This document shows positions 1 through 64,000 of a stretch of 64,000 nt of DNA, one piece after another. The DNA is taken from contig SLKC01000024.1 in assembly GCA_007134775.1 (NCBI GenBank), positions 1 through 64,000 of the forward strand, given 5' to 3'. Positions within the stretch are counted from its first letter, which is position 1. Each line of letters opens with the position of its first letter. The stretch is from Ectothiorhodospiraceae bacterium. GTDB taxonomy: Bacteria > Pseudomonadota > Gammaproteobacteria > XJ16 > Halofilaceae. The notes beneath the pieces are model-generated. The model was not told the origin of the DNA. It did no database searches and worked only from the letters and a program-made list of their open reading frames with translations. The translations under genes and the position numbers were made by a program.

Positions 1-406
1 CGAGGACCGAGTCCGAATCCAGGCGGATCTCGCCGCTGCCGTCGAGCACCAGCACACGGAAGCCCTCGGCATCGGGCAGCAATTCCGCGGCGGTATTGGT
101 CGTGAGGCTGTAACCGCGGTAGTTGCCACCGCCGGCGGTACCGATCGCATAGAGGACGCCCGTCTCGTCGGGATCGAGTTCCCGCACGATGCGGCGCTGC
201 TCCGCGACGCGCTCGTCTTCCAGAGATGGCCCCAGAATGAGCACCATGACCGGCTCGAAGTCGATTGCGTAAGCGGCCCCGAGTTCCGCGCCGATCGTGG
301 CGGTCGAGTAGGACGCCCCCATCGAATCGTAGATCTGCACGTTGATGGTGTTACCCAGTGCCGACGCGCTCCAGAGAGCGAACAGACAAGCAGCCAACCA
401 TCTCAT
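1..406 (-). CDS. exported protein, N-terminal part only (runs off the left edge)
   Basis: An ATG at 406 reading leftward opens a frame that stays open to base 1, giving 135 residues. GGAGG lies six bases upstream, which fixes the start. Residues 1-19 are a typical signal peptide (MRWLAACLFALWSASA then LGN), so the product should be periplasmic or outer-membrane. The mature part begins NTINVQIYDSMGASYST and contains a segment reading MVLILGPSLEDERVAEQRR, then FRVLVLDGSGEIRLDSD. This loosely resembles DUF4174-type proteins, in which a short thioredoxin-like fold ends in a strand-turn-charged pattern, but the match is too weak to name it. It lies downstream of cca on the same strand, with a hairpin between them. 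Confidence 0.6.
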   Translation of the reverse strand, partial: MRWLAACLFALWSASALGNTINVQIYDSMGASYSTATIGAELGAAYAIDFEPVMVLILGPSLEDERVAEQRRIVRELDPDETGVLYAIGTAGGGNYRGYSLTTNTAAELLPDAEGFRVLVLDGSGEIRLDSDSVL

Positions 407-422
407 CGCATGCCTCCGAATG

Positions 423-447
423 AGCCGGCACGGCGCCGAAGCCGGCT
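423..447 (-). terminator. stem-loop between cca and the exported-protein gene
   Basis: AGCCGGC (423-429) and GCCGGCT (441-447) form a perfect 7-bp stem with an 11-base GC-rich loop, about 30 bases after the cca stop codon in the leftward direction. No T-tract follows, so it may be a weak or Rho-assisted terminator, or only an mRNA-stabilising hairpin. Confidence 0.35.
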
Positions 448-476
448 GTAACGGGCCCTGCACCGTCGCGTTCGAC

Positions 477-1631
477 TTATTGTGAACCCTGGCCGTTGAG
501 ACTGCCACCCCCCTGCACAGCCTCGCGGACCGCGGTTGCGCGTTGGCGTTCGAGCTCAAGGCCCACGGCTGGCCCGCTCAGCCCGGATGCCGCGACATCG
601 CGCCCGCGCACCTTGAGTGCGGCGCGCAACCCGCGCTGCAGAACCGCCACGCGCTCATCGGGATCCGTGCCGCGCGCCCGCGCCGCCGCACTCCAGGCGT
701 TCGTCAGGTGATCGAGCGCGCGCGGGTGGCGCACGGCGCCAACGCGCTGCAATAACTGCCAGACCGCGTCGCCGTCGGACGCGCGCAGAACGGCAAAGAG
801 CGGCCAGCCATCGGCGGCAGCGTGGGCCAACGCGCGGTAGCGGCGGGGGACGGGTAAACGCCGGCATAGTGGTGTGAGTTCATCGGTCGGTTCAAGCTCA
901 TGGCAGGCTGCGGCGAATCGCACGGTGGCCTCATGGTAGCCTGTCGCTGCCTGCAGCGCGGGGCGCGCATGGCGGTGGGCCACGTCCCAGTGGTTGGCAA
1001 GCTCGGGCAGGATCGCCGGCAATGCGCCGCAGGCCGCGAGTTCGTCAAAGTAGCGTTCCGGCCGGGGTTCCCCCAGTGCTCGCTCGGTCTCCTGCCAGAT
1101 GCGCTCGCCGGCGAGCCATTCCAGTTCGCCGTCAGCGGCGATGGCCGCCATGAGCTCCCGCGTCGTTGCGGCGACTTCGAAGCCGAGTGGCGCAAGGCGT
1201 GCCGCAAAGCGCGCCACCCGGAGTACCCGCAGTGGATCTTCGCGAAACGCGGGCGAGACATGGCGCAGCCGTCGTGCCGCGAGGTCCTCCTGACCGCCGA
1301 AGGGGTCCACGAGGGTGCCGTCGGCACCGCGGGCCATCGCATTGATGGTCAGATCGCGCCGTTCCAGGTCCTGTTCGAGTGAGACCTCGGGTCCGGCGTG
1401 GACCTCGAAGCCGTGGTAGCCGTGTCCGCTTTTGCGTTCGGTACGGGCAAGGGCGTACTCCTCACCGGTTTCCGGGTGCAGGAAGACGGGGAAATCGCGC
1501 CCGACCTGGCGAAACCCCGCGGCGCGCATCGCCTCCGGCGTGCTCCCAACCACCACCCAGTCGCGCTCTTGAGCGGGGAGTCCCAGCAGCGCGTCGCGGA
1601 CGGCGCCACCGACCAGCCAGGTCTCGGCCAC
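477..1631 (-). CDS. cca: CCA-adding tRNA nucleotidyltransferase
   Basis: Adds or repairs the 3' CCA end of tRNAs, using CTP and ATP without a template. The 384-residue protein follows the E. coli Cca layout. GGAVRD (residues 8-13) binds nucleotide, ERD (22-24) is the metal site, RRDLTINAMA (91-100) follows, and VSPAFREDPLRVLRVARFAA leads into the helical neck. Two points are unusual. The first metal-binding Asp is Glu22, a conservative change. The C-terminal HD phosphohydrolase domain of the long gammaproteobacterial form is degenerate, with the CHDLGK-type motif replaced by CHELEP near residue 243. The start is GTG, nine bases after the upstream reductase gene, so the two are probably cotranscribed and translationally coupled. 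No good Shine-Dalgarno is visible. Confidence 0.93.
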   Translation of the reverse strand: MAETWLVGGAVRDALLGLPAQERDWVVVGSTPEAMRAAGFRQVGRDFPVFLHPETGEEYALARTERKSGHGYHGFEVHAGPEVSLEQDLERRDLTINAMARGADGTLVDPFGGQEDLAARRLRHVSPAFREDPLRVLRVARFAARLAPLGFEVAATTRELMAAIAADGELEWLAGERIWQETERALGEPRPERYFDELAACGALPAILPELANHWDVAHRHARPALQAATGYHEATVRFAAACHELEPTDELTPLCRRLPVPRRYRALAHAAADGWPLFAVLRASDGDAVWQLLQRVGAVRHPRALDHLTNAWSAAARARGTDPDERVAVLQRGLRAALKVRGRDVAASGLSGPAVGLELERQRATAVREAVQGGGSLNGQGSQ

Positions 1632-1640
1632 GGTGCCGTG

Positions 1641-2603
1641 TCAGGGTGTGGCGCGCCGGCGCCGACGCGCCTCGCGGCGAAATCCCTGCAGCCGCGCCTG
1701 CCGGTCCTGGTGGGCGAGATAATCCGGCACGATTGCATCGACGTGGGTGGGGCAGGTGGGGCCCTCCGGACAGACGCTGTCCACCTGCAGCGAGAGGTAG
1801 TTATCGCGCGAGAACGGCTTGCCCGGTGCGAACTGAAGGATCGTGGCCTGCAGGCGCGCTGCCCAGTCGGGCAGGGGCAGCAGCAGGCGCCGATACCCGC
1901 GCAGCTCGGCGGTGTAGTGCACGAGATCCATCATGGTCCAGACCTCGGGCCCGCACAGGTTGTAGCGCTGACCGAAGGACTCGCGGTCCTCAAGCGCCGC
2001 GGCGAAGCGCTCGGCGACGTCGCCGACATAGACCGGCGCAAAGCGGCTGCGCGGGCAGGCGACAGGGAAGACCGGGGCGATCGCCAACAGCGTTGCGAAG
2101 CGATTGAACAGGCTGTCTTCCGGGCCGAAGATCACGGACGGCCGGAAGGTCGTCGCGGCAATCTCGGGGCGCGCGAAGGTCAGGACATGATTCTCCGCTT
2201 CGCCCTTGGTGCGCAGGTAGTGGCTGCTACCACCGCCCTGGTCGGCGCCGAGGGCGCTCATGTGGAGCAGGCGCCGGACGCCGCGCTCCTTGCAGGCGTC
2301 GAGCACCTTGCGCGCGAGTTCGACGTGGGCGTAGCGGAAGCCTTCGCCGCGAAAGCCCTTCTCGTTGAGGATGCCCACCAGGTTGACGACGGCGTCCCGC
2401 TCGGCGAAATGGTGGCGGAGGGTCGCCGGGTCGTGGATGTCGGCCTCTACGATCTCGACGTTCGGCAGCACCAGCAGGTCGCGGTTGCGCTCGCGTCGGC
2501 GCGTCAGTACGCGGACATGCTTGCCGGCATTGTTCAAGCGCGTGACGACATGACGCCCGACAAAGCCGGTGCCCCCCAGCACGCAAACGGAGTCGATCTT
2601 CAT
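1641..2603 (-). CDS. NDUFA9-like NAD(P)-binding epimerase/reductase (atypical SDR)
   Basis: A 320-residue protein of the extended/atypical short-chain dehydrogenase superfamily. The N-terminus MKIDSVCVLGGTGFVGRHVV contains the Rossmann GGTGFVG loop, and the YLRTK segment supplies the YxxxK pair. VNLVGILNEKG is characteristic of the group annotated as complex I NDUFA9-like proteins, whose bacterial substrate is uncertain. The frame extends upstream, but ATG 2603 places the Rossmann motif at the usual distance and has an AAGGG-type ribosome site. It lies between rhlB and cca, all leftward, and is followed by cca after nine bases. The cofactor-binding fold is secure; the reaction is not known. 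Confidence 0.8.
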   Translation of the reverse strand: MKIDSVCVLGGTGFVGRHVVTRLNNAGKHVRVLTRRRERNRDLLVLPNVEIVEADIHDPATLRHHFAERDAVVNLVGILNEKGFRGEGFRYAHVELARKVLDACKERGVRRLLHMSALGADQGGGSSHYLRTKGEAENHVLTFARPEIAATTFRPSVIFGPEDSLFNRFATLLAIAPVFPVACPRSRFAPVYVGDVAERFAAALEDRESFGQRYNLCGPEVWTMMDLVHYTAELRGYRRLLLPLPDWAARLQATILQFAPGKPFSRDNYLSLQVDSVCPEGPTCPTHVDAIVPDYLAHQDRQARLQGFRREARRRRRATP

Positions 2604-2705
2604 CCTGTCAGCCCTTTCGCCGCCGCCGTGTTCCGGCCCTCTCTTACATGATAACTGCCCCGGCTGCGCCACGCGACGCGATCACCCGCCGGCCTGCGCG
2701 TTGCG

Positions 2706-4070
2706 TCAAGACGATGGCGGTGTCGGGCGGCGCTTGCGCCGACGGCGGCTTGATCGGCCCGAGCCCGCGTCCGAGTTCGAATGCGTTTTCGCCGCCCCCT
2801 TCTTCGATGATGCGCCCTTGCCGCCGGACGGCTTGCCGCGTGCGCCGCCGGTGCGCGGTCGCCGCTCGATCTTCGCCGGCGGTGCGAGTTCGGCCAGCAG
2901 CTCGGGATCGACCGCGGCCCCCGGTATCTTGGCCCCAATGAACGCCTCGATGTCGGGCACCGAGAAGGCGTAATCCTCGCAGGCGAAGCTGACCGCGTGT
3001 CCGCTCTCGCCCGCGCGCGCCGTGCGGCCGATGCGGTGGACGTAATCCTCGGCCGCCTGCGGGAGGTCGAAATTGATGACGTGCGTCACGCCGGGGACGT
3101 GCAGCCCCCGCGCGGCGACATCGGTGGCAATGAGTACGGTGATCTCGTCCTGCTCGAAGCGTTTGAGCAGTGTCTGGCGTTTGCGCTGATGCACGTCGCC
3201 GGAGAGTACAGCCGCACTGAAGCCATTGCCCTGCAGGTAGGACCAGACACGGTCGGCCGCACGCTTCGTGTTGACGAAGACCATGGTGCGGGCGGGTTCG
3301 ATGCGGCGGAGCAGGCCGACGAGCAGCGGGATCTTCTCGTCGTTGCCCGGGTAGTAGAGTACCTGCTCGACACCCTCCGCCGTCACCTGGTCGGTCTCGA
3401 TTTCGACCTGTTGCGGCGCGTTCATGTGCTCGTAGGCGAGCTCGATCACGCGGTAGGAGAGCGTCGCCGAGAACAGCATGGACAGCCGCCTTTCCGGATC
3501 GGGCATGCGGCGAAAGAGATAGCGAATGTCGGCGATGAAACCGAGGTCGAACATGCGGTCGGCCTCATCGAGCACGGCTACCTCGACCGCGCGCAGGTCG
3601 TAGACCTTCTTCTTGAGATAGTCGATCAACCGCCCCGGGGTGCCGATGAGGATGTCGACCCCGGCGGCAATGCGCTCGCGTTGGGCCTCGTAATCGGTCC
3701 CGCCATAGGCAAGCGCGATGCGAAAGCCGCATTCCGATCCGAGGCTCTCGGCATCCTTGTGGATCTGGATGGCGAGCTCGCGGGTTGGAGCGACGATGAA
3801 CGCACGGGGTTGGTTCGCCCGCCGGCCTTCGGCAGGCTGATTTCGTAGCAAATGCGTGAAGATGGCAACTAGGAAGGCGGCTGTCTTGCCGGTTCCGGTC
3901 TGCGCCTGTCCGGCGACATCGACGCCGCGCAGGGCGAGCGGCAAGGTCTTTGCCTGGATCGGGGTGCAGTGGGTGAATCCCGCCGACTCCAGCCCGTGTC
4001 TTACGGGTTCGGGTAGATCGAATTCGGCGAATCGGGTGGCGCTGAGGTGGCTATCAGTGTCGCTGGTCAT
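2706..4070 (-). CDS. rhlB: ATP-dependent RNA helicase RhlB (DEAD-box)
   Basis: DEAD-box helicase that unwinds structured RNA, in gammaproteobacteria usually as part of the RNase E degradosome. The Q-motif region ([19 protein letters not shown]) and Walker A AQTGTGKT (about residues 56-63) come first. PTREL, the DEAD box [15 protein letters not shown], and the C-terminal helicase motif [10 protein letters not shown] follow in order. The tail after about residue 395 is basic and low in complexity (Arg/Lys/Ser-rich), as expected for an RNA-binding extension. The start at 4070 gives 454 residues. It is divergent from trxA and rho, the same neighbourhood as in E. coli, which supports RhlB over other DEAD-box paralogues. 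Confidence 0.92.
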
Positions 4071-4216
4071 CGGGCCTCTGGATGGTCGGCGGTGTCCTCA
4101 AGCAGGCGGACGCCGAACCGTTGATCGGGGGTCGAACTGCCTGGCGGGCCCTGGGGGCGGGCGCCCGCACTGCGCGGGGCCGAAGCGCCGGGGCCCGGAA
4201 TGGCCGGCAATCGTGT

Positions 4217-4248
4217 CATACTTGGGGGCACGCGACAATTTGTGCCCC
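4217..4248 (+). promoter_or_regulatory. candidate trxA promoter and leader hairpin
   Basis: CATACT (4217-4222) preceded by TGT resembles an extended -10 element; no good -35 is visible. Just downstream GGGGCAC (4225-4231) and GTGCCCC (4242-4248) form a 7-bp stem with a 10-base loop, ending 15 bases before the GGGAGG ribosome site of trxA. The stem could be an operator or a leader structure. Confidence 0.3.
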
Positions 4249-4278
4249 GTGAAACAGTCTGTGGGAGGCAGCGAACTG

Positions 4279-4605
4279 GTGACCGACAATATCCGTGCAG
4301 TCAGCGATCAAAGCTTCGATGAGGACGTACTGCAGGCGGACCGCCCCGTGCTCGTCGACTACTGGGCCGAGTGGTGTGGCCCCTGTAAGGCGATCGCGCC
4401 GATCCTTGAGGAGATCGCCGAGGAGTATGGCGACCGCATCCTGATCGCCAAGTTGAATATCGACGAGAACCCCGATGTGCCCGCTCGCTACGGGATTCGC
4501 GGGATTCCGACGCTGATGCTGTTCAAAAACGGCAACGTCGAGGCGACCAAGGTCGGTGCGCTGTCGAAGTCGCAGCTCACCGCGTTTCTGGACAGTAATG
4601 CCTGA
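4279..4605 (+). CDS. trxA: thioredoxin 1
   Basis: General dithiol-disulfide oxidoreductase of the cytoplasm, 108 residues. The active site WCGPC is at residues 32-36 and the cis-proline loop GIRGIPTL follows, as in E. coli TrxA. The open frame extends far upstream over rhlB, but GTG 4279 is the right start. It gives the family length, begins [18 protein letters not shown], and has GGGAGG about ten bases upstream. It lies between divergent rhlB and co-directional rho, the conserved gammaproteobacterial order. A 28-bp perfect palindrome starts 15 bases after its stop codon. Confidence 0.96.
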
Positions 4606-4619
4606 CGTTGCGGTGGCGA

Positions 4620-4647
4620 GCCCGGCCGGCCGATCGGCCGGCCGGGC
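4620..4647. repeat. 28-bp perfect palindrome in the trxA-rho spacer
   Basis: Bases 4620-4647 equal their own reverse complement: GCCCGGCCGGCCGA followed by its exact complement, centred between 4633 and 4634. It would form a very stable stem, with the central bases opening as the loop. No T-run follows in the rightward direction. It may end trxA transcription, stabilise the trxA mRNA, or be a protein-binding site. Confidence 0.6.
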
Positions 4648-4836
4648 CAGCAGCGCAATCGACGGGTAGACGCGTTCGCACAGGCGTGCTAGTTTCAGAC
4701 TCCATTGGCTCCGACCGTCCTCGGCGGAGCGCCCCGAATCCTTTCTGTTTCTGAATTTCAGTCGTCTGCCGTGCATCCCCGCGCGCGTGCGATCTCGGCG
4801 CACCCTTAACTCGTTGAAGCCGCAATAAGCAAGCCG

Positions 4837-6093
4837 ATGAATCTGACCGAACTGAAGGCCCAGCCCGCCTCCGAACTGATCAAGCTTGCCCAGCAGATGG
4901 GCATTGAGAACGTGGCCCGCTCGCGCAAGCAGGATGTGATCTTCTCCATCCTCAAGGCGCGCGCGAAGAAGGGCGAACACATCTATGGTGGAGGGGTGCT
5001 GGAGATCCTCCAGGATGGGTTCGGCTTCCTCCGCTCCGCCGATAGTTCATATCTCGCGGGGCCCGACGACATCTACGTCTCGCCGAGCCAGATTCGGCGC
5101 TTCAACCTGCGTACGGGCGACACCATCACGGGCAAGATCCGCCCGCCCAAGGAAGGCGAACGCTACTTCGCGATGCTCAAGGTCGATGAGATCAATTTCG
5201 GCCCGCCGGAGTCGGCCAAGGACAAGGTCCTGTTCGAGAATCTGACGCCGCTGCACGCGACCTCGCGCTTTCGCATGGAGCGGGGCAATGGATCGACCGA
5301 GGACATCACCGCGCGCGTGATCGATCTGGTCGCCCCCATCGGCAAGGGGCAGCGCGGCCTGATCGTGTCGCCGCCTAAGGCCGGCAAGACCCTGATGCTG
5401 CAGAATATCGCCCAGAGCATCACGGCCAACAGCCCCGAGTGCTACCTCATCGTGCTGCTCATCGACGAGCGGCCCGAGGAGGTCACGGAGATGGACCGGA
5501 TGGTCCAGGGCGAGGTGGTTTCCTCGACCTTCGATGAGCCGGCAAGCCGCCATGTCCAGGTCGCCGAGATGGTCATCGAGAAGGCCAAGCGGCTGGTCGA
5601 GCACAAGCACGATGTCGTCATCCTGCTCGACTCGATTACGCGACTGGCACGGGCCTACAATACGGTCGTCCCCTCCTCCGGCAAGGTCCTCACCGGCGGC
5701 GTCGATGCCAATGCCCTGCACCGGCCCAAGCGCTTCTTCGGCGCAGCGCGCAACATCGAGGAGGGCGGGAGCCTGACGATACTGGCGACCGCCCTGATCG
5801 ATACCGGTTCGAAGATGGACGAAGTCATCTACGAAGAGTTCAAGGGAACCGGCAACATGGAGCTGCACCTCGATCGCAAGATCGCCGACAAGCGGATCTA
5901 CCCGGCGATCAACATCAATCGCTCCGGCACGCGGCGCGAGGAGTTGCTCGTGGGACAGGAAGAGCTGCAGAAGAGCTGGATCCTGCACAAGTTTCTCCAT
6001 TCGATGGAGGACCTCGAGGCCATCGAATTCCTGATCCATCGCATGCAGCAGACGAAGACCAACGAGGAGTTCTTCGAGCTGATGAAGCGCTAG
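4837..6093 (+). CDS. rho: transcription termination factor Rho
   Basis: Hexameric RNA-dependent ATPase that terminates transcription. The 418-residue length matches the usual 419. The N-terminal RNA-binding cold-shock-like domain includes [13 protein letters not shown] near residues 55-67. The P-loop SPPKAGKT is at 178-185, with [13 protein letters not shown] (Walker B region) and the R-loop after it ([20 protein letters not shown]). The spacer from trxA (about 230 bases) is long enough for the autoregulated leader known for rho genes, but no specific element can be proved by eye. It is followed 36 bases later by the YihY-family gene. Confidence 0.97.
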
Positions 6094-6129
6094 ACAGCCG
6101 TCGTCGACGGCGAGGCGGCACCGTCCGGA

Positions 6130-7494
6130 ATGGAAAGACTCCTGGAACTTCGCCGCCGGCTCGAAAACGAGCTCTGGGAGCGGCCTCTCGACACACTGCC
6201 CCTATGGCACCGTGCCGTCGTCGCGCTTGGGCGCCTTGTCATTGCCGTGGTACGAGACCTCGCCTCGGGGCAGCTCACACTGCGGGCGATGAGCCTCGTT
6301 TTTACCACCCTGCTCGCATTCGTCCCGCTCATCGCGGTGAGTTTCTCCGTGCTCAAGGGCTTCGGGGTCCACAACCTCCTGGAGCCGACCCTGGAGAACT
6401 TCCTCGCCCCGCTCGGTGAGCGCGCCGACGAGATTACCGCCAACGTGATCAATTTCGTCGAGAACATCGAGGTCGGTGTCCTCGGAGCGGTGGGCATGGC
6501 CTTTCTGCTCTACACGGCGGTGTCGCTCGTCCAGAAGATCGAGGAAGCGTTCAACTTCACCTGGAACGTCGGTCGCCAGCGCACGCTCGTGCGCAAGCTC
6601 TCCGACTATTTCAGCGTCATCTTGATCGGCCCGCTCCTCGTCTTCCTCGCGCTCGGGATCACGGCCACGCTGGCGAGTACCGATGTCTTCCAGGCGCTGG
6701 TCGAGATCGAGCCCTTCGGGACCCTACACCGCTGGGGCACGCGCATGCTCCCGCTCGTGCTGGTCATCGTGGCATTCGCCTTTGTCTACATGGTCATGCC
6801 GAATACGCGGGTGCGTATGGGACCGGCGTTATTCGGTGCCGTGGTCGCCGGTATCGCTTGGGAAACGCTGGGGCACCTGTTCGCGCGCTTCGTGGTGACC
6901 TCCACCAACTATGCGGCGATCTACTCGGGCTTTGCCATCCTGTTGCTGTTCATGGTGTGGCTCTATCTCTCCTGGCTGATGCTGTTGACCGGTTCCAGTA
7001 TCGCCTTTTACCGCCAGTATCCGGAGTATCTGGCGCGGGGAGGACGCACGCGCTCGGTACTTGCGCCGGCTCAGCGCGAACGCCTTGCGCTGGCGATCAG
7101 CGCACTCGTCACCAGTGCGTACGATCGGGGGGAGGCGCCACCCGATCGCGACGACATCAGCCGCCGTCTCGGCATACCGATGGAGACGATCGAGCGTACG
7201 CTCGGCGCGCTGGAGGCGGCCGGCGTCTTGCGTGCGACGCGCGCGGAGCCACCCGGTTTTGTCCCCGCACGGCCGCCGGCGCGAATCAGCCTCAAGGCGG
7301 TGCTCGACGCGGTCCGCTACGAGGGGTGGCAGCCGCAATTCCTGCGCGACCGGCCACAAGGGGCGGAGTGCCAGGTGCTGGAGCGCGTCGAGGCGGCCCT
7401 CGACGAGGCTACTGCCGGCACGAGCCTCGAGTCGCTGCTCCCGGCGGCTGCCGGGGTTCCAACGGCCGACCGGTTCGAGGATCGGGCGACCTGA
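6130..7494 (+). CDS. YihY/BrkB-family inner membrane protein
   Basis: A 454-residue polytopic membrane protein. About six hydrophobic helices occupy residues 40-310, with the family signatures LAFVPLIAVSFSVLKGFG, FNFTWNVGR and TSTNYAAIYSGFAILLLFMVWLYLSW. The family was once called ribonuclease BN, but that activity belongs to another protein; its role is unresolved. The cytoplasmic C-terminus (about 330-450) contains a winged-helix-like segment (ISRRLGIPMETIERTLGALEAAGVL), a common extension in proteobacterial members. ATG 6130 is used, although its ribosome site is weak. It probably reads through from rho. Confidence 0.85.
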   Translation: MERLLELRRRLENELWERPLDTLPLWHRAVVALGRLVIAVVRDLASGQLTLRAMSLVFTTLLAFVPLIAVSFSVLKGFGVHNLLEPTLENFLAPLGERADEITANVINFVENIEVGVLGAVGMAFLLYTAVSLVQKIEEAFNFTWNVGRQRTLVRKLSDYFSVILIGPLLVFLALGITATLASTDVFQALVEIEPFGTLHRWGTRMLPLVLVIVAFAFVYMVMPNTRVRMGPALFGAVVAGIAWETLGHLFARFVVTSTNYAAIYSGFAILLLFMVWLYLSWLMLLTGSSIAFYRQYPEYLARGGRTRSVLAPAQRERLALAISALVTSAYDRGEAPPDRDDISRRLGIPMETIERTLGALEAAGVLRATRAEPPGFVPARPPARISLKAVLDAVRYEGWQPQFLRDRPQGAECQVLERVEAALDEATAGTSLESLLPAAAGVPTADRFEDRAT

Positions 7495-7540
7495 CGGTGC
7501 ACCGCCGTGTGCGACCGCTCGGGGGTGTTGTCGCGAAGCG

Positions 7541-7569
7541 GCGGCCCGGGGTGCGCTGCCCCGGGCCGC
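7541..7569. terminator. bidirectional terminator-like hairpin
   Basis: GCGGCCCGGGG (7541-7551) pairs perfectly with CCCCGGGCCGC (7559-7569) around the 7-base loop TGCGCTG. It lies in the 84-base gap where the rightward YihY gene and the leftward glutathione reductase gene converge. There is no T-tract on either side. Confidence 0.55.
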
Positions 7570-7578
7570 GCGGGGCCT

Positions 7579-8931
7579 TCAGCCGGACAGCGTGACCAGC
7601 TCTTCGGCGCTCGTCGGGTGGATCGCCACCGTGGCGTCGAAGTCGGCCTTGGTGGCGCCCATCCGCACGGCAACCGCGAACCCCTGCAACATTTCGTCGA
7701 CGCTGTGACCGAAGAGGTGGCAACCGACCACGCGCTCTTCCGCCCCGAGGCAGACAAGCTTCATTACGGTCGGGGTCTTGTGGGCCGTGAGGGCGTGGTA
7801 CATTGGCGTGAAGCGGGTTCGGTAGACCCGGACCGCGTCATCGCCGTGCGTCGCGCGGGCCTTTGCTTCGGTGAGGCCGACGGTGCCGAGTGGCGGATGC
7901 GAGAAGACGACCGAGGGGATGTTCTCATAGTCCAGCCGGGCATCGGCGCGACCGCCATAGAGCCGTTCGGCTAGGTGTCGACCCGCTGCGATCGCCACGG
8001 GGGTGAGTTCCGCCTGGCCGCAGACGTCGCCGAGGGCGTGGATGTGGCCGACATTGGTGTTCTGCCAGGCGTCTACGGGGATGTAGCCGCGATCATCGAC
8101 CGTGACGCCGGCGCGTTCCAGGCCCAGATTGGCCGTCTTCGGGCGGCGCCCGATCGCCCAGATCACCGCATCGAACTCGTCACGGGCCGAACCTTCCGTG
8201 GGCACGAGCCGCAAGCCGTCATCCGCGCGCTCCAGACGTTGCGGTGTGAAGCCCGTAGCGATCTGGATACCCTCGGCGGCCAGCGTCTCCATCAGGACCT
8301 GCTGGAGATCCGCGTCGAAATCGCGCAGTACCGAGTCACGGCGTAGGGTCAATGTCACGTCGCTACCGAGGCCGCGGAGCATGCCCGCGATCTCTACGGC
8401 GATGTACCCGGCGCCGACGACGGCAACACGCGGCGGGCGTTCGCGTAGCTCAAAGAAGCCGTCCGACGTGACGCCCAGCTCGGCGCCCGTGATCGCGGGC
8501 ACGAGCGGCTCGCCGCCGACCGCGATGACGAAGTGATCCGCTCGATAGTGTTCCCCGTCGACCGCGATCGTCCGGTCGTCGACGAACTCGGCGCGCCCCA
8601 CAATGTGTTCAACGCCGTCGGCGGCGAGGTTGCGTGCGTAAATGCCGTTGAGCCGTTCGATGTAGGCCTCGCGGGCGTCGACCAGCGTCGACCAGTCGTG
8701 GCCACCGACGGTGAGATCGAAACCGTAGTCGCTGCTGTCATCGAGTGCATGTCCCAGCGCCGCCGCGTACCACATGATCTTCTTGGGCACGCATCCGCGG
8801 TTGACACAGGTGCCCCCAAGGCGGTCGTACTCGACCACCGCCGTGCGCGCGCCATGGCGAGCGGCACGGCGCGCCGTCGCCAGTCCGCCACTGCCTCCGC
8901 CGATGACCAGCAGATCGAAGTGTTGGCTCAT
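7579..8931 (-). CDS. gor: glutathione-disulfide reductase
   Basis: NADPH-dependent FAD flavoenzyme that reduces oxidised glutathione in the cytoplasm. The 450-residue protein has the FAD motif [14 protein letters not shown] (residues 11-24) and the redox disulfide in [13 protein letters not shown] (Cys42 and Cys47). The second dinucleotide fold reads [17 protein letters not shown], followed by an arginine pair ([12 protein letters not shown]) as in NADPH-using enzymes. The C-terminal catalytic HPTSAEE is present. ATG 8931 is preferred over upstream codons because [13 protein letters not shown] is the family start and GGGAG lies eight bases before it. It converges with the YihY gene and diverges from ubiA. 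Confidence 0.93.
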
Positions 8932-9030
8932 TCGGTGTACTCCCCATCGTGAATGGATCCAGTCTATCAATCCGTGTGCGGTGCGGTCGCCCGGAATGAT
9001 TCCCAATGGGTCCTGGCTGCATGCGCGTGG

Positions 9031-9060
9031 CTGGCAGCGGGTAGAGGGCTTCCCTACACT
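9031..9060 (+). promoter_or_regulatory. candidate ubiA promoter
   Basis: CTGGCA (9031-9036) and TACACT (9055-9060), 18 bases apart, resemble a sigma70 promoter (four of six matches at each box). The expected start near 9067 leaves a leader of about 44 bases with the GAAGGAG ribosome site before the TTG start codon. Confidence 0.35.
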
Positions 9061-9110
9061 AGGGCCGCCCCGCGGGGGCGCCGAACCGACCCAACTTCGA
9101 AGGAGCCGTC

Positions 9111-10025
9111 TTGCGTCGACTACGCGAGCCCATCCAGCGCTTGCGGGAGGACCCGCGGGTAGCGTTCATCCTCGCCCGGCTCGGCGTTTATGCCCGGCTG
9201 ACGCGGGTCGACCGCCCGATCGGGACCTATCTGCTGCTCTGGCCGACCCTCTGGGCGCTATGGCTTGCGGCGGAGGGCGTCCCCGAGCCCAGAGTGCTGG
9301 TCGTCTTCGTCCTCGGCGCGATCCTGATGCGCGCAGCGGGTTGCGCGATCAACGACTTTGCGGACCGACGCATCGACGGACACGTCGCTCGCACCGTCGA
9401 TCGGCCGCTCGCCACGGGCGCGATCCGCCCCGCCGAGGCACTGATCGTCGCGGCCGTGCTGGCCCTGGCCGCCTTCGGTCTCGTGTTGACACTGAATCCA
9501 CTGACGGTCTACCTCGCATTCGCGGGCGTGGCGCTCGCCGCGATCTATCCCTTTTCGAAGCGGTTCACGCACCTCCCGCAGATCTTCCTGGGGGCGGCGT
9601 TTGCGTGGGCCGTGCCCATGGCCTTCGCCGCTGCCACGGGCGGCGTGCCCCCGCTGGCCTGGCTCGTGTTCATCGTCGTTCTCGTGTGGACCGTCGCCTA
9701 CGACACGATGTACGCGATGGCGGATCGTGAGGACGATCTGCGCATCGGCGTGCGCTCCACCGCGATCCTCTTCGGTCGTCACGACCGGGCGATGGTTGGC
9801 CTCTTCCAGTGTCTCGTCGCGATCGGCCTGGTGCTGGTGGGCCTGCAGTTCGGGCTCGGCGCCTGGTACTTCGTCGGTGTCGCTGCCAGCGCGCTGCTCT
9901 TCGGCTATCAGCAGTTCCTGATCCATGAGCGCGCACCGGCGCTGTGCTTTCGCGCCTTTCTCAACAACGCCTGGGTGGGCCTGGTCGTCTTCCTCGGGTT
10001 GGTGATCGACCACGTCGTCGCCTGA
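9111..10025 (+). CDS. ubiA: 4-hydroxybenzoate polyprenyltransferase
   Basis: Integral membrane enzyme attaching the polyprenyl tail to 4-hydroxybenzoate in ubiquinone synthesis. At 304 residues it is slightly longer than E. coli UbiA. The two Asp-rich motifs are clear: [19 protein letters not shown] (around residues 80-98) and [12 protein letters not shown] (about 200-211). Between them are several hydrophobic helices and [12 protein letters not shown]. The start is TTG at 9111, chosen because GAAGGAG stands five bases upstream. It converges with the CsaA-like gene after 14 bases. Confidence 0.93.
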
Positions 10026-10039
10026 GCCGAAATCAAGGT

Positions 10040-10378
10040 TCACATCAACTTCGCGCCGAGCGGGACCTCGCCATCCGGCACGCAGAGGACGACCTCGCCC
10101 GCGGCATTGTGGAAACCGGTCACCAGGCACTGCGACTTCACCGGTCCGATCTGCTTTTCCGGGAAGTTGATCACCGCGACAACCCGCCGGCCGATCAGCG
10201 CCTGCGTTGTGTACTGCTCCGTGATCTGCGCGCTCGACTTGCGCACGCCGAGTTCGGGGCCGAAATCGATCTCGAGGACATAGGCCGGCTTGCGCGCCTT
10301 CGTCAGCGGTTCGGCGTTGATGACCTGGCCGACGCGCAGCTCGACGCGTTCGAAATCGCCCCAACTGATGGTCTCCAT
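10040..10378 (-). CDS. CsaA-like tRNA-binding domain protein
   Basis: A 112-residue stand-alone tRNA-binding (OB-fold) domain, the type found at the C-terminus of some aminoacyl-tRNA synthetases and named CsaA or YgjH when free. Recognisable segments are FERVELRVGQVINAEPLTKA, VLEIDFGPELGVRKSSAQIT and VAVINFPEKQIGPVKS. CsaA has been reported to have chaperone and export-related activity; the cellular role here is not shown by the sequence. ATG 10378 is preferred to an upstream in-frame start because GGGAGGG stands four bases before it and the domain begins immediately. It follows comF on the same strand after about 80 bases. Confidence 0.85.
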   Translation of the reverse strand: METISWGDFERVELRVGQVINAEPLTKARKPAYVLEIDFGPELGVRKSSAQITEQYTTQALIGRRVVAVINFPEKQIGPVKSQCLVTGFHNAAGEVVLCVPDGEVPLGAKLM

Positions 10379-10459
10379 GGAACCCTCCCGGTGGATGGCC
10401 TGTTTGCGTGTATGCACTGCCGCTGCCGACGTGCCCCTCGCTGTGTAGCGCATGCACGA

Positions 10460-11138
10460 TCACGCCCGTGCCAGTGCTGCCACCGTGATCGACCGCGCTT
10501 CGGGGGTGGCGGCCAGGGTGCGTGCCGCCTCGCTGACGGTGCTGGCGGTCGTGACGACGTCATCGAGCAGGAGGACGTGCTCACCCGCTAGCCGACGGTT
10601 GACGCGAAATGCCCGCTGCACGTTGCCACGCCGGTCGCGTGCGGGCAACTGCATCTGGGGCGTGGCGCTGCCGCCGCGCCGCAGGGCGCTGTGGCAGATC
10701 GGTGCCCGCAGCGCCCTCGCCAGTGGGCGCGCCAACTCGGCAGCCTGATTGTAGCCGCGCTGGCGTAGGCGTGACGGGTGCAGCGGCACCGGCACGATCA
10801 CGTCAATTGGTGGCAGCACGGGAAGGAGGGCGCCAGCGAGCAGCTCCCCGAGGGCCCGGCCCGCGGCCAAATCACCACTGAACTTGCACCGATGGAGCAA
10901 CCAGTCGAGCGGCGCCACATAGCGGTAAGGGACGTGGATGGCAGAGAATGCGGGCGGGTGCCAGAGGCAACGCCCGCAGACGCTCAGTTCCGGATGAGCG
11001 GCGCCGGTCGCAGGCAGCGGTTCGGCACAGCGGCTGCAGGCGTGTCTGTTCGTCCGAAGATCACCGCGGCAGCCGTGGCAAAGCGCAAGTCGCTCGGCGG
11101 CAAAGTCGCCACAGAGCAGGCAGTGTGGGGGGAGCAGC

Positions 11139-11155
<17 letters not shown>
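10460..11155 (-). CDS. comF: ComF/GntX-family phosphoribosyltransferase-like protein
   Basis: A 231-residue ComF family protein. The N-terminus holds a zinc-finger-like set of CxxC pairs (CLLCGD, CHGC, CSRC, CGRC). The C-terminal half is a type I phosphoribosyltransferase fold with the PRPP loop VLLLDDVVTTASTVSE and the family stretch VPVPLHPSRLRQRGYNQAAEL. Members are linked to DNA uptake or to use of DNA as a nutrient, though in most bacteria the biochemical role is undefined. Type IV pilus genes occur elsewhere in the window, so natural competence is possible but not shown. The start overlaps the end of a doubtful upstream ORF by 17 bases. Confidence 0.88.
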
Positions 11156-12226
<1,071 letters not shown>

Positions 12227-12277
12227 GAGAGGGGGAGCGATCGAGGGCTGCGCAATGATTGCCGGCTCGCCAGCCTT

Positions 12278-12283
12278 TATACT
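12278..12283 (+). promoter_or_regulatory. -10-like box abutting the ppk1 start codon
   Basis: TATACT at 12278-12283 ends six bases before the ATG at 12290, so a start seven bases downstream would fall on the A of the start codon. No Shine-Dalgarno is present. No good -35 is seen at normal spacing (TTGCCG stands only 13 bases upstream). Confidence 0.4.
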
Positions 12284-12289
12284 GGGCGG

Positions 12290-14449
12290 ATGAGCCAGAG
12301 CCGAGATACAGTTGAAGAGGCAGTCGAGGCCGGATCAGCGGAAGGCGAGGGCGCTGGATCCGTGCCCCCCGACCTGGACCGACCGGACCTCTATATCAAC
12401 CGCGAGCTGAGTCTGCTGGAGTTCAACCACCGCGTCCTCGAGCAGGCCAAGGATCCTGACACCCCGCTACTGGAGCGGCTCAAATTCCTCTGCATTTCGA
12501 GCACGAACCTCGACGAGTTCTTCGAGATCCGGGTCGCTGGCCTGATGCAGAAGATCGAGGTCGGTGCCGTGCACAGCAGCGTGGATGGCATGCAGCCGGG
12601 CGAGGCGATGGCGGCCATCAGCGCGCGTGCCCACGACGTGGTGGCCGAGCAGTACCGTATCCTCAACGAGGTACTGATCCCGGCCCTCGCGGCCGAGGAC
12701 ATCCACTTTGTTCGCCGTACTGAGTGGAGCGAGCGCCAGGAGCACTGGCTGCGCGAGTACTTCGAGAACGAACTCCTGCCCGTGATCAGCCCGATGGGCC
12801 TCGATCCGGCACACCCCTTCCCCCGCATCCTGAACAAATCGCTGAACTTCATCGTCTCGCTGCGAGGCAAGGATGCCTTCGGGCGCAGCGGCGGGACAGC
12901 GATCGTGCAGGCGCCGCGCGCCCTGCCACGCGTGATCCAGCTGCCGCGAAGCACGGGTGGGGGCAAGAACGATTTCGTCTTCCTCAGCTCCGTGATCCAC
13001 ACCTATGTCGAGCAACTCTTTCCCGGCATGCGGGTGCGTGGCTGCTACCAGTTCCGCGTGACCCGGAACTCGGACCTGTTCGTGGATGAGGAGGAGATCG
13101 ATGATCTGCTGCGCGCGCTCGAGGGTGAACTCGCATCCCGGCGCTACGGCGATTGTGTCCGCCTCGAGGTGGCGGACAACTGCCCCGACGACATGGCCGA
13201 CTTCCTGCTGCAGAAGTTCAACCTCGAGCGCGATGCGCTCTACCAGGTGAACGGGCCAGTCAATCTCAATCGCCTGCTCGCCGTCTACGACCTGGTCGAC
13301 CGCAGTGACCTCAAGTATGCCCCCTATCAGCCGGCGGTGCCCGCCTCCCTCGATCCGAAGCAGGGGGTGTTCGAGACGCTGACGCGCCGCGATGTCCTAC
13401 TCCACCACCCCTACGACGCCTTCTCCCCGGTGCTGGAGTTTCTGCGCCAGGCGGCGGAGGATCCCAAGGTACTCGCAGTCAAGCAGACACTCTATCGCAC
13501 GGGTCCAGACTCCCCCGTGGTGGATCACTTGGTGACGGCGGCGCGGGCGGGCAAGGAGGTCACGGTCGTCGTCGAGCTGCGCGCGCGCTTCGACGAGCAG
13601 GAGAACATCACGCTGGCCAACCGCCTGCAGGAGGCCGGCGCCCACGTCGTCTACGGGATCGTCGGTTACAAGACGCACGCGAAGATGCTGCTGGTCGTGC
13701 GACGTGAGCGCCGCGGGTTGCGCAATTACGTGCATCTCGGCACGGGCAACTACCACACCAAGACCGCGCGCTTGTATACCGACTATGGGCTGCTCACGGC
13801 GCGTCGGGAGCTCGGCCAGGACGTGCACAGCATGTTCCTCCAGCTCACCAGTCTCGGGCGTGTCTCCGAGATGAACCGCGTCCTGCATGCGCCCTTCACC
13901 CTACATTCGGGGTTGATGGAGCGGATCGCAGCCGAGCGTGATCGAGCCCTGGAGGGCGGCAAGGGGCGGATCATCTTTCGCGTCAACTCCCTAGTGGAGC
14001 CGCAGATGATCCGCGCGCTCTACGAGGCCGCGATGGCGGGTGTCGCCATCGATCTGATCGTGCGCGGGATGTGCTGCCTGCGCCCCGGTGTGCCGGGGGT
14101 ATCCGATAACATACGGGTGCGCTCGATCGTCGGGCGGTTCCTTGAACATTCGCGGGTCTACTATTTCGGCAATGGCGGCCGGCCCGAGGTCTGGCTTTCC
14201 AGCGCCGACTGCATGGAACGTAACTTCTTCCGTCGTGTGGAACTCGCCTTCCCCGTGCAGACGCGCCGCCTGCGACAGCGTTTGATCAACGAACTCGAGT
14301 GGTACCTCGCTGATAACACGCAGGCCTGGTCGCTCGGCCGTGACGGTCGCTACGAGCGCCGGTCTGCAGCCGCGCAGGAGGAGTCATTCTCCGTACAGCA
14401 GGCACTGCTCGCCGAGGCCCAGGAGAATCCCACGCGCGCCGAAGACTAG
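12290..14449 (+). CDS. ppk1: polyphosphate kinase 1
   Basis: Membrane-associated enzyme making long-chain polyphosphate from ATP. The 719-residue protein has the family N-terminus (YINRELSLLEFNHRVLEQA, then FLCISSTNLDEFFEIRVAGL) and a middle domain with MGLDPAHPFPRILNKSLN. The phospholipase D-like catalytic region contains VVELRARFDEQENI, YGIVGYKTHAKMLLV (with the phosphorylated His) and HLGTGNYHTKTARLYTDY. The first 35 residues are acidic and poorly conserved. It converges on ppx with 71 bases between stops, so the pair is adjacent but not one operon. A -10-like box right before the start codon suggests a leaderless mRNA. Confidence 0.96.
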   Translation: MSQSRDTVEEAVEAGSAEGEGAGSVPPDLDRPDLYINRELSLLEFNHRVLEQAKDPDTPLLERLKFLCISSTNLDEFFEIRVAGLMQKIEVGAVHSSVDGMQPGEAMAAISARAHDVVAEQYRILNEVLIPALAAEDIHFVRRTEWSERQEHWLREYFENELLPVISPMGLDPAHPFPRILNKSLNFIVSLRGKDAFGRSGGTAIVQAPRALPRVIQLPRSTGGGKNDFVFLSSVIHTYVEQLFPGMRVRGCYQFRVTRNSDLFVDEEEIDDLLRALEGELASRRYGDCVRLEVADNCPDDMADFLLQKFNLERDALYQVNGPVNLNRLLAVYDLVDRSDLKYAPYQPAVPASLDPKQGVFETLTRRDVLLHHPYDAFSPVLEFLRQAAEDPKVLAVKQTLYRTGPDSPVVDHLVTAARAGKEVTVVVELRARFDEQENITLANRLQEAGAHVVYGIVGYKTHAKMLLVVRRERRGLRNYVHLGTGNYHTKTARLYTDYGLLTARRELGQDVHSMFLQLTSLGRVSEMNRVLHAPFTLHSGLMERIAAERDRALEGGKGRIIFRVNSLVEPQMIRALYEAAMAGVAIDLIVRGMCCLRPGVPGVSDNIRVRSIVGRFLEHSRVYYFGNGGRPEVWLSSADCMERNFFRRVELAFPVQTRRLRQRLINELEWYLADNTQAWSLGRDGRYERRSAAAQEESFSVQQALLAEAQENPTRAED

Positions 14450-14520
14450 ACTCCCCCGAAAGCGACGCTCGCCGGGAGCTGACGCCGTGATGATCGCCGG
14501 CCTTGCCCTTGTGGCTGTGA

Positions 14521-16032
14521 TCAGGGGTCGCCGGCATCGCTGAACGACACCTGGAAGCCCGCCGCCTTGGCCAGGCGCGCCTCCTCCTCCAGGTCCGCGC
14601 GGGTCAGTGCCTGTTCCTCGAGCCAATGCCCAGGGAAAAGCAGGTGCAGGCGGCCATCGGTATGGGCGCTCGCCCTCACCGACGGCAAGGATCGTGGACT
14701 GCGCCCGCGGTGGAGTACGACGGCCAGTCTCAGGAGTGCGGCCAGACGCGAGAGCATCTGGCGTTCTCCGGGATCGAAGCGCGTCAACGCCTCCCGGTTG
14801 AATTTGCGTCGATGCAGGCGAATCAACGCCGCGAGTTGGTGCTGCTCATCGCGCGAGAAGCCCGACAGGTCCGTATGCGCAACGATGTAGGCACCGTGCT
14901 TGTGATAGTCGCTGTAATCGATATCGAGTCCGACCTCATGCAGCTCCGCGGCCCAGCGGAGTAGCCAGGCCGACTCGTCGTGCAGTGCCCAGGTTGTGGC
15001 GATGTCGTCGAACAGTTGTTCGGCCGTTCCTCTGACACGGGCGGCTTGCTCGGCGTCGACATGAAAGCGTCGCGCCAAGCGCTCCACGCTGGCCCCACGC
15101 AGGTCGGCGTGCTCGATTCGGCCGGGCAGATCGTAGAGTACGCCCTCGCGCAGGGCGCCGGCCGAGACCCGCATCTGCGCAAGGCCGAGGGCCTGGAAGG
15201 CCGCGTGAAGGATGGCGACACCGCCGGCAAAGACCGGACGTCGCTGCGATTTGATGTCGACCCCGCGGACGCTGTCGATGTGACCCGCTTCGATCAGCGC
15301 TTGGCGCAGGCGTTCGAGACCGCTGGCCGTGATGCTCTCGCGCGCCCAGCCAGCGCTGCGGATCGCGGCCGCCACGGCCTTGATCGTACCCGATGTCCCG
15401 ATCGTTTCGTGGCACATGAGTTCGCGGAAGCGCTGCTCGATCGGTTCGAGTTCGAGTCGCGCCGCGAGTTCGGCGCGTTCGAAACGCTCGGCCGTCAAAC
15501 GCCCATCCTCGAAAAAGCGCTGGCTGTGGCCGACGCAGCCCATGTGCAGGCTCGCCTTGTGTAGGGGGTCGAGCCCCTCGCCGACAATAAATTCGGTCGA
15601 GCCGCCACCGATATCGATCACCAGGCGCCGGCCGTTCGGCGCGAGGCTGTGCGCGACGCCGAGGTAGATCAGGCGGGCCTCCTCCATGCCGGAGACGATC
15701 TCGATGCGGTGGTCGAGCGCGGCTTCGGCGGCCGCGATGAAATCGTCGGCGTCGCGCGCCTGGCGCAGTGCGCTCGTGCCCACGACGCGGATATTGCGCC
15801 CCGGGATATCGACAAGACGCTGGCCGAAACGGTGCAAACAGGCAAGCGCGCGCTCCCGACCCGCGCAGGTGAGCCGACGCCGAGCGTCGAGGCCCGCGGC
15901 CAGGCGCACATTCTCGCGTAGGCGGTCCATGACCACGAGGTCGGGTCCCTCGCGGCGTGCCAGCACCATGTGGAAGCTGTTCGAGCCGAGGTCGACCGCG
16001 GCGAAGACATCGCCATCGCGGGAGTTGCTCAT
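14521..16032 (-). CDS. ppx: exopolyphosphatase (Ppx/GppA family)
   Basis: Releases phosphate from the ends of polyphosphate; GppA paralogues hydrolyse pppGpp. The 503-residue protein has the actin-like ATPase fold: FAAVDLGSNSFHMVLAR (residues 9-25), GTSALRQA, VIDIGGGSTEFIVGEG and ETIGTSGTIKAVA. A C-terminal HD-like helical domain includes AAELHEVGLDIDYSDYHKHG. The frame is open for another 59 codons upstream, but ATG 16032 places the first motif normally. It faces ppk1 tail to tail, which favours the Ppx assignment over GppA. Confidence 0.9.
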   Translation of the reverse strand: MSNSRDGDVFAAVDLGSNSFHMVLARREGPDLVVMDRLRENVRLAAGLDARRRLTCAGRERALACLHRFGQRLVDIPGRNIRVVGTSALRQARDADDFIAAAEAALDHRIEIVSGMEEARLIYLGVAHSLAPNGRRLVIDIGGGSTEFIVGEGLDPLHKASLHMGCVGHSQRFFEDGRLTAERFERAELAARLELEPIEQRFRELMCHETIGTSGTIKAVAAAIRSAGWARESITASGLERLRQALIEAGHIDSVRGVDIKSQRRPVFAGGVAILHAAFQALGLAQMRVSAGALREGVLYDLPGRIEHADLRGASVERLARRFHVDAEQAARVRGTAEQLFDDIATTWALHDESAWLLRWAAELHEVGLDIDYSDYHKHGAYIVAHTDLSGFSRDEQHQLAALIRLHRRKFNREALTRFDPGERQMLSRLAALLRLAVVLHRGRSPRSLPSVRASAHTDGRLHLLFPGHWLEEQALTRADLEEEARLAKAAGFQVSFSDAGDP

Positions 16033-16172
16033 GCCGGGCCTCGCCGGGGGCGTTACATTGAGGGCGGAACGTTCAGCCCAGCGCGAGCTCGTGTCAATCC
16101 CCGCATGCGTACGGGAAGTGCTCGCGGCAGGCTGCTCGGGGCGCTGGCAAGGCCGTTGCGAACCCACGCCGG

Positions 16173-16310
16173 TATAATGAGGTCGGCCGGCATATGGGCG
16201 CACCACCACTTGTACGGTGGTGCGCCGCCCTGGTGCGAGCCCGGACGGCGCCGTGTCGATGCCTTTTGTCCGGATGGTAGGCTACGCCGCGAGCGCGACG
16301 GACTGAGGGG
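16173..16310 (+). promoter_or_regulatory. promoter and structured leader of the K+/H+ antiporter gene
   Basis: A perfect TATAAT stands at 16173-16178 (no clear -35). From the expected start near 16185 the leader folds at once: GGCGCACCACC (16197-16207) pairs with GGTGGTGCGCC (16216-16226), an 11-bp perfect stem with an 8-base loop. A second stem is CCGGAC (16241-16246) with GTCCGG (16268-16273). The ribosome site GAGGGG (16305-16310) precedes ATG 16314. The roughly 130-base leader could be a cis-regulatory RNA; no known class is recognised. Confidence 0.45.
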
Positions 16311-16313
16311 GCT

Positions 16314-18035
16314 ATGGAACTGGTCGGCCAGATTATCCTAGCGATCGGTGGGCTGCTCCTGCTCAGCGTGTTGGCGAGCCGGCTGACGGACCGCCTCGGC
16401 GTACCGCTGCTGCTCGTGGTGCTGGCGCTCGGCATGCTGCTCGGCGAAGAGGGTGTGGGCGGGATCGCCTTCGCCGACTTCGAGACCGCCTTCCTCTTCG
16501 CCAGTCTCGCGTTGACCGTGATTCTCTTTGACGGCGGCCTGCGCACCCATGTCGACAGCTTTCGCGCCGGACTGCGTCCGGCGGTGGTGCTCGCCACGCT
16601 GGGTGTGGTGATCACGGCGACCCTGACCGGCGGCGCGGTCTACCTGCTGTTCGATCTGGAACCGCTCGAGGCCCTCCTGCTAGGCGCGATCGTCGGCTCC
16701 ACCGATGCCGCTGCGGTCTTCTACCTGCTGCATGCGCACGGGTTGCGCCTCAACGAGCGTATCCGCTCGACGCTGGAGATCGAGTCGGGCAGCAACGACC
16801 CGATGGCGATCTTCCTCACCCTGATGCTCGTGGTCGCCGTCCAGCAGGACACGCTACCGGACTGGGAGGCGTTTGCCCTCGAACTGTTGTGGCAGCTCGG
16901 CTTCGGGGGGCTGCTGGGCGCCGCCGCCGGGTGGATCCTGGCGGGCCTCATCAATCGCATGGAACTCACGCCCTCGCTCTATCCCGTGCTCGCGCTGGCC
17001 GGGGGTGTCACCACCTACGGTATCGCCGCGGTCAGCGGCAGCAGCGGTTTCCTCGCGGCCTATATTGCAGGCGTCGTCGCCGGGAACTGCCTGGTTCGGG
17101 CCCGGCACGAGATCAGCCGTTTCCACGACGGCATGGCCTGGCTCGCCCAGGTCGGACTGTTCCTGATGCTAGGGCTTCTCGTCGTGCCCTCGGAGCTGTT
17201 TGCGATCGCGCTGCCCGCGCTGGTAACGGCGGCGGTACTGATCTTTGTTGCCCGCCCCGTCGCGGTCGGGGTTTGCCTGCTCCCCTTTCGTTTCAATATC
17301 CGCGAACAGGTCTTCCTCGGCTGGGTCGGGCTGCGCGGCGCCGTGCCCATCGTGCTCGCCCTGATCCCCCTGCTCGTGGGCGCAGACGAGGGGCGGTTGC
17401 TGTTCAATATCGCCTTCTTCGTTGTCCTTGTATCACTGCTGGTGCAGGGCTGGACAGTCGCTTCGACCGCGCGTCTGCTCGATCTGCGCCTACCGGTGCG
17501 CAGTGAGGGGCGGCGCATCTTCGAGTTTGATGCGCCCGGGCTCGAAGGGCAGGAGCTGGTCGTCTATCGCGTGCTTCGAAGGTGTCGTGCCGATGGCGTC
17601 CGCGTGGCGGAGCTGGCGTTGCCGCCCGGTGCCCGTGTGATTGCGCTCGTACGGGGTCGTGGACCGGTGGATGCGCCGAGCGCTGAGCGCCTGCAGCCGG
17701 ATGACCACGTCTATCTGTTAGCCGAGGCCGAGCAAATCCAGGCGCTGGAGGCTTTGTTCGGTACAGGCCCACTTGAAGAGCTCGACGAGCGCTCCTTCTT
17801 CGGTCCATTCATCGTGCGCGGCAGCGCACGGCTCGGGGCTCTGGCCGGAATCTACGATCTGGCGCTGCCACCGCGCGTGGATCCCGACGAGACCGTCGCC
17901 GGGCTGTTCCGCCGGCGTTACGGCTCGGCGGTGACCGTCGGGGATCGGATCGATCTGGGCAATGCCGATCTGGTCGCCAGCGAGATCGTCGGTGACGAGG
18001 TCCACCACGCCGGCGTGCGTCTGCACCCACGCTGA
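16314..18035 (+). CDS. nhaP2: potassium/proton antiporter, NhaP2/CvrA type
   Basis: Cation:proton antiporter of the CPA1 family, inner membrane, 573 residues. About twelve hydrophobic segments fill residues 1-390. They include the transport core VGSTDAAAVFYLLHAHGL (around 123-140), IESGSNDPMAIFLTLMLV (about 156-173) and VGLRGAVPIVLALIPLLVG. The soluble tail carries a TrkA-C-like domain (LEGQELVVYRVLRRC... VIALVRGRG... LQPDDHVYLLAE) and a terminal CorC/HlyC-type transporter-associated domain. This domain order is typical of NhaP2/CvrA exchangers, which protect cells from excess K+ at high osmolarity. It is preceded by a structured leader and converges on radC. Confidence 0.88.
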   Translation: MELVGQIILAIGGLLLLSVLASRLTDRLGVPLLLVVLALGMLLGEEGVGGIAFADFETAFLFASLALTVILFDGGLRTHVDSFRAGLRPAVVLATLGVVITATLTGGAVYLLFDLEPLEALLLGAIVGSTDAAAVFYLLHAHGLRLNERIRSTLEIESGSNDPMAIFLTLMLVVAVQQDTLPDWEAFALELLWQLGFGGLLGAAAGWILAGLINRMELTPSLYPVLALAGGVTTYGIAAVSGSSGFLAAYIAGVVAGNCLVRARHEISRFHDGMAWLAQVGLFLMLGLLVVPSELFAIALPALVTAAVLIFVARPVAVGVCLLPFRFNIREQVFLGWVGLRGAVPIVLALIPLLVGADEGRLLFNIAFFVVLVSLLVQGWTVASTARLLDLRLPVRSEGRRIFEFDAPGLEGQELVVYRVLRRCRADGVRVAELALPPGARVIALVRGRGPVDAPSAERLQPDDHVYLLAEAEQIQALEALFGTGPLEELDERSFFGPFIVRGSARLGALAGIYDLALPPRVDPDETVAGLFRRRYGSAVTVGDRIDLGNADLVASEIVGDEVHHAGVRLHPR

Positions 18036-18057
18036 GGCCGCCCACGTGTGATGAGCG

Positions 18058-18732
18058 TTACAGGAGGCCGCGCTCGGCGAAGGAGACCGGCTCGCCGTCG
18101 CCGATTACGAGGTGGTCGAGCACGCGGATATCGACGAGCGCGAGTGCGGCCTGCAGGCGCTCGGTGAGACGCTCGTCGGCCCGACTCGGTTCACCCACGC
18201 CCGAGGGGTGATTGTGGCCGAATATGACGGCGGCGGCGTTGTGGCGCAGGGCGGCCTTAACGACCTCGCGCGGATAGACACTCGCTCCGTCGATCGTCCC
18301 GCGGAATAGCTCCTCGCAAGCGATAACGCGGTGGCGATTGTCGAGGAACAGGCAGGCGAAGACCTCGTGTTCGCGATCACGTAGGCGCGCGCGCAGGTAG
18401 CGGCGCGTGAGCGTGGGCGAGGTGAGCGCTTCGCCGCGGGCGAGCTCCTCGTCGAGGTGGCGACGTGCCATCTCCAGCGTGGCCTGGAGCTGGGTGTACT
18501 TCGCTGCGCCCAGGCCGCGATGGCGGCAGAAGGCGTCGCGGGGGCTCGCCAGCAACGGGCGCAAGCCGCCGAAGGCGGCGAGCAGCTCCCGCGCCAGGTC
18601 CACCGCGCTGAGGCCTTGGCTGCCCGTGCGCAGGAAGATCGCGAGCAGCTCGGCGTCCGACAGCGCCGCGGGCCCGCGTTCGAGCAGTTTCTCGCGTGGG
18701 CGTTCCCCCGCCGGCCAGTCCCTGATGGCCAT
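18058..18732 (-). CDS. radC: RadC-family JAMM protein
   Basis: A 224-residue RadC/DUF2466 protein. The N-terminus [20 protein letters not shown] and the helix-hairpin-helix-like region are standard. The JAMM/MPN metal site is intact: [16 protein letters not shown] gives His-x-His, Ser and Asp. The family was named for a presumed role in recombinational repair that was later withdrawn; its function remains uncertain. ATG 18732 is preferred over an in-frame ATG three codons upstream because AGGGA is then correctly spaced. It is last in the leftward run after dnaG, 76 bases away, and converges with the antiporter gene. Confidence 0.9.
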
Positions 18733-18808
18733 CTGCGACATCCCTGTGAGCGAAGGCGCGATCATAGCGATAAATGCGCCCCCCTGACCAGGGACGGATC
18801 GCGCGGCT

Positions 18809-20578
18809 TCAGGTCTCGGCAGCCCCCCCAAGCAGCGAGCGCAGCTCACGCTTTTCAGCGGCCGTTAGGGCGCGTTCGCGAGCTGCCGCCAGCAGATGCG
18901 CCCGGCGTGCGCGACACGCCTGCTCGGCGAGACGCTCGAGCGCGCCGTCGAGTTCGCTCGCGAGTGCCTGGTCATGGTCGAGCTGGGGGTCGATGGCGAA
19001 TTCGTAGGCCGCGAGCCGCTGCAGATAGGGGAATTCTTCTGCGTCGCGCCAGGCCTCTAGGAGGCGGCCCGTGTGGACGCTGGCGTCCGCGGCGATCTGG
19101 CGCAGCAGACGCCGCAGCAGTCCCGCTCCGGGGTCCTCGGAGTGCGTCAGCACGGGGTGATCGGCGGGGACGCGGCCGGCGAGGTCGGGTCGCTGCAGTA
19201 GCAGCGCGATCAGCGTGCGCATCGAGGTCATCCGGATCGCCCCGGGGGGGCGTGGACGCGGCTTGGCATCCCCCGCGGACTGTTCCGGAGCCGGAGCGCT
19301 GCGCTCCAGATCGGCGCGCAGGCGCTCACTGGCGAGGCCGACTTCGCGTGCCAGCCGGTCGATCAGCAGCTCGCGATAGATGCCGTTCGGCAGGCGTGCG
19401 AACAGGGGCCGTGCCGTGGCCACGATCTGCGAGCGTCCTGCGATCGTGGTCGTGTCGATATCGCTACTGAGGCGCTCGACGAAGAAATCGGCCAGCGGGC
19501 GAGCGTGTGCGACCCGGTCCGCAAACGCCTCCCGTCCCTCTGCGCGCACCAGGCTATCGGGGTCGCTGCCCTGTGGTAAGAAGAGGAAGCGCGCCTCGCG
19601 ACCGTCACGCAAGTGCGGTAGCACATTGGCCAGGGCCCGCCATGCGGCTTGCCCGCCGGCGGTGTCGCCGTCGAAGCAGAAGACGAGTTCGTCGCTGGAG
19701 GCAAAGAGGCGTTGGACGTGGGCATCGGTGGCGGCGGTGCCGAGCGTGGCGACGGCATAACGGATGCCGTGCTCGGCGAGCATGATCACGTCCATGTAGC
19801 CCTCGACGACGAGCAGGCGCTCGAGCGTGCGGTGGGCCCGGCGCGCTTCGTAGAGGCCGTAGAGTTCGCGCCCCTTGTGGAAGAGCGGTGTCTCGGGGGA
19901 ATTCATGTACTTCGGTTCGCGCTCGGCGAGTACGCGACCGCCGAAGGCGACGGTGCGCCCGCGCCGGTCACGAATGGGGAACATGATGCGTCCGCGGAAA
20001 CGGTCGTAGAGCCGTCCCGAATCTTCATGGCGGTTGATCAGGCCGGCCTCCAGCAAGTCCCGCTGGCGGCTGTCACCACAATGGGTAAGCAACGCCTGCC
20101 ACTCGTCCGGCGCCCAGCCGAGGCCGAAGTGGGCGGCCGTGCTGCCGGAAAGGCCACGTCGTTTCAGATAGTCCTTGGCTGGCTGGTGTCGGCGTAGCTG
20201 GGCCTGGTAGAACTGGTCGGCCTGTGCCAGGACGGCGAGCAGCGCGTCCGCGCGACTCTCCTGGTCCGGTCGGCCGCCTTCCCGGGGGACTTCAACACCG
20301 ATCGAGCTGGCCAAGGTCTCCACGGCTTCGACGAAGCCGAGATGCTCGTACTCCATCAGGAAGCCGATTGCGGAGCCGGTCGCGCCGCAGCCGAAGCAGT
20401 AATAGAACTGCTTGGTCGGACTGACCGTGAACGACGGCGTCCTCTCGTCGTGAAAGGGGCAGCAGGCCGCCCAGTTGCTGCCCTGTTTTTTCAGCGGTAC
20501 CCGGGCGTCGATCACGTCGACGATATCGACGCGGCTGAGCAGTTCGTCGATGAAGGACTGAGGGATTCGACCGGCCAT
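18809..20578 (-). CDS. dnaG: DNA primase
   Basis: Synthesises RNA primers at the replication fork. The 589-residue protein has the CHC2 zinc domain (Cys40, His43, Cys61, Cys64 in [11 protein letters not shown] and [10 protein letters not shown]). The RNA polymerase domain [22 protein letters not shown] comes next, then TOPRIM motifs VVEGYMDVI and FCFDGDTAG, and a helical C-terminal helicase-binding domain. It is not in the usual rpsU-dnaG-rpoD setting. It follows aroB and an AAA ATPase gene 18 bases upstream, while rpsU and yqeY lie about 13 kb away. Confidence 0.96.
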
Positions 20579-20596
20579 TTTGGGCCCTGCACCGCT

Positions 20597-21466
20597 TCAC
20601 ACGATTGTGGCGTCGCCGTAGCGCGATTCGAGCAGGGCGGTCGCCGCGATTTCGATATCACGCGGCAGGCCCCCCGCCTGGGCGCAGATCGCGCTCAGGT
20701 CCGCGTCGTCCAGGGGCAGCGATCTGGTCAGCCCCGCGAGGCGCAGTCGCTGTTCCAGGAACTCTCCGACACAGGCCGCGCGTAGGGGGCGGACCCCAGT
20801 CGTCACTACCCGGCCGGCGCGGGGCTGATCCCCCTCGAGGTCGGCGACACGGCTCTCGAGACCGGGCTGTCCCGCCAGCAGTAGCCGGAAGCCCGCAGGC
20901 AGGGCGGCGCGCAGGCTATCGTTGACTGCCACCAGGTTCTGCAGCTCCGCATCGACAATCCGGTCGGCATCGTCGATGACCAGCGCAGCGGGGTGGCCGT
21001 CCGTGGTCAGGCGGCGCAGACGGTGCACGAGTTCGCGGTAGGCCCGCGCGGGATCGGCGGGCGCTGGCCGCACCAGCACGCGCAGCATGTCGGTGACGAT
21101 ACGTTCGCCGGTGAGCGCGATGCCGCCACGTGCGACAAAGAAGTGGACGTGATCGCCGTTATCGGACATCAGGCGGATCAGGAGCGAGGTCTTGCCGCTG
21201 CCCGGCTCGCCCTGCAACAGCCCGAGGACCTCACCGTCGGCGATCTGTCGGGCCAGCATGCCGACCTGCATGCGGATCGCGTCATCGGCATACAGGTTCT
21301 CCGGCGGTGTATGGTCATTGAATGGCTGGCGCTGCAGGCCGAGTGCCATCAGCGTCGCGCGGCTGAGCTGACGCCGACCGGCGGCCAGTAGGTCGGGCGG
21401 CTGCGACGGACCGCCGCGCACACGCTCGAACGCGGCCCGCAGCGTGTTGCTCGCGCGCTCAAGCAT
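20597..21466 (-). CDS. ExeA/DamX-like AAA ATPase without a SPOR domain
   Basis: A 289-residue P-loop ATPase. Walker A is GEPGSGKTS, Walker B is [10 protein letters not shown], and the entry [19 protein letters not shown] resembles ExeA and the ATPase part of DamX. In many gammaproteobacteria damX follows aroB, so the position fits. DamX normally continues into a membrane helix and a peptidoglycan-binding SPOR domain, and neither is present here: the protein stops shortly after the ATPase lid ([17 protein letters not shown]). The likely start, ATG 21466, overlaps the aroB stop by eight bases, suggesting coupling. A later start at the [10 protein letters not shown] methionine is possible. It precedes dnaG by 18 bases. 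Confidence 0.75.
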
Positions 21467-22571
21467 CGCCGAGGCGCGAGGATGCTGCGGGCACAGCACC
21501 CCGCTCGAGTTCCGCGGCGAGATCCGCGTCGCGATAGTCGTCGCGGATGACGCCCTCGCCGATGGCATCGAGCAGGATGAGGCGGATTCGGCCCCCGACC
21601 GTCTTCTTGTCCGACTGCATCAGGGCGTGCATCCGCTGTACCGGGATCGGTGGGGGGGCGGTGGGCAGGCCTGCGCGCGCGATCAGTCGCTCGACCCGTT
21701 CGCGCTCGGCCGAGGTCAGGTGACCGCCGCGCTCGGAGACACGGGCGGCCATGCAGAGGCCGGCGGCGACGGCCTCGCCATGGAGCCAGGCGTCGTAACC
21801 GGTGGCGGTCTCGATGGCGTGGCCGAAGGTGTGGCCGAGGTTGAGCAGGGCTCGCATACCGGTCTCACGTTCGTCGGCAGCGACAACGGCGGCCTTGTTG
21901 CGACAGGAGCGCTCGATGACATGACGCAAAGCATCCGCATGCCGCGCAAGCACGTCTTCGACATGGGCCTCGAGCCATTCGAACAGGGCTGAATCGCGGA
22001 TCAGGCCGTACTTGATCACCTCGGCGAGGCCAGCGCGCAACTGGCGGTCATCGAGCGTGGCCAGCGTGTCTGTATCGGCGATCACTGCGTGGGGCTGATG
22101 GAAGGCTCCGATCAGGTTCTTCCCGCGCGGGTGGTTGACGCCGGTCTTGCCGCCGACCGACGAGTCGACTTGCGCCAGGAGCGTCGTCGGGATCTGGATC
22201 AACGGTACGCCGCGCAGCCAGGTCGCCGCGGCGAAGCCGGCCATGTCCCCGATGACCCCGCCGCCCAGGGCGATGAACAGGCTGTCGCGCCCGCAGCCGT
22301 GATCGAGTGCGGCGTCGTAGATCCGCGCGAGTGTGCCCAGCTCCTTCCAGCGCTCGCCGTCGGGCAGAACGCAGTCACCCACGCCGGCGGCGCGCCCGAG
22401 AGCCGCGTGCAGGGCGTCGAGATACTGGGGGGCGATGGTGTCGTTGGTCACCACGAGTACACGCTGGTCCGTGGTCAACCGGCTCAACATTCCGTCGACA
22501 GCCAGCAGGCCCGGACCGATGTGGATCGGGTAGGGGCGCGGCTCGAGCTCCACTTGGACAGTTACGGTCAT
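21459..22571 (-). CDS. aroB: 3-dehydroquinate synthase
   Basis: Second enzyme of the shikimate pathway; an NAD+- and metal-dependent cyclase, 370 residues. The NAD-binding glycine-rich stretch [20 protein letters not shown] and the following [20 protein letters not shown] are diagnostic. [12 protein letters not shown] provides metal-ligand histidines, with a second set in [10 protein letters not shown]. It lies 66 bases downstream of aroK and overlaps the start of the AAA ATPase gene. Confidence 0.96.
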
Positions 22572-22637
22572 GCCTGTTAGGCCCTCAGGGGCCGGGCCTC
22601 GGTTCGGGTCGCCCGTACTGTGGGGCGGTAGTGGTCA

Positions 22638-23195
22638 TCAGCGAAGGCGCGCGGGCAAGTGGGCGAGAATGCGATCAAGCATCTGCCGGCTGCGCCGCCC
22701 TTCGGTCGCTATCGTGACATGGGCCACGTCTCGGTAGAGCGGGTCGCGCTCCTGCGTCAGCTTGGTCAGTGTAGCGCGACGGTCGCCGCGCTGCAGCAGG
22801 GGGCGTGAGCGGTCGCGTCGGGTGCGGCGGAGCTGCTCGTCGACCGGGATGGCGAGGTGAACGACGAAACCGCGCTCGTGGAGGATCTGTCGGTTTTCCG
22901 GGCGCAGAATGGCGCCACCGCCAGTGGCGACGACGATGTTGTCGCGCTGCGTGAGTTCGTCGAGCACACGGTGCTCGCGTTGGCGAAAGCCCGCCTCTCC
23001 CTCGAAATCGAAGATCGTGGGGATATCCACGCCGGCCCGTGCCTCGATCTCGCGATCGGAGTCCACAAACGCCATGTCGAGGCGCTGCGCAAGCTGGCGC
23101 CCCAGCGTCGTCTTGCCCGCGGCCATCGGGCCGACGAGGAAGAGCCGGCGCGGCGGGCCCTCGGCTTCGGGCCCGCCGGCAGCACTACATGTCAT
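22638..23195 (-). CDS. aroK: shikimate kinase
   Basis: Phosphorylates shikimate with ATP. The 185-residue protein has Walker A GPMAAGKTTLGR, the shikimate-binding SDREIE (Asp) and FRQREH (Arg), the glycine loop VATGGGAILR, and the lid DRSRPLLQ. ATG 23195 lies inside pilQ, giving an 11-base overlap with its end, so it is translated from the pil transcript. This pilQ-aroK-aroB order is conserved in gammaproteobacteria. Confidence 0.95.
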   Translation of the reverse strand: MTCSAAGGPEAEGPPRRLFLVGPMAAGKTTLGRQLAQRLDMAFVDSDREIEARAGVDIPTIFDFEGEAGFRQREHRVLDELTQRDNIVVATGGGAILRPENRQILHERGFVVHLAIPVDEQLRRTRRDRSRPLLQRGDRRATLTKLTQERDPLYRDVAHVTIATEGRRSRQMLDRILAHLPARLR

Positions 23196-25422
23196 CGATC
23201 CCGCGGACGATCTGCGGGGTCACGAAGACCAGCAGCTCGCTCTGGTCGTCCTGCGTGAGTTCGTTGCGGAACAGGCGCCCGACGATGGGGAGATCGCCGA
23301 AGAAGGGGACGCGCTCGACCTGCTCGGCGGTCTCCTGTTCGTAGATACCGCCGAGGACCACGGTCTCGCCGTCGTCGACCAGCACCTCGGTCTCCACGGC
23401 CCGGGTGTCGACGCTTGGCACCCCGGCGAAGATCTCGCCCACGGTATCGCGCGTTACCCGCAGGTCCATGATGATGCGGTCGTCGGGCGTGATCTGTGGC
23501 GTGACGTTCAACGAGAGCGTTGCGTCGCGGAACGAGACACTGGTCGCGCCCGAGGCGGCGGCTTCCTGATAAGGGATTTCGACGCCCTGCTCGATGGTCG
23601 CTTCGCGCTGGTTCGCCGTGATCACTCGGGGACTGGAGACGATCTCTCCGCGCCCCTCCGCCTGCATCGCGGAGAGCTCCAACTCGAGCAGGGTGCCCAT
23701 CGGCAGCCGTGCGAGGGCGAGTCCGAGTGTGCCGCTCGGGCTCTGCGCGGGCAGATTCACGTTGAAGCGCCCGTCACCGGGCTCGTCGCCGGCACGCAGA
23801 TCCTGTGCCGCACCCAGGTCACCCGCGGTGGAGAAACCGTCGCGCGTGCCACCGCCGGTCGTGTCCCGGCTGACCCCGAAGCGCGCACCGAGTTCGCGGT
23901 TGAAGCTGTCGTCGGCGACGACGATCCGCGATTCAATCAGGACCTGGCGTACCGGGATGTCGAGGCGGTTGACCATGCGCCGCGCCTCTTCGAGGTTGCT
24001 CGCCGTGTCCTGGATCACCATCGTGTTGGTGCGCTCATCGACATTGATGCTGCCGCGCTCGGAGAGCAGGTCGGCGTCGGCGCCCTCGATCAGCGACGCC
24101 AGGTCTCCTGCGCGGGCGTAATTGACCTGGATGTACTCGGTGCGCAGTGGGGCCTGCTGCTCGCGCTCGCGCGCAGCCTCGCGCTCGCGGTGCTCACGCT
24201 CGGCAATCTCCTCGAACGGGGCCACGTAGATCACGTTGTTCGTGCGGCGCTTGTCGAGTCCCCGGGTCTGCAGAATGATGTCGAGCGCCTGGTCCCAGGG
24301 CACATTGTGCAGGCGCAGTGTCAGGTTGCCCGTGACGCTGTCCGTCACGACGATGTTGAGGTCGGTGAAATCGGCGAGCAGCTGCAGGACCGAGCGCACT
24401 TCGATGTCCTGGAAATTCAGCGACAGGCGCTCACCTTCGTACTCGGGCTCCTCCTCCTCGCGTTGGGCGATCTCTTCCGGTGTCAGCGGCTGGAGTTCCA
24501 CGGTCATGCGCCGCTCCGACTGGTAGGCGACCCGCTCGTACTCTCCATCCCGCGGTGTGATCGTCACCCGCGCGTTTTCGCCGTCTTGCTGGATATCGAT
24601 GAATCGCGCGGGCGTGGCGAAATCGAGGACATCGAGGCGCTCCTGGAGCTCACCCGGGACGGTGGTTTGACTCATCTCGATGACAACATTGTCGCCGTCG
24701 CGGTCGATCGATACCGGGATATCGGGGTCGGACAGATCCAGCAACACCCGCGCTTCGCCGGCCTCCCCGCGGCGGAAATCGACGCCCTCGAGCCGCCGGT
24801 GCGCCGGTTCGGGGGCGGCGGCCTCATCACCCACGAACGGCTCTTCTTCCTCCGCGCGCGCTTCCAGCTCGGCCATCGCCTCGGCGTCGGCCTCGGCGAC
24901 ATCTTCGAACTCGGGGGCGACTTCGTGTTCTTCCGGCTCGGCGACGTCCTCGGCTTCGGGGGTGACTGCAGGGTCATCCGCCTCCGCAATGGCCGGCTCG
25001 CCCGTGTCGCCGAGCGTGAGGATGAAGGTGTTGCCCTCAATTGCAGTGGTGTAACTCGTCATCTCGTCGAGGTTGAGCACGAGTCGCGTGCGATCATCGG
25101 CCTCGGCAATGTTGATCGAGCGGGCGATGCCGGTATCCACGGTGATTTCGCGTTCGCCGGTGCGGTTGCGCGTCGCGCCAAAATCGAGCGCGATGCGGTC
25201 GGGATCGCGAATCGTGAACGCGGACGGCTCATCCGGCGGGGCCGCGAGTTCCACCCGGAATTCGAGCCGATTGCCGGGCAGTGTCGAGACGTCGACCCGC
25301 TGGATCTCGTTATCCGCGTTGGCGCTCGCGGGGGGCGTGGCAAACAGGGCCACAGCGGCGAGCGCGACCGGGACGAGCCAGGCAATGAGCGGCCAAGTGT
25401 CGCGATGGCGAGTCTTGTTCAT
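23185..25422 (-). CDS. pilQ: type IV pilus secretin PilQ
   Basis: Outer-membrane secretin through which type IV pili pass. The 745-residue precursor begins with a signal peptide (about 1-34, ending ATPPASANA). An AMIN domain covers roughly 38-125. A very acidic Ala/Glu/Pro linker of about 70 residues follows, then a second AMIN-like domain (about 195-290), an STN/N0 domain with LNFQDIEVRSVLQLLADFTDLN, and an N1 domain. The secretin core includes VLIESRIVVADDSF, SSPRVITANQREATIEQGVEIPY and VETEVLVDDGETVVLGGIYE. It is last of the pilMNOPQ genes, 12 bases after pilP. The acidic linker is longer than I expect for this protein, but PilQ linkers vary widely. Confidence 0.94.
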   Translation of the reverse strand: MNKTRHRDTWPLIAWLVPVALAAVALFATPPASANADNEIQRVDVSTLPGNRLEFRVELAAPPDEPSAFTIRDPDRIALDFGATRNRTGEREITVDTGIARSINIAEADDRTRLVLNLDEMTSYTTAIEGNTFILTLGDTGEPAIAEADDPAVTPEAEDVAEPEEHEVAPEFEDVAEADAEAMAELEARAEEEEPFVGDEAAAPEPAHRRLEGVDFRRGEAGEARVLLDLSDPDIPVSIDRDGDNVVIEMSQTTVPGELQERLDVLDFATPARFIDIQQDGENARVTITPRDGEYERVAYQSERRMTVELQPLTPEEIAQREEEEPEYEGERLSLNFQDIEVRSVLQLLADFTDLNIVVTDSVTGNLTLRLHNVPWDQALDIILQTRGLDKRRTNNVIYVAPFEEIAEREHREREAAREREQQAPLRTEYIQVNYARAGDLASLIEGADADLLSERGSINVDERTNTMVIQDTASNLEEARRMVNRLDIPVRQVLIESRIVVADDSFNRELGARFGVSRDTTGGGTRDGFSTAGDLGAAQDLRAGDEPGDGRFNVNLPAQSPSGTLGLALARLPMGTLLELELSAMQAEGRGEIVSSPRVITANQREATIEQGVEIPYQEAAASGATSVSFRDATLSLNVTPQITPDDRIIMDLRVTRDTVGEIFAGVPSVDTRAVETEVLVDDGETVVLGGIYEQETAEQVERVPFFGDLPIVGRLFRNELTQDDQSELLVFVTPQIVRGIDDM

Positions 25423-25434
25423 GGTTGTCTCCGG

Positions 25435-25971
25435 TTATCGTTCCTCGCCCAGACCGAGGGATGCCTCTTGTTCCGTCCACTGTTCGTCATCGTCGCGGAC
25501 GATCTCGACCATCTCGATGCGATCCTCACGGATACGGGTGATCTCCCCGTGATTCTGGCCCGCGTAGTTGCCCTCCAGGACGTGGTGCACGGTTCCCCGG
25601 GGGTCGCGGATGAGCCCCCAGAGCTGGTTGTCCCGTGAGAGGGTGCCGACCATCTGCAGGCCATCGAGCGGATACTGCTCGAGTGGCTCGCGCGGCCGAT
25701 CCGGATCGGGCGCGATATCCGATTCCGGATCGTCCTCCTGTTCCTGGGCCTCGGCATAGGCGCGCGCCGGGATGAACGGATCGCGGAGCGCCTGCGGATC
25801 GTAGGTGGATATCGCATAGGGCTCGAACGTGGGCAGGGGGTCGATCTCGCCGCCGGGGCGCTGCTTGATCTCCTCCACTTCCTGCTCGAGATCGCTCATG
25901 TCATCGGCGCAGGCGGCGAGGCCCATGCCCGCAACCAGCACCAGCAGGATTCTCGCCGTACGCGCCATCAC
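25435..25971 (-). CDS. pilP: type IV pilus lipoprotein PilP
   Basis: Inner-membrane lipoprotein of the pilus alignment complex that connects PilN/PilO to PilQ. The 178-residue precursor has a lipobox (GLAAC, Cys21) after a hydrophobic leader. An unstructured acidic segment follows, then the beta-sandwich PilP domain with DGLQMVGTLSRDNQLWGLIRD and GTVHHVLEGNYAGQNHG. The start overlaps the pilO stop by four bases. Confidence 0.93.
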   Translation of the reverse strand: MMARTARILLVLVAGMGLAACADDMSDLEQEVEEIKQRPGGEIDPLPTFEPYAISTYDPQALRDPFIPARAYAEAQEQEDDPESDIAPDPDRPREPLEQYPLDGLQMVGTLSRDNQLWGLIRDPRGTVHHVLEGNYAGQNHGEITRIREDRIEMVEIVRDDDEQWTEQEASLGLGEER

Positions 25972-26594
25972 TCTTCACCCTCGTCGATGTAGCGATAGGT
26001 CCGCGCCGTCAGCTGCATCTCCAGCTCCGGCGAATCTGCGCCGGTGGCCTCGCCGTCGACGGGCTCGATATTGATATCGTGCAGCGTGACGATCCGCGGG
26101 AGCGCGGCGAGTCCCGAGACGAAATTGCCAAACTCGTGGTAGCGCCCCGTCACCCGCAGCTCGATCGGGTACTCGGCGTAGAAATCTTGTCGGCGCTCTG
26201 AGCCGGGGCGGAAGAACTCGACCCGCAGCCCCGCAGCGAGCGAGGTTTGCGACAGATCGATGATCAGGCTCTCCATGTCGGTTTCGTCGGGGAGTTGCTC
26301 GAGCATCGTGTCGAAGGTGTCTTCCATCTCCTCGAGCTGATCCCGGTAGGCATCCAGCTTGGCTGCGCGGCTCTGCTTGTCCTCGAACGCGGCGAGCAGT
26401 TCGCGCTCTTCCCGCTCGGCCCGGTCGCGCTCCTCGAGCACGGGCTTGACCAGGAACCAACCGGCAGCGCCGAGCACGATGATGCAGATGAGGGCGATGA
26501 CGCCATACTGCACCGGCTTCGGCGCCGTGCCGATGCGCTTGATATCGTCCTTGTCGATATTGTTAAGACGGTCGATGGCCTCGCGGACATCCAT
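25968..26594 (-). CDS. pilO: type IV pilus inner membrane protein PilO
   Basis: Bitopic component of the alignment complex, pairing with PilN. The 208 residues comprise a short cytoplasmic N-terminus, one membrane helix (about 31-50, YGVIALICIIVLGAAGWFLV), a charged coiled coil (about 52-105) and a ferredoxin-like C-terminal domain (VTGRYHEFGNFVSGLAALPR). It overlaps pilN by one base and pilP by four, consistent with tight co-translation. Confidence 0.93.
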   Translation of the reverse strand: MDVREAIDRLNNIDKDDIKRIGTAPKPVQYGVIALICIIVLGAAGWFLVKPVLEERDRAEREERELLAAFEDKQSRAAKLDAYRDQLEEMEDTFDTMLEQLPDETDMESLIIDLSQTSLAAGLRVEFFRPGSERRQDFYAEYPIELRVTGRYHEFGNFVSGLAALPRIVTLHDINIEPVDGEATGADSPELEMQLTARTYRYIDEGEE

Positions 26595-27166
26595 CAGCGG
26601 TCCCCCCCGTCGCCGTTGTCCTCCTCGTCACCGGGCATGGTCTGGGCGAGATGCAGGGTGAACGAGCTGACGCGGTCATCGTCGTCGGTCTCGATGACCT
26701 CGATGCGCGGCTCGGTCAGCCAGTCGGAGCTGTCGAGGTTGCGCATATAGGCCGAAACGCGGGCATTCGATTCCGCCCAGCCTTGCACGGTGAGATCGTC
26801 ATCGGATTGCCACAGCGCGGCGAGATGGACGCCATCGGGCAGGTGCTCCGCGATCTGGTCGAACAGGTGTACGGCCTGCGGGCGGCGGCGCTGCAGGTCC
26901 TGCACGATCTCCATGCGCGAGATCAGTTCTTCGCGCTTGGCCTCGATCTCCTCGATCTCGCGGATCTCCTCGGAGAGCACGGCGATCTGATCCTCGAGGT
27001 AGGCATTGCGCGCCTCCTGCGCCTCGAGCAGCCCGGTTGCGTGGTACCACGCGTAAGCGCCCGCGGCGCCAGCGAGCACGGCGGCGAGGGCGGCTTGGCG
27101 GATGAATTCCTGGGTGAGCTGCCGGCGCCGCTCCTCGCGCCACGGCAGTAGGTTGATGCGCGCCAT
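26594..27166 (-). CDS. pilN: type IV pilus inner membrane protein PilN
   Basis: A 190-residue partner of PilO that binds PilM through its N-terminus. The N-terminal MARINLLPWREERR carries the INLLPWR motif that docks into PilM. A membrane helix (about 22-45), a coiled coil with ALSEEIREIEEIEAKREEL-type repeats, and a small ferredoxin-like domain follow. The last residues are acidic and Gly-rich. The start codon overlaps the pilM stop. Confidence 0.94.
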   Translation of the reverse strand: MARINLLPWREERRRQLTQEFIRQAALAAVLAGAAGAYAWYHATGLLEAQEARNAYLEDQIAVLSEEIREIEEIEAKREELISRMEIVQDLQRRRPQAVHLFDQIAEHLPDGVHLAALWQSDDDLTVQGWAESNARVSAYMRNLDSSDWLTEPRIEVIETDDDDRVSSFTLHLAQTMPGDEEDNGDGGDR

Positions 27167-28227
27167 CAGTCATACCCCCGCAGTGCCAGGCCGCAGGCAA
27201 TCATCAGCGCCGGCGCATCGGCCTCGAGTCGCGAGGCAGTAACCCGCGAGCCGATGCTCATGCTCTCGAACGGGTTGGCGATGGCGGTCGGCGTGCCGAG
27301 ATGCGCCTCAATGAATTCGTCGATGCCCGCGATCTGGGCGCAGCCCCCGGCGAGTAGAATCTGGTCGACGCCATCGTAATCGCTGGAGGAGTAGAAGAAC
27401 TGCAGGAACCGGCTGACTTGGTGTGCCATCGTCGTCTTGAATGGCTCCAACACCTCGGGCTCGTAGTTGTCCGGTAGGCCGCCCTGTTTCTTCACCCGGC
27501 CCGCTTCTTCGTAGGAGAGGCTGTAGCGGCGCATGATCTCCTCGGTGAGCTGCTTACCACCGAAGGGCTGTTCACGGGTGTAGATCAGCTGCCGGTCATG
27601 GAGGACATTGAGGCTTGTCAGTGTGGCTCCGATGTCGATCACCGCGACGGTGCGGTCCTCGCCGTCGTCGGGGAGCATCCCGGGGAGCAGTTCGCAGACG
27701 TGCTCGATCGCGTAGGGCTCGATGTCGACCGCCTTGACCGTCAGCCCGGCGAGTTCGGCCGCCGCCGTACGCATCTCGACGTTCTCGCTCTTCGAGGCGG
27801 CAAGCAGGACATCGACGGTATCGTTCGCCTCTGCGTTGGGGCCGATCACCTGGAAGTCCAGGTTGATCTCCTCGAGCGGGTAGGGGATGTACTGGTCCGC
27901 TTCGACCTGGATCTGGCCTTCGAGGTCCTCTTCGGAGAGGCCGGCCGGCATCTGGATGATCTTGGTGATCACGGCCGACCCGGGGACAGCAAGGGCGGCC
28001 TCCTTCGCCTTGGTCCGTGATTTTTGCACGGCCTTCTGGAGTGCTTCGCCCACGGCCTCGACATCCTGGATGACCTTTTCCGCGACCGCCTCTGCCGGCA
28101 GGGGTTCCACGGCGTAGCTATCGACGCGGAATCCGTTGCCGCCCCGGTTGATCTCGAGCAGCTTGACCGAGGTCGAGCTGATGTCGATACCCAGGATAGG
28201 CGATACTCTGGGCTTGAAAAGAAACAC
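27166..28227 (-). CDS. pilM: type IV pilus cytoplasmic protein PilM
   Basis: Actin-like (FtsA-type) cytoplasmic ring protein that binds ATP and the PilN tail. The 353-residue protein has the nucleotide motifs LGIDISSTSVKLLEI (start), VAVIDIGATLTSLNVLHD (phosphate 2) and ILLAGGCAQIAGIDEFIE (adenosine). GTG 28227 is preferred to a GTG nine codons upstream because GGAGGGGGAA stands just before it and FLFKPRVSPILGIDIS is the usual family start. It is first in the leftward pilMNOPQ-aroKB run and is divergent from mrcA, as in Pseudomonas. Confidence 0.92.
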   Translation of the reverse strand: MFLFKPRVSPILGIDISSTSVKLLEINRGGNGFRVDSYAVEPLPAEAVAEKVIQDVEAVGEALQKAVQKSRTKAKEAALAVPGSAVITKIIQMPAGLSEEDLEGQIQVEADQYIPYPLEEINLDFQVIGPNAEANDTVDVLLAASKSENVEMRTAAAELAGLTVKAVDIEPYAIEHVCELLPGMLPDDGEDRTVAVIDIGATLTSLNVLHDRQLIYTREQPFGGKQLTEEIMRRYSLSYEEAGRVKKQGGLPDNYEPEVLEPFKTTMAHQVSRFLQFFYSSSDYDGVDQILLAGGCAQIAGIDEFIEAHLGTPTAIANPFESMSIGSRVTASRLEADAPALMIACGLALRGYD

Positions 28228-28551
28228 CCGGCTTCCCCCTCCGCGCCCGGCCACTTCCGGACGGAGTCATGGTAATCGGGTTTAAGGATTACGCGCAAGT
28301 TTCTCAAATGCCGGGGAAATCGGCTCGGGCGATGTCATCCCCCCAGTGAACCCACGACGAGGAGGGGAACTCCCGGCCCTCTCGCGCGGTCTCTTTGCAA
28401 GCCTTATACTGACACATCCGCGATGATTCGCGCTCACTTCGGTCGCGATGATGGCAATCCCCAGCAAGCGTCGTCGCCCAGGTACATCAGGGGGTGGACG
28501 TTTTGTCATCGTGGCCTGGACTGCAATTCTGGCCTGAGATCCTCCTAGTCA
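28228..28551. promoter_or_regulatory. pilM-mrcA divergent intergenic region
   Basis: The 324-base gap must hold promoters for both directions. Leftward, TTGAGA (28307-28302) with a 17-base spacer and TAAACC (28284-28279) is a weak candidate for pilM. Rightward, TATACT at 28405-28410 is a -10-like box for mrcA. Downstream of it a 41-codon open frame (ATG 28423 to TAG 28548) ends three bases before the mrcA ATG and might act as an upstream ORF. Nothing else is recognisable. Confidence 0.4.
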
Positions 28552-31167
28552 ATGACTTCACGCTCGCGCACTCCACTGCGTCTCCTCAAATGGTTCGCCG
28601 GTGTCATCCTGGCTGCGGCAACCGCCGGCGTCCTGGCCGTCGCCGCCGTCTATATCACCGTTGCCAGCGATCTGCCCGATATCGAGCAGCTGCGCGATGT
28701 GGAATTCCAGGAGCCGTTGCGCATCTACTCCGATGATGGCGAGCTGCTCGCCGAGTATGGCGATCAGCGCCGGATCCCGCTGCGCTTCGATGATATCCCC
28801 GAGCAGATGCGAAATGCGTTCCTCGCGGCCGAGGATGAGCGCTTCTACAGCCATCCCGGCGTCGATCTGATGGGGCTGTTGCGCGCCTCATGGAATCTCG
28901 CCACGACGGGAACCAAGACGCAGGGCGGCAGCACGATCACGATGCAGGTGGCGCGCAACTTCTTTCTGACGCGCGAGCGGACCTATATCCGCAAGATCCG
29001 GGAGATTTTTCTCGCGTTGAAGATGGAGCGCGAGCTGAGCAAGGACGAGATCCTCGAACTCTACCTGAACAAGATTTTCCTCGGCCAGCGCGCCTACGGT
29101 GTGGGTGCCGCCGCGCAGACCTACTTCGGCAAGCCGGTCGATGAGCTCACGCTCGCCGAGACGGCCCTGATCGCTGGGCTGCCGACGGCGCCGTCGCGCT
29201 ACAATCCGGTCGCCAGTCCACGCCATGCCAGCGGCCGGCGTGCCTATGTGCTGCGCCGTATGCATGACATGGGCCTGATCGACGCCGACCAGCGCGAGGC
29301 CGCATTGGCGACGCCCTTTCCCACCAGGGTCCACCGCGCAACCGTGGCTGCCGAGGCCTCCTACGTCGCCGAGATGGCCCGGCTCGAAGCGGCGCAACGT
29401 TTCGGTGACGATGTCTACTCCGGCGGCTATCGGGTCTACACCTCCATCGATAGCAGTGATCAGCAGGCGGCCGTCGATGCATTGCGCGACTCCCTGCTCG
29501 CCTACGAGCGCCGCCAGGGATATCGCGGACCCGCCGATCGCGTGGATCCGGAGCGACTCCTCGATCTTGACGAGTTGCAGCGGCGGATCGCCCTGCCCGA
29601 AATCGATGTCGTTGAGGAGGACGATGGCCGTATCCGCCTGCTGGAGCCGGAGGAGGAGCGCTACGGTCCGTTCGAGCTGGATGAGGCGCTCGCCGAGAGC
29701 GGGCGCGTCGGTGATCTCGAGCCGGCCGTTGTGGTCGCCGTCGGTGACGACGAGGTGACCGTCTACCGTCGGCGTGGACGCATCGATCCGGTGGCCTTCG
29801 AAACCATGGAGTGGGCGCGGCCGCTCGACGCTGACGGCAACCGGGGGGGCGCCCCCACCACGCCCGGCGACGTGGTCGCGCGTGGCGATGTGGTCTACGT
29901 GCGGTCCGGGGGCGATGGTGGGCTCGAATTCGCCCAGGCCCCCGAAGTCCAGGGCGCGCTCGTCGCGCTCGATCCGAAGGATGGCGCGATCCGCGCCCTC
30001 ATGGGGGGCTACGATTTTCACCGGTCGAAATTCAATCGGGTGACGCAGGCGCGGCGCCAGCCGGGCTCCGCGTTCAAGCCTTTCGTCTTTTCCGCCGCAC
30101 TGGAGCGAGGTTACAACGCCGCGACCCTGGTCAATGACGCCCCCGTCGTCTTCGATGATCCGGCCCTGGAGGAAACGTGGCGCCCGGAGAACTACAGTGG
30201 GCGGGTTTTCGGGCCGACGAGACTGCGTGAGGCGCTTGTGCACTCACGGAACCTGGTCTCGATCCGCGTGCTGAGGCAGATCGGCATCCCCTATGCGGTT
30301 GACTATCTTGAGCGGTTTGGCTTCCCTGGCGAAGCGCTGCCGCGGGACCTGACGCTGTCGCTGGGCAGTGGGTCGCTAACACCGCTGCAGCTGACCACGG
30401 GCTACAGCGTGTTCGCCAATGGTGGTTACCGCGTCGAGCCGCATCTGATCCGCCGCATCGATGACCGCAACGGGGAGCCGATCTATCGTGCCAACCCGGT
30501 GCGCGTCTGCCCCGATCCATGTGAACCGCTCAACGCGGTCGATGATCAGCCTGTCGTGGTCCACGGTGAGGATGATCTGGCCGTCGCGGGCGACGCCGTT
30601 GCAGGCGCTGACGACGCGCCGGACGAGCTCACCGATATCGGTGTGCCCGATCGCGAGCGCGCGCCGGAATTCCGAGTCGCCGAGCGGGTCATCGATGGGC
30701 GTAATGCCTACGTTATGCGTAGCATGATGCGTGATGTGGTCCGACGCGGCACTGCGCGCTCGGCCCAGGCGCTCGGGCGAGATGATCTGGCGGGCAAGAC
30801 CGGGACGACGGATGACCAGCTCGATGCCTGGTTCGTCGGTTTTCAGGACTCGCTCGTCGCAAGCGCTTGGGTCGGATTCGATCAACTGCGCCCACTGGGC
30901 AGCAATGAAACAGGCTCGCGCGCGGCCCTGCCGGTGTGGACGCAGTTCATGGGCAGCGCACTGGCCCACCGCGAGGAGTACTGGCCGGATCGGCCGGCAG
31001 GCATGGTCTCGGTGCGCGTTGACCCCGAAACGGGCGGATATGCCGATGCCAGCGTCGCGGGCGCCTTCTTCGAGGTTTTCCGCGAAGAGGAGGCCCCGGA
31101 AGAGTCCCGCATGGGCGACGACGGCGCGCGCGATGGTGCGGACGGCGGTGGCGAAAGCCTCTTCTGA
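28552..31167 (+). CDS. mrcA: penicillin-binding protein 1A (bifunctional peptidoglycan synthase)
   Basis: Polymerises and cross-links peptidoglycan; anchored in the inner membrane with its active domains in the periplasm. The 871-residue protein has one membrane helix (about 14-38) and a GT51 glycosyltransferase domain (AAEDERFYSHPGVDLMGLLR, QGGSTITMQVARNFFL, KDEILELYLNKIFLGQRAYG). An OB-like insertion follows. The transpeptidase domain has the catalytic SxxK in PGSAFKPFVF, SRN in VHSRNLVSIR, and KTG in AGKTGTTDD. A Glu/Asp-rich tail closes the protein. The start codon lacks a clear Shine-Dalgarno. Divergence from pilM is the standard gammaproteobacterial arrangement. Confidence 0.95.
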   Translation: MTSRSRTPLRLLKWFAGVILAAATAGVLAVAAVYITVASDLPDIEQLRDVEFQEPLRIYSDDGELLAEYGDQRRIPLRFDDIPEQMRNAFLAAEDERFYSHPGVDLMGLLRASWNLATTGTKTQGGSTITMQVARNFFLTRERTYIRKIREIFLALKMERELSKDEILELYLNKIFLGQRAYGVGAAAQTYFGKPVDELTLAETALIAGLPTAPSRYNPVASPRHASGRRAYVLRRMHDMGLIDADQREAALATPFPTRVHRATVAAEASYVAEMARLEAAQRFGDDVYSGGYRVYTSIDSSDQQAAVDALRDSLLAYERRQGYRGPADRVDPERLLDLDELQRRIALPEIDVVEEDDGRIRLLEPEEERYGPFELDEALAESGRVGDLEPAVVVAVGDDEVTVYRRRGRIDPVAFETMEWARPLDADGNRGGAPTTPGDVVARGDVVYVRSGGDGGLEFAQAPEVQGALVALDPKDGAIRALMGGYDFHRSKFNRVTQARRQPGSAFKPFVFSAALERGYNAATLVNDAPVVFDDPALEETWRPENYSGRVFGPTRLREALVHSRNLVSIRVLRQIGIPYAVDYLERFGFPGEALPRDLTLSLGSGSLTPLQLTTGYSVFANGGYRVEPHLIRRIDDRNGEPIYRANPVRVCPDPCEPLNAVDDQPVVVHGEDDLAVAGDAVAGADDAPDELTDIGVPDRERAPEFRVAERVIDGRNAYVMRSMMRDVVRRGTARSAQALGRDDLAGKTGTTDDQLDAWFVGFQDSLVASAWVGFDQLRPLGSNETGSRAALPVWTQFMGSALAHREEYWPDRPAGMVSVRVDPETGGYADASVAGAFFEVFREEEAPEESRMGDDGARDGADGGGESLF

Positions 31168-31187
31168 CACGAGCGGGAGCAGGACGG

Positions 31188-31835
31188 ATGGCGCGCAGGC
31201 GCAAAGCGGGGCGTTCGTCCGCAGTGGAGCGAGTGGCGCATGGCGGGCGGCTGCGCGCCGAGGTCGCTCGGGTCGCGGCGGGGCTGATGGCCGAGGAGTC
31301 GGTCCACGACTTTGCCGAGGCGAAGGCACGGGCGGCGGATCGTCTGGGTATCAGTGCTCGCGGCAGCATGCCGCGGAACGAGGAAGTGGAGGCCGAGCTA
31401 CGCGCCTATCAGGCGTTGTTCCAGGCCGATACCCAACCGCAATGGCTTGCCGGCAAGCGCCGGGTTGCGCTGGCTGTGATGCGGCTGCTCACGCCCTTCG
31501 ACCCCTGCCTCTCCGGCTCAGTCCTGCGCGGGACGGCGGTTGCCGATGCCGAAGTGACCCTGCACGTTTTCGCGGACGCGCCGGAACTGGTCGCGCGATT
31601 TCTGGTCGACCGTGGGATTCCCTGGAGCCTCGACGCCACCGTCGTGCGTTTCGGGCCGGGCGTGGAGGAGGAGTTGCCGGTTTATCGCTTCGGTGCCGAT
31701 GACGAGAACGTGCGGCTTGTGGTCTTCCCCGATGACGGGCCGCGCATCGCCCCTCGCTCGCCCGTGGACGGCAGGCCGATGGCCCGTGCATCGGTCGATG
31801 AACTGGAGCGACTGCTCGCGGAGAGCCCGCACTGA
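31188..31835 (+). CDS. conserved protein of unknown function, 215 aa
   Basis: Begins 20 bases after mrcA and is probably cotranscribed with it. The N-terminal 90 residues are helical and basic (ERVAHGGRLRAEVARVAAGL... HDFAEAKARAADRLGI... EVEAELRAYQALFQ). The C-terminal part looks alpha/beta (LTPFDPCLSGSVLRGTA, VTLHVFADAPELVARFLVDR, ENVRLVVFPDDG) and ends with SPVDGRPMARASVDELERLL. I recall similar uncharacterised proteins in other gammaproteobacteria with the same closing motif. The SGSVLRGTA ... TLHVFAD spacing faintly recalls a nucleotidyltransferase fold, but the catalytic Asp pair is not evident. No signal peptide or membrane helix is present. Confidence 0.75.
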   Translation: MARRRKAGRSSAVERVAHGGRLRAEVARVAAGLMAEESVHDFAEAKARAADRLGISARGSMPRNEEVEAELRAYQALFQADTQPQWLAGKRRVALAVMRLLTPFDPCLSGSVLRGTAVADAEVTLHVFADAPELVARFLVDRGIPWSLDATVVRFGPGVEEELPVYRFGADDENVRLVVFPDDGPRIAPRSPVDGRPMARASVDELERLLAESPH

Positions 31836-31854
31836 GCCGGCTCGACATCCGACG

Positions 31855-32859
31855 TTACCGCGGTTGTCCCGGTCCCGACGCCCGTTCGTGCACCGCCGCG
31901 ACCAGCGCAGCGACATGCTCGGGATCGATCGCCGGATGCACCCCGTGGCCGAGATTGAATACATGCCCGGGTTCGTCGCCGAAGCGATCGCAGACGCGGT
32001 GGACCTCGCTTTGCACGGTTGTGGGGCGGGCGTAGAGAACACACGGGTCGAGATTGCCCTGCAGGGCAACCCGGTCACCGACCCGCCGTCGCGCCTCGGC
32101 CGGATCGGTGGTCCAGTCCAGACCGAGGGCATCACAGCCGGTTTCGGCAAGCCACTCCAGCCACTGCCCACCATTCTTGGTGAATACAATAACCGGCACT
32201 CGGCGGCCATCGACGGTGCGGGTGAGTCCGTCGATGATGCGGGCGATGTAGTCACGAGAGAACGCGCGGAAGTGGTCCGGCTCGAGTACGCCGCCCCAGG
32301 TGTCGAAGATCTGCACGGCCTGAGCGCCGGCGGCAATCTGCGCATTGAGGTAGGCCGTCGTCGCACGGGTGAGCACCTCAAGAAGCGCATGCGCGTCGGC
32401 GGGCCGGTCGTAGACCATCGCCTTGATGCGGGCGAAATCCTTCGACGAGCCACCTTCGACCATGTAGGTCGCCAGGGTCCAGGGGCTGCCGGCGAAGCCG
32501 ATCAGGGGGATTCGTCCGGCCAGCTCCTGGCGTGTGAGCCGCAGGGCGGCCATGACATAGCCGAGATCCGTCTCCGGGTCGGGCGGGGTGAGTGCCGCGA
32601 TCGCGTGGTGGTCGCGCACGGGATGTTCGAAGCAGGGCCCCTCGCCGGGCAGAAAGTGCAGCCCGAGGCCCATGGCATGCGGAATTGTCAGGATGTCGGA
32701 GAAGATGATGGCCGCGTCGAGGCCAAAGCGCTCCACCGGTTGGAGCGTTACCCGGCAGGCGAGTTCGGGGGTTCCCGCCAGGGTGAGGAAGTCCCCGGCC
32801 TGCGCCCGGAGTTCGCGGTATTCGGGGAGGTAGCGTCCCGCCTGGCGCATCAGCCACAC
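31855..32859 (-). CDS. hemE: uroporphyrinogen decarboxylase (true start uncertain)
   Basis: Decarboxylates uroporphyrinogen III to coproporphyrinogen III in heme synthesis. The active-site stretch [15 protein letters not shown], then [43 protein letters not shown] and FNLGHGVHP are all intact. The given start, GTG 32859, is the first canonical start codon in frame, but it is too late. The 17 codons before it read [17 protein letters not shown], matching the conserved N-terminus of the family. Between the in-frame stop at 33010-33012 and GTG 32859 there is no ATG, GTG or TTG. Translation may begin at a rare codon (ATC 32928 or CTG 32901/32898), or the reference may contain an indel. It follows yqeY on the same strand. 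Confidence 0.9.
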
Positions 32860-32977
32860 CGGTGGCCGGTCGACGGGCTCGCGCGCGAGCGCGCGCAGCA
32901 GGCGGTCATTGTCCGGGTAGGTATCGATCGCTACAGCCCCGCGGGTTCGGCCGGTCGGCCGGCTCCGAAACCAATGC

Positions 32978-33433
32978 TCAGCCGCCGAGGCGCTCTTTGA
33001 CGCGCGCGCTTACGGCGCTCATGTCGGCCCGGCCCTGTACCTGCGGCTTGATCAGGCCCATGACCTGGCCCATCTCCCGCATGGAGCTGGCGCCGGACTC
33101 CGTGATCGCCGAGTCGATGAGTTCGTCGAGCTCGGTTTCGGAGAGCGGTGCCGGCAGATAGATCTCGAGCACGGCGAGCTCGGCCGCTTCCTGGTCGGCG
33201 AGGTCATCGCGACCGGCGGCGCGATAGGCCTCAAGGGATTCGCGATGCTGCTTAGCCCGCTTGTCGAGGACGCTCAGCACGGCTGCGTCGTCGAGTTCGA
33301 CGCGCTCGTCGACCTCACGCTGCTTGATCGCCGCGTGGATATTGCGCAGTGTCGCGAGCCGCACCTTGTCGCCTGCCTTCATCGCCGCCTTGATGTCGGC
33401 GCTGAGCCGGTCCTTGATGGAGTCCTCCGCCAT
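32978..33433 (-). CDS. yqeY: GatB/YqeY domain protein
   Basis: A 151-residue YqeY protein: helical N-terminal half ([40 protein letters not shown]) and a GatB-tail-like C-terminal domain ([27 protein letters not shown]). The domain resembles the tRNA-interacting tail of amidotransferase subunit GatB; the free protein's role is not established. It lies eight bases downstream of rpsU, a conserved pair. In many relatives dnaG and rpoD follow; here hemE follows. Confidence 0.92.
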
Positions 33434-33440
33434 GACGGGC

Positions 33441-33656
33441 TCAATACAGCCGGGTGCGGCGGGCGGCCTCCTTGGCGAGCTTCTTCTGGTGGCGCTTGAT
33501 CGCCGCCGCGCGCTTGCGCTTGCGCTCAGCCGTGGGCTTCTCGTAGAACTCGCGCCGACGCGTTTCTGTCAGAATACCCGCCTTCTCGCAGGAGCGCTTG
33601 AATCGCCGCAGCGCAACCTCGAAGGGCTCATTATCACGGACACGTACCGATGGCAT
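33441..33656 (-). CDS. rpsU: 30S ribosomal protein S21
   Basis: A 71-residue basic protein of the small ribosomal subunit, with the canonical sequence start [19 protein letters not shown], then [20 protein letters not shown] and an Arg/Lys-rich helix. It helps the ribosome pair with mRNA Shine-Dalgarno regions. It is divergent from tsaD, as in most gammaproteobacteria, and is followed by yqeY after eight bases. Confidence 0.97.
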
Positions 33657-33875
33657 GGATTCGACTCATTCCCAGTGTATGGCAATTTGGGCCGGGCAAC
33701 CGATGAAGGGCGCCCGACGCAAGCGCACAATCATACCACGCGAGCGCGTTGTGGCAATCACCCCGTTGCGGCGATCGCCACAGACGCTGCCGCGCCGCAT
33801 ACGCTCGCCATCGCGGCCCGGGCACAGCCGAAGACTGGGACAGGAGGCCGTGTGTGGGGCTCGCCGGAGGTTGCC

Positions 33876-34910
33876 ATGATCGTCCTGGGTATCGAGACTT
33901 CTTGTGATGAGACCGGGCTCGCCGTCTACGATACCCGGCGCGGACTGAGCGCCCATGCACTCTACAGTCAGGCCGATATCCATACCGACTTCGGTGGCGT
34001 CGTTCCCGAACTGGCTTCCCGCGACCATGTCCGCCGGATCATCCCCCTCGCGGGCGAGGTCTTGGCCGAGGCTGGCCTTGCCGTCCCTGACCTTGATGCG
34101 GTCGCCTACACGGCGGGCCCAGGGCTCGTCGGGGCATTGCTTACCGGGGCGGCCGTCGGCCAGGGCCTGGCGTGGGCGTTGGATTGCCCTGCGCTCGGCG
34201 TGCATCATATGGAGGCACATCTGCTCGCCCCGATGCTTGAGCCGCGACCGCCGGTCATGCCCTTTGTAGCCCTGCTCGTCTCCGGCGGGCACACCCAGTT
34301 GGTGGCGGTCGAGCGTCCCGGCGTCTATCGTCTGCTCGGCGAGACCGTCGATGATGCCGCCGGTGAGGCGTTCGATAAGACCGCGCAACTGCTCGGGCTC
34401 GGCTACCCCGGCGGGCCAGCGATCGCGGCCGCCGCGGCGCAGGGACGCCCCGGGCGCTACGCGTTTCCCCGGCCGATGACCCGTCGCCCCGGCCTCGACT
34501 TCAGCTTTAGCGGCCTGAAAACAGCGGCCCGTCAAGCGCTCGCGGAGCAAGGAGGCGACTGGCAGACGCGCGCCGACATTGCCTGTTCCTTCGAACAGGC
34601 GGTGGTCGAGACCCTCGTAATCAAGGCACAGCGCGCGCTGGCGCGGGTCGAGCAGGGCCGCCTGGTCGTCGCTGGCGGCGTTGGCGCGAACGCCTGCCTG
34701 CGGGCGGCCCTACGCGAGCTTCCCGGCGTCGAGTTGCACTTCCCGCGCCTCGAATTCTGCACGGACAACGGCGCGATGATCGCCTACACGGGCGCCATGC
34801 GCCTGGCCGCCGGTGCAGCGACGGAGCGCGCGGTCCGTGCGTATCCGCGGTGGCCGTTGACCGAACTTGCGCCGTTCGAACTCACGGCCCCGTCCGAGCG
34901 CGTACAATGA
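33876..34910 (+). CDS. tsaD: tRNA N6-adenosine threonylcarbamoyltransferase
   Basis: Transfers threonylcarbamoyl to A37 of ANN-decoding tRNAs, working with TsaB and TsaE. The 344-residue protein has the ASKHA-fold start [19 protein letters not shown], the metal-binding [30 protein letters not shown] and [15 protein letters not shown] long open frame runs in from upstream, but ATG 33876 is correct: GGAGG stands five bases before it and the family begins here. The 219-base divergent spacer to rpsU should hold both promoters. Confidence 0.96.
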
Positions 34911-34922
34911 CCCGGCGGCTCG

Positions 34923-35507
34923 CTACTGTTCCCCCCGACGCAGGAGGCGTCGGACATTGTCGCGGTGGCGCCAGAACAGCAGGGCGCACATCGCCGCGAC
35001 CAGCGCGATGACGGTCAGAGAAGGCAGAACCAGCGCCACCCACAGCGGTGCGAGCAGGAAAGCGCTCAGGGCGCTCAACCCCGATGTGCGGCTGATGGCG
35101 AATGTCACCAGCCAGGTCGCCACGGTCAGCGCGCCTGCGATCGGGGTCGCGGTCAGCAGTACGCCCAGGCCCGTGGCGACTCCTTTGCCACCACGGAAGC
35201 CGAAGAAGACCGGAAAGAGGTGGCCGAGGAACGCGCCCAGCCCCGCCAGCAACCACACAACGGGTTCATCGCTGATCGCGCGGGCGAGCAGTACGGGCAG
35301 GACGCCCTTGAGCAGGTCGGCAACCAGGGTGATCGCTGCGGCATCGCGCCCCGCCGTACGCGCGACATTGGTGGCCCCAGGGTTGCGCGATCCGGTCGTG
35401 CGCGGATCGGGGCGGCCAAGCGCGCGACAGGTCACGATCGCGGCCGGGATCGATCCGAGCAGGTAGCCGATCGCGGCGAGGACGACGACGAGCACGATCT
35501 CAGGCAT
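34923..35507 (-). CDS. plsY: glycerol-3-phosphate acyltransferase PlsY
   Basis: Transfers acyl from acyl-phosphate to glycerol-3-phosphate, the first step of phospholipid synthesis; inner membrane. The 194-residue protein has about five membrane helices and the conserved loops GYLLGSIPAAIVTCR, GSRNPGATNVARTAGRDA and GFRGGKGVATGLGVLL. ATG 35507 gives the normal family length; the frame is open far upstream, over the divergent methyltransferase gene. It converges with tsaD after 12 bases. Confidence 0.94.
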   Translation of the reverse strand: MPEIVLVVVLAAIGYLLGSIPAAIVTCRALGRPDPRTTGSRNPGATNVARTAGRDAAAITLVADLLKGVLPVLLARAISDEPVVWLLAGLGAFLGHLFPVFFGFRGGKGVATGLGVLLTATPIAGALTVATWLVTFAISRTSGLSALSAFLLAPLWVALVLPSLTVIALVAAMCALLFWRHRDNVRRLLRRGEQ

Positions 35508-35643
35508 GTTGCTGCATCCCGTGGACGGCAGGCCGCGATTGTACCGGATGCCGAGGGCGTGTCTCGTTGTCGGGGTGTGTTTCCATTGGGCGGGGCCGGG
35601 TCGGTCCTGATACACAGGCTTCATGAGTCTGGGGAGGTCGTGA

Positions 35644-36543
35644 GTGGGTAAGCCGTGGCCGTTTCGGTCGGTACCTGCGGGGCGCCATCGCCTGCCGCAG
35701 GCGCAGGCCGGTGCTGAGGCCCTCGCCACGCTGCGCGACGAGGTGGCCGCCGAACTCGTCGAGCGCCTCGCGCCGGTGCGTATCCAGCCTGCAAACATTC
35801 TCGAACTGGGCGGGGACGAGCGGCTTCTCGGGCGTCTGACCCGGCAGTACCCGCGAGCGCGGATCACGGCGGTAACCGAGTCGGGGGGCTCTCCCGGGCG
35901 CTCGCTAGGGGCGCGCTTGCGACGCCGAACGACACGGCGAGTGGTCGCGCCGTTCACACGGCTGCCCGTGGGCGACGCTAGCGTCGCGCTCGTGGTCTCG
36001 AATCTGGCCCTGCTGTCGACTTCGGATCAGCCGGCCCTGTTCACAGAGTGCCGCCGTGTCCTGCGCCCCGACGGCGCGATGATGTTCTCGTTGCTCGGCC
36101 CCGACAGCTTGGGTGGACTGCGCGCGGCATGGGCCGAGATCGACAGTCACGCCCAACTGCCAGTATTCGTCGACATGCACGATGTCGGCGATGCGATGTT
36201 CCACGCCGGCTTGCGCGATCCGGTGATGGATGTCGAACGTGCGAGCCGGCCAGTGCCCGATATCGTCACCCTGCTGCAGCTTCTCAAAGCCGCCCGTGCG
36301 GGGCCTGCTCCGCGCCCATCGCGGCCCGGTCTGATGACGCCGTCCGCACTCGAACGACTTGCGCAAGCCTATCCCGAGCACGATGACTCGGGCCGGCCCG
36401 TCGTTACCTGGGAGGTCGTCTTCGGTCACGCCTGGGGTGCGACCACGCCGCACGCGGGACGGGGCGATGCCAAGGAGTTCCATGTCCCGGTCGGAGCGAT
36501 CGGCCGACGCTCGGTCCAGCGGGGCACATCAGGTCTTTCTTGA
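35644..36543 (+). CDS. BioC-like SAM-dependent methyltransferase with a weak SAM motif
   Basis: A 299-residue class I methyltransferase-like protein of the BioC/NDUFAF5 group. After motif I come VVSNLALLSTSDQPALFTEC, CRRVLRPDGAMMFSLLGPDS, VDMHDVGDAMFHAGLRDPVM and a closing EVVFGHAWG, as in proteins annotated malonyl-ACP methyltransferase. Motif I is unusual: the expected LDLGCGxG is ILELGGDERL, missing the second and third glycines of the usual loop. Catalysis is therefore uncertain. GTG 35644 is chosen because GGGAGG stands six bases upstream. It lies between divergent plsY and the cox operon; bioD is 23 kb away. Confidence 0.72.
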   Translation: MGKPWPFRSVPAGRHRLPQAQAGAEALATLRDEVAAELVERLAPVRIQPANILELGGDERLLGRLTRQYPRARITAVTESGGSPGRSLGARLRRRTTRRVVAPFTRLPVGDASVALVVSNLALLSTSDQPALFTECRRVLRPDGAMMFSLLGPDSLGGLRAAWAEIDSHAQLPVFVDMHDVGDAMFHAGLRDPVMDVERASRPVPDIVTLLQLLKAARAGPAPRPSRPGLMTPSALERLAQAYPEHDDSGRPVVTWEVVFGHAWGATTPHAGRGDAKEFHVPVGAIGRRSVQRGTSGLS

Positions 36544-36749
36544 GCGGGTGAGGGGCATGCGCTAGCATCTGCGATCGTGGACCTGCGCCCACCCCGCGCC
36601 GAGGCGGTCGGGTTGTGGCGCTGCCGGGCCTGAAAGTCGTGCCCGCCGGCCCGGCCTGCCGTCATCATGATGGGGACCGAAACGGGGAAGCACCACGCGG
36701 CCTGTCGGCTCGCCGACGGCACCCGCAATCAAGCTGGAGAATCAAGGCA

Positions 36750-37601
36750 ATGCGGCCAACAATCGTGAAGGCAGCGGCCCTCCTTGCGCTGCTCGTCGGG
36801 GTGTCCGGACCGGCGCTCGCCGGCTGGGAGCTGAACATGCCCCGCGGCGTAACGCCCGTCAGCCATGAGGTCTATCACCTACACATGCTGGCGCTCGGTA
36901 TCGTCACCGCCATCGGTATCGGTGTATTCAGTGCGATCATCTGGTCACTGATTCACCACCGCAAATCGCGCGGTGTGACGCCGGCCAAATGGCACGAGAG
37001 CATGACCGCGGAGATCGCCTGGACCATCGTGCCCTTCATCATCCTGATCGCCTTGGCCCTGCCGGCCGCCTACGTCATGATCAACATGGAGGATGACAGC
37101 GGCGCCGAGATGACGGTCAAGGTCACCGGCTATCAGTGGCTCTGGCATTACGAATACGTCGACGACGAGGTCGATTTCTACAGCCGCCTCGATACGTCCC
37201 GCCAGGCGATGCTCGGCGAAATCCCTAAGCCGGATGACTACCTGGTCGGCGTGGACAATCCCCTCGTCCTACCCACCGATCGCAAGGTGCGGTTCCACCA
37301 CACGTCGGGCGACGTGATTCACGCCTGGTGGGTGCCCGAGTTCGCGATGAAGAAGGACTCGATCCCCGGGTTCATCAATACCAATTGGGCCGAGGTGCAG
37401 GAGGTCGGCGTCTATTACGGTCGTTGCGCCGAACTCTGTGGGCGTGGCCACGCTTTCATGCCGATCACCGTCAAGGCGATCCCGGGCGAGGCCTATGACG
37501 AGTGGCTCGAGCTCATGCAGGCCGGCGAGGACGAGGCGGCCGAGGAGCTCGTTGCAGGACATTTCAACGACGAAGATTACCAGGTTGTGGAGAACCGCTG
37601 A
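36750..37601 (+). CDS. coxB: cytochrome c oxidase subunit II
   Basis: CuA-bearing subunit of the aa3-type oxidase that receives electrons from cytochrome c. The 283-residue precursor has a signal peptide (about 1-23, ending GPALA) and two membrane helices (about 48-70 and 90-112). The periplasmic CuA domain has the ligands in DVIHAWWVPEF and the CAELCGRGHAFM loop (Cys-x3-Cys-x3-His-x2-Met). No fused cytochrome c domain is present. ATG 36750 is used; upstream in-frame codons lack a ribosome site. It is the first gene of coxB-ctaD-small ORF-ctaE. The 206 bases before it show no clear promoter. Confidence 0.96.
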   Translation: MRPTIVKAAALLALLVGVSGPALAGWELNMPRGVTPVSHEVYHLHMLALGIVTAIGIGVFSAIIWSLIHHRKSRGVTPAKWHESMTAEIAWTIVPFIILIALALPAAYVMINMEDDSGAEMTVKVTGYQWLWHYEYVDDEVDFYSRLDTSRQAMLGEIPKPDDYLVGVDNPLVLPTDRKVRFHHTSGDVIHAWWVPEFAMKKDSIPGFINTNWAEVQEVGVYYGRCAELCGRGHAFMPITVKAIPGEAYDEWLELMQAGEDEAAEELVAGHFNDEDYQVVENR

Positions 37602-37643
37602 TCCGCGCATGCCGATATCGGCGGCACTATCCGGGAGTTCATC

Positions 37644-39227
37644 ATGAGCGCAGTCATTACCGAACACGACGATCACCACCACGAGGCGCCCAGCCCGTGG
37701 AGCATCAAGCGCTGGTTGTCAACGACCAACCACAAGGATATCGGCACCCTGTACCTGTGGTTCGCGCTGCTGATGTTCTTCGTCGGCGGTTTCATGGCGC
37801 TCATCATCCGCGCCGAGTTGTTCCAGCCCGGCCTGAATCTGGTCGATCCGCACTTCTTCAACCAGATGACGGCAATGCACGCGCTGGTCATGATCTTCGG
37901 TGCGGTCATGCCCGCGTTCGTGGGTCTAGCCAACTGGATGGTGCCGATGATGATCGGCGCGCCCGACATGGCGCTGCCACGGCTCAATAATTGGAGCTTC
38001 TGGATCCTCCCGTTCGCCTTTACGCTGCTGCTGCTGACGCTGTTCCTCCCGGGCGGGGCGCCGGCCGCGGGCTGGACGCTTTACCCGCCGCTGTCGCTGC
38101 AAACCGGCGCCGCGTTCCCATTCCTGATCCTGTCGATCCATCTGCTCGGCATCTCGTCGATCCTCGGTGCCATCAACATTATCGCGACTATCTTCAACCT
38201 GCGCGCGCCGGGCATGAGCCTGATGAAGATGCCGCTGTTCGTGTGGACATGGCTGATCACCGCGTACCTTGTGATCGCAGTGATGCCCGTCCTCGCCGGC
38301 GCGATCACGATGCTGCTCACCGACAAGTTCTTCGCGACCTCGTTCTTCAGCGCCACGGGTGGCGGCGACCCGGTCCTCTACCAGCATATCTTCTGGTTCT
38401 TCGGCCACCCCGAGGTCTACATCCTGATTCTGCCCGCGTTCGGCATCATCTCGACGATCATCCCGACGTTTGCGCGCAAGCCGCTGTTCGGCTACTCGTC
38501 GATGGTGTATGCCACGGCGTCGATCGCCTTTCTCTCGTTCATCGTTTGGGCGCACCATATGTTCACCGTGGGCATGCCGCTCGCGGGCCAGCTCTTTTTC
38601 ATGTTCTCGACGATGCTGATCGCCGTGCCGACGGGCGTGAAGGTCTTCAACTGGGTTGCGACCATGTGGCGTGGTGCGATGACCTTCGAGACGCCGATGC
38701 TCTTCGCCATCGCTTTCGTCGTACTCTTCACCATCGGCGGCTTCTCGGGCGTCATGCTCGCCCTCGCCCCCGCGGATATCCAATACCACGATAGCTATTT
38801 CGTGGTCGCGCATTTCCACTATGTGCTCGTCCCCGGCGCGGTCTTCGCGATCATCGCCGGTGTCTACTACTGGTTGCCCAAGTGGACCGGTCACATGTAC
38901 GACGAGCGCCTGGGCAAGTGGCACTTCTGGCTGTCGGCGATCTTTGTCAATGTGCTGTTCTTCCCGCAGCACTTCGTGGGGCTCGCCGGAATGCCGCGCC
39001 GGATCCCGGACTACTCCCTGCAGTTCGCCAACTTCAACGCCATCTCGACCGTCGGAGCGTTCGGCTACGGGATCGCCCAGCTGATCTTCCTCTGGTTGGT
39101 GATCAAGTGCATCCGCGGTGGCAAGCCGGCTACCCAGGAAGTCTGGGAGGGCTCACGCGGACTGGAGTGGACCGTGCCGTCGCCGGCTCCGCACCACACG
39201 TTCCAGACTGCGCCCGAAGTCAAGTGA
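37644..39227 (+). CDS. ctaD: cytochrome c oxidase subunit I
   Basis: Catalytic subunit with heme a, heme a3 and CuB, 527 residues and twelve membrane helices. [19 protein letters not shown] contains the CuB His and cross-linked Tyr region, [12 protein letters not shown] the CuB His pair, and [11 protein letters not shown] the heme a3 and heme a His ligands. The N-terminus is His-rich (TEHDDHHHE). GGGAG precedes the ATG. It starts 42 bases after coxB. Confidence 0.97.
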
Positions 39228-39252
39228 GCTGCGCGCGAAGGGGGATGCACCG

Positions 39253-39375
39253 GTGCTGATGCCGACCAACGATCCGGGCCGCCGCCGCGGTATCGCGATT
39301 ACCGCGGCGGCGCTCGCCGCGGTCGCCATCGGCCTCTACCTGGCGTTCGTACTGATTACCTGGATCCGTGCCTAG
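39253..39375 (+). CDS. small membrane protein of the cox operon
   Basis: A 40-codon frame in the 180-base gap between ctaD and ctaE. GTG 39253 has AGGGGG eight bases upstream; an in-frame ATG two codons later is an alternative. The product is a short basic N-terminus (PTNDPGRRRG) followed by one membrane helix (IAITAAALAAVAIGLYLAFV) and ends LITWIRA. Similar tiny single-helix proteins occur at this place in other proteobacterial cox operons and are sometimes called oxidase small assembly proteins. The position is normally followed by ctaG (cox11), which is absent here. It is not a remnant of Cox11, since nothing of its copper domain follows. Confidence 0.65.
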   Translation: MLMPTNDPGRRRGIAITAAALAAVAIGLYLAFVLITWIRA

Positions 39376-39406
39376 CACCCGGGCGCGCGAAGAGGAGACG
39401 ATAACA

Positions 39407-40276
39407 ATGGCAACCGCCGCACCCGACCAGTACTACGTACCCCACCACACCTACTGGCCATTGATCACGTCCGCCGGCATGTTTGGTGCGGCGCTCGGTG
39501 GCGGAATCTATCTCAACGGGGTCGGTGGCGGTCTCATCCTCATGCTTGTCGGTATCGCGATCATCATCGGTGCCGCGGCAGGGTGGTTCGCGGAAGTGAT
39601 CCACGAGAGCGAGCACGGCTACTACAACGCACAGGTCGACCGCTCGTTCCGCCAGGGGATGCTCTGGTTTATCTTCTCGGAGGTCATGTTCTTCGCCGCG
39701 TTCTTCGGCGCCCTGTTCTACGCGCGCGTCCTATCGATCCCGTGGCTCGGCGGCGAAGGTACAGGTGTCACGACCTATGAGTTTCTTCACCAGGGGTTCC
39801 AGGCAGCGTGGCCGACCCACGGCCCGGCCGAACTCGGCGGCGCCTTCGAAACGATTGGTGCCTGGGGGATTCCCGCGCTCAATACCTCAATCCTGCTCGC
39901 GTCGGGGGTCACCATTACGTTCGCGCACTGGGCTCTGAAGCAGGAACGCCGCGGAGCCCTTATCGGCTGGATGTGGGCCACGATCATCCTGGGCGCGATC
40001 TTCCTCGGCTTCCAGTCCTACGAGTATGTGCACGCCTGGCGTGACCTCAATTTGACGCTCGGCAGTGGCATCTACGGCTCGACCTTCTACATGCTCACGG
40101 GCTTCCATGGCTTCCATGTCACGCTCGGCGTGATCATGTTGCTCGTGATTACGTTGCGCTGTATGAAGGGCCACTTTACGCCGAAAAGCCACTTCGGTTG
40201 GGAAGCGGTTGCTTGGTACTGGCACTTCGTCGACGTGGTCTGGCTGATCCTGTTCGTCTTCGTCTATTGGATCTAA
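39407..40276 (+). CDS. ctaE: cytochrome c oxidase subunit III
   Basis: A 289-residue integral membrane subunit with seven helices. Recognisable stretches are YYVPHHTYWPLITSAGMF, VIHESEHGYYNAQVDRSFR, GMLWFIFSEVMFFAAFFGAL, LLASGVTITFAHWAL, TGFHGFHVTLGVIMLL and the end WYWHFVDVVWLILFVFVYWI. The start ATG 39407 has GAGGAGA upstream. Last gene of the structural cox operon; a GC-rich hairpin follows. Confidence 0.96.
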   Translation: MATAAPDQYYVPHHTYWPLITSAGMFGAALGGGIYLNGVGGGLILMLVGIAIIIGAAAGWFAEVIHESEHGYYNAQVDRSFRQGMLWFIFSEVMFFAAFFGALFYARVLSIPWLGGEGTGVTTYEFLHQGFQAAWPTHGPAELGGAFETIGAWGIPALNTSILLASGVTITFAHWALKQERRGALIGWMWATIILGAIFLGFQSYEYVHAWRDLNLTLGSGIYGSTFYMLTGFHGFHVTLGVIMLLVITLRCMKGHFTPKSHFGWEAVAWYWHFVDVVWLILFVFVYWI

Positions 40277-40310
40277 GCCCTTCAGCGCGACAGCGGGAAC
40301 AAGAGAGGCG

Positions 40311-40335
40311 GCGGCCCCGAATTGGGCGGGGCCGC
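40311..40335. terminator. terminator-like hairpin between ctaE and the DUF2909 gene
   Basis: GCGGCCCCG (40311-40319) pairs perfectly with CGGGGCCGC (40327-40335) around the loop AATTGGG, in the 67-base gap where the two genes converge. No T-tract is present. Confidence 0.5.
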
Positions 40336-40343
40336 GCCGGTCG

Positions 40344-40568
40344 TCAACCGACAGGAACGGCGTTCGATTCGACCAGGCCGGTGAGCGCGCCGACCATGAG
40401 GAGCGCAAAGGCGCCGATTGAGAGACCGATCCGCCAGCTCAGCGCCTTGACGGCACGGGTCGAGTCGTGGTCGTCGTGGGCAAGGAAGTAGAGACTCGAG
40501 CCGAGACTGGCGATGATCACCAGCAGTAGTGCGATCACGGCGAACTTGATCAGCATGTCGTCGTCCAT
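40344..40568 (-). CDS. twin-transmembrane protein, DUF2909 type
   Basis: A 74-residue protein with two membrane helices (about 6-29, IKFAVIALLLVIIASLGSSL, and about 46-67, WRIGLSIGAFALLMVGALTG) separated by a polar loop FLAHDDHDSTRAVKAL. This pattern and its place opposite SURF1 in the cox cluster fit the DUF2909 family, found beside oxidase genes and of unknown function. ATG 40568 gives MDDDMLIKF; the methionine four residues later is an alternative start. Confidence 0.78.
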   Translation of the reverse strand: MDDDMLIKFAVIALLLVIIASLGSSLYFLAHDDHDSTRAVKALSWRIGLSIGAFALLMVGALTGLVESNAVPVG

Positions 40569-40586
40569 CCGGGTAACTAGGCCCAA

Positions 40587-40594
40587 AGTATAAC
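40587..40594. promoter_or_regulatory. overlapping -10 boxes in both directions
   Basis: In the 37-base gap between the DUF2909 and SURF1 genes, TATAAC (40589-40594, rightward) overlaps TATACT (40592-40587, leftward). The rightward start would fall near 40601, five bases before the SURF1 GTG; the leftward start near 40580, 12 bases before the DUF2909 ATG. No good -35 is seen either way. Confidence 0.35.
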
Positions 40595-40605
40595 CGCGGA
40601 GTCCT

Positions 40606-41346
40606 GTGCAACGCGAAACCGCCCCCGTGGCGAGGGCCAGGAGGCGCCCTCGCTGGATACCCTGGACAGCCGCGGTCACGGCATTTGCGCTGTTCGCGGC
40701 ACTCGGGACCTGGCAGCTGCAGCGCGCGCAGGAGCGGGAGGCCGTCGTCGAGGCCATCAGGGATGGCGAACAGCGCGCGCCTGCACCGTTGCCCGTGAGC
40801 CGAGCGGAGGCCGAACAGCGTGCGTGGCAGCCGGTGTGGACGGAAGGCCACTTTCTCGGTGATCGTCAATTCCTGCTGGATAATCGGACCGTGGCGGGGG
40901 AGGTCGGTTTCGCGATCCTGACTCCGCTGCGCACGCCGGACGATCGCCTGGTGCTGATCGAGCGGGGCTGGATAGCGGCCGAGGGGCGGGAGCCCGCGCG
41001 GTCGATCGAACTCGAAAGCGAGGGCCGCATTCGCGTCGAGGGACACCTCTGGCTGCCAGAGCACGGCCCGCGGCTTCTGCCCGCACTCGCGGAAGGCGAG
41101 GCGGATTGGCCGCGGATGACGACGCGGGTGGATTTTGCCGCGCTGGGTGAGGCTTTGGGCGAGCCGCTCGAGCCCTATGTCCTGCGACCACAACAGGCGC
41201 TCGGCCCCGGGCTCAGGGTGCGTTCCGTGGAGCCGCGCTTCGGCCCGGAGCGCCATATCGGTTATGCCTTTCAATGGTACGCGCTCGCGCTGACCGTTTT
41301 GATCGTGACCGCCGTGTTGGCGGTGCGGATACGACGCAAGGGGTAA
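40606..41346 (+). CDS. SURF1-family oxidase assembly protein
   Basis: Inner-membrane assembly factor involved in placing heme a in subunit I. The 246-residue protein has the two-helix SURF1 layout. An N-terminal helix ends LGTWQLQRAQERE (the family LGxWQxxR motif). A periplasmic domain follows with FLLDNRTVAGEVGFAILTPL, VLIERGWIAA, and a C-terminal helix after HIGYAFQWYALALT. The start is GTG 40606, without a Shine-Dalgarno and very close to a -10-like box. The next gene starts two bases after its stop codon. Confidence 0.9.
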   Translation: MQRETAPVARARRRPRWIPWTAAVTAFALFAALGTWQLQRAQEREAVVEAIRDGEQRAPAPLPVSRAEAEQRAWQPVWTEGHFLGDRQFLLDNRTVAGEVGFAILTPLRTPDDRLVLIERGWIAAEGREPARSIELESEGRIRVEGHLWLPEHGPRLLPALAEGEADWPRMTTRVDFAALGEALGEPLEPYVLRPQQALGPGLRVRSVEPRFGPERHIGYAFQWYALALTVLIVTAVLAVRIRRKG

Positions 41347-41347
41347 G

Positions 41348-41941
41348 ATGGACGAGCCAGACAACGACCCGGTCCGCAGCGCGCGCTGGAAATTCCTCGC
41401 CCTGATGACCCTGTTCCTGGCCCCGGTCGTGATCGCGACCGCGTGGTACTTCCTGGCGGACTACGTAACCCCAGCCGCTGACCCGGCCGGGGAGTTGATC
41501 GTGCCGGCGATGCCGCTGGAGGCGTTCCAGGGGGAACGGCTGGACGGCAGCGAGGCGGATGAGGAGAGCCTCAAGGGCCGCTGGACGCTCATTCACGTGA
41601 TCGATACCCCCTGTGCGCCGAGTTGTCGGGAGCGCATCTACTACACCCGCCAGATCCGTCAAGCGCTCGGCCACGAAAGGCTTCGGGTGCAGCGTCTCGC
41701 GGTCGTTGCCGATCGTGCGAACGTGGTCGGGATGACGAGCTTGCTGCCGGAACATCCCGACCTGGCCGTGCTGGTGGAGGCGCAGGGGCTGATCGATCAG
41801 CTCCCCGACGATCGCGGACCGGCGACGGTATTGCTCGTCGACCCGCTCGGGAATCTGATGATGCGCTTCGACGCCGGCGTCGAGCCGGCAGAGATACTCG
41901 ATGATCTTGACCAGTTGCTGAGCGTCTCACGGATTGGCTGA
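41348..41941 (+). CDS. SCO-like membrane-anchored thioredoxin-fold protein
   Basis: A 197-residue protein with one N-terminal membrane helix (about 15-38) and a periplasmic thioredoxin-like domain. IHVIDTPCAPSC carries the CxxxC pair typical of SCO copper chaperones for CuA. The third copper ligand, a His in the VDHS-type loop before the last strand, is not found: the corresponding place reads LPDDRGPATVLLVDPLG. It may therefore act as a thiol reductase rather than a copper carrier. It starts two bases after SURF1 and lies six bases before ctaA, so it belongs to the assembly operon. Confidence 0.78.
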   Translation: MDEPDNDPVRSARWKFLALMTLFLAPVVIATAWYFLADYVTPAADPAGELIVPAMPLEAFQGERLDGSEADEESLKGRWTLIHVIDTPCAPSCRERIYYTRQIRQALGHERLRVQRLAVVADRANVVGMTSLLPEHPDLAVLVEAQGLIDQLPDDRGPATVLLVDPLGNLMMRFDAGVEPAEILDDLDQLLSVSRIG

Positions 41942-41947
41942 GCGAGG

Positions 41948-42964
41948 ATGATCGCGGAAGTGAAGACACGAGAGCCTCTGATCTTCGCGCTCGCCCTGGG
42001 CGGCACGATACTGACCTTCTTCGTCGTCGTGCTCGGCGCCTTCGTGCGCCTGACGGACGCCGGCCTCGGCTGTCCCGACTGGCCCGGTTGCTACGGTCAC
42101 CTCGATGTCCCGCGCACGCCGGAGGAGATCGCGGCCGCCGAGCAGGTGCGGCCGGAGCGGCCCGTCGACATCACCAAGGCCTGGATCGAGATGATCCACC
42201 GCTATGTAGCCGGTGGCCTCGGGTTACTGATACTGGCGATCGCGATCACCGCATGGCGCCGTCGTCACCGCGGCGTGCCGTGGGTCCTCCCCTTCGCACT
42301 CGTCGCCCTGGTGCTCTTCCAGTCGCTGCTCGGGATGTGGACCGTTACGCTGCTACTCAAGCCCGCGATCGTCACTGCGCATCTTGCTGGGGGGCTGCTG
42401 ACGCTCTCGCTGATGGCCTGGCTCACTCTCGCCCACGCCCCACGGTTGCCCTCCATGCGCGTGGGGCGGGGTGCATGCCAGCTCGGTTACGTGGCCATGG
42501 TGGTCCTCTGCGTGCAGATCCTGTTGGGGGGCTGGACCAGTACGAACTATGCGGCTCTTGCCTGTACGGACTTCCCCACCTGTCAGGGTGAGTGGTGGCC
42601 CGAGATGGACTTCGGCGAGGGCTTCAGGATCTGGCGCGGCCTCGGTGTCGACTACGAGTTCGGCGTCCTCGACAGCCCCGCGATGACCGCAGTCCACAAG
42701 GCGCACCGCCTCGGAGCGATAGCCGCCACACTCGCACTGGGGGCATTCGCGCTGCTCTGTCTGGCGAGCCGCCGTCCGGCCGCGCAGTTCGCGGGTGCGA
42801 CCGTGCTCGGCCTGCTGATGCTGCAGCTTGCACTGGGTGTCGGCAACGTCGTCTTTCACCTTCCACTGTGGCTGGCCACGGCCCATAATGGCGGCGCTGC
42901 GCTCTTGCTCGTCGCCATGGTGGCTGCCCTCTACATGATGGCAAAGCGCGATGTGTCCGCGTAG
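41948..42964 (+). CDS. ctaA: heme A synthase (COX15/CtaA)
   Basis: Oxidises the C8 methyl of heme O to give heme A. The 338-residue protein has eight membrane helices and heme-ligand histidines in EMIHRYVAGGLGLLI, IVTAHLAGGLLTLS, AVHKAHRLGAIAATLA and LATAHNGGAALLL. The proteobacterial signature LTDAGLGCPDWPGCYG and a second ACTDFPTCQGEWWP mark the two Cys-containing loops. It lies 63 bases upstream of ctaB. Confidence 0.94.
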   Translation: MIAEVKTREPLIFALALGGTILTFFVVVLGAFVRLTDAGLGCPDWPGCYGHLDVPRTPEEIAAAEQVRPERPVDITKAWIEMIHRYVAGGLGLLILAIAITAWRRRHRGVPWVLPFALVALVLFQSLLGMWTVTLLLKPAIVTAHLAGGLLTLSLMAWLTLAHAPRLPSMRVGRGACQLGYVAMVVLCVQILLGGWTSTNYAALACTDFPTCQGEWWPEMDFGEGFRIWRGLGVDYEFGVLDSPAMTAVHKAHRLGAIAATLALGAFALLCLASRRPAAQFAGATVLGLLMLQLALGVGNVVFHLPLWLATAHNGGAALLLVAMVAALYMMAKRDVSA

Positions 42965-43027
42965 CCTGCGCGACGCCCGGCGACGGGCCCCGCTCGAGCC
43001 CGCGACTGAAACCGCCAGCCAACGACT

Positions 43028-43942
43028 ATGGTGAACGTGCTCATCCGCGCCATGCCGGAGCTCGCCAACTGGCGTGCCTACCTTGATCTGTGCAAGCCGC
43101 GCGTCGTGGCGCTGCTCGTATTCACTGCGATCGGGGGCATGCTGCTGGCGACACCGGGCATCGTGCCCCTGCAGCCGCTCGTGCTGGGCTCGCTCGGCAT
43201 CGGCCTGGGCTCGGCCGCTGCCGCCGCACTGAATCATGTCATGGACCGTGAGGCAGACGCGCGCATGCGCCGGACCGGGCGGCGACCCCTGCCGTCGGGC
43301 TCTCTCGACACGACGCGCAGCCTGGTGTTTGCCTCGATCCTGACGGCGCTTTCAATGGCCATCCTCGCCGGTGGCGTCAATCTCCTCACGGCGTTGCTCA
43401 CGCTGGGTGCGATGGTCGGCTACGCGGTGATCTACACGCTCTATCTCAAGCGTGCGACGCCGCAGAACATCGTCATCGGTGGGGCCGCGGGGGCGATGCC
43501 GCCCGTGCTCGGGTGGGCAGCCGTCACGGGAGAAGTGCATCCGAACGCACTATTGCTCTTCCTGATCATCTTCGTCTGGACGCCGCCTCACTTCTGGGCG
43601 CTCGCGCTCTATCGCATCAAGGATTATGCCGGCGTCAATATCCCGATGTTGCCCGTGACGCATGGTGAGGCCATCACGCGGCTGCATATCCTGCTGTACA
43701 CGCTCTTGCTGGTCGCGGTGAGTCTGTTGCCCTGGCTCGCCGGCATGGGTGGCCTCATCTACCTGGCGGCCGCGATCGGTTTTGGTGGCCGCTTCCTCTG
43801 GCACGCGTGGCGTCTGTGGCGCTACGCTGAGCATGCGCAGGCGATGCGCACCTTCCGCCACTCGATCAACTACCTAATGGGGGTGTTCGGCGCGCTGTTG
43901 ATCGATCACTACGTGGTGCTTGCCTGGTCGGCATTCGGCTAA
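43028..43942 (+). CDS. ctaB: protoheme IX farnesyltransferase
   Basis: UbiA-superfamily membrane enzyme that adds the farnesyl group to heme B, giving heme O. The 304-residue protein begins its conserved part YLDLCKPRVVALLVFTAIGG. The Asp-rich motif is NHVMDREADARMRRTGRRP; YLKRATPQNIVIGGAAGAMP and WTPPHFWALALYRIKDYA follow. It converges on rpoH with 87 bases between stops. Confidence 0.95.
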   Translation: MVNVLIRAMPELANWRAYLDLCKPRVVALLVFTAIGGMLLATPGIVPLQPLVLGSLGIGLGSAAAAALNHVMDREADARMRRTGRRPLPSGSLDTTRSLVFASILTALSMAILAGGVNLLTALLTLGAMVGYAVIYTLYLKRATPQNIVIGGAAGAMPPVLGWAAVTGEVHPNALLLFLIIFVWTPPHFWALALYRIKDYAGVNIPMLPVTHGEAITRLHILLYTLLLVAVSLLPWLAGMGGLIYLAAAIGFGGRFLWHAWRLWRYAEHAQAMRTFRHSINYLMGVFGALLIDHYVVLAWSAFG

Positions 43943-44029
43943 GCGCTGATCGACCCGCGCGCCGGCTGGCCGGTCGTCGCCGTTCGGGCGTTTCGTCTCC
44001 CGCCGCGTGTCGAGGCGGGGCGATAGCCG

Positions 44030-44896
44030 TCAACCCGCCGGCGTGACTTCCTTGCGCAGGCGCCGGATGGCGTTGTTCTCGAGCTGGCGGATCCGTTCCG
44101 CGGAGACGCCGTAGCGGTCGGCAAGCTCCTGCAGCGTCAGGCGCGATTCGCTCAACCAGCGCGCCTGCAGGATATCCCGGCTGCGCTCGTCGAGTGTATG
44201 CAGCGCTCGCGCGAGACCTTCATGCTCATACCCGGCCGTGTCGGCTTCCTCGATCCAGGTCGCGGGATCGGAGTCAGGGGCGCTCAGCCAACCCGCTGGG
44301 GCGAAGGGCTCTTCGTCGTCGCCGTCGACCGGGGCGTCAAAGGAGGTGTCCTGCCCGGCGAGGCGGCCCTCCATCTCCACGACCGTTTCCGGCTTGACGC
44401 CGAGGTCGTTGGCCACGGCCTCGACTTCCTCGCGGTTGAACCAACCGAGGCGGTTCTTCTGCGAGCGCAGTTTGAAGAAGAGCTTACGCTGCGCCTTCGT
44501 CGACGCGACCTTCACCATGCGCCAGTTGCGGATGACATATTCATGGATCTCCGCCCGGATCCAGTGGACCGCAAAGGAGATCAGCCGCACCCCGACATCG
44601 GGGTCGAAGCGTTTGACCGCCTTCATCAGGCCGATATTGCCCTCCTGGATCAGGTCCGCCATGGGTAGCCCGTAGCCGGTATAGCCGCGCGCGATGTGGA
44701 CCACGAAGCGCAGTTGCGAGAGCACGAGTTCTTGCGCGGCTTGCACGTCCTGCTCGTCGCGCAGACGACGCCCGAGCTCCTGCTCCTCATCGAAGTCGAG
44801 GACCGGCAGGTTGTTGACGGCCTGGATATAGCCGTTGAGATCACCCGTGGGTGCAGGCAGATTCTGCTGGTGGGTCGCGATCAGCGCTGTGCTCAT
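44030..44896 (-). CDS. rpoH: RNA polymerase heat-shock sigma factor sigma-32
   Basis: Directs transcription of heat-shock genes. The 288-residue protein has region 2 ([60 protein letters not shown]) and the RpoH box around [18 protein letters not shown]. Region 4 reads [33 protein letters not shown] 44896 has GGGAGGT eight bases upstream. It follows ftsX, as in E. coli (ftsY-ftsE-ftsX-rpoH). Its upstream region carries a CIRCE element over the probable promoter, so repression by HrcA is likely. E. coli instead relies on mRNA structure and protein stability. Confidence 0.96.
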
Positions 44897-44924
44897 CGTT
44901 TCTTACCTCCCGAAATTCCCCATA

Positions 44925-44954
44925 ATCTTAGCACTCTCGCTAAGAGACTGCTAA
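44925..44954 (-). promoter_or_regulatory. candidate rpoH promoter overlapping CIRCE
   Basis: Leftward, TTAGCA (44954-44949) and TAAGAT (44930-44925) stand 18 bases apart and match four of six consensus bases each. The start would lie near 44918, giving a leader of about 22 bases with GGGAGGT at 44911-44905. Confidence 0.45.
44928..44954. promoter_or_regulatory. CIRCE operator (HrcA binding site) upstream of rpoH
   Basis: On the + strand TTAGCACTC (44928-44936), nine bases (44937-44945), then GACTGCTAA (44946-44954). The CIRCE consensus is TTAGCACTC-N9-GAGTGCTAA, so 17 of 18 arm bases match, with the correct spacer; the single change is C for G at 44948. It lies 32-58 bases before the rpoH start codon and overlaps both candidate promoter boxes. 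Confidence 0.85.
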
Positions 44955-45023
44955 ACCCATCATGAGTTCCGTGGATGACGATCCATCCATGCGCGTAGTC
45001 AGCGCATCGCGGGTGGGTCGCGC

Positions 45024-46022
45024 TCAGGCGGGCTCGATGGCGCGCAGGTGACGGCCTACCGCCAGCCGGGCCCCGATCAGGCCTAGCAGGCCGCCACCGA
45101 GCAGCAGGAAGGCGGCCTCGCGCGCGCCCAGGCCCTGCAGCCGAAACCCGCTGCCATACGCTTCGGCGAGTTCGGCCGTGGGGGTCGCGAGTAGGGCGGT
45201 GAGTAGGATCAGCAGCCCGCAGGCGCCGATGCCACCGGCGAGCCCATACCAGAACCCTCCGTAGAGAAAGGGACGCTGGATGAAGGCATCCGTGCCACCG
45301 ATGAGCTTGATGACCTCAATCTCGCTGCGCCGATTGAGGACGTCGAGGCGGATCGTGTTGCCTACGATCAGGAGCACACCCGCCCCCAGTAGGGCCGCAA
45401 GCAGGAGAATGCCCCGCTCGATCAGGGCCAGCAGCGCATGGAGGCGCTGGACCCATTCCAGGTCGACCTGCGCGCGATCGACGCCCGTCACACCCGCGAG
45501 TCGGTCGGCGAGATCGCCGAGTTCGGTCGCCCCCGCGCCGGTCGCGGTGGGTTCCACGACGACCACGTACGGCAAGGGGTTGTCCGTCAGCTCGGCCAGC
45601 GCTGCGTCGAAGCCGGCCATCTCACGGAACTCGGCCAGCGCCTCATCGTCGCTGATGGTGCGCACGAGCGTCGCGCCATCGATACCCGCAAGCGCCTGTT
45701 CCACTTCCGCCACCGCTTGTTCGTTGAGATCCGCTTCGAGATAGACCGAGATCGCGGCGCCGCTGTCCCAGCCCTCGCTCGCCGCCTGCGTGTTGGTCAG
45801 CAGGATCCATAGGGCCCCGGGCAGCGCGAGCGCAATCGCGATCACGAGCGCCGTCATCAGCGTCGAGCCCGGATTGCGCCACAGCCGGCCCAGACTCGCG
45901 AGTGCCGCCCGGGGATGCTCCTCCAACCAGCCGAGCAATGGTGCGGCCCACCCGCGGCCACGGCCAGGGCCGCGCCGGGGCTCGCCGCGCTGCGATCGGG
46001 TCCGCTTGCGCCTGACGATCAT
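45024..46022 (-). CDS. ftsX: cell division protein FtsX
   Basis: Membrane partner of FtsE; the complex activates peptidoglycan hydrolysis at the septum. The 332-residue protein has a basic cytoplasmic N-terminus (about 1-45), one helix (around 57-77, ALVIAIALALPGALWILLT), a periplasmic domain (about 80-190) and three C-terminal helices. RRSEIEVIKLIGGTDAFIQRPF is the family coupling segment. The start overlaps the ftsE stop by four bases. Confidence 0.94.
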   Translation of the reverse strand: MIVRRKRTRSQRGEPRRGPGRGRGWAAPLLGWLEEHPRAALASLGRLWRNPGSTLMTALVIAIALALPGALWILLTNTQAASEGWDSGAAISVYLEADLNEQAVAEVEQALAGIDGATLVRTISDDEALAEFREMAGFDAALAELTDNPLPYVVVVEPTATGAGATELGDLADRLAGVTGVDRAQVDLEWVQRLHALLALIERGILLLAALLGAGVLLIVGNTIRLDVLNRRSEIEVIKLIGGTDAFIQRPFLYGGFWYGLAGGIGACGLLILLTALLATPTAELAEAYGSGFRLQGLGAREAAFLLLGGGLLGLIGARLAVGRHLRAIEPA

Positions 46023-46696
46023 GCCGATTCGCCGGCGAGGTCATCGTGTGCGACGCGTCCGCCGGCCAGTGCGATCACCGGGTAGCGGAAGCGCTTGAGT
46101 AGCGCGATATCGTGCGTGGCCACCAGCACCGTCGTACCCACCTGGTGGAACTGGACAAAGAGTTCCATGATCTCCGCGGAGAGTTCCGGGTCGAGATTGC
46201 CGGTGGGCTCATCCGCGAGCAGCAGCTTCGGGCGGTGGACCACGGCGCGGGCGATGCCGACCCGCTGTTGCTCCCCGCCGGAGAGTGTGATCGGCATCGC
46301 GCGCTCGCGCTCAAGCAGTCCGACCTTCTTCAGGGCCGCACGCACCCGGCGCCCCAGCTCGGTCGAGCGGTAGCCCGCGACCACCAGCGGTAGCGCTACA
46401 TTGTCAAAGACGCTGCGGTCGTAGAGCAGCTGGTGGTTCTGGAACACGATCCCCATCTGGCGCCTCAGCCAGGGGATCCGCTGTCGTCGCAGCGTGGCGA
46501 GATTGACGTTGTCGATCAGTGCCGTGCCCCGGGTGACCCGTTCGATGAGCGCGATCAGCTTCAACAGCGTCGACTTGCCGGCTCCGGAGTGGCCAGTGAG
46601 GAAGGCCAGCTCACCGGCGGGCAGGTGCATGCTGACGTCGCAGAGCGCATCACGTTGACCGGGATAGCGCTTACTGACGTGATCGAACCGGATCAT
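46019..46696 (-). CDS. ftsE: cell division ATP-binding protein FtsE
   Basis: ABC ATPase of the FtsEX complex, 225 residues. Walker [13 protein letters not shown], signature [14 protein letters not shown], Walker [15 protein letters not shown] and the H-loop VATHDIA are all present. The N-terminus [18 protein letters not shown] is typical. It lies downstream of ftsY by 115 bases and overlaps ftsX. Confidence 0.96.
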
Positions 46697-46811
46697 GGTC
46701 CATCCCCGTATTGCGTGCGCCCCGCGCTATCCACGGCGCGGGTGGGGCGGTCGCGCTATCGGCCGCTACCCCATCGTGCCCCCACTGCCTGGTCGGGCCG
46801 ACGCCCTGTCA

Positions 46812-47813
46812 TCAGGAGCCGGGGGCGGTGCCGTCCTCATCGACCGACTCGCCGAGCAGACTATCCACAAAGGCAGTCGCATCGAACGGGCGCAGGTCCT
46901 CGGGGCGTTCGCCGACGCCCACGAAGCGGATCGGCAGGCCGGTCTCCTCGACAATCGCGAAGGCAACCCCGCCACGGGCCGTGCCGTCGAGCTTGGTGAG
47001 CGCCAACCCCGTCACCTGCACTGCCTCGCCGAACTGGCGCGCCTGCGCGAGCGCGTTCTGGCCGGAGCCGCCATCAACCACGAGCAGGGTCTCGTGTGGC
47101 GCCGTCGGATCGAAGCGGGCGATCACCCGACGAACCTTGGTGAGTTCCGCCATCAGGTTGGACTGGTTGTGGAGCCGTCCGGCCGTGTCCGCCAGCACGA
47201 CATCGATGCCCCGCGCCCGCGCCGCGGCGAGCGCGTCGTGGATCACTGCCGCCGAGTCGGCACCGGGGCCCTGCGCAACCACGGGCACGCCCGTGCGCTC
47301 TCCCCACTCCTGGAGTTGCTCCACGGCGGCCGCACGGAAGGTATCGCCTGCGGCGAGTAGCACGGAGTAGCCTTCGCCCCGCAGTTTGTGGGCCAGCTTG
47401 CCGATGGTCGTGGTCTTGCCCGAGCCGTTGACGCCGACCACCAGCATGACCCAGGGGCCGTCGCCGCTCGCCTCGCTCCCGTGCTCCTCCCTCGGTTGCA
47501 GCAGGTCGATCAGCGTGCCGCGGAGGATGTCGCGGACCTCTGCGGGCGAGCGCGCCCGTTTCGCCTCGCGGCGCAGTGTGTCGACAATGCGCTGCGTCGC
47601 CCCGACACCCACATCGGCAACAAGGAGCTGCTCCTCGAGCTCCTCGAGCAACTCTTCGTCGATCGCGCGCTTGCCGAACAGTGCCCGCAGCCCCTGTCCC
47701 AGGCGCGAGCGCGTGCGCGCGAGCCCCGGCTCCAGGTGCTCCCGTTCTCGCGTCGGCTCCGAGGCCGGCTCCGTTGATTGCTGGCGACGGCGGAACAGGC
47801 TAAAGAGTTTCAT
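46812..47813 (-). CDS. ftsY: signal recognition particle receptor FtsY
   Basis: GTPase that docks SRP-ribosome complexes at the membrane. The 333-residue protein starts MKLFSLFRRRQ with a short charged A region. The four-helix N domain and the G domain follow with GVNGSGKTTTIGKLA, DTFRAAAVEQL, DTAGRLHNQ and TKLDGTARGG. The frame is open 29 codons further upstream, but ATG 47813 is the family start. No Shine-Dalgarno is evident. The acidic N-terminal extension is much shorter than in E. coli. Divergent from the M16 peptidase genes. Confidence 0.94.
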   Translation of the reverse strand: MKLFSLFRRRQQSTEPASEPTREREHLEPGLARTRSRLGQGLRALFGKRAIDEELLEELEEQLLVADVGVGATQRIVDTLRREAKRARSPAEVRDILRGTLIDLLQPREEHGSEASGDGPWVMLVVGVNGSGKTTTIGKLAHKLRGEGYSVLLAAGDTFRAAAVEQLQEWGERTGVPVVAQGPGADSAAVIHDALAAARARGIDVVLADTAGRLHNQSNLMAELTKVRRVIARFDPTAPHETLLVVDGGSGQNALAQARQFGEAVQVTGLALTKLDGTARGGVAFAIVEETGLPIRFVGVGERPEDLRPFDATAFVDSLLGESVDEDGTAPGS

Positions 47814-47942
47814 CGTGGTACGGAGGTCGTCCCCGGTCCATCCGGCATGCGGGCGTGGAGCGATTGCGCGCCATCCGCGCTCACGCAATGGCGACTGCAC
47901 GCGGTATGCTACCAGTCCCTACCTGATCGGGGAACGCGACCG

Positions 47943-49331
47943 ATGCGCCCAATCTCGCGCATGCTGTACGGGCTTCTGCTGCTGCTCTCCCTTTTGGCTT
48001 CAGCGGGGGGGGTCGCCGGTGGCATAGAACGCCAGGAGCTGGACAACGGCTTCCAGGTCGTGGTCCTCGAGGACCACCGCGCCCCGGTGGTGGTCAACCA
48101 GATCTGGTATCGCGTCGGCAGCATCGATGAGTACCGCGGTGTCACCGGCATCTCACACGCCTTGGAGCACATGATGTTCAAGGGCACCGAGAACCTTGAG
48201 CCGGGCGAGTTCTCGCGCCGGGTGGCGCGTGCAGGCGGGCGCGAGAACGCCTTCACCGGCCGCGACTACACCGGCTATCACCAATCGATCGCCGCCGATC
48301 GCCTCGACATGCTTCTCGAGCTGGAGGCCGAACGCATGGTGCGGCTCGATCTGCGCCAGGAGGAGTTCGAGCCCGAGATGCGTGTCGTCCGGGAGGAGCG
48401 GCGGGAACGGGTCGAGGATCGCCCGCGCTCGCTGCTCTGGGAGCGCATCCGCGCGGCCGCCTTCCCCTCCTCGCCAGCGGGTCTGCCCATCATCGGGTGG
48501 CCATCCGACCTCGAGCGGCTTGCGGTCGATGACCTCGAGCAGTGGTACCGCAACTGGTATGGACCGAACAACGCCGTGCTCGTGGTCGCGGGTGCCGTCG
48601 ACGCCGCCGATGTCTTCGAACGGGTCGAGGCGCACTTCGGCGCCCTCGAGCCGATCGACCTGCCCCGCCGGTTGCCGGTCGAAGAGGTCGAGGCCGTCGG
48701 CGAGCACCGCCTCGAACTCCATGCCCCGGCCAACGTGCCCTACATCGGTCTGGCCTGGCGCGCCCCGTCGCTGGCAACACTGGATGACCCGCGCGATGCC
48801 TGGGCGCTCAGCGTCCTCGCAGGCGTGCTCGAGGGGCGCAGTGGCCGCCTGGAGAGCCGCCTGGTCCGATCCGAGGGGCTTGCCACCCGCACCAGCGCGA
48901 GCTATTCGCCCTTTGCGCGCAGCGAGGCCCTGTTCAGCATCGCCGCCAGCCCTGCCGACGAGCGCTCCGCCGAAGCGCTCGAGGCCGCCCTGCGCAACGA
49001 GATTGCCCAGCTGCGCGAGGAGCCCATCGACGACGAGGAGCTCGCGCGCGTGCGCACGCGCACGCGCGCCGAGGAGGTCTTCCGGCTCGATTCGGTCATG
49101 GGCCGCGCCCGTCGCGTCGCCCTGCTGGAGACACTCGGGCTGGGCTACGAGACCTGGGATGATTACCTGGATGGCATCGAGGAAGTGACTGCCGCTGACG
49201 TGCAGCGTGTCGCTGAGGCATATCTGAGCGATCGGCGGCTCACCGTCGGCACCCTGGTGCCCGAGGGCACGCCCGTGCCGGGTGCTCGCGATGACGCCAC
49301 CCCTGGAGGCGAAGAACATGTCGACCATTGA
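47943..49331 (+). CDS. M16 zinc peptidase, catalytically intact
   Basis: A 462-residue exported pitrilysin-family peptidase. A signal peptide covers about residues 1-25 (LYGLLLLLSLLASAGGVAG). The zinc site HALEH in ISHALEHMMFKGTENL is the inverted HxxEH motif, with the distal Glu in LELEAERM. Duplicated half-domains follow. It probably degrades peptides in the periplasm. ATG 47943 has GGGGA nine bases upstream. It overlaps the next gene by 14 bases, and the two are expected to form a pair in which this subunit supplies catalysis. Confidence 0.88.
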   Translation: MRPISRMLYGLLLLLSLLASAGGVAGGIERQELDNGFQVVVLEDHRAPVVVNQIWYRVGSIDEYRGVTGISHALEHMMFKGTENLEPGEFSRRVARAGGRENAFTGRDYTGYHQSIAADRLDMLLELEAERMVRLDLRQEEFEPEMRVVREERRERVEDRPRSLLWERIRAAAFPSSPAGLPIIGWPSDLERLAVDDLEQWYRNWYGPNNAVLVVAGAVDAADVFERVEAHFGALEPIDLPRRLPVEEVEAVGEHRLELHAPANVPYIGLAWRAPSLATLDDPRDAWALSVLAGVLEGRSGRLESRLVRSEGLATRTSASYSPFARSEALFSIAASPADERSAEALEAALRNEIAQLREEPIDDEELARVRTRTRAEEVFRLDSVMGRARRVALLETLGLGYETWDDYLDGIEEVTAADVQRVAEAYLSDRRLTVGTLVPEGTPVPGARDDATPGGEEHVDH

Positions 49332-50649
49332 CCGCTGCCGGGGCCTGTTCGCCGGGATGCTGCTGCTCACACCCGGCATCGCCGCCACGGCGGATCTCCC
49401 GGAGATCGCGAGCTGGGAGATGGACAACGGCGTACGCGTGCTCTTCATGGAGGTGCGCGAGATCCCCATGGTCACCGCGCAGCTCACCTTTTCCGCGGGC
49501 GCCGCCCGCGATGAGGATCAGCCGGGCCGCGCCCGGTTGACCGCCGAAGGGCTGATGAGCGGTACCCGGGAACGCGACGCCGACGCCATCGCCGCCGCAA
49601 TCGACCGCCACGGGGCGCGGGTGAACACCGGTGCTGCGCGCGACATGGCCTGGTTGACTGTCACTAGCCTCAGCGATCCCGACGCGCTGTGGTCCACGGT
49701 GGAACGCCTGGCCGAGGTGCTGGCCGAACCCGCCTTCCCCGACGCCGAGTTCGAGCGCCTGGTGACACGCCACCGAACGGCCCTGCGCGAGCAGCAGCAA
49801 TCGCCCGCACGCATCGCCGACCGCCTGTTCTGGGAGACGGCCTACGCCGATCACCCCTACGCCAGCGATCCGCTCGGCACGCCGGAGTCACTGGAAGCGA
49901 TGACACCGGCCGATCTACACGATTTCCACGAGACCTTCTACGTGGGTGAGAACGCCTACCTCGCCGTGGTCGGCGACCTCGATCGCGCTGCGGCCGAGCG
50001 CTTCGCCCGGGCGTTGACCGGCGACCTGCCGGCCGGTGCGGCGCCACCGCCGACCCCGCCGGCTCCGCCCTTGGAAAAGGATGTGGAGGTGCGCGAGTCC
50101 TTCCCCTCGACCCAGACGCATATTACCGTCGGCCGGCCCGGCGTCGCCCGCGGGCCCGACGATTCGGCGGCGCTGCATGTCGCCAATCACGTCTTCGGAA
50201 GCGCCAGTTTCACCTCGCGACTCTTCCGTGAGGTGCGCGAGGCCCGTGGGCTGGCGTACGGCGTGCGCAGCAGCTCCAGCGCGATGGCCGCCGAGGGTCC
50301 CTACCGCATCCGCTTGCGCACGCGTGGTGACCAGGCCGAGGAGGCTCTCGCCGTCGTCGAGACCGAACTCGAGCGTTTTCTCGCCGACGGGCCGACACCG
50401 GAGGAGACCGCGGCCTCGGTCGCGAACATCACGGGTGGCTTCCCGCTGACCATCGACGCGAACAGCCGCATTGTCGGCTACCTCGGCGTCATGGGCTTTT
50501 ATGATCTGCGGCTTGATTACATCGAGGCCTACCCGAAAGCGGTCGCCGAGGTGGATGCCGACGCCGCACACGCTGCATTCCGCGAGCAGCTCGGCGAGCG
50601 CCCCTGGGTGACCGTGATCGTCGGCGGCGATCGCGCGCGCACCGAGTGA
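49318..50649 (+). CDS. M16 peptidase-like protein lacking the zinc site
   Basis: A 443-residue exported homologue of the preceding gene, with a signal peptide ending near PGIAATA. The place of HxxEH reads ARLTAEGLMSGT, so no zinc can be bound. The second-half substrate-binding Arg/Tyr pair is kept in FREVREARGLAYGVRS. This complementary loss is the known arrangement of two-gene M16 pairs (as in mitochondrial processing peptidase). GGAGG stands nine bases before ATG 49318, inside the end of the upstream gene. Confidence 0.87.
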   Translation: MSTIDRCRGLFAGMLLLTPGIAATADLPEIASWEMDNGVRVLFMEVREIPMVTAQLTFSAGAARDEDQPGRARLTAEGLMSGTRERDADAIAAAIDRHGARVNTGAARDMAWLTVTSLSDPDALWSTVERLAEVLAEPAFPDAEFERLVTRHRTALREQQQSPARIADRLFWETAYADHPYASDPLGTPESLEAMTPADLHDFHETFYVGENAYLAVVGDLDRAAAERFARALTGDLPAGAAPPPTPPAPPLEKDVEVRESFPSTQTHITVGRPGVARGPDDSAALHVANHVFGSASFTSRLFREVREARGLAYGVRSSSSAMAAEGPYRIRLRTRGDQAEEALAVVETELERFLADGPTPEETAASVANITGGFPLTIDANSRIVGYLGVMGFYDLRLDYIEAYPKAVAEVDADAAHAAFREQLGERPWVTVIVGGDRARTE

Positions 50650-50658
50650 GCGGACGGC

Positions 50659-51225
50659 ATGGCGGCCCGCAACCGCACGGTGCGCATTATCGCCGGGCGC
50701 TGGCGGGGCCGGCGATTGCGCTTCCCCGACACCCCCGATCTGCGCCCGACGGCCGATCGCCGGCGCGAGACGCTGTTCAACTGGCTCGGCCCGGATCTTG
50801 GCGGCTGCCGTTGCCTCGACCTGTTCGCGGGTTCCGGGGCGCTCGGTTTCGAGGCCGCCTCGCGCGGCGCCACCACCGTGGTGTTTGTGGAGTCCGCGCG
50901 CGCCGCACTCGATGCGCTGGAATCGAACCGCCGTGCGCTCGCGGCGACAACGGTCGAGATCGTCGGTGCGCCGGTCGAGCGCTACCTCCGCCGGCCGCCA
51001 TCCGCGCCCTTCGACATCGTCTTTCTTGATCCACCCTTCGCCCGTCCCGCGCTCGCCACGACGGCCATCGAGGCACTGGGCGAGCATTGGCTCGCACCGG
51101 CGGCGTGCATCTATATCGAGTCTCCGGCTCGGGCAGCCCCGGTTGCGGTCCGTGCTGAATGGACGCTTGCGCGTGAGACCCGGGGTGGTGATGCAGTGGG
51201 ACGCCTGTATCGTGCACCGGGCTGA
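50659..51225 (+). CDS. rsmD: 16S rRNA (guanine966-N2)-methyltransferase
   Basis: Methylates G966 of 16S rRNA. The 188-residue Rossmann-fold enzyme has VRIIAGRWRGRRLRFPD (family start), LRPTADRRRETLFNWL, the SAM motif CLDLFAGSGALGFEA, and the catalytic FLDPPFA (DPPY/F motif). It starts nine bases after the peptidase gene. In many gammaproteobacteria rsmD is beside ftsYEX, so its place near ftsY fits. Confidence 0.93.
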   Translation: MAARNRTVRIIAGRWRGRRLRFPDTPDLRPTADRRRETLFNWLGPDLGGCRCLDLFAGSGALGFEAASRGATTVVFVESARAALDALESNRRALAATTVEIVGAPVERYLRRPPSAPFDIVFLDPPFARPALATTAIEALGEHWLAPAACIYIESPARAAPVAVRAEWTLARETRGGDAVGRLYRAPG

Positions 51226-51275
51226 GAGCCGGCTCGCCGGTATCGGGCGAGGGCGATCCCGGCGCTTCGTCCGCC

Positions 51276-51303
51276 TTGGCACGGGCGGCAATCACGGTAG
51301 ACT
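51276..51303 (+). promoter_or_regulatory. candidate lutA promoter
   Basis: TTGGCA (51276-51281, five of six) and TAGACT (51298-51303, four of six) stand 16 bases apart. A start seven bases on would be near 51310, two bases before the ATG at 51312, and there is no Shine-Dalgarno, so the mRNA would be essentially leaderless. Confidence 0.5.
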
Positions 51304-51311
51304 GTGAACCC

Positions 51312-52094
51312 ATGACGGACGCGCTTGGCCCTCGACCCCGCATCGGCCTGTTCGCCACCTGTCTCGTCGACTTTTTCCGCCCCGACGTCGGTTTTGCCGC
51401 GGCTCGGCTCATCGAGCGCGCCGGGGGAGAGGTCATCGTCGCCGAACCGACCTGTTGCGGGCAGCCGGCATGGAACAGCGGCCACCGCCGCGAAGCGGCC
51501 GATCTCGCCCGCCGCGTCGTCGCTGCCTTCGCCGGTGTCGATACCCTGGTCGTGCCCAGCGGCTCCTGCGCCGGCATGATCGCCCGCCACTACCCCGAAC
51601 TGCTGGATGACGATCCGGTCTATGCCGCGCCCGCCCGCGATCTCGCCGGACGCACGCGCGAGCTCGCGGCGTGGCTGAGCGACGATCGCGGTTGGCGTCC
51701 CGAGGGCGTGCACTTCAACGGCACCGTCACCCAGCACGACGCCTGCGCCGGCCTGCGCGAACTGGGCGTCCGCGACCAGCCGCGCGCCCTGCTGCGCGCC
51801 GTCGCGGGCCTGACACTCTCCGAGAGCGTCAATTGCGCCGAGTGCTGCGGCTTCGGCGGGACTTTCTGCGTGAAGTACCCGGAGATCTCCACGCGCATGG
51901 TCGACGACAAGATCCGCGGCATTGTCGAGTCGGGCGCCGATACCGTCGTCGCCGGCGACCTCGGCTGCCTGCTCAACATCGCCGGACGCCTTGCGCGTGC
52001 CGGTCACGCGATCGAGGCGCGCCACTTCGCCGAGATCGTCGCGGGCATGGCCGAAGGCCCGGGCATTGGCGACTCGGAGGCATCATGGAGGTAA
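51312..52094 (+). CDS. lutA: lactate utilisation protein A, cysteine-rich (Fe-S) subunit
   Basis: Subunit of the LutABC L-lactate oxidation system. The 260-residue protein has two cysteine-rich CCG domains: EPTCCGQPAWNSGHRR in the first half and NCAECCGFGGTFCVKY in the second. These bind an iron-sulfur cluster in the LutA/GlcF/HdrB family. FATCLVDFFRPDVG and QHDACAGLRELGV supply further ligands. It overlaps lutB by ten bases. Confidence 0.92.
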   Translation: MTDALGPRPRIGLFATCLVDFFRPDVGFAAARLIERAGGEVIVAEPTCCGQPAWNSGHRREAADLARRVVAAFAGVDTLVVPSGSCAGMIARHYPELLDDDPVYAAPARDLAGRTRELAAWLSDDRGWRPEGVHFNGTVTQHDACAGLRELGVRDQPRALLRAVAGLTLSESVNCAECCGFGGTFCVKYPEISTRMVDDKIRGIVESGADTVVAGDLGCLLNIAGRLARAGHAIEARHFAEIVAGMAEGPGIGDSEASWR

Positions 52095-53497
52095 CCAGCG
52101 CACAGTTCCGTGCCAGTGCCCGCCGCGCTCTCGGCGACGAGCGCCTGCAGACGGCGCTGGCCAGCATCCAGAAGGGGTTCCCGGGCAAGCGTGCGACGGC
52201 GCTCGAGGCGCTACCCGAGTTCGCTGCCACCAGCGACCACGTCACCGCCGTGCGCGATCACGTCAACGCCCATCTCGATGTCTATCTCGAGCGCTTCGAG
52301 GCGCAGGTGCAGGCCGCGGGCGGCCAGGTCCACTGGGCGGCGGACGCGGATGCGGCCGGCCGCACGATCGTCGACATCTGCCGCCGCGCGGGTGCGCGCA
52401 GCGTGGGCAAGGGCAAGTCGATGGCGAGCGAGGAGGTCGGCCTCAACGAGGCCCTCGCCGCTGCGGGCCTGCAGGTAACCGAAACCGATCTCGGCGAGTA
52501 CATCCTGCAGCTGCGCGGCGACCACCCGAGCCACATCATCGCGCCCGCCATCCACCTGCGACGCGACGACGTCGACACCGCCTTCGCCGGCCATCATGAC
52601 GCCGGGGTACGTTCATCGTCGAGCGAGCCGGCCGAGCTGCAGGCCGAGGCGCGGCGAGTGCTGCGCGAGCGCTTCGCGTCCGCCGATGTGGGCATCACCG
52701 GTGCCAACATGCTGATTGCCGAATCGGGCAGTAGCTGCATCGTCACCAACGAGGGCAACGCCGATCTCTCCCAGCACCTGCCGCGCGTCCATATCGTGAT
52801 CGCCGGCATCGACAAGGTCGTGCCCACGTTCGAGGACGCCAGCGCCCTGCTGCGCCTGCTCGCGCGCTCGGCGACCGGGCAGGAGATCACCGTCTACACC
52901 ACCTTCAGCACCGGGCCTGCGCGCCCTGACGACAGCGACGGCCCCGCCGAATACCATGTCGTGCTGCTCGACAACGGGCGCAGCGAGCTCCTCGGCGGGT
53001 CGCTCGAGGCCATGCTGCGCTGCATCCGCTGTGGCGCCTGCATGAACCACTGCCCCGTCTACGGTGCCGTTGGGGGCCACGCCTATGGCTGGGTTTATCC
53101 CGGGCCCATGGGCGCGGTGCTGACCCCGCAGATGGTCGGTATCGAGCGCAGCGCCGATCTGCCGAACGCCTCCACCTTCTGCGGTCGCTGTGCCGAGGTC
53201 TGTCCGGTCCAGATTCCCCTGCCCGAGCTGATGCGCCACTGGCGCGAGCGCGCCGCCGAACAGGGCGTGGAATCGGCAATGGTGCGCTACGGCCTGCGCA
53301 CCTGGGCCGCGCTCGCCCGGCGCCCGCGCCTTTATCGCCGCTGCGCTCGCCTGGCCGCCGGTTGCCTGCGCCTGCTCGCGCGCGGACGCGGTCGTCTAAC
53401 ACGCGCACCCCTGGCGCTGGGCTGGACACAGAGTCGCGATCTGCCTGCGCCGGCGCGGCGCGGTTTCATCGAGCGCTGGCAGGCGGGGGAGCGATGA
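52085..53497 (+). CDS. lutB: lactate utilisation protein B, ferredoxin-like subunit
   Basis: A 470-residue iron-sulfur protein. The N-terminal 300 residues are the LutB/LUD domain (GKGKSMASEEVGLNEAL, ESGSSCIVTNEGNADLSQ). Two [4Fe-4S] sites follow, in CIRCGACMNHCPVYG and CGRCAEVCPVQIPLPEL, and then a helical tail. The ATG lies inside lutA and the stop overlaps lutC in an ATGA junction. Confidence 0.93.
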   Translation: MEVTSAQFRASARRALGDERLQTALASIQKGFPGKRATALEALPEFAATSDHVTAVRDHVNAHLDVYLERFEAQVQAAGGQVHWAADADAAGRTIVDICRRAGARSVGKGKSMASEEVGLNEALAAAGLQVTETDLGEYILQLRGDHPSHIIAPAIHLRRDDVDTAFAGHHDAGVRSSSSEPAELQAEARRVLRERFASADVGITGANMLIAESGSSCIVTNEGNADLSQHLPRVHIVIAGIDKVVPTFEDASALLRLLARSATGQEITVYTTFSTGPARPDDSDGPAEYHVVLLDNGRSELLGGSLEAMLRCIRCGACMNHCPVYGAVGGHAYGWVYPGPMGAVLTPQMVGIERSADLPNASTFCGRCAEVCPVQIPLPELMRHWRERAAEQGVESAMVRYGLRTWAALARRPRLYRRCARLAAGCLRLLARGRGRLTRAPLALGWTQSRDLPAPARRGFIERWQAGER

Positions 53498-54147
53498 GCG
53501 ACCGCGAAACCGTCCTGCAGCGTATCCGCCAGCGCCTCAAGGTCAGCGAGCGTGCGGGCGCCGTCGACGAACGCCTGCAGCAGCGGCCACTCGGTCCGGT
53601 GCCAGCGCGCGCGTGCGGCGATGCCGCTACGCTGCGCGAGCGCTTCGTCGAACGCGCCGAGGCTGCGTCCGCTGAGGTCCGGCAACCGCCCCGGGGTGAG
53701 CCACTGCCGACCACGCTGGCCGATCTGGTGGCTGGCGCGGACGGCGAGATCGTCACCGATGAAGCGCTGCGTGCCGAGTGGCGGGGCGGGGCAGGGCGCG
53801 CCGTCTGCCGCCGGGCACGGCCCGAGGATGCGCTCGCGGTCAGCGCGGCGCTCTGCGGCGTCGCCGAGACGGGCACGCTGGTACTGGCCTCGGGCCCGGG
53901 ACGACCGATCACTGCCGCCTTCCTGCCGCCGGTGCATGTCGCCGCCGTCGACGCGGCCGACATCGTCGGTGGGTACGAAGCCGCGTGGGAACGCGTGCGC
54001 GCTGCCGGCGCATGGCCGCGCGCCGTGACCTGGATTACGGGGCCGTCGCGTTCCGCCGACATCGAGCAGACCCTGAACCTGGGCGCGCACGGCCCGCTCC
54101 GGCTCATCATCGTCCTGCGGAACGGCCAGGAAGCCTTTCGCGAGTGA
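53494..54147 (+). CDS. lutC: lactate utilisation protein C
   Basis: A 217-residue LUD-domain protein. The family motifs CGVAETGTLVLASGPGRP and WITGPSRSADIEQTLNLGAH (the GPSxTADIE signature) are intact, and the C-terminus reads GPLRLIIVLRNG. Its ATG overlaps the lutB TGA. No lactate permease or regulator gene is adjacent; hemB converges from the right after 91 bases in which I see no clear element. Confidence 0.92.
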   Translation: MSDRETVLQRIRQRLKVSERAGAVDERLQQRPLGPVPARACGDAATLRERFVERAEAASAEVRQPPRGEPLPTTLADLVAGADGEIVTDEALRAEWRGGAGRAVCRRARPEDALAVSAALCGVAETGTLVLASGPGRPITAAFLPPVHVAAVDAADIVGGYEAAWERVRAAGAWPRAVTWITGPSRSADIEQTLNLGAHGPLRLIIVLRNGQEAFRE

Positions 54148-54238
54148 ACAACCGCTGAGGCGCGCGCAAAGCGGAGAAGGCCTGAGTCGCCCCTGACAAC
54201 GCCTTTGGGTCGGAATCTCGCGAATGCGTTGGGGTGGA

Positions 54239-55285
<1,047 letters not shown>

Positions 55286-55324
55286 TCAGTGTAACCCCCG
55301 ACGCCGCCGAGCCGGAATCGCCTC

Positions 55325-55333
55325 TGCTACACT
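55325..55333 (+). promoter_or_regulatory. extended -10 box at the coaBC start codon
   Basis: TGC then TACACT (55328-55333) forms an extended -10 element that ends six bases before ATG 55340. The predicted first base is therefore the A of the start codon, and there is no Shine-Dalgarno. No -35 is needed for an extended -10 promoter and none is seen. Confidence 0.45.
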
Positions 55334-55339
55334 TGGGCG

Positions 55340-56569
55340 ATGGAACGCCTCGCCGGTCAGCGCATCCTCCTCGGCATCACCGGCGGTATCGCCGCCTACA
55401 AGTGTGCCGAGTTCGTCCGTCTACTTCGAGCAGAGGGGGCCGAGGTCCGGGTCGTCATGACGGCCGGCGCGTGCGAGTTCATCGCGCCGCTGACGCTGCA
55501 GGCGTTATCCGGCGAGCGCGTGCGCACCGATCTGCTCGATACCGATGCCGAAGCCGCGATGGGGCACATCGAACTCGCCCGCTGGGCGGACCATGTCGTG
55601 GTGGCGCCCGCGACCGCCGATACGCTCGCCCGCCTCGCGCAGGGCCGGGCCGATGATCTGCTCGCCACCGTCTGCCTCGCGACCGCAGCCCCAATCGCCG
55701 TGGCGCCGGCGATGAATCGCGTCATGTGGGACCATCCGGCCACGCGCGCCAACATCGCCACCCTGGAGGACCGCGGTACGGCCATCCTGGGCCCCGAGCA
55801 AGGCGATCAGGCCTGCGGCGAGACCGGCGCCGGGCGCATGCGCGAGCCCGCGATGCTGGTGGAGGATCTGGTGGGGCTTCTTACAGGCAGCGGCCCTCTC
55901 GCCGGTGTGCGCGTGGTGATCACGGCCGGGCCCACCCGCGAGCCGCTCGACCCGGTGCGCTACCTCAGCAACTACAGCTCCGGGCGCATGGGCTTCGCCA
56001 TCGCGGCGGCCGCCGCACGGGCCGGGGCTGACGTCACCCTGGTCGCGGGTCCGGTCGACCGGCCATCACCGCCCGGCGTCGAACGCGTGGACATCGAAAG
56101 CGCGCGTGAGATGCTCGCTGCGGTTGAGGCGCGCATCAGCGGCAGTGAACTCTTTATCGCGACCGCTGCGGTCGCCGATTATCGCCCCGTCGAGCACGCC
56201 GCGGACAAGATCAAGAAAACCGATGAGGGTGAGCGCGCCTTGCGCCTGACGCGCAATCCCGACATCCTCGCGACCATCGCCGCGCGGGCGGACGCACCGC
56301 TCACGGTCGGATTTGCCGCCGAGACCGGGGATGTCGTCGCGTACGCACGCAGCAAGCGCGAGGCCAAGGGCGTCGATCTCATCTGCGCGAACACGGTCGG
56401 CCACGGTCGTGGATTCGGCGATGTGGCCTCGACGCTGACCGTGGTGAGCGCCGGGGGCGAACGCACCTTGGGCCCGGCCCGCAAGGATGCGCTCGCGCGC
56501 GAGCTGATCGCGCTGCTCACCGACGAACTGGATGCACGATGCAGGCCCGCTGAAAGGCTGAAGCAATGA
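55340..56569 (+). CDS. coaBC: bifunctional phosphopantothenoylcysteine decarboxylase/synthetase
   Basis: Two consecutive steps of coenzyme A synthesis. The 409-residue protein has the N-terminal flavin-dependent CoaC domain ([54 protein letters not shown]). The C-terminal CoaB domain ([40 protein letters not shown]) follows. It overlaps dut by four bases. The start codon may be the first transcribed base. Confidence 0.95.
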
Positions 56570-57024
56570 CCGAGACAGTGCAAGTGCGCCTCCTCGACGA
56601 CCGTCTCGGCGATACCATCCCGATGCCGGAGCGGGCGACCGATGGCTCAGCGGGCGTCGACCTGCGGGCCTGTATCGAGCAGCCCCTGACGCTCGCCCCC
56701 GGCGCTTGCGAGTTGGTCCCCACCGGGATCGCGCTCTACTTCGGGCGGCCCGACCGCGCCGGGCTGATCCTGCCGCGCTCGGGGCTCGGCCATAAGCACG
56801 GCATTGTCCTCGGCAATGGCACGGGCCTGATCGACAGTGACTACCAGGGGCCGGTCTACGTATCCTGCTGGAACCGCGGGCAGGCGCCCTTTACCGTCGC
56901 CGTCGGTGAACGTCTCGCGCAGCTCGTCGTGGTGCCGGTCATCCCTGCGGACCTGGAGGTCGTCACCGACTTCGAGGCGACTGCCCGCGGCGCGAGTGGC
57001 TTCGGCTCTTCGGGGCGCGCCTGA
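56566..57024 (+). CDS. dut: deoxyuridine 5'-triphosphate nucleotidohydrolase
   Basis: Hydrolyses dUTP to dUMP and keeps uracil out of DNA. The 152-residue trimer-forming protein shows the five dUTPase motifs: [50 protein letters not shown] and the C-terminal [11 protein letters not shown] arm. The ATG overlaps the coaBC stop (ATGA), the usual coaBC-dut-algC order in gammaproteobacteria. Confidence 0.96.
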
Positions 57025-57058
57025 GCCATCGGCCGACACGAGCAAGGAGGAGTCGCGA

Positions 57059-58444
57059 ATGGAAGCAGTAGCACCCAGCCTGTTCCGCGCCTACGACATC
57101 CGGGGCGTCGTCGGGGAGACCCTGACCCACGCCAGTGTCGAGGCCATCGCGCGCGCGTTTGCCGCCGAGGCAGCCGCCCGCGGCTGCGACCATGTCGTGA
57201 TCGGCCGCGATGGCCGCCTCTCCGGCCCGGAGCTGGCCGCCGTCCTGCGTTCGGGCCTTGCGAACGGCGGCATGCGGGTCACCGACATCGGCGCGGTACC
57301 GACTCCCGTGCTCTACCTGGCCACCGTCGTCCTCGGGACGGGGACCGGCATCATCCTCACGGGCAGCCACAATCCGCCCGACTACAACGGCATGAAGATG
57401 ATGATCGGCGGCGACACGCTCGCCGGCGAGGCGATCCAGCGCCTGCGGCAGCGGATCAGCGACGGCGAGGTCGCGACGGGGACCGGATCGGTCGAGGAAG
57501 TCGCCTCGATGATCGATACCTACGTCGAACGTGTCCGCGCTGACATCCACCTCGCCCGCCCGCTGCGCATCGCCATCGATTGCGGCAATGGCATCACCGG
57601 TGCCGTTGCCCCGGCGCTGTTCAGGGCGCTCGGCTGCGATGTGCACGCCCTCTATGCCGAAGTCGATGGGCACTTCCCGAACCACCACCCGGATCCAAGT
57701 CGTCCGGAGAATCTCGCAACGCTGATCGATGTAGTCACGCGCGAAGAGCGCGACATCGGCCTCGCATTCGATGGCGACGGCGACCGCCTCGGCGTGGTCG
57801 ACTCCCGTGGCCACATCATCTGGCCCGACCGGCAGATGATCCTCTTCGCACGCTCCGTGTTGCGCGATCATCCGGGCGCGTCCATCGTCCACGACGTCAA
57901 GTGCAGCAGCCACCTTGCGGCTGCCATCAAGGCGGCGGGCGGCGTACCGGACATGTACAAGACCGGGCACTCCTTCATCAAGGCGCGGCTGCGCGAGATC
58001 GATGCGCCTCTGGGCGGGGAGATGAGCGGTCACATCTTCTTCCGCGATCGCTGGCCCGGATTCGATGACGGCCTCTATGCAGGCGCGCGCCTGCTCGAAC
58101 TGCTCGCCGCCGATCCCCGCCCCTCCGAGGATGTGTTCGCCGAGTTGCCGGACAGCGTCAATACCCCCGAACTCAACGTCGCCTTCGCCGCGGAGGGCGC
58201 CCACTTCGCCTTCATGGAGCGGTTGAGCGAGCGGGCCCGCTTCCCGGGTGCGCGCTCGATCCTCCGTATCGATGGTCTGCGCGTCGACTTCGACGATGGC
58301 TGGGGTCTTGTACGGCCGTCGAACACTACCCCGACGCTCGTGCTGCGTTTCGAGGCGGACAGTGAGCTGGCGCTGGAGCGGATCCAGGCCCTCTTTCGCG
58401 ATGAGCTGCTCGCCCTCGAACCGGGGCTCGAACTGCCCTTCTGA
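57059..58444 (+). CDS. algC: phosphomannomutase/phosphoglucomutase (AlgC type)
   Basis: Interconverts hexose 1- and 6-phosphates for exopolysaccharide and LPS precursors. The 461-residue protein has LFRAYDIRGVVGETLT, the phosphoserine loop ILTGSHNPPDYNGMK, the Mg2+ loop AFDGDGDRLGVVD, the sugar-binding GGEMSGHIFF and the phosphate-binding RPSNTTPTLVLR. AAGGAGGAG precedes ATG 57059. It is the third gene after coaBC and dut. AlgC from Pseudomonas is the closest functional model; whether mannose or glucose is preferred cannot be read from the sequence. Confidence 0.91.
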   Translation: MEAVAPSLFRAYDIRGVVGETLTHASVEAIARAFAAEAAARGCDHVVIGRDGRLSGPELAAVLRSGLANGGMRVTDIGAVPTPVLYLATVVLGTGTGIILTGSHNPPDYNGMKMMIGGDTLAGEAIQRLRQRISDGEVATGTGSVEEVASMIDTYVERVRADIHLARPLRIAIDCGNGITGAVAPALFRALGCDVHALYAEVDGHFPNHHPDPSRPENLATLIDVVTREERDIGLAFDGDGDRLGVVDSRGHIIWPDRQMILFARSVLRDHPGASIVHDVKCSSHLAAAIKAAGGVPDMYKTGHSFIKARLREIDAPLGGEMSGHIFFRDRWPGFDDGLYAGARLLELLAADPRPSEDVFAELPDSVNTPELNVAFAAEGAHFAFMERLSERARFPGARSILRIDGLRVDFDDGWGLVRPSNTTPTLVLRFEADSELALERIQALFRDELLALEPGLELPF

Positions 58445-58453
58445 GGAGGGCGC

Positions 58454-60736
58454 TCAGCTCGATTCGGCCGAAGCCCGCGGTGGGTCGCTGAGATAGTGCT
58501 CGAGCAGCTGACTCGCCGGCATCGGCTCGGTCCAGAAGAAGCCCTGAAAGCGCTGGCAGTCGCGTTCGACCAGAAACGCCAGTTGTTCGCGACTTTCCAC
58601 GCCCTCGGCGACAACGCCCAGATTGAGTCGGCGTGTCATGGCCAGCAGCGCATCGACGATGGCCGCGCTCTCCGGCTCATCGAGAACGTCCTGGGTGAAG
58701 CTGCGGTCAATCTTGATGCCATCGACGGGGAGGCGCTTCAGATAGGTCAGCGAGGAGTAACCGGTGCCGAAATCGTCGACTTCGAAGCGGATGCCGTGTT
58801 CGCGCAGGCGCTCCATTCGGGTTACGGTCGCCGCAATACGGTCGATCAGTACGTTTTCAGTCACCTCGAGGGTGAGCCAACGGCCATCGAGGCCGTGGCG
58901 CTCGAGGCACTGCTCAAGATTGCGGACGAATTCCGGATGGTGGAATTCGCGCGCGCTGACGTTCATTGACAGGCGCCCCAGGGCGGCGCGCTGGTTGGGC
59001 CCGAGGCTTGCGTACCAGCCTGCGAGGGAGTCGAGCAGCCAGCGCCCGATCGCGATGATCAACCCGCTCGCCTCGGCGACCGGGATGAAGCGGCTCGGCG
59101 AAATCGTACCGCGTTCGGGGTGGTGCCAGCGCAACAGGCACTCGCAGCCGTCCGCGCGGCCCTCTGCGGTCACGATGGGCTGATAGGCCAGCTCGAGCTG
59201 GCCGCTATCGAGCGCCAGCGCCAGCTCGTTCTCCAGGCCGAGGCGTTCGTCTTCCTGGTCGTCCATGACCTGGCGATGGAAGCGGACCTCGCCGCGCAGC
59301 TCCTTCTTGGCGACGTACATGGCCGTGTCGGCCTTGCGCAATAGCTGCTCCGGGGTCTCCTCGCCGCGCGGGAAGATGCTCGCCCCGAGGCTGGCCGTCA
59401 GGCGCAGTTCCCGGTCCTCGGTAAAGACCGGCTCTTGCAGGACGGCCTGGATGCGCTCGGTGAGCACCTCGGTCGCCCGGGTCGCCATGTCCTCGTCGCG
59501 GCCCAGATTGGCGGCGAGCAGGATGAATTCGTCGCCGCTGAGCCGTGCCACGGTGTCATTGGGGCGCATGGCCCGTTCTAGGCGTTCACCGACGATGCGC
59601 AGGACCTCGTCGCCCTCGCCGTGCCCGAGCCAGTCGTTGATTCGCTTGAAATAGTCGAGATCGAGGAAGAGCAGCGCGCCAAAGCGACCGCACTGGTGGT
59701 TCTCCTGAATGGCCCGGTCGAGGCGGTCGCGCAGCAGGCGACGGTTGGGCAGTCCGGTCACCGCGTCATAATAGGCTTGGCGATTCAGTGCCTCTTCGGC
59801 CTGTTTGCGTTGAGTGAAATCCTCGACGATGCCGACACCGCCCAGTGTCTCCTCATCGGGCCCCGCCACGCGATTGAAAAACGCGCGCAGCATGGCCCGG
59901 TTCACGCCCTTGATTGGATCGTAGGTCGCCTCGTAGTAGCCCCAGCCCGACTCCAGTGAGTGTTGCACAGCCTTGGCCATGCGCTGATCGCTGACCTCGT
60001 CGAGCATGCTGGTGCCGATGACCTGGGCGCGTGAGCTGCCCAGAATCTCGATGAAGGCGTTATTGCAATCCAGTATCTTGCCGGCGGCGTCGTAATGGAG
60101 TACGCCGAGCGGCGACTGATCGAACATCAAGCGATATCGCGCCTCGCTCTCGTGGAGTGCGGCTTCGCTGGCAGCCTTCTCGATGCGCAGGCGCAGATTG
60201 TCGCGCAGGGTCGTGTACAGGTGCCGGTTCGAGAGGATCAGCGTCAGCAGCAGCACCATCAGGATGGCTAGGATGAGCAGTGCATCGTGGGTGCCCGTGA
60301 AGGCGAAGCGGTAGCACAGCGGCAGCAGTGCGGGCACGAGGAAGGCGATACCGGTCAGCGGCAGTGACGAGAGCATGGTCACCGCACCTGCCGACAATCC
60401 CGCCAGCATCACCGTAAGGATGGCCTGGTGGGTCAGGATCCCTTCGGGGAAGAGCAGTAGCGCGGCGCTGCCCCACGCCGCGCCATACGCGAACGCGATC
60501 CCTCCCGCGAGGTAGAGACCGGGCACGCTGGCCTCGCTCGGCTGTCTGCGCCGATAGAGGTAGGCGGTGATCGCCCACACCGCGGAGACCGCCAGCACGA
60601 GGCCCAGCCAGGTGAACAGGGCCGGGCGTTCGATGACGGGCCACTGGGCGAACGCGAGGGCCGCCGCGATCGCGAGGCCCAACGCGGGCATGAGAAAGCT
60701 CGCCGACCAGAACAGCCGCGCCTGTTCCGAGCGCAC
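58454..60736 (-). CDS. membrane GGDEF/EAL regulator with PAS domain
   Basis: A 760-residue cyclic di-GMP enzyme counted from GTG 60736. About six membrane helices (roughly 9-170) are followed by a PAS domain (about 195-310, ARYRLMFDQSPLGVLHYD), a GGDEF domain (about 320-490) and an EAL domain (about 500-750). The cyclase motif is SGDEF (400-404) with an RxxD inhibitory site (391-394), so it is probably active. The phosphodiesterase motif is ECLLR (532-536), keeping ExLxR, with MNVSAREF, LEVTEN, DDFGTGYSSL, IKIDRSF and VAEGVES also intact. Both activities are therefore possible. The start is uncertain: the frame is open to 61183 but overlaps divergent argB, and the GTG lacks a ribosome site. 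Confidence 0.85.
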   Translation of the reverse strand: MRSEQARLFWSASFLMPALGLAIAAALAFAQWPVIERPALFTWLGLVLAVSAVWAITAYLYRRRQPSEASVPGLYLAGGIAFAYGAAWGSAALLLFPEGILTHQAILTVMLAGLSAGAVTMLSSLPLTGIAFLVPALLPLCYRFAFTGTHDALLILAILMVLLLTLILSNRHLYTTLRDNLRLRIEKAASEAALHESEARYRLMFDQSPLGVLHYDAAGKILDCNNAFIEILGSSRAQVIGTSMLDEVSDQRMAKAVQHSLESGWGYYEATYDPIKGVNRAMLRAFFNRVAGPDEETLGGVGIVEDFTQRKQAEEALNRQAYYDAVTGLPNRRLLRDRLDRAIQENHQCGRFGALLFLDLDYFKRINDWLGHGEGDEVLRIVGERLERAMRPNDTVARLSGDEFILLAANLGRDEDMATRATEVLTERIQAVLQEPVFTEDRELRLTASLGASIFPRGEETPEQLLRKADTAMYVAKKELRGEVRFHRQVMDDQEDERLGLENELALALDSGQLELAYQPIVTAEGRADGCECLLRWHHPERGTISPSRFIPVAEASGLIIAIGRWLLDSLAGWYASLGPNQRAALGRLSMNVSAREFHHPEFVRNLEQCLERHGLDGRWLTLEVTENVLIDRIAATVTRMERLREHGIRFEVDDFGTGYSSLTYLKRLPVDGIKIDRSFTQDVLDEPESAAIVDALLAMTRRLNLGVVAEGVESREQLAFLVERDCQRFQGFFWTEPMPASQLLEHYLSDPPRASAESS

Positions 60737-62024
<1,288 letters not shown>

Positions 62025-62067
62025 GGCCGCAGCCCCGCGTCGAGCCGCCCAGCCGCAGCGCCCGGGC

Positions 62068-62709
62068 TCAGGCACCCCAGGCGTCGCGATAGGCGGCGAT
62101 CTCGTCGCGATACGGTTCAGCGCCCCCGACCTCGTCGAGAAAGGCGAGGATGTCGTCGAGGGCGACGATGCTGACGACGGGCGCACCGAGCGCTTCGGCG
62201 GCCTCGCGGGTGGCCGATGTGCTGCCTTCGCCGCGTTCCTGGCGGTCGAGCGCGGTGACGACACCGGCGACCTCGGCCCCGGCGTCGCGGATGAGCGTCG
62301 TCGCAGCGCGGATCGCGGTGCCGGCGGTGATGACATCGTCGATGATGACGACACGCCCGGCCAGCGGCGCGCCGACCACGCCGCCGCCTTCGCCGTGGTC
62401 CTTGGCCGCCTTGCGGTCGAAGCACCAGGGCAGATCGCGACGATGGAGATCGGCGAGCGCAGCGGCGGTGGCTGCAACGAGCGGGATGCCCTTGTACGCG
62501 GGGCCGAAGAGCATATCGCACTCGATCTCCGAGTCGATTAGGGCGGCCGCATAGGTGCGGCCGAGTTCGGCGAGGGCAGCACCGGTGTTGAGAGCACCGA
62601 CATTAAAGAAGTAGGGGCTGACGCGGCCCGACTTCAGTTCGAAGCGACCAAAACGCAGGGCACCCCGCTCGATGGCGAGGCGGAGGAACTGACGCTGGTA
62701 TTCACGCAT
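62068..62709 (-). CDS. pyrE: orotate phosphoribosyltransferase
   Basis: Forms orotidine monophosphate from orotate and PRPP. The 213-residue protein has [45 protein letters not shown] (flexible catalytic loop) and the PRPP motif [14 protein letters not shown]. It is divergent from xth with 64 bases between, sharing what looks like a symmetric -10 region. Confidence 0.95.
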
Positions 62710-62740
62710 CTTGGAGGCGCCTCGGCAGGGACGACTCCGT

Positions 62741-62747
62741 TATGATA
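62741..62747. promoter_or_regulatory. symmetric -10 element between pyrE and xth
   Basis: TATGATA (62741-62747) reads TATGAT rightward (five of six to TATAAT) and TATCAT leftward (five of six). It could serve both xth (start near 62753) and pyrE (start near 62735). No convincing -35 is present on either side. Confidence 0.35.
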
Positions 62748-62773
62748 CCCGCCGCCCGACAGTCGGAGGAACC

Positions 62774-63565
62774 ATGCGCGTCATCAGCTTCAACGCCAAC
62801 GGCATCCGCGCCGCCGCGCGCAAGGGCTTCTTCTCCTGGCTGGATGAGCAGGGGGCCGATTTCGTCTGCATCCAGGAGACCAAAGCGCAGGGACACCAGC
62901 TCGAGGACCCGCTGTTTCACCCCGCCGGCTACTGGACCCGTTACGTCGATGCCGAGCGCAAGGGCTATAGCGGTGTGGCGCTCTACGCCCGGCACGAGCC
63001 CGATGAGGTGGCCACCACACTGGGCATTGACGAGTTCGACCGCGAGGGGCGGTGGTGCGCGGCGCGCTTCGGCAGGCTGGTCGTGGCCTCGCTCTACCTA
63101 CCCTCCGGCTCCGCGGGCGAGCAGCGACTCGCGGCGAAGATGCGCTTTCATGACCACTTTTTCGGCCATCTGCGCACGCTGGCGGCGAGTGGCCACGACG
63201 TCATCATCTGCGGTGACTGGAATACGGCGCATCGCCCCATCGATCTGAAGAACTGGAAGAGCAATCAGAAAAACTCCGGCTTCCTGCCCGAGGAACGCGC
63301 CTGGCTCGACCGTGTCTTCGACGAACTCGGCTTCGTCGACGGCCTGCGAGTGGTCCATCCCGACACGCCCGATCTCTATACCTGGTGGTCGAGCCGTGGC
63401 CGTGCCCGGGAGAAGAATGTGGGCTGGCGGATCGACTACCAGATTGTCACCCCGGGGGTTGCGCAGGTGATCCGTGATGCCTGGGTCTATACCGACGGCG
63501 CCTTCTCCGACCATGCGCCGCTGGTACTCGACTACAGCCTCGAACCGCCGGGTGCGCCGGCATGA
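62774..63565 (+). CDS. xth: exodeoxyribonuclease III (AP endonuclease)
   Basis: Repairs abasic sites and removes 3' blocks in DNA. The 263-residue protein has MRVISFNANGIRAAARKGFF, FVCIQETKAQ (metal Glu), YLPSGSAGEQRL, GDWNTAHRPIDLKN, WRIDYQIVT and SDHAPLVLDY (catalytic His). CGGAGGA stands four bases before ATG 62774. It overlaps the next gene in an ATGA junction. Confidence 0.94.
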   Translation: MRVISFNANGIRAAARKGFFSWLDEQGADFVCIQETKAQGHQLEDPLFHPAGYWTRYVDAERKGYSGVALYARHEPDEVATTLGIDEFDREGRWCAARFGRLVVASLYLPSGSAGEQRLAAKMRFHDHFFGHLRTLAASGHDVIICGDWNTAHRPIDLKNWKSNQKNSGFLPEERAWLDRVFDELGFVDGLRVVHPDTPDLYTWWSSRGRAREKNVGWRIDYQIVTPGVAQVIRDAWVYTDGAFSDHAPLVLDYSLEPPGAPA

Positions 63566-64000
63566 GCGCTGCAGGGGGGGGCAAGGCCTCCGGGGGGCCG
63601 GCCTGGAAGGTCTATCTCGACCGGCGTGTCATCGCCATGGCCTTCCTCGGCTTCTCCGCCGGCCTGCCCCTGTTGCTGGTGGGCGGTACCTTTACCGCGT
63701 GGTTGCGCGATATCGGTGTCGAACTGGCGGCGATCGGCTTCCTCAGCTGGGTCGGCATGGCCCACAGCATCAAGGTCCTGTGGGCGCCGATCGTCGATCG
63801 TGTGCCCCTCCCGGTGCTGTCACGCCTGCTCGGGCGGCGCCGAGCCTGGGTGCTCGCGGCGCAGGTGACCGTCGCAGTCTCTCTGGCCGGGATGGCCCTG
63901 CTCGATCCAACGGCGCAGCTGGGCCTGGTCGCGGCTTGCGCGGTCGCGGCTGCGTTCGGCTCCGCCACGCAGGACATCGCCATCGACGCCTATCGCGTGG
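63562..64000 (+). CDS. AmpG-like muropeptide MFS transporter, N-terminal part
   Basis: The ATG overlaps the xth stop, and the frame stays open to the right edge, giving 146 residues. After a Gly-rich start, WKVYLDRRVIAMAFLGFSAG, PLLLVGGTFTAWLRDIG, AIGFLSWVGMAHSIKVLWAP and a later SATQDIAIDAYRV match the first four helices of AmpG. AmpG imports anhydromuropeptides for recycling and can influence beta-lactamase induction. The C-terminal two thirds lie outside the window, so substrate assignment is provisional. Confidence 0.82.
   Translation, partial: MSAAGGGKASGGPAWKVYLDRRVIAMAFLGFSAGLPLLLVGGTFTAWLRDIGVELAAIGFLSWVGMAHSIKVLWAPIVDRVPLPVLSRLLGRRRAWVLAAQVTVAVSLAGMALLDPTAQLGLVAACAVAAAFGSATQDIAIDAYRV

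Follow-up and report, generated by a model that had tools for sequence, protein, structure and literature searches.

A predicted HrcA operator merged with the promoters of the heat-shock sigma factor gene rpoH in an Ectothiorhodospiraceae bacterium and HrcA-bearing members of its class

Introduction

Classical CIRCE elements, the operators of the repressor HrcA, are found at the groESL and dnaK operons of Bacillus and of alpha-, gamma- and epsilonproteobacteria. In Escherichia coli, the level of the heat-shock sigma factor sigma-32 is set mainly by mRNA structure and protein turnover. One of the promoters of its gene in this organism, rpoH P3, is RpoE-dependent (PMC8103513), and the RpoE −35 motif is given as GGAACTT (PMC4890791, PMC8103513).

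The closest described system is that of the deltaproteobacterium Geobacter sulfurreducens. According to Rodionov et al. (2004, PMC545781), it has a predicted HrcA site, TTAGCACTC-N9-GAGTGCTAA, at −51 from rpoH, along with sites at hrcA-grpE-dnaK-dnaJ and groESL; G. metallireducens has no listed rpoH site in that study, and its passages on the G. sulfurreducens element describe no RpoE or sigma-70 promoter within it. In the open-access literature, we found the CIRCE–rpoH link for G. sulfurreducens only and none for Gammaproteobacteria, nor did we find there a description of an operator fused with a double promoter; regulon compilations may list the link. The abstract of Leyn et al. (2016) concerns metabolic regulators. 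Here, we describe the rpoH promoter found in a window of 64,000 nucleotides (the whole stretch of DNA analysed) from an Ectothiorhodospiraceae bacterium, and compare it with rpoH promoters across the class, which is taken in a broad sense that includes betaproteobacteria, as judged from the names of pattern matches.

Results

The rpoH gene lies at 44030–44896 on the minus strand of the window, and its product is recognised as the heat-shock sigma factor sigma-32 by TIGR02392 (395.6 bits, cut-off 323.1) and NF005143 (414 bits). It is preceded on the same strand by ftsX (45024–46022; Pfam FtsX_ECD and FtsX), which likewise precedes rpoH in the E. coli order ftsE-ftsX-rpoH. Upstream of rpoH, at 44928–44954 on the minus strand, we predict a CIRCE operator, a 27-bp palindrome reading TTAGCAGTC-TCTTAGCGA-GAGTGCTAA towards the gene. 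It matches the consensus TTAGCACTC-N9-GAGTGCTAA at 17 of 18 arm bases, the one mismatch being a G in place of C at element position 7, and its spacer (44937–44945) is exactly 9 bases long. With up to three mismatches allowed, this is the sole CIRCE match in the window, where shuffled sequences gave a mean of 0.01 matches by chance. It has the arms and the 9-base spacer of a classical CIRCE, and a cognate HrcA likewise. An earlier note on this DNA had already counted 17 of 18 arm bases and the exact spacer, and the CIRCE search at up to three mismatches gave the same result. Of the extent proposed there, 44925–44954, the end at 44954 holds, but the palindrome begins at 44928, 44925 being the end of the hexamer TAAGAT discussed below; the distance to the rpoH ATG (44896–44894), given as 32 bases, is 31 on recounting.

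The predicted operator coincides with boxes of the sigma-70 type. The first six bases of its left arm, TTAGCA (44949–44954, minus strand), correspond to a −35 box, and after an 18-base spacing there follows a −10 box, TAAGAT (44925–44930, minus strand), whose first three bases end the right arm and which, with TGC before it, forms an extended −10, TGCTAAGAT. A generic promoter scan gave no match at the rpoH promoter at its thresholds, because TTAGCA and TAAGAT score too low; the boxes emerged from aligned relatives. When 122 rpoH elements of the class were aligned on CIRCE, conserved positions appeared outside it: the right arm is followed by A or T, then A, then T, and these bases together with the TAA of the arm make a −10 box preceded by TGC, with the variants TAAAAT, TAATAT, TAAACT and TAAGAT. 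In most relatives, the left arm starts with TTAGCA or TTGGCA, and a TAnnnT hexamer lies 18 bases further on. The TA...T box in register with the right arm is present at 109 of the 122 rpoH sites versus 1 of 23 groES sites (a comparison set assigned by sequence motif among the matches listed), and T at hexamer position six at 111 versus 1. At these 23 groES sites of the class, CIRCE follows a TAT-TAT-like −10 and has no promoter boxes of its own, whereas at rpoH the arms themselves are the boxes. A likely rpoH start near 44918, as predicted in the earlier note, fits the −10 box at 44930–44925.

The earlier note had missed an RpoE (sigma-E) type promoter that occupies the same bases in most relatives. 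In the window, the RpoE type −35, GGAACTC (44964–44970, minus strand), has six of the seven bases of GGAACTT, and the −10, GTCTCT (44943–44948, minus strand), takes three bases from the end of the left arm and three from the beginning of the spacer; this −10 is without the usual final A, and its distance from the −35 equals that in E. coli P3. Both congeners of the organism carry GGAACTT as the −35, with GTCCCA and GTCTCA as the −10. In most relatives, a GGAACTT-like −35 starts 16 bases 5′ of the first CIRCE base. GGAACT is matched at five or more of its six bases in 82/122 rpoH sites versus 0/23 groES sites, and the offset of the RpoE promoter is −16 or −17 in 87 of the 97 CIRCE sites where such a promoter was scored. 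Across the class alignment, the −10 is again built from the last left-arm and first spacer bases, (C/G)TCTnA, with A at spacer position 3 (element position 12) at 105/122 rpoH sites versus 1/23 groES sites. The genome has rpoE (TIGR02939, 315.3 bits, cut-off 236.15). E. coli P3, GAACTT-N15-GTCTGA, also situated after ftsX, corresponds in −35, spacing and −10 to the RpoE promoter seen across the class, of which the −10 in the window lacks the final A. E. coli has no palindrome at this place, and hrcA is absent from it, the control genomes having been searched for the gene.

In proposing HrcA control of rpoH, the earlier note had suggested looking for hrcA and for further CIRCE sites in the genome. 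A single HrcA is encoded in the genome (3.06 Mb, 99.6% complete); it scores 320 bits against TIGR00331 (cut-off 197.2) and has both the DNA-binding and the C-terminal Pfam domain. Genome-wide, there are exactly three CIRCE sites at up to three mismatches, each with a single mismatch: besides that of rpoH, two more precede groES (groESL) and hrcA-grpE-dnaK, all of them heat-shock genes. Therefore, the regulon of HrcA is likely composed of groESL, hrcA-grpE-dnaK and rpoH, the same three-operon regulon as that predicted for G. sulfurreducens (PMC545781).

Two side observations concern the other sites. Directly before the groESL CIRCE (L001) stands CTTGAAA, a sigma-32-like −35, so that groESL is probably under the control of both HrcA and sigma-32. 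The CIRCE before hrcA (L003, 1501–1527) sits between hrcA and a divergent ispG-like gene, and might affect both.

For the distribution of the element, we used an even sample of 232 genomes of the class, of which 215 yielded an RpoH and 172 an hrcA; the 500 bases upstream of rpoH were examined in the 149 whose RpoH matched best. CIRCE with up to three mismatches was present in 117 of 125 genomes with hrcA versus 4 of 23 without it, and it was perfect in 61 of the hrcA-bearing ones. None of the examined genomes scored four or five mismatches (shuffled upstream regions gave 5–10), so the call of presence or absence is clear-cut. Fisher's test on the association gave 4e-14, which is not a true probability, because the genomes are related and such values overstate independence. 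In two families (f11 and f86), a paired contrast was found, hrcA and the site occurring together in one genome and both being absent from the other; family f112 is discordant, its hrcA-lacking genome retaining the site.

Exceptions occur on both sides. Seven hrcA-bearing genomes have no recognisable CIRCE within the 500 bases upstream of rpoH, and in G032, which has two rpoH genes (L177 on contig C325 and L123 on contig C289), only one copy has it, which offers a natural comparison inside a single genome. Conversely, four genomes in which hrcA was not found keep an rpoH CIRCE with one to three mismatches (L136 in G113, L035 in G083, L105 in G067 and L108 in G182); in these, hrcA may have been missed, unassembled or lost recently. 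An additional perfect CIRCE was observed elsewhere in the genome of G083.

A DNA pattern tying CIRCE to an rpoH motif recovers only 13 of the rpoH loci in the set, so its counts are lower bounds. Among the matches listed, all placeable records are beta- or gammaproteobacterial, Nitrosomonas europaea included, and some are titled only Proteobacteria. In a sample of the phylum, the pattern, tuned to the spacing of this class, matched at least eight genomes, all of this class, and none elsewhere. Overall, the CIRCE–rpoH link is, by sequence, not peculiar to this organism but a general trait of those class members that carry HrcA, a point that the earlier note had missed.

At close range, the order is sampled by three genomes of one genus, namely that of the window and its two congeners, whose RpoH proteins are 76% identical to that of the window. 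In both congeners, all 18 arm bases are identical to those of the window, G at position 7 included. Around the arms, only 4 of 9 spacer bases, 15–21 of 40 upstream bases and 8–14 of 25 downstream bases are identical. The inverted repeat, the loss of which in relatives had been named as an argument against HrcA control, is thus kept, being the only strongly conserved block in the aligned upstream regions. Such a pattern marks the arms of the predicted rpoH operator as a footprint of selection. In addition, a sigma-32-like TTGAAA-N13-CCCC, with no equivalent in the window, lies roughly 140 bases 5′ of rpoH in both congeners (L006 and L007); from this site, rpoH may activate itself in these organisms.

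Discussion

Taken together, the comparative data support the reading of a sigma-32 gene placed under HrcA, and we consider it very probable that we are dealing with a true operator of HrcA, merged with the rpoH promoters, through which HrcA represses both of them until heat releases it. At ordinary temperature, HrcA would sit on the 27-bp palindrome and cover the sigma-70 −35, the extended −10 and the RpoE −10, so that rpoH would be little transcribed from either the housekeeping or the envelope-stress promoter. The outer arm bases of the operator serve as the sigma-70 boxes, and the RpoE −10 falls on its left arm and spacer; HrcA would therefore shut the two promoters together. Heat would inactivate HrcA, or divert the GroESL that it needs, and rpoH, groESL and hrcA-grpE-dnaK would then be derepressed at once. 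New sigma-32 would raise chaperone expression further, and recovered GroESL would restore HrcA and close the loop. Chaperone genes being targets of sigma-32 as well, the action of HrcA on groESL would be twofold, one direct and one via rpoH. In this scheme, the sequence, the hrcA and rpoE genes, the three-operon regulon, the conservation, the tie to hrcA and the constant register of the promoter boxes are observed; we infer HrcA binding, repression, the transcription starts, the promoter used and release by heat, the last from HrcA elsewhere: in other bacteria, it loses activity upon heat shock.

One objection comes from position 7, where the RpoE −10 also begins. G at this position suits the latter (GTC) better; it is rare in sites of genomes with hrcA (5/118, a count that includes G002, whose hrcA status was not searched) and commoner in promoters of genomes without it (4/12). 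In a post hoc analysis with small numbers, there is thus a hint that position 7 is under differing demands from HrcA and RpoE, which would offer a reason for the G of the window. Position 21, the mirror of position 7, is the most frequently changed right-arm base in relatives. The G could weaken HrcA binding, and one might suppose that CIRCE, real in this lineage, has here been weakened to the point where HrcA exerts no appreciable control. We find this unlikely. All 18 arm bases are kept in three species of the genus while their surroundings have diverged, which is not expected of a dead site, and the groES CIRCE of two other hrcA-bearing genomes (L175 and L176) have the same G.

It is also tempting to ask whether only a promoter is conserved, the sigma-70 and RpoE boxes resembling CIRCE by accident and HrcA having no role at rpoH. 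Bases of the element do belong to boxes of both promoter types, and in genomes without hrcA promoter parts persist while the palindrome does not: in several of these, the RpoE promoter remains with decayed parts of CIRCE. In one example, TGAACTT-N9-TTGGCACTC-TTATTTGTT-GATGCTAAA, the left arm persists as the RpoE −10 in a decayed palindrome; in another, TTGGCACTC is followed by AGTGCTAA at the wrong spacing. However, a promoter has no need of inner arm bases in mirror symmetry, nor of an exact 9-base gap, and these inner bases are near-invariant in genomes with hrcA and decayed in those without it, which makes a chance resemblance quite improbable.

Inverted repeats can fold, and E. coli rpoH is under the control of mRNA structure, so one could imagine the repeat forming a hairpin in the leader RNA of rpoH, as a thermometer or attenuator. 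We rejected this candidate as very improbable on two grounds. The predicted starts lie inside or 3′ of the element, so both arms are never present in one such transcript; and across relatives a change in one arm has no counterpart in the other in 81 cells, against 4 with matching changes in both, so it is the bases themselves that are conserved, not their pairing. Control of rpoH by a different repressor that recognises a CIRCE-like site, a thought prompted by the four genomes that retain the site without a detected hrcA, is hardly credible, as the rpoH arms match the groESL and hrcA arms of the same genomes and the presence of the site tracks hrcA.

Returning to the operator merged with both promoters, we might ask how old such an arrangement is. 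That HrcA over rpoH, with the operator, the sigma-70 boxes and the RpoE promoter on shared bases, represents the ancestral heat-shock control of the beta/gamma class is a proposal that could equally prove right or wrong. The heat-shock sigma factor of E. coli, devoid of a repressor, is probably an exception in this class.

Conclusions

E. coli serves as the textbook model of heat-shock control in this class. If HrcA gates rpoH in most of the class, two systems regarded as parallel would become one hierarchy with a feed-forward branch, in which HrcA would repress groESL both directly and through the activator of groESL. If the ancestral reading is true, E. coli P3 would be what remained after the loss of hrcA, and single bases, position 7 for instance, would be contested between repressor and sigma factor over evolutionary time. 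HrcA control of rpoH would also provide a plain example of a 27-bp stretch that serves a repressor as well as two sigma factors, and the fate of such a site after the loss of its repressor becomes directly testable.
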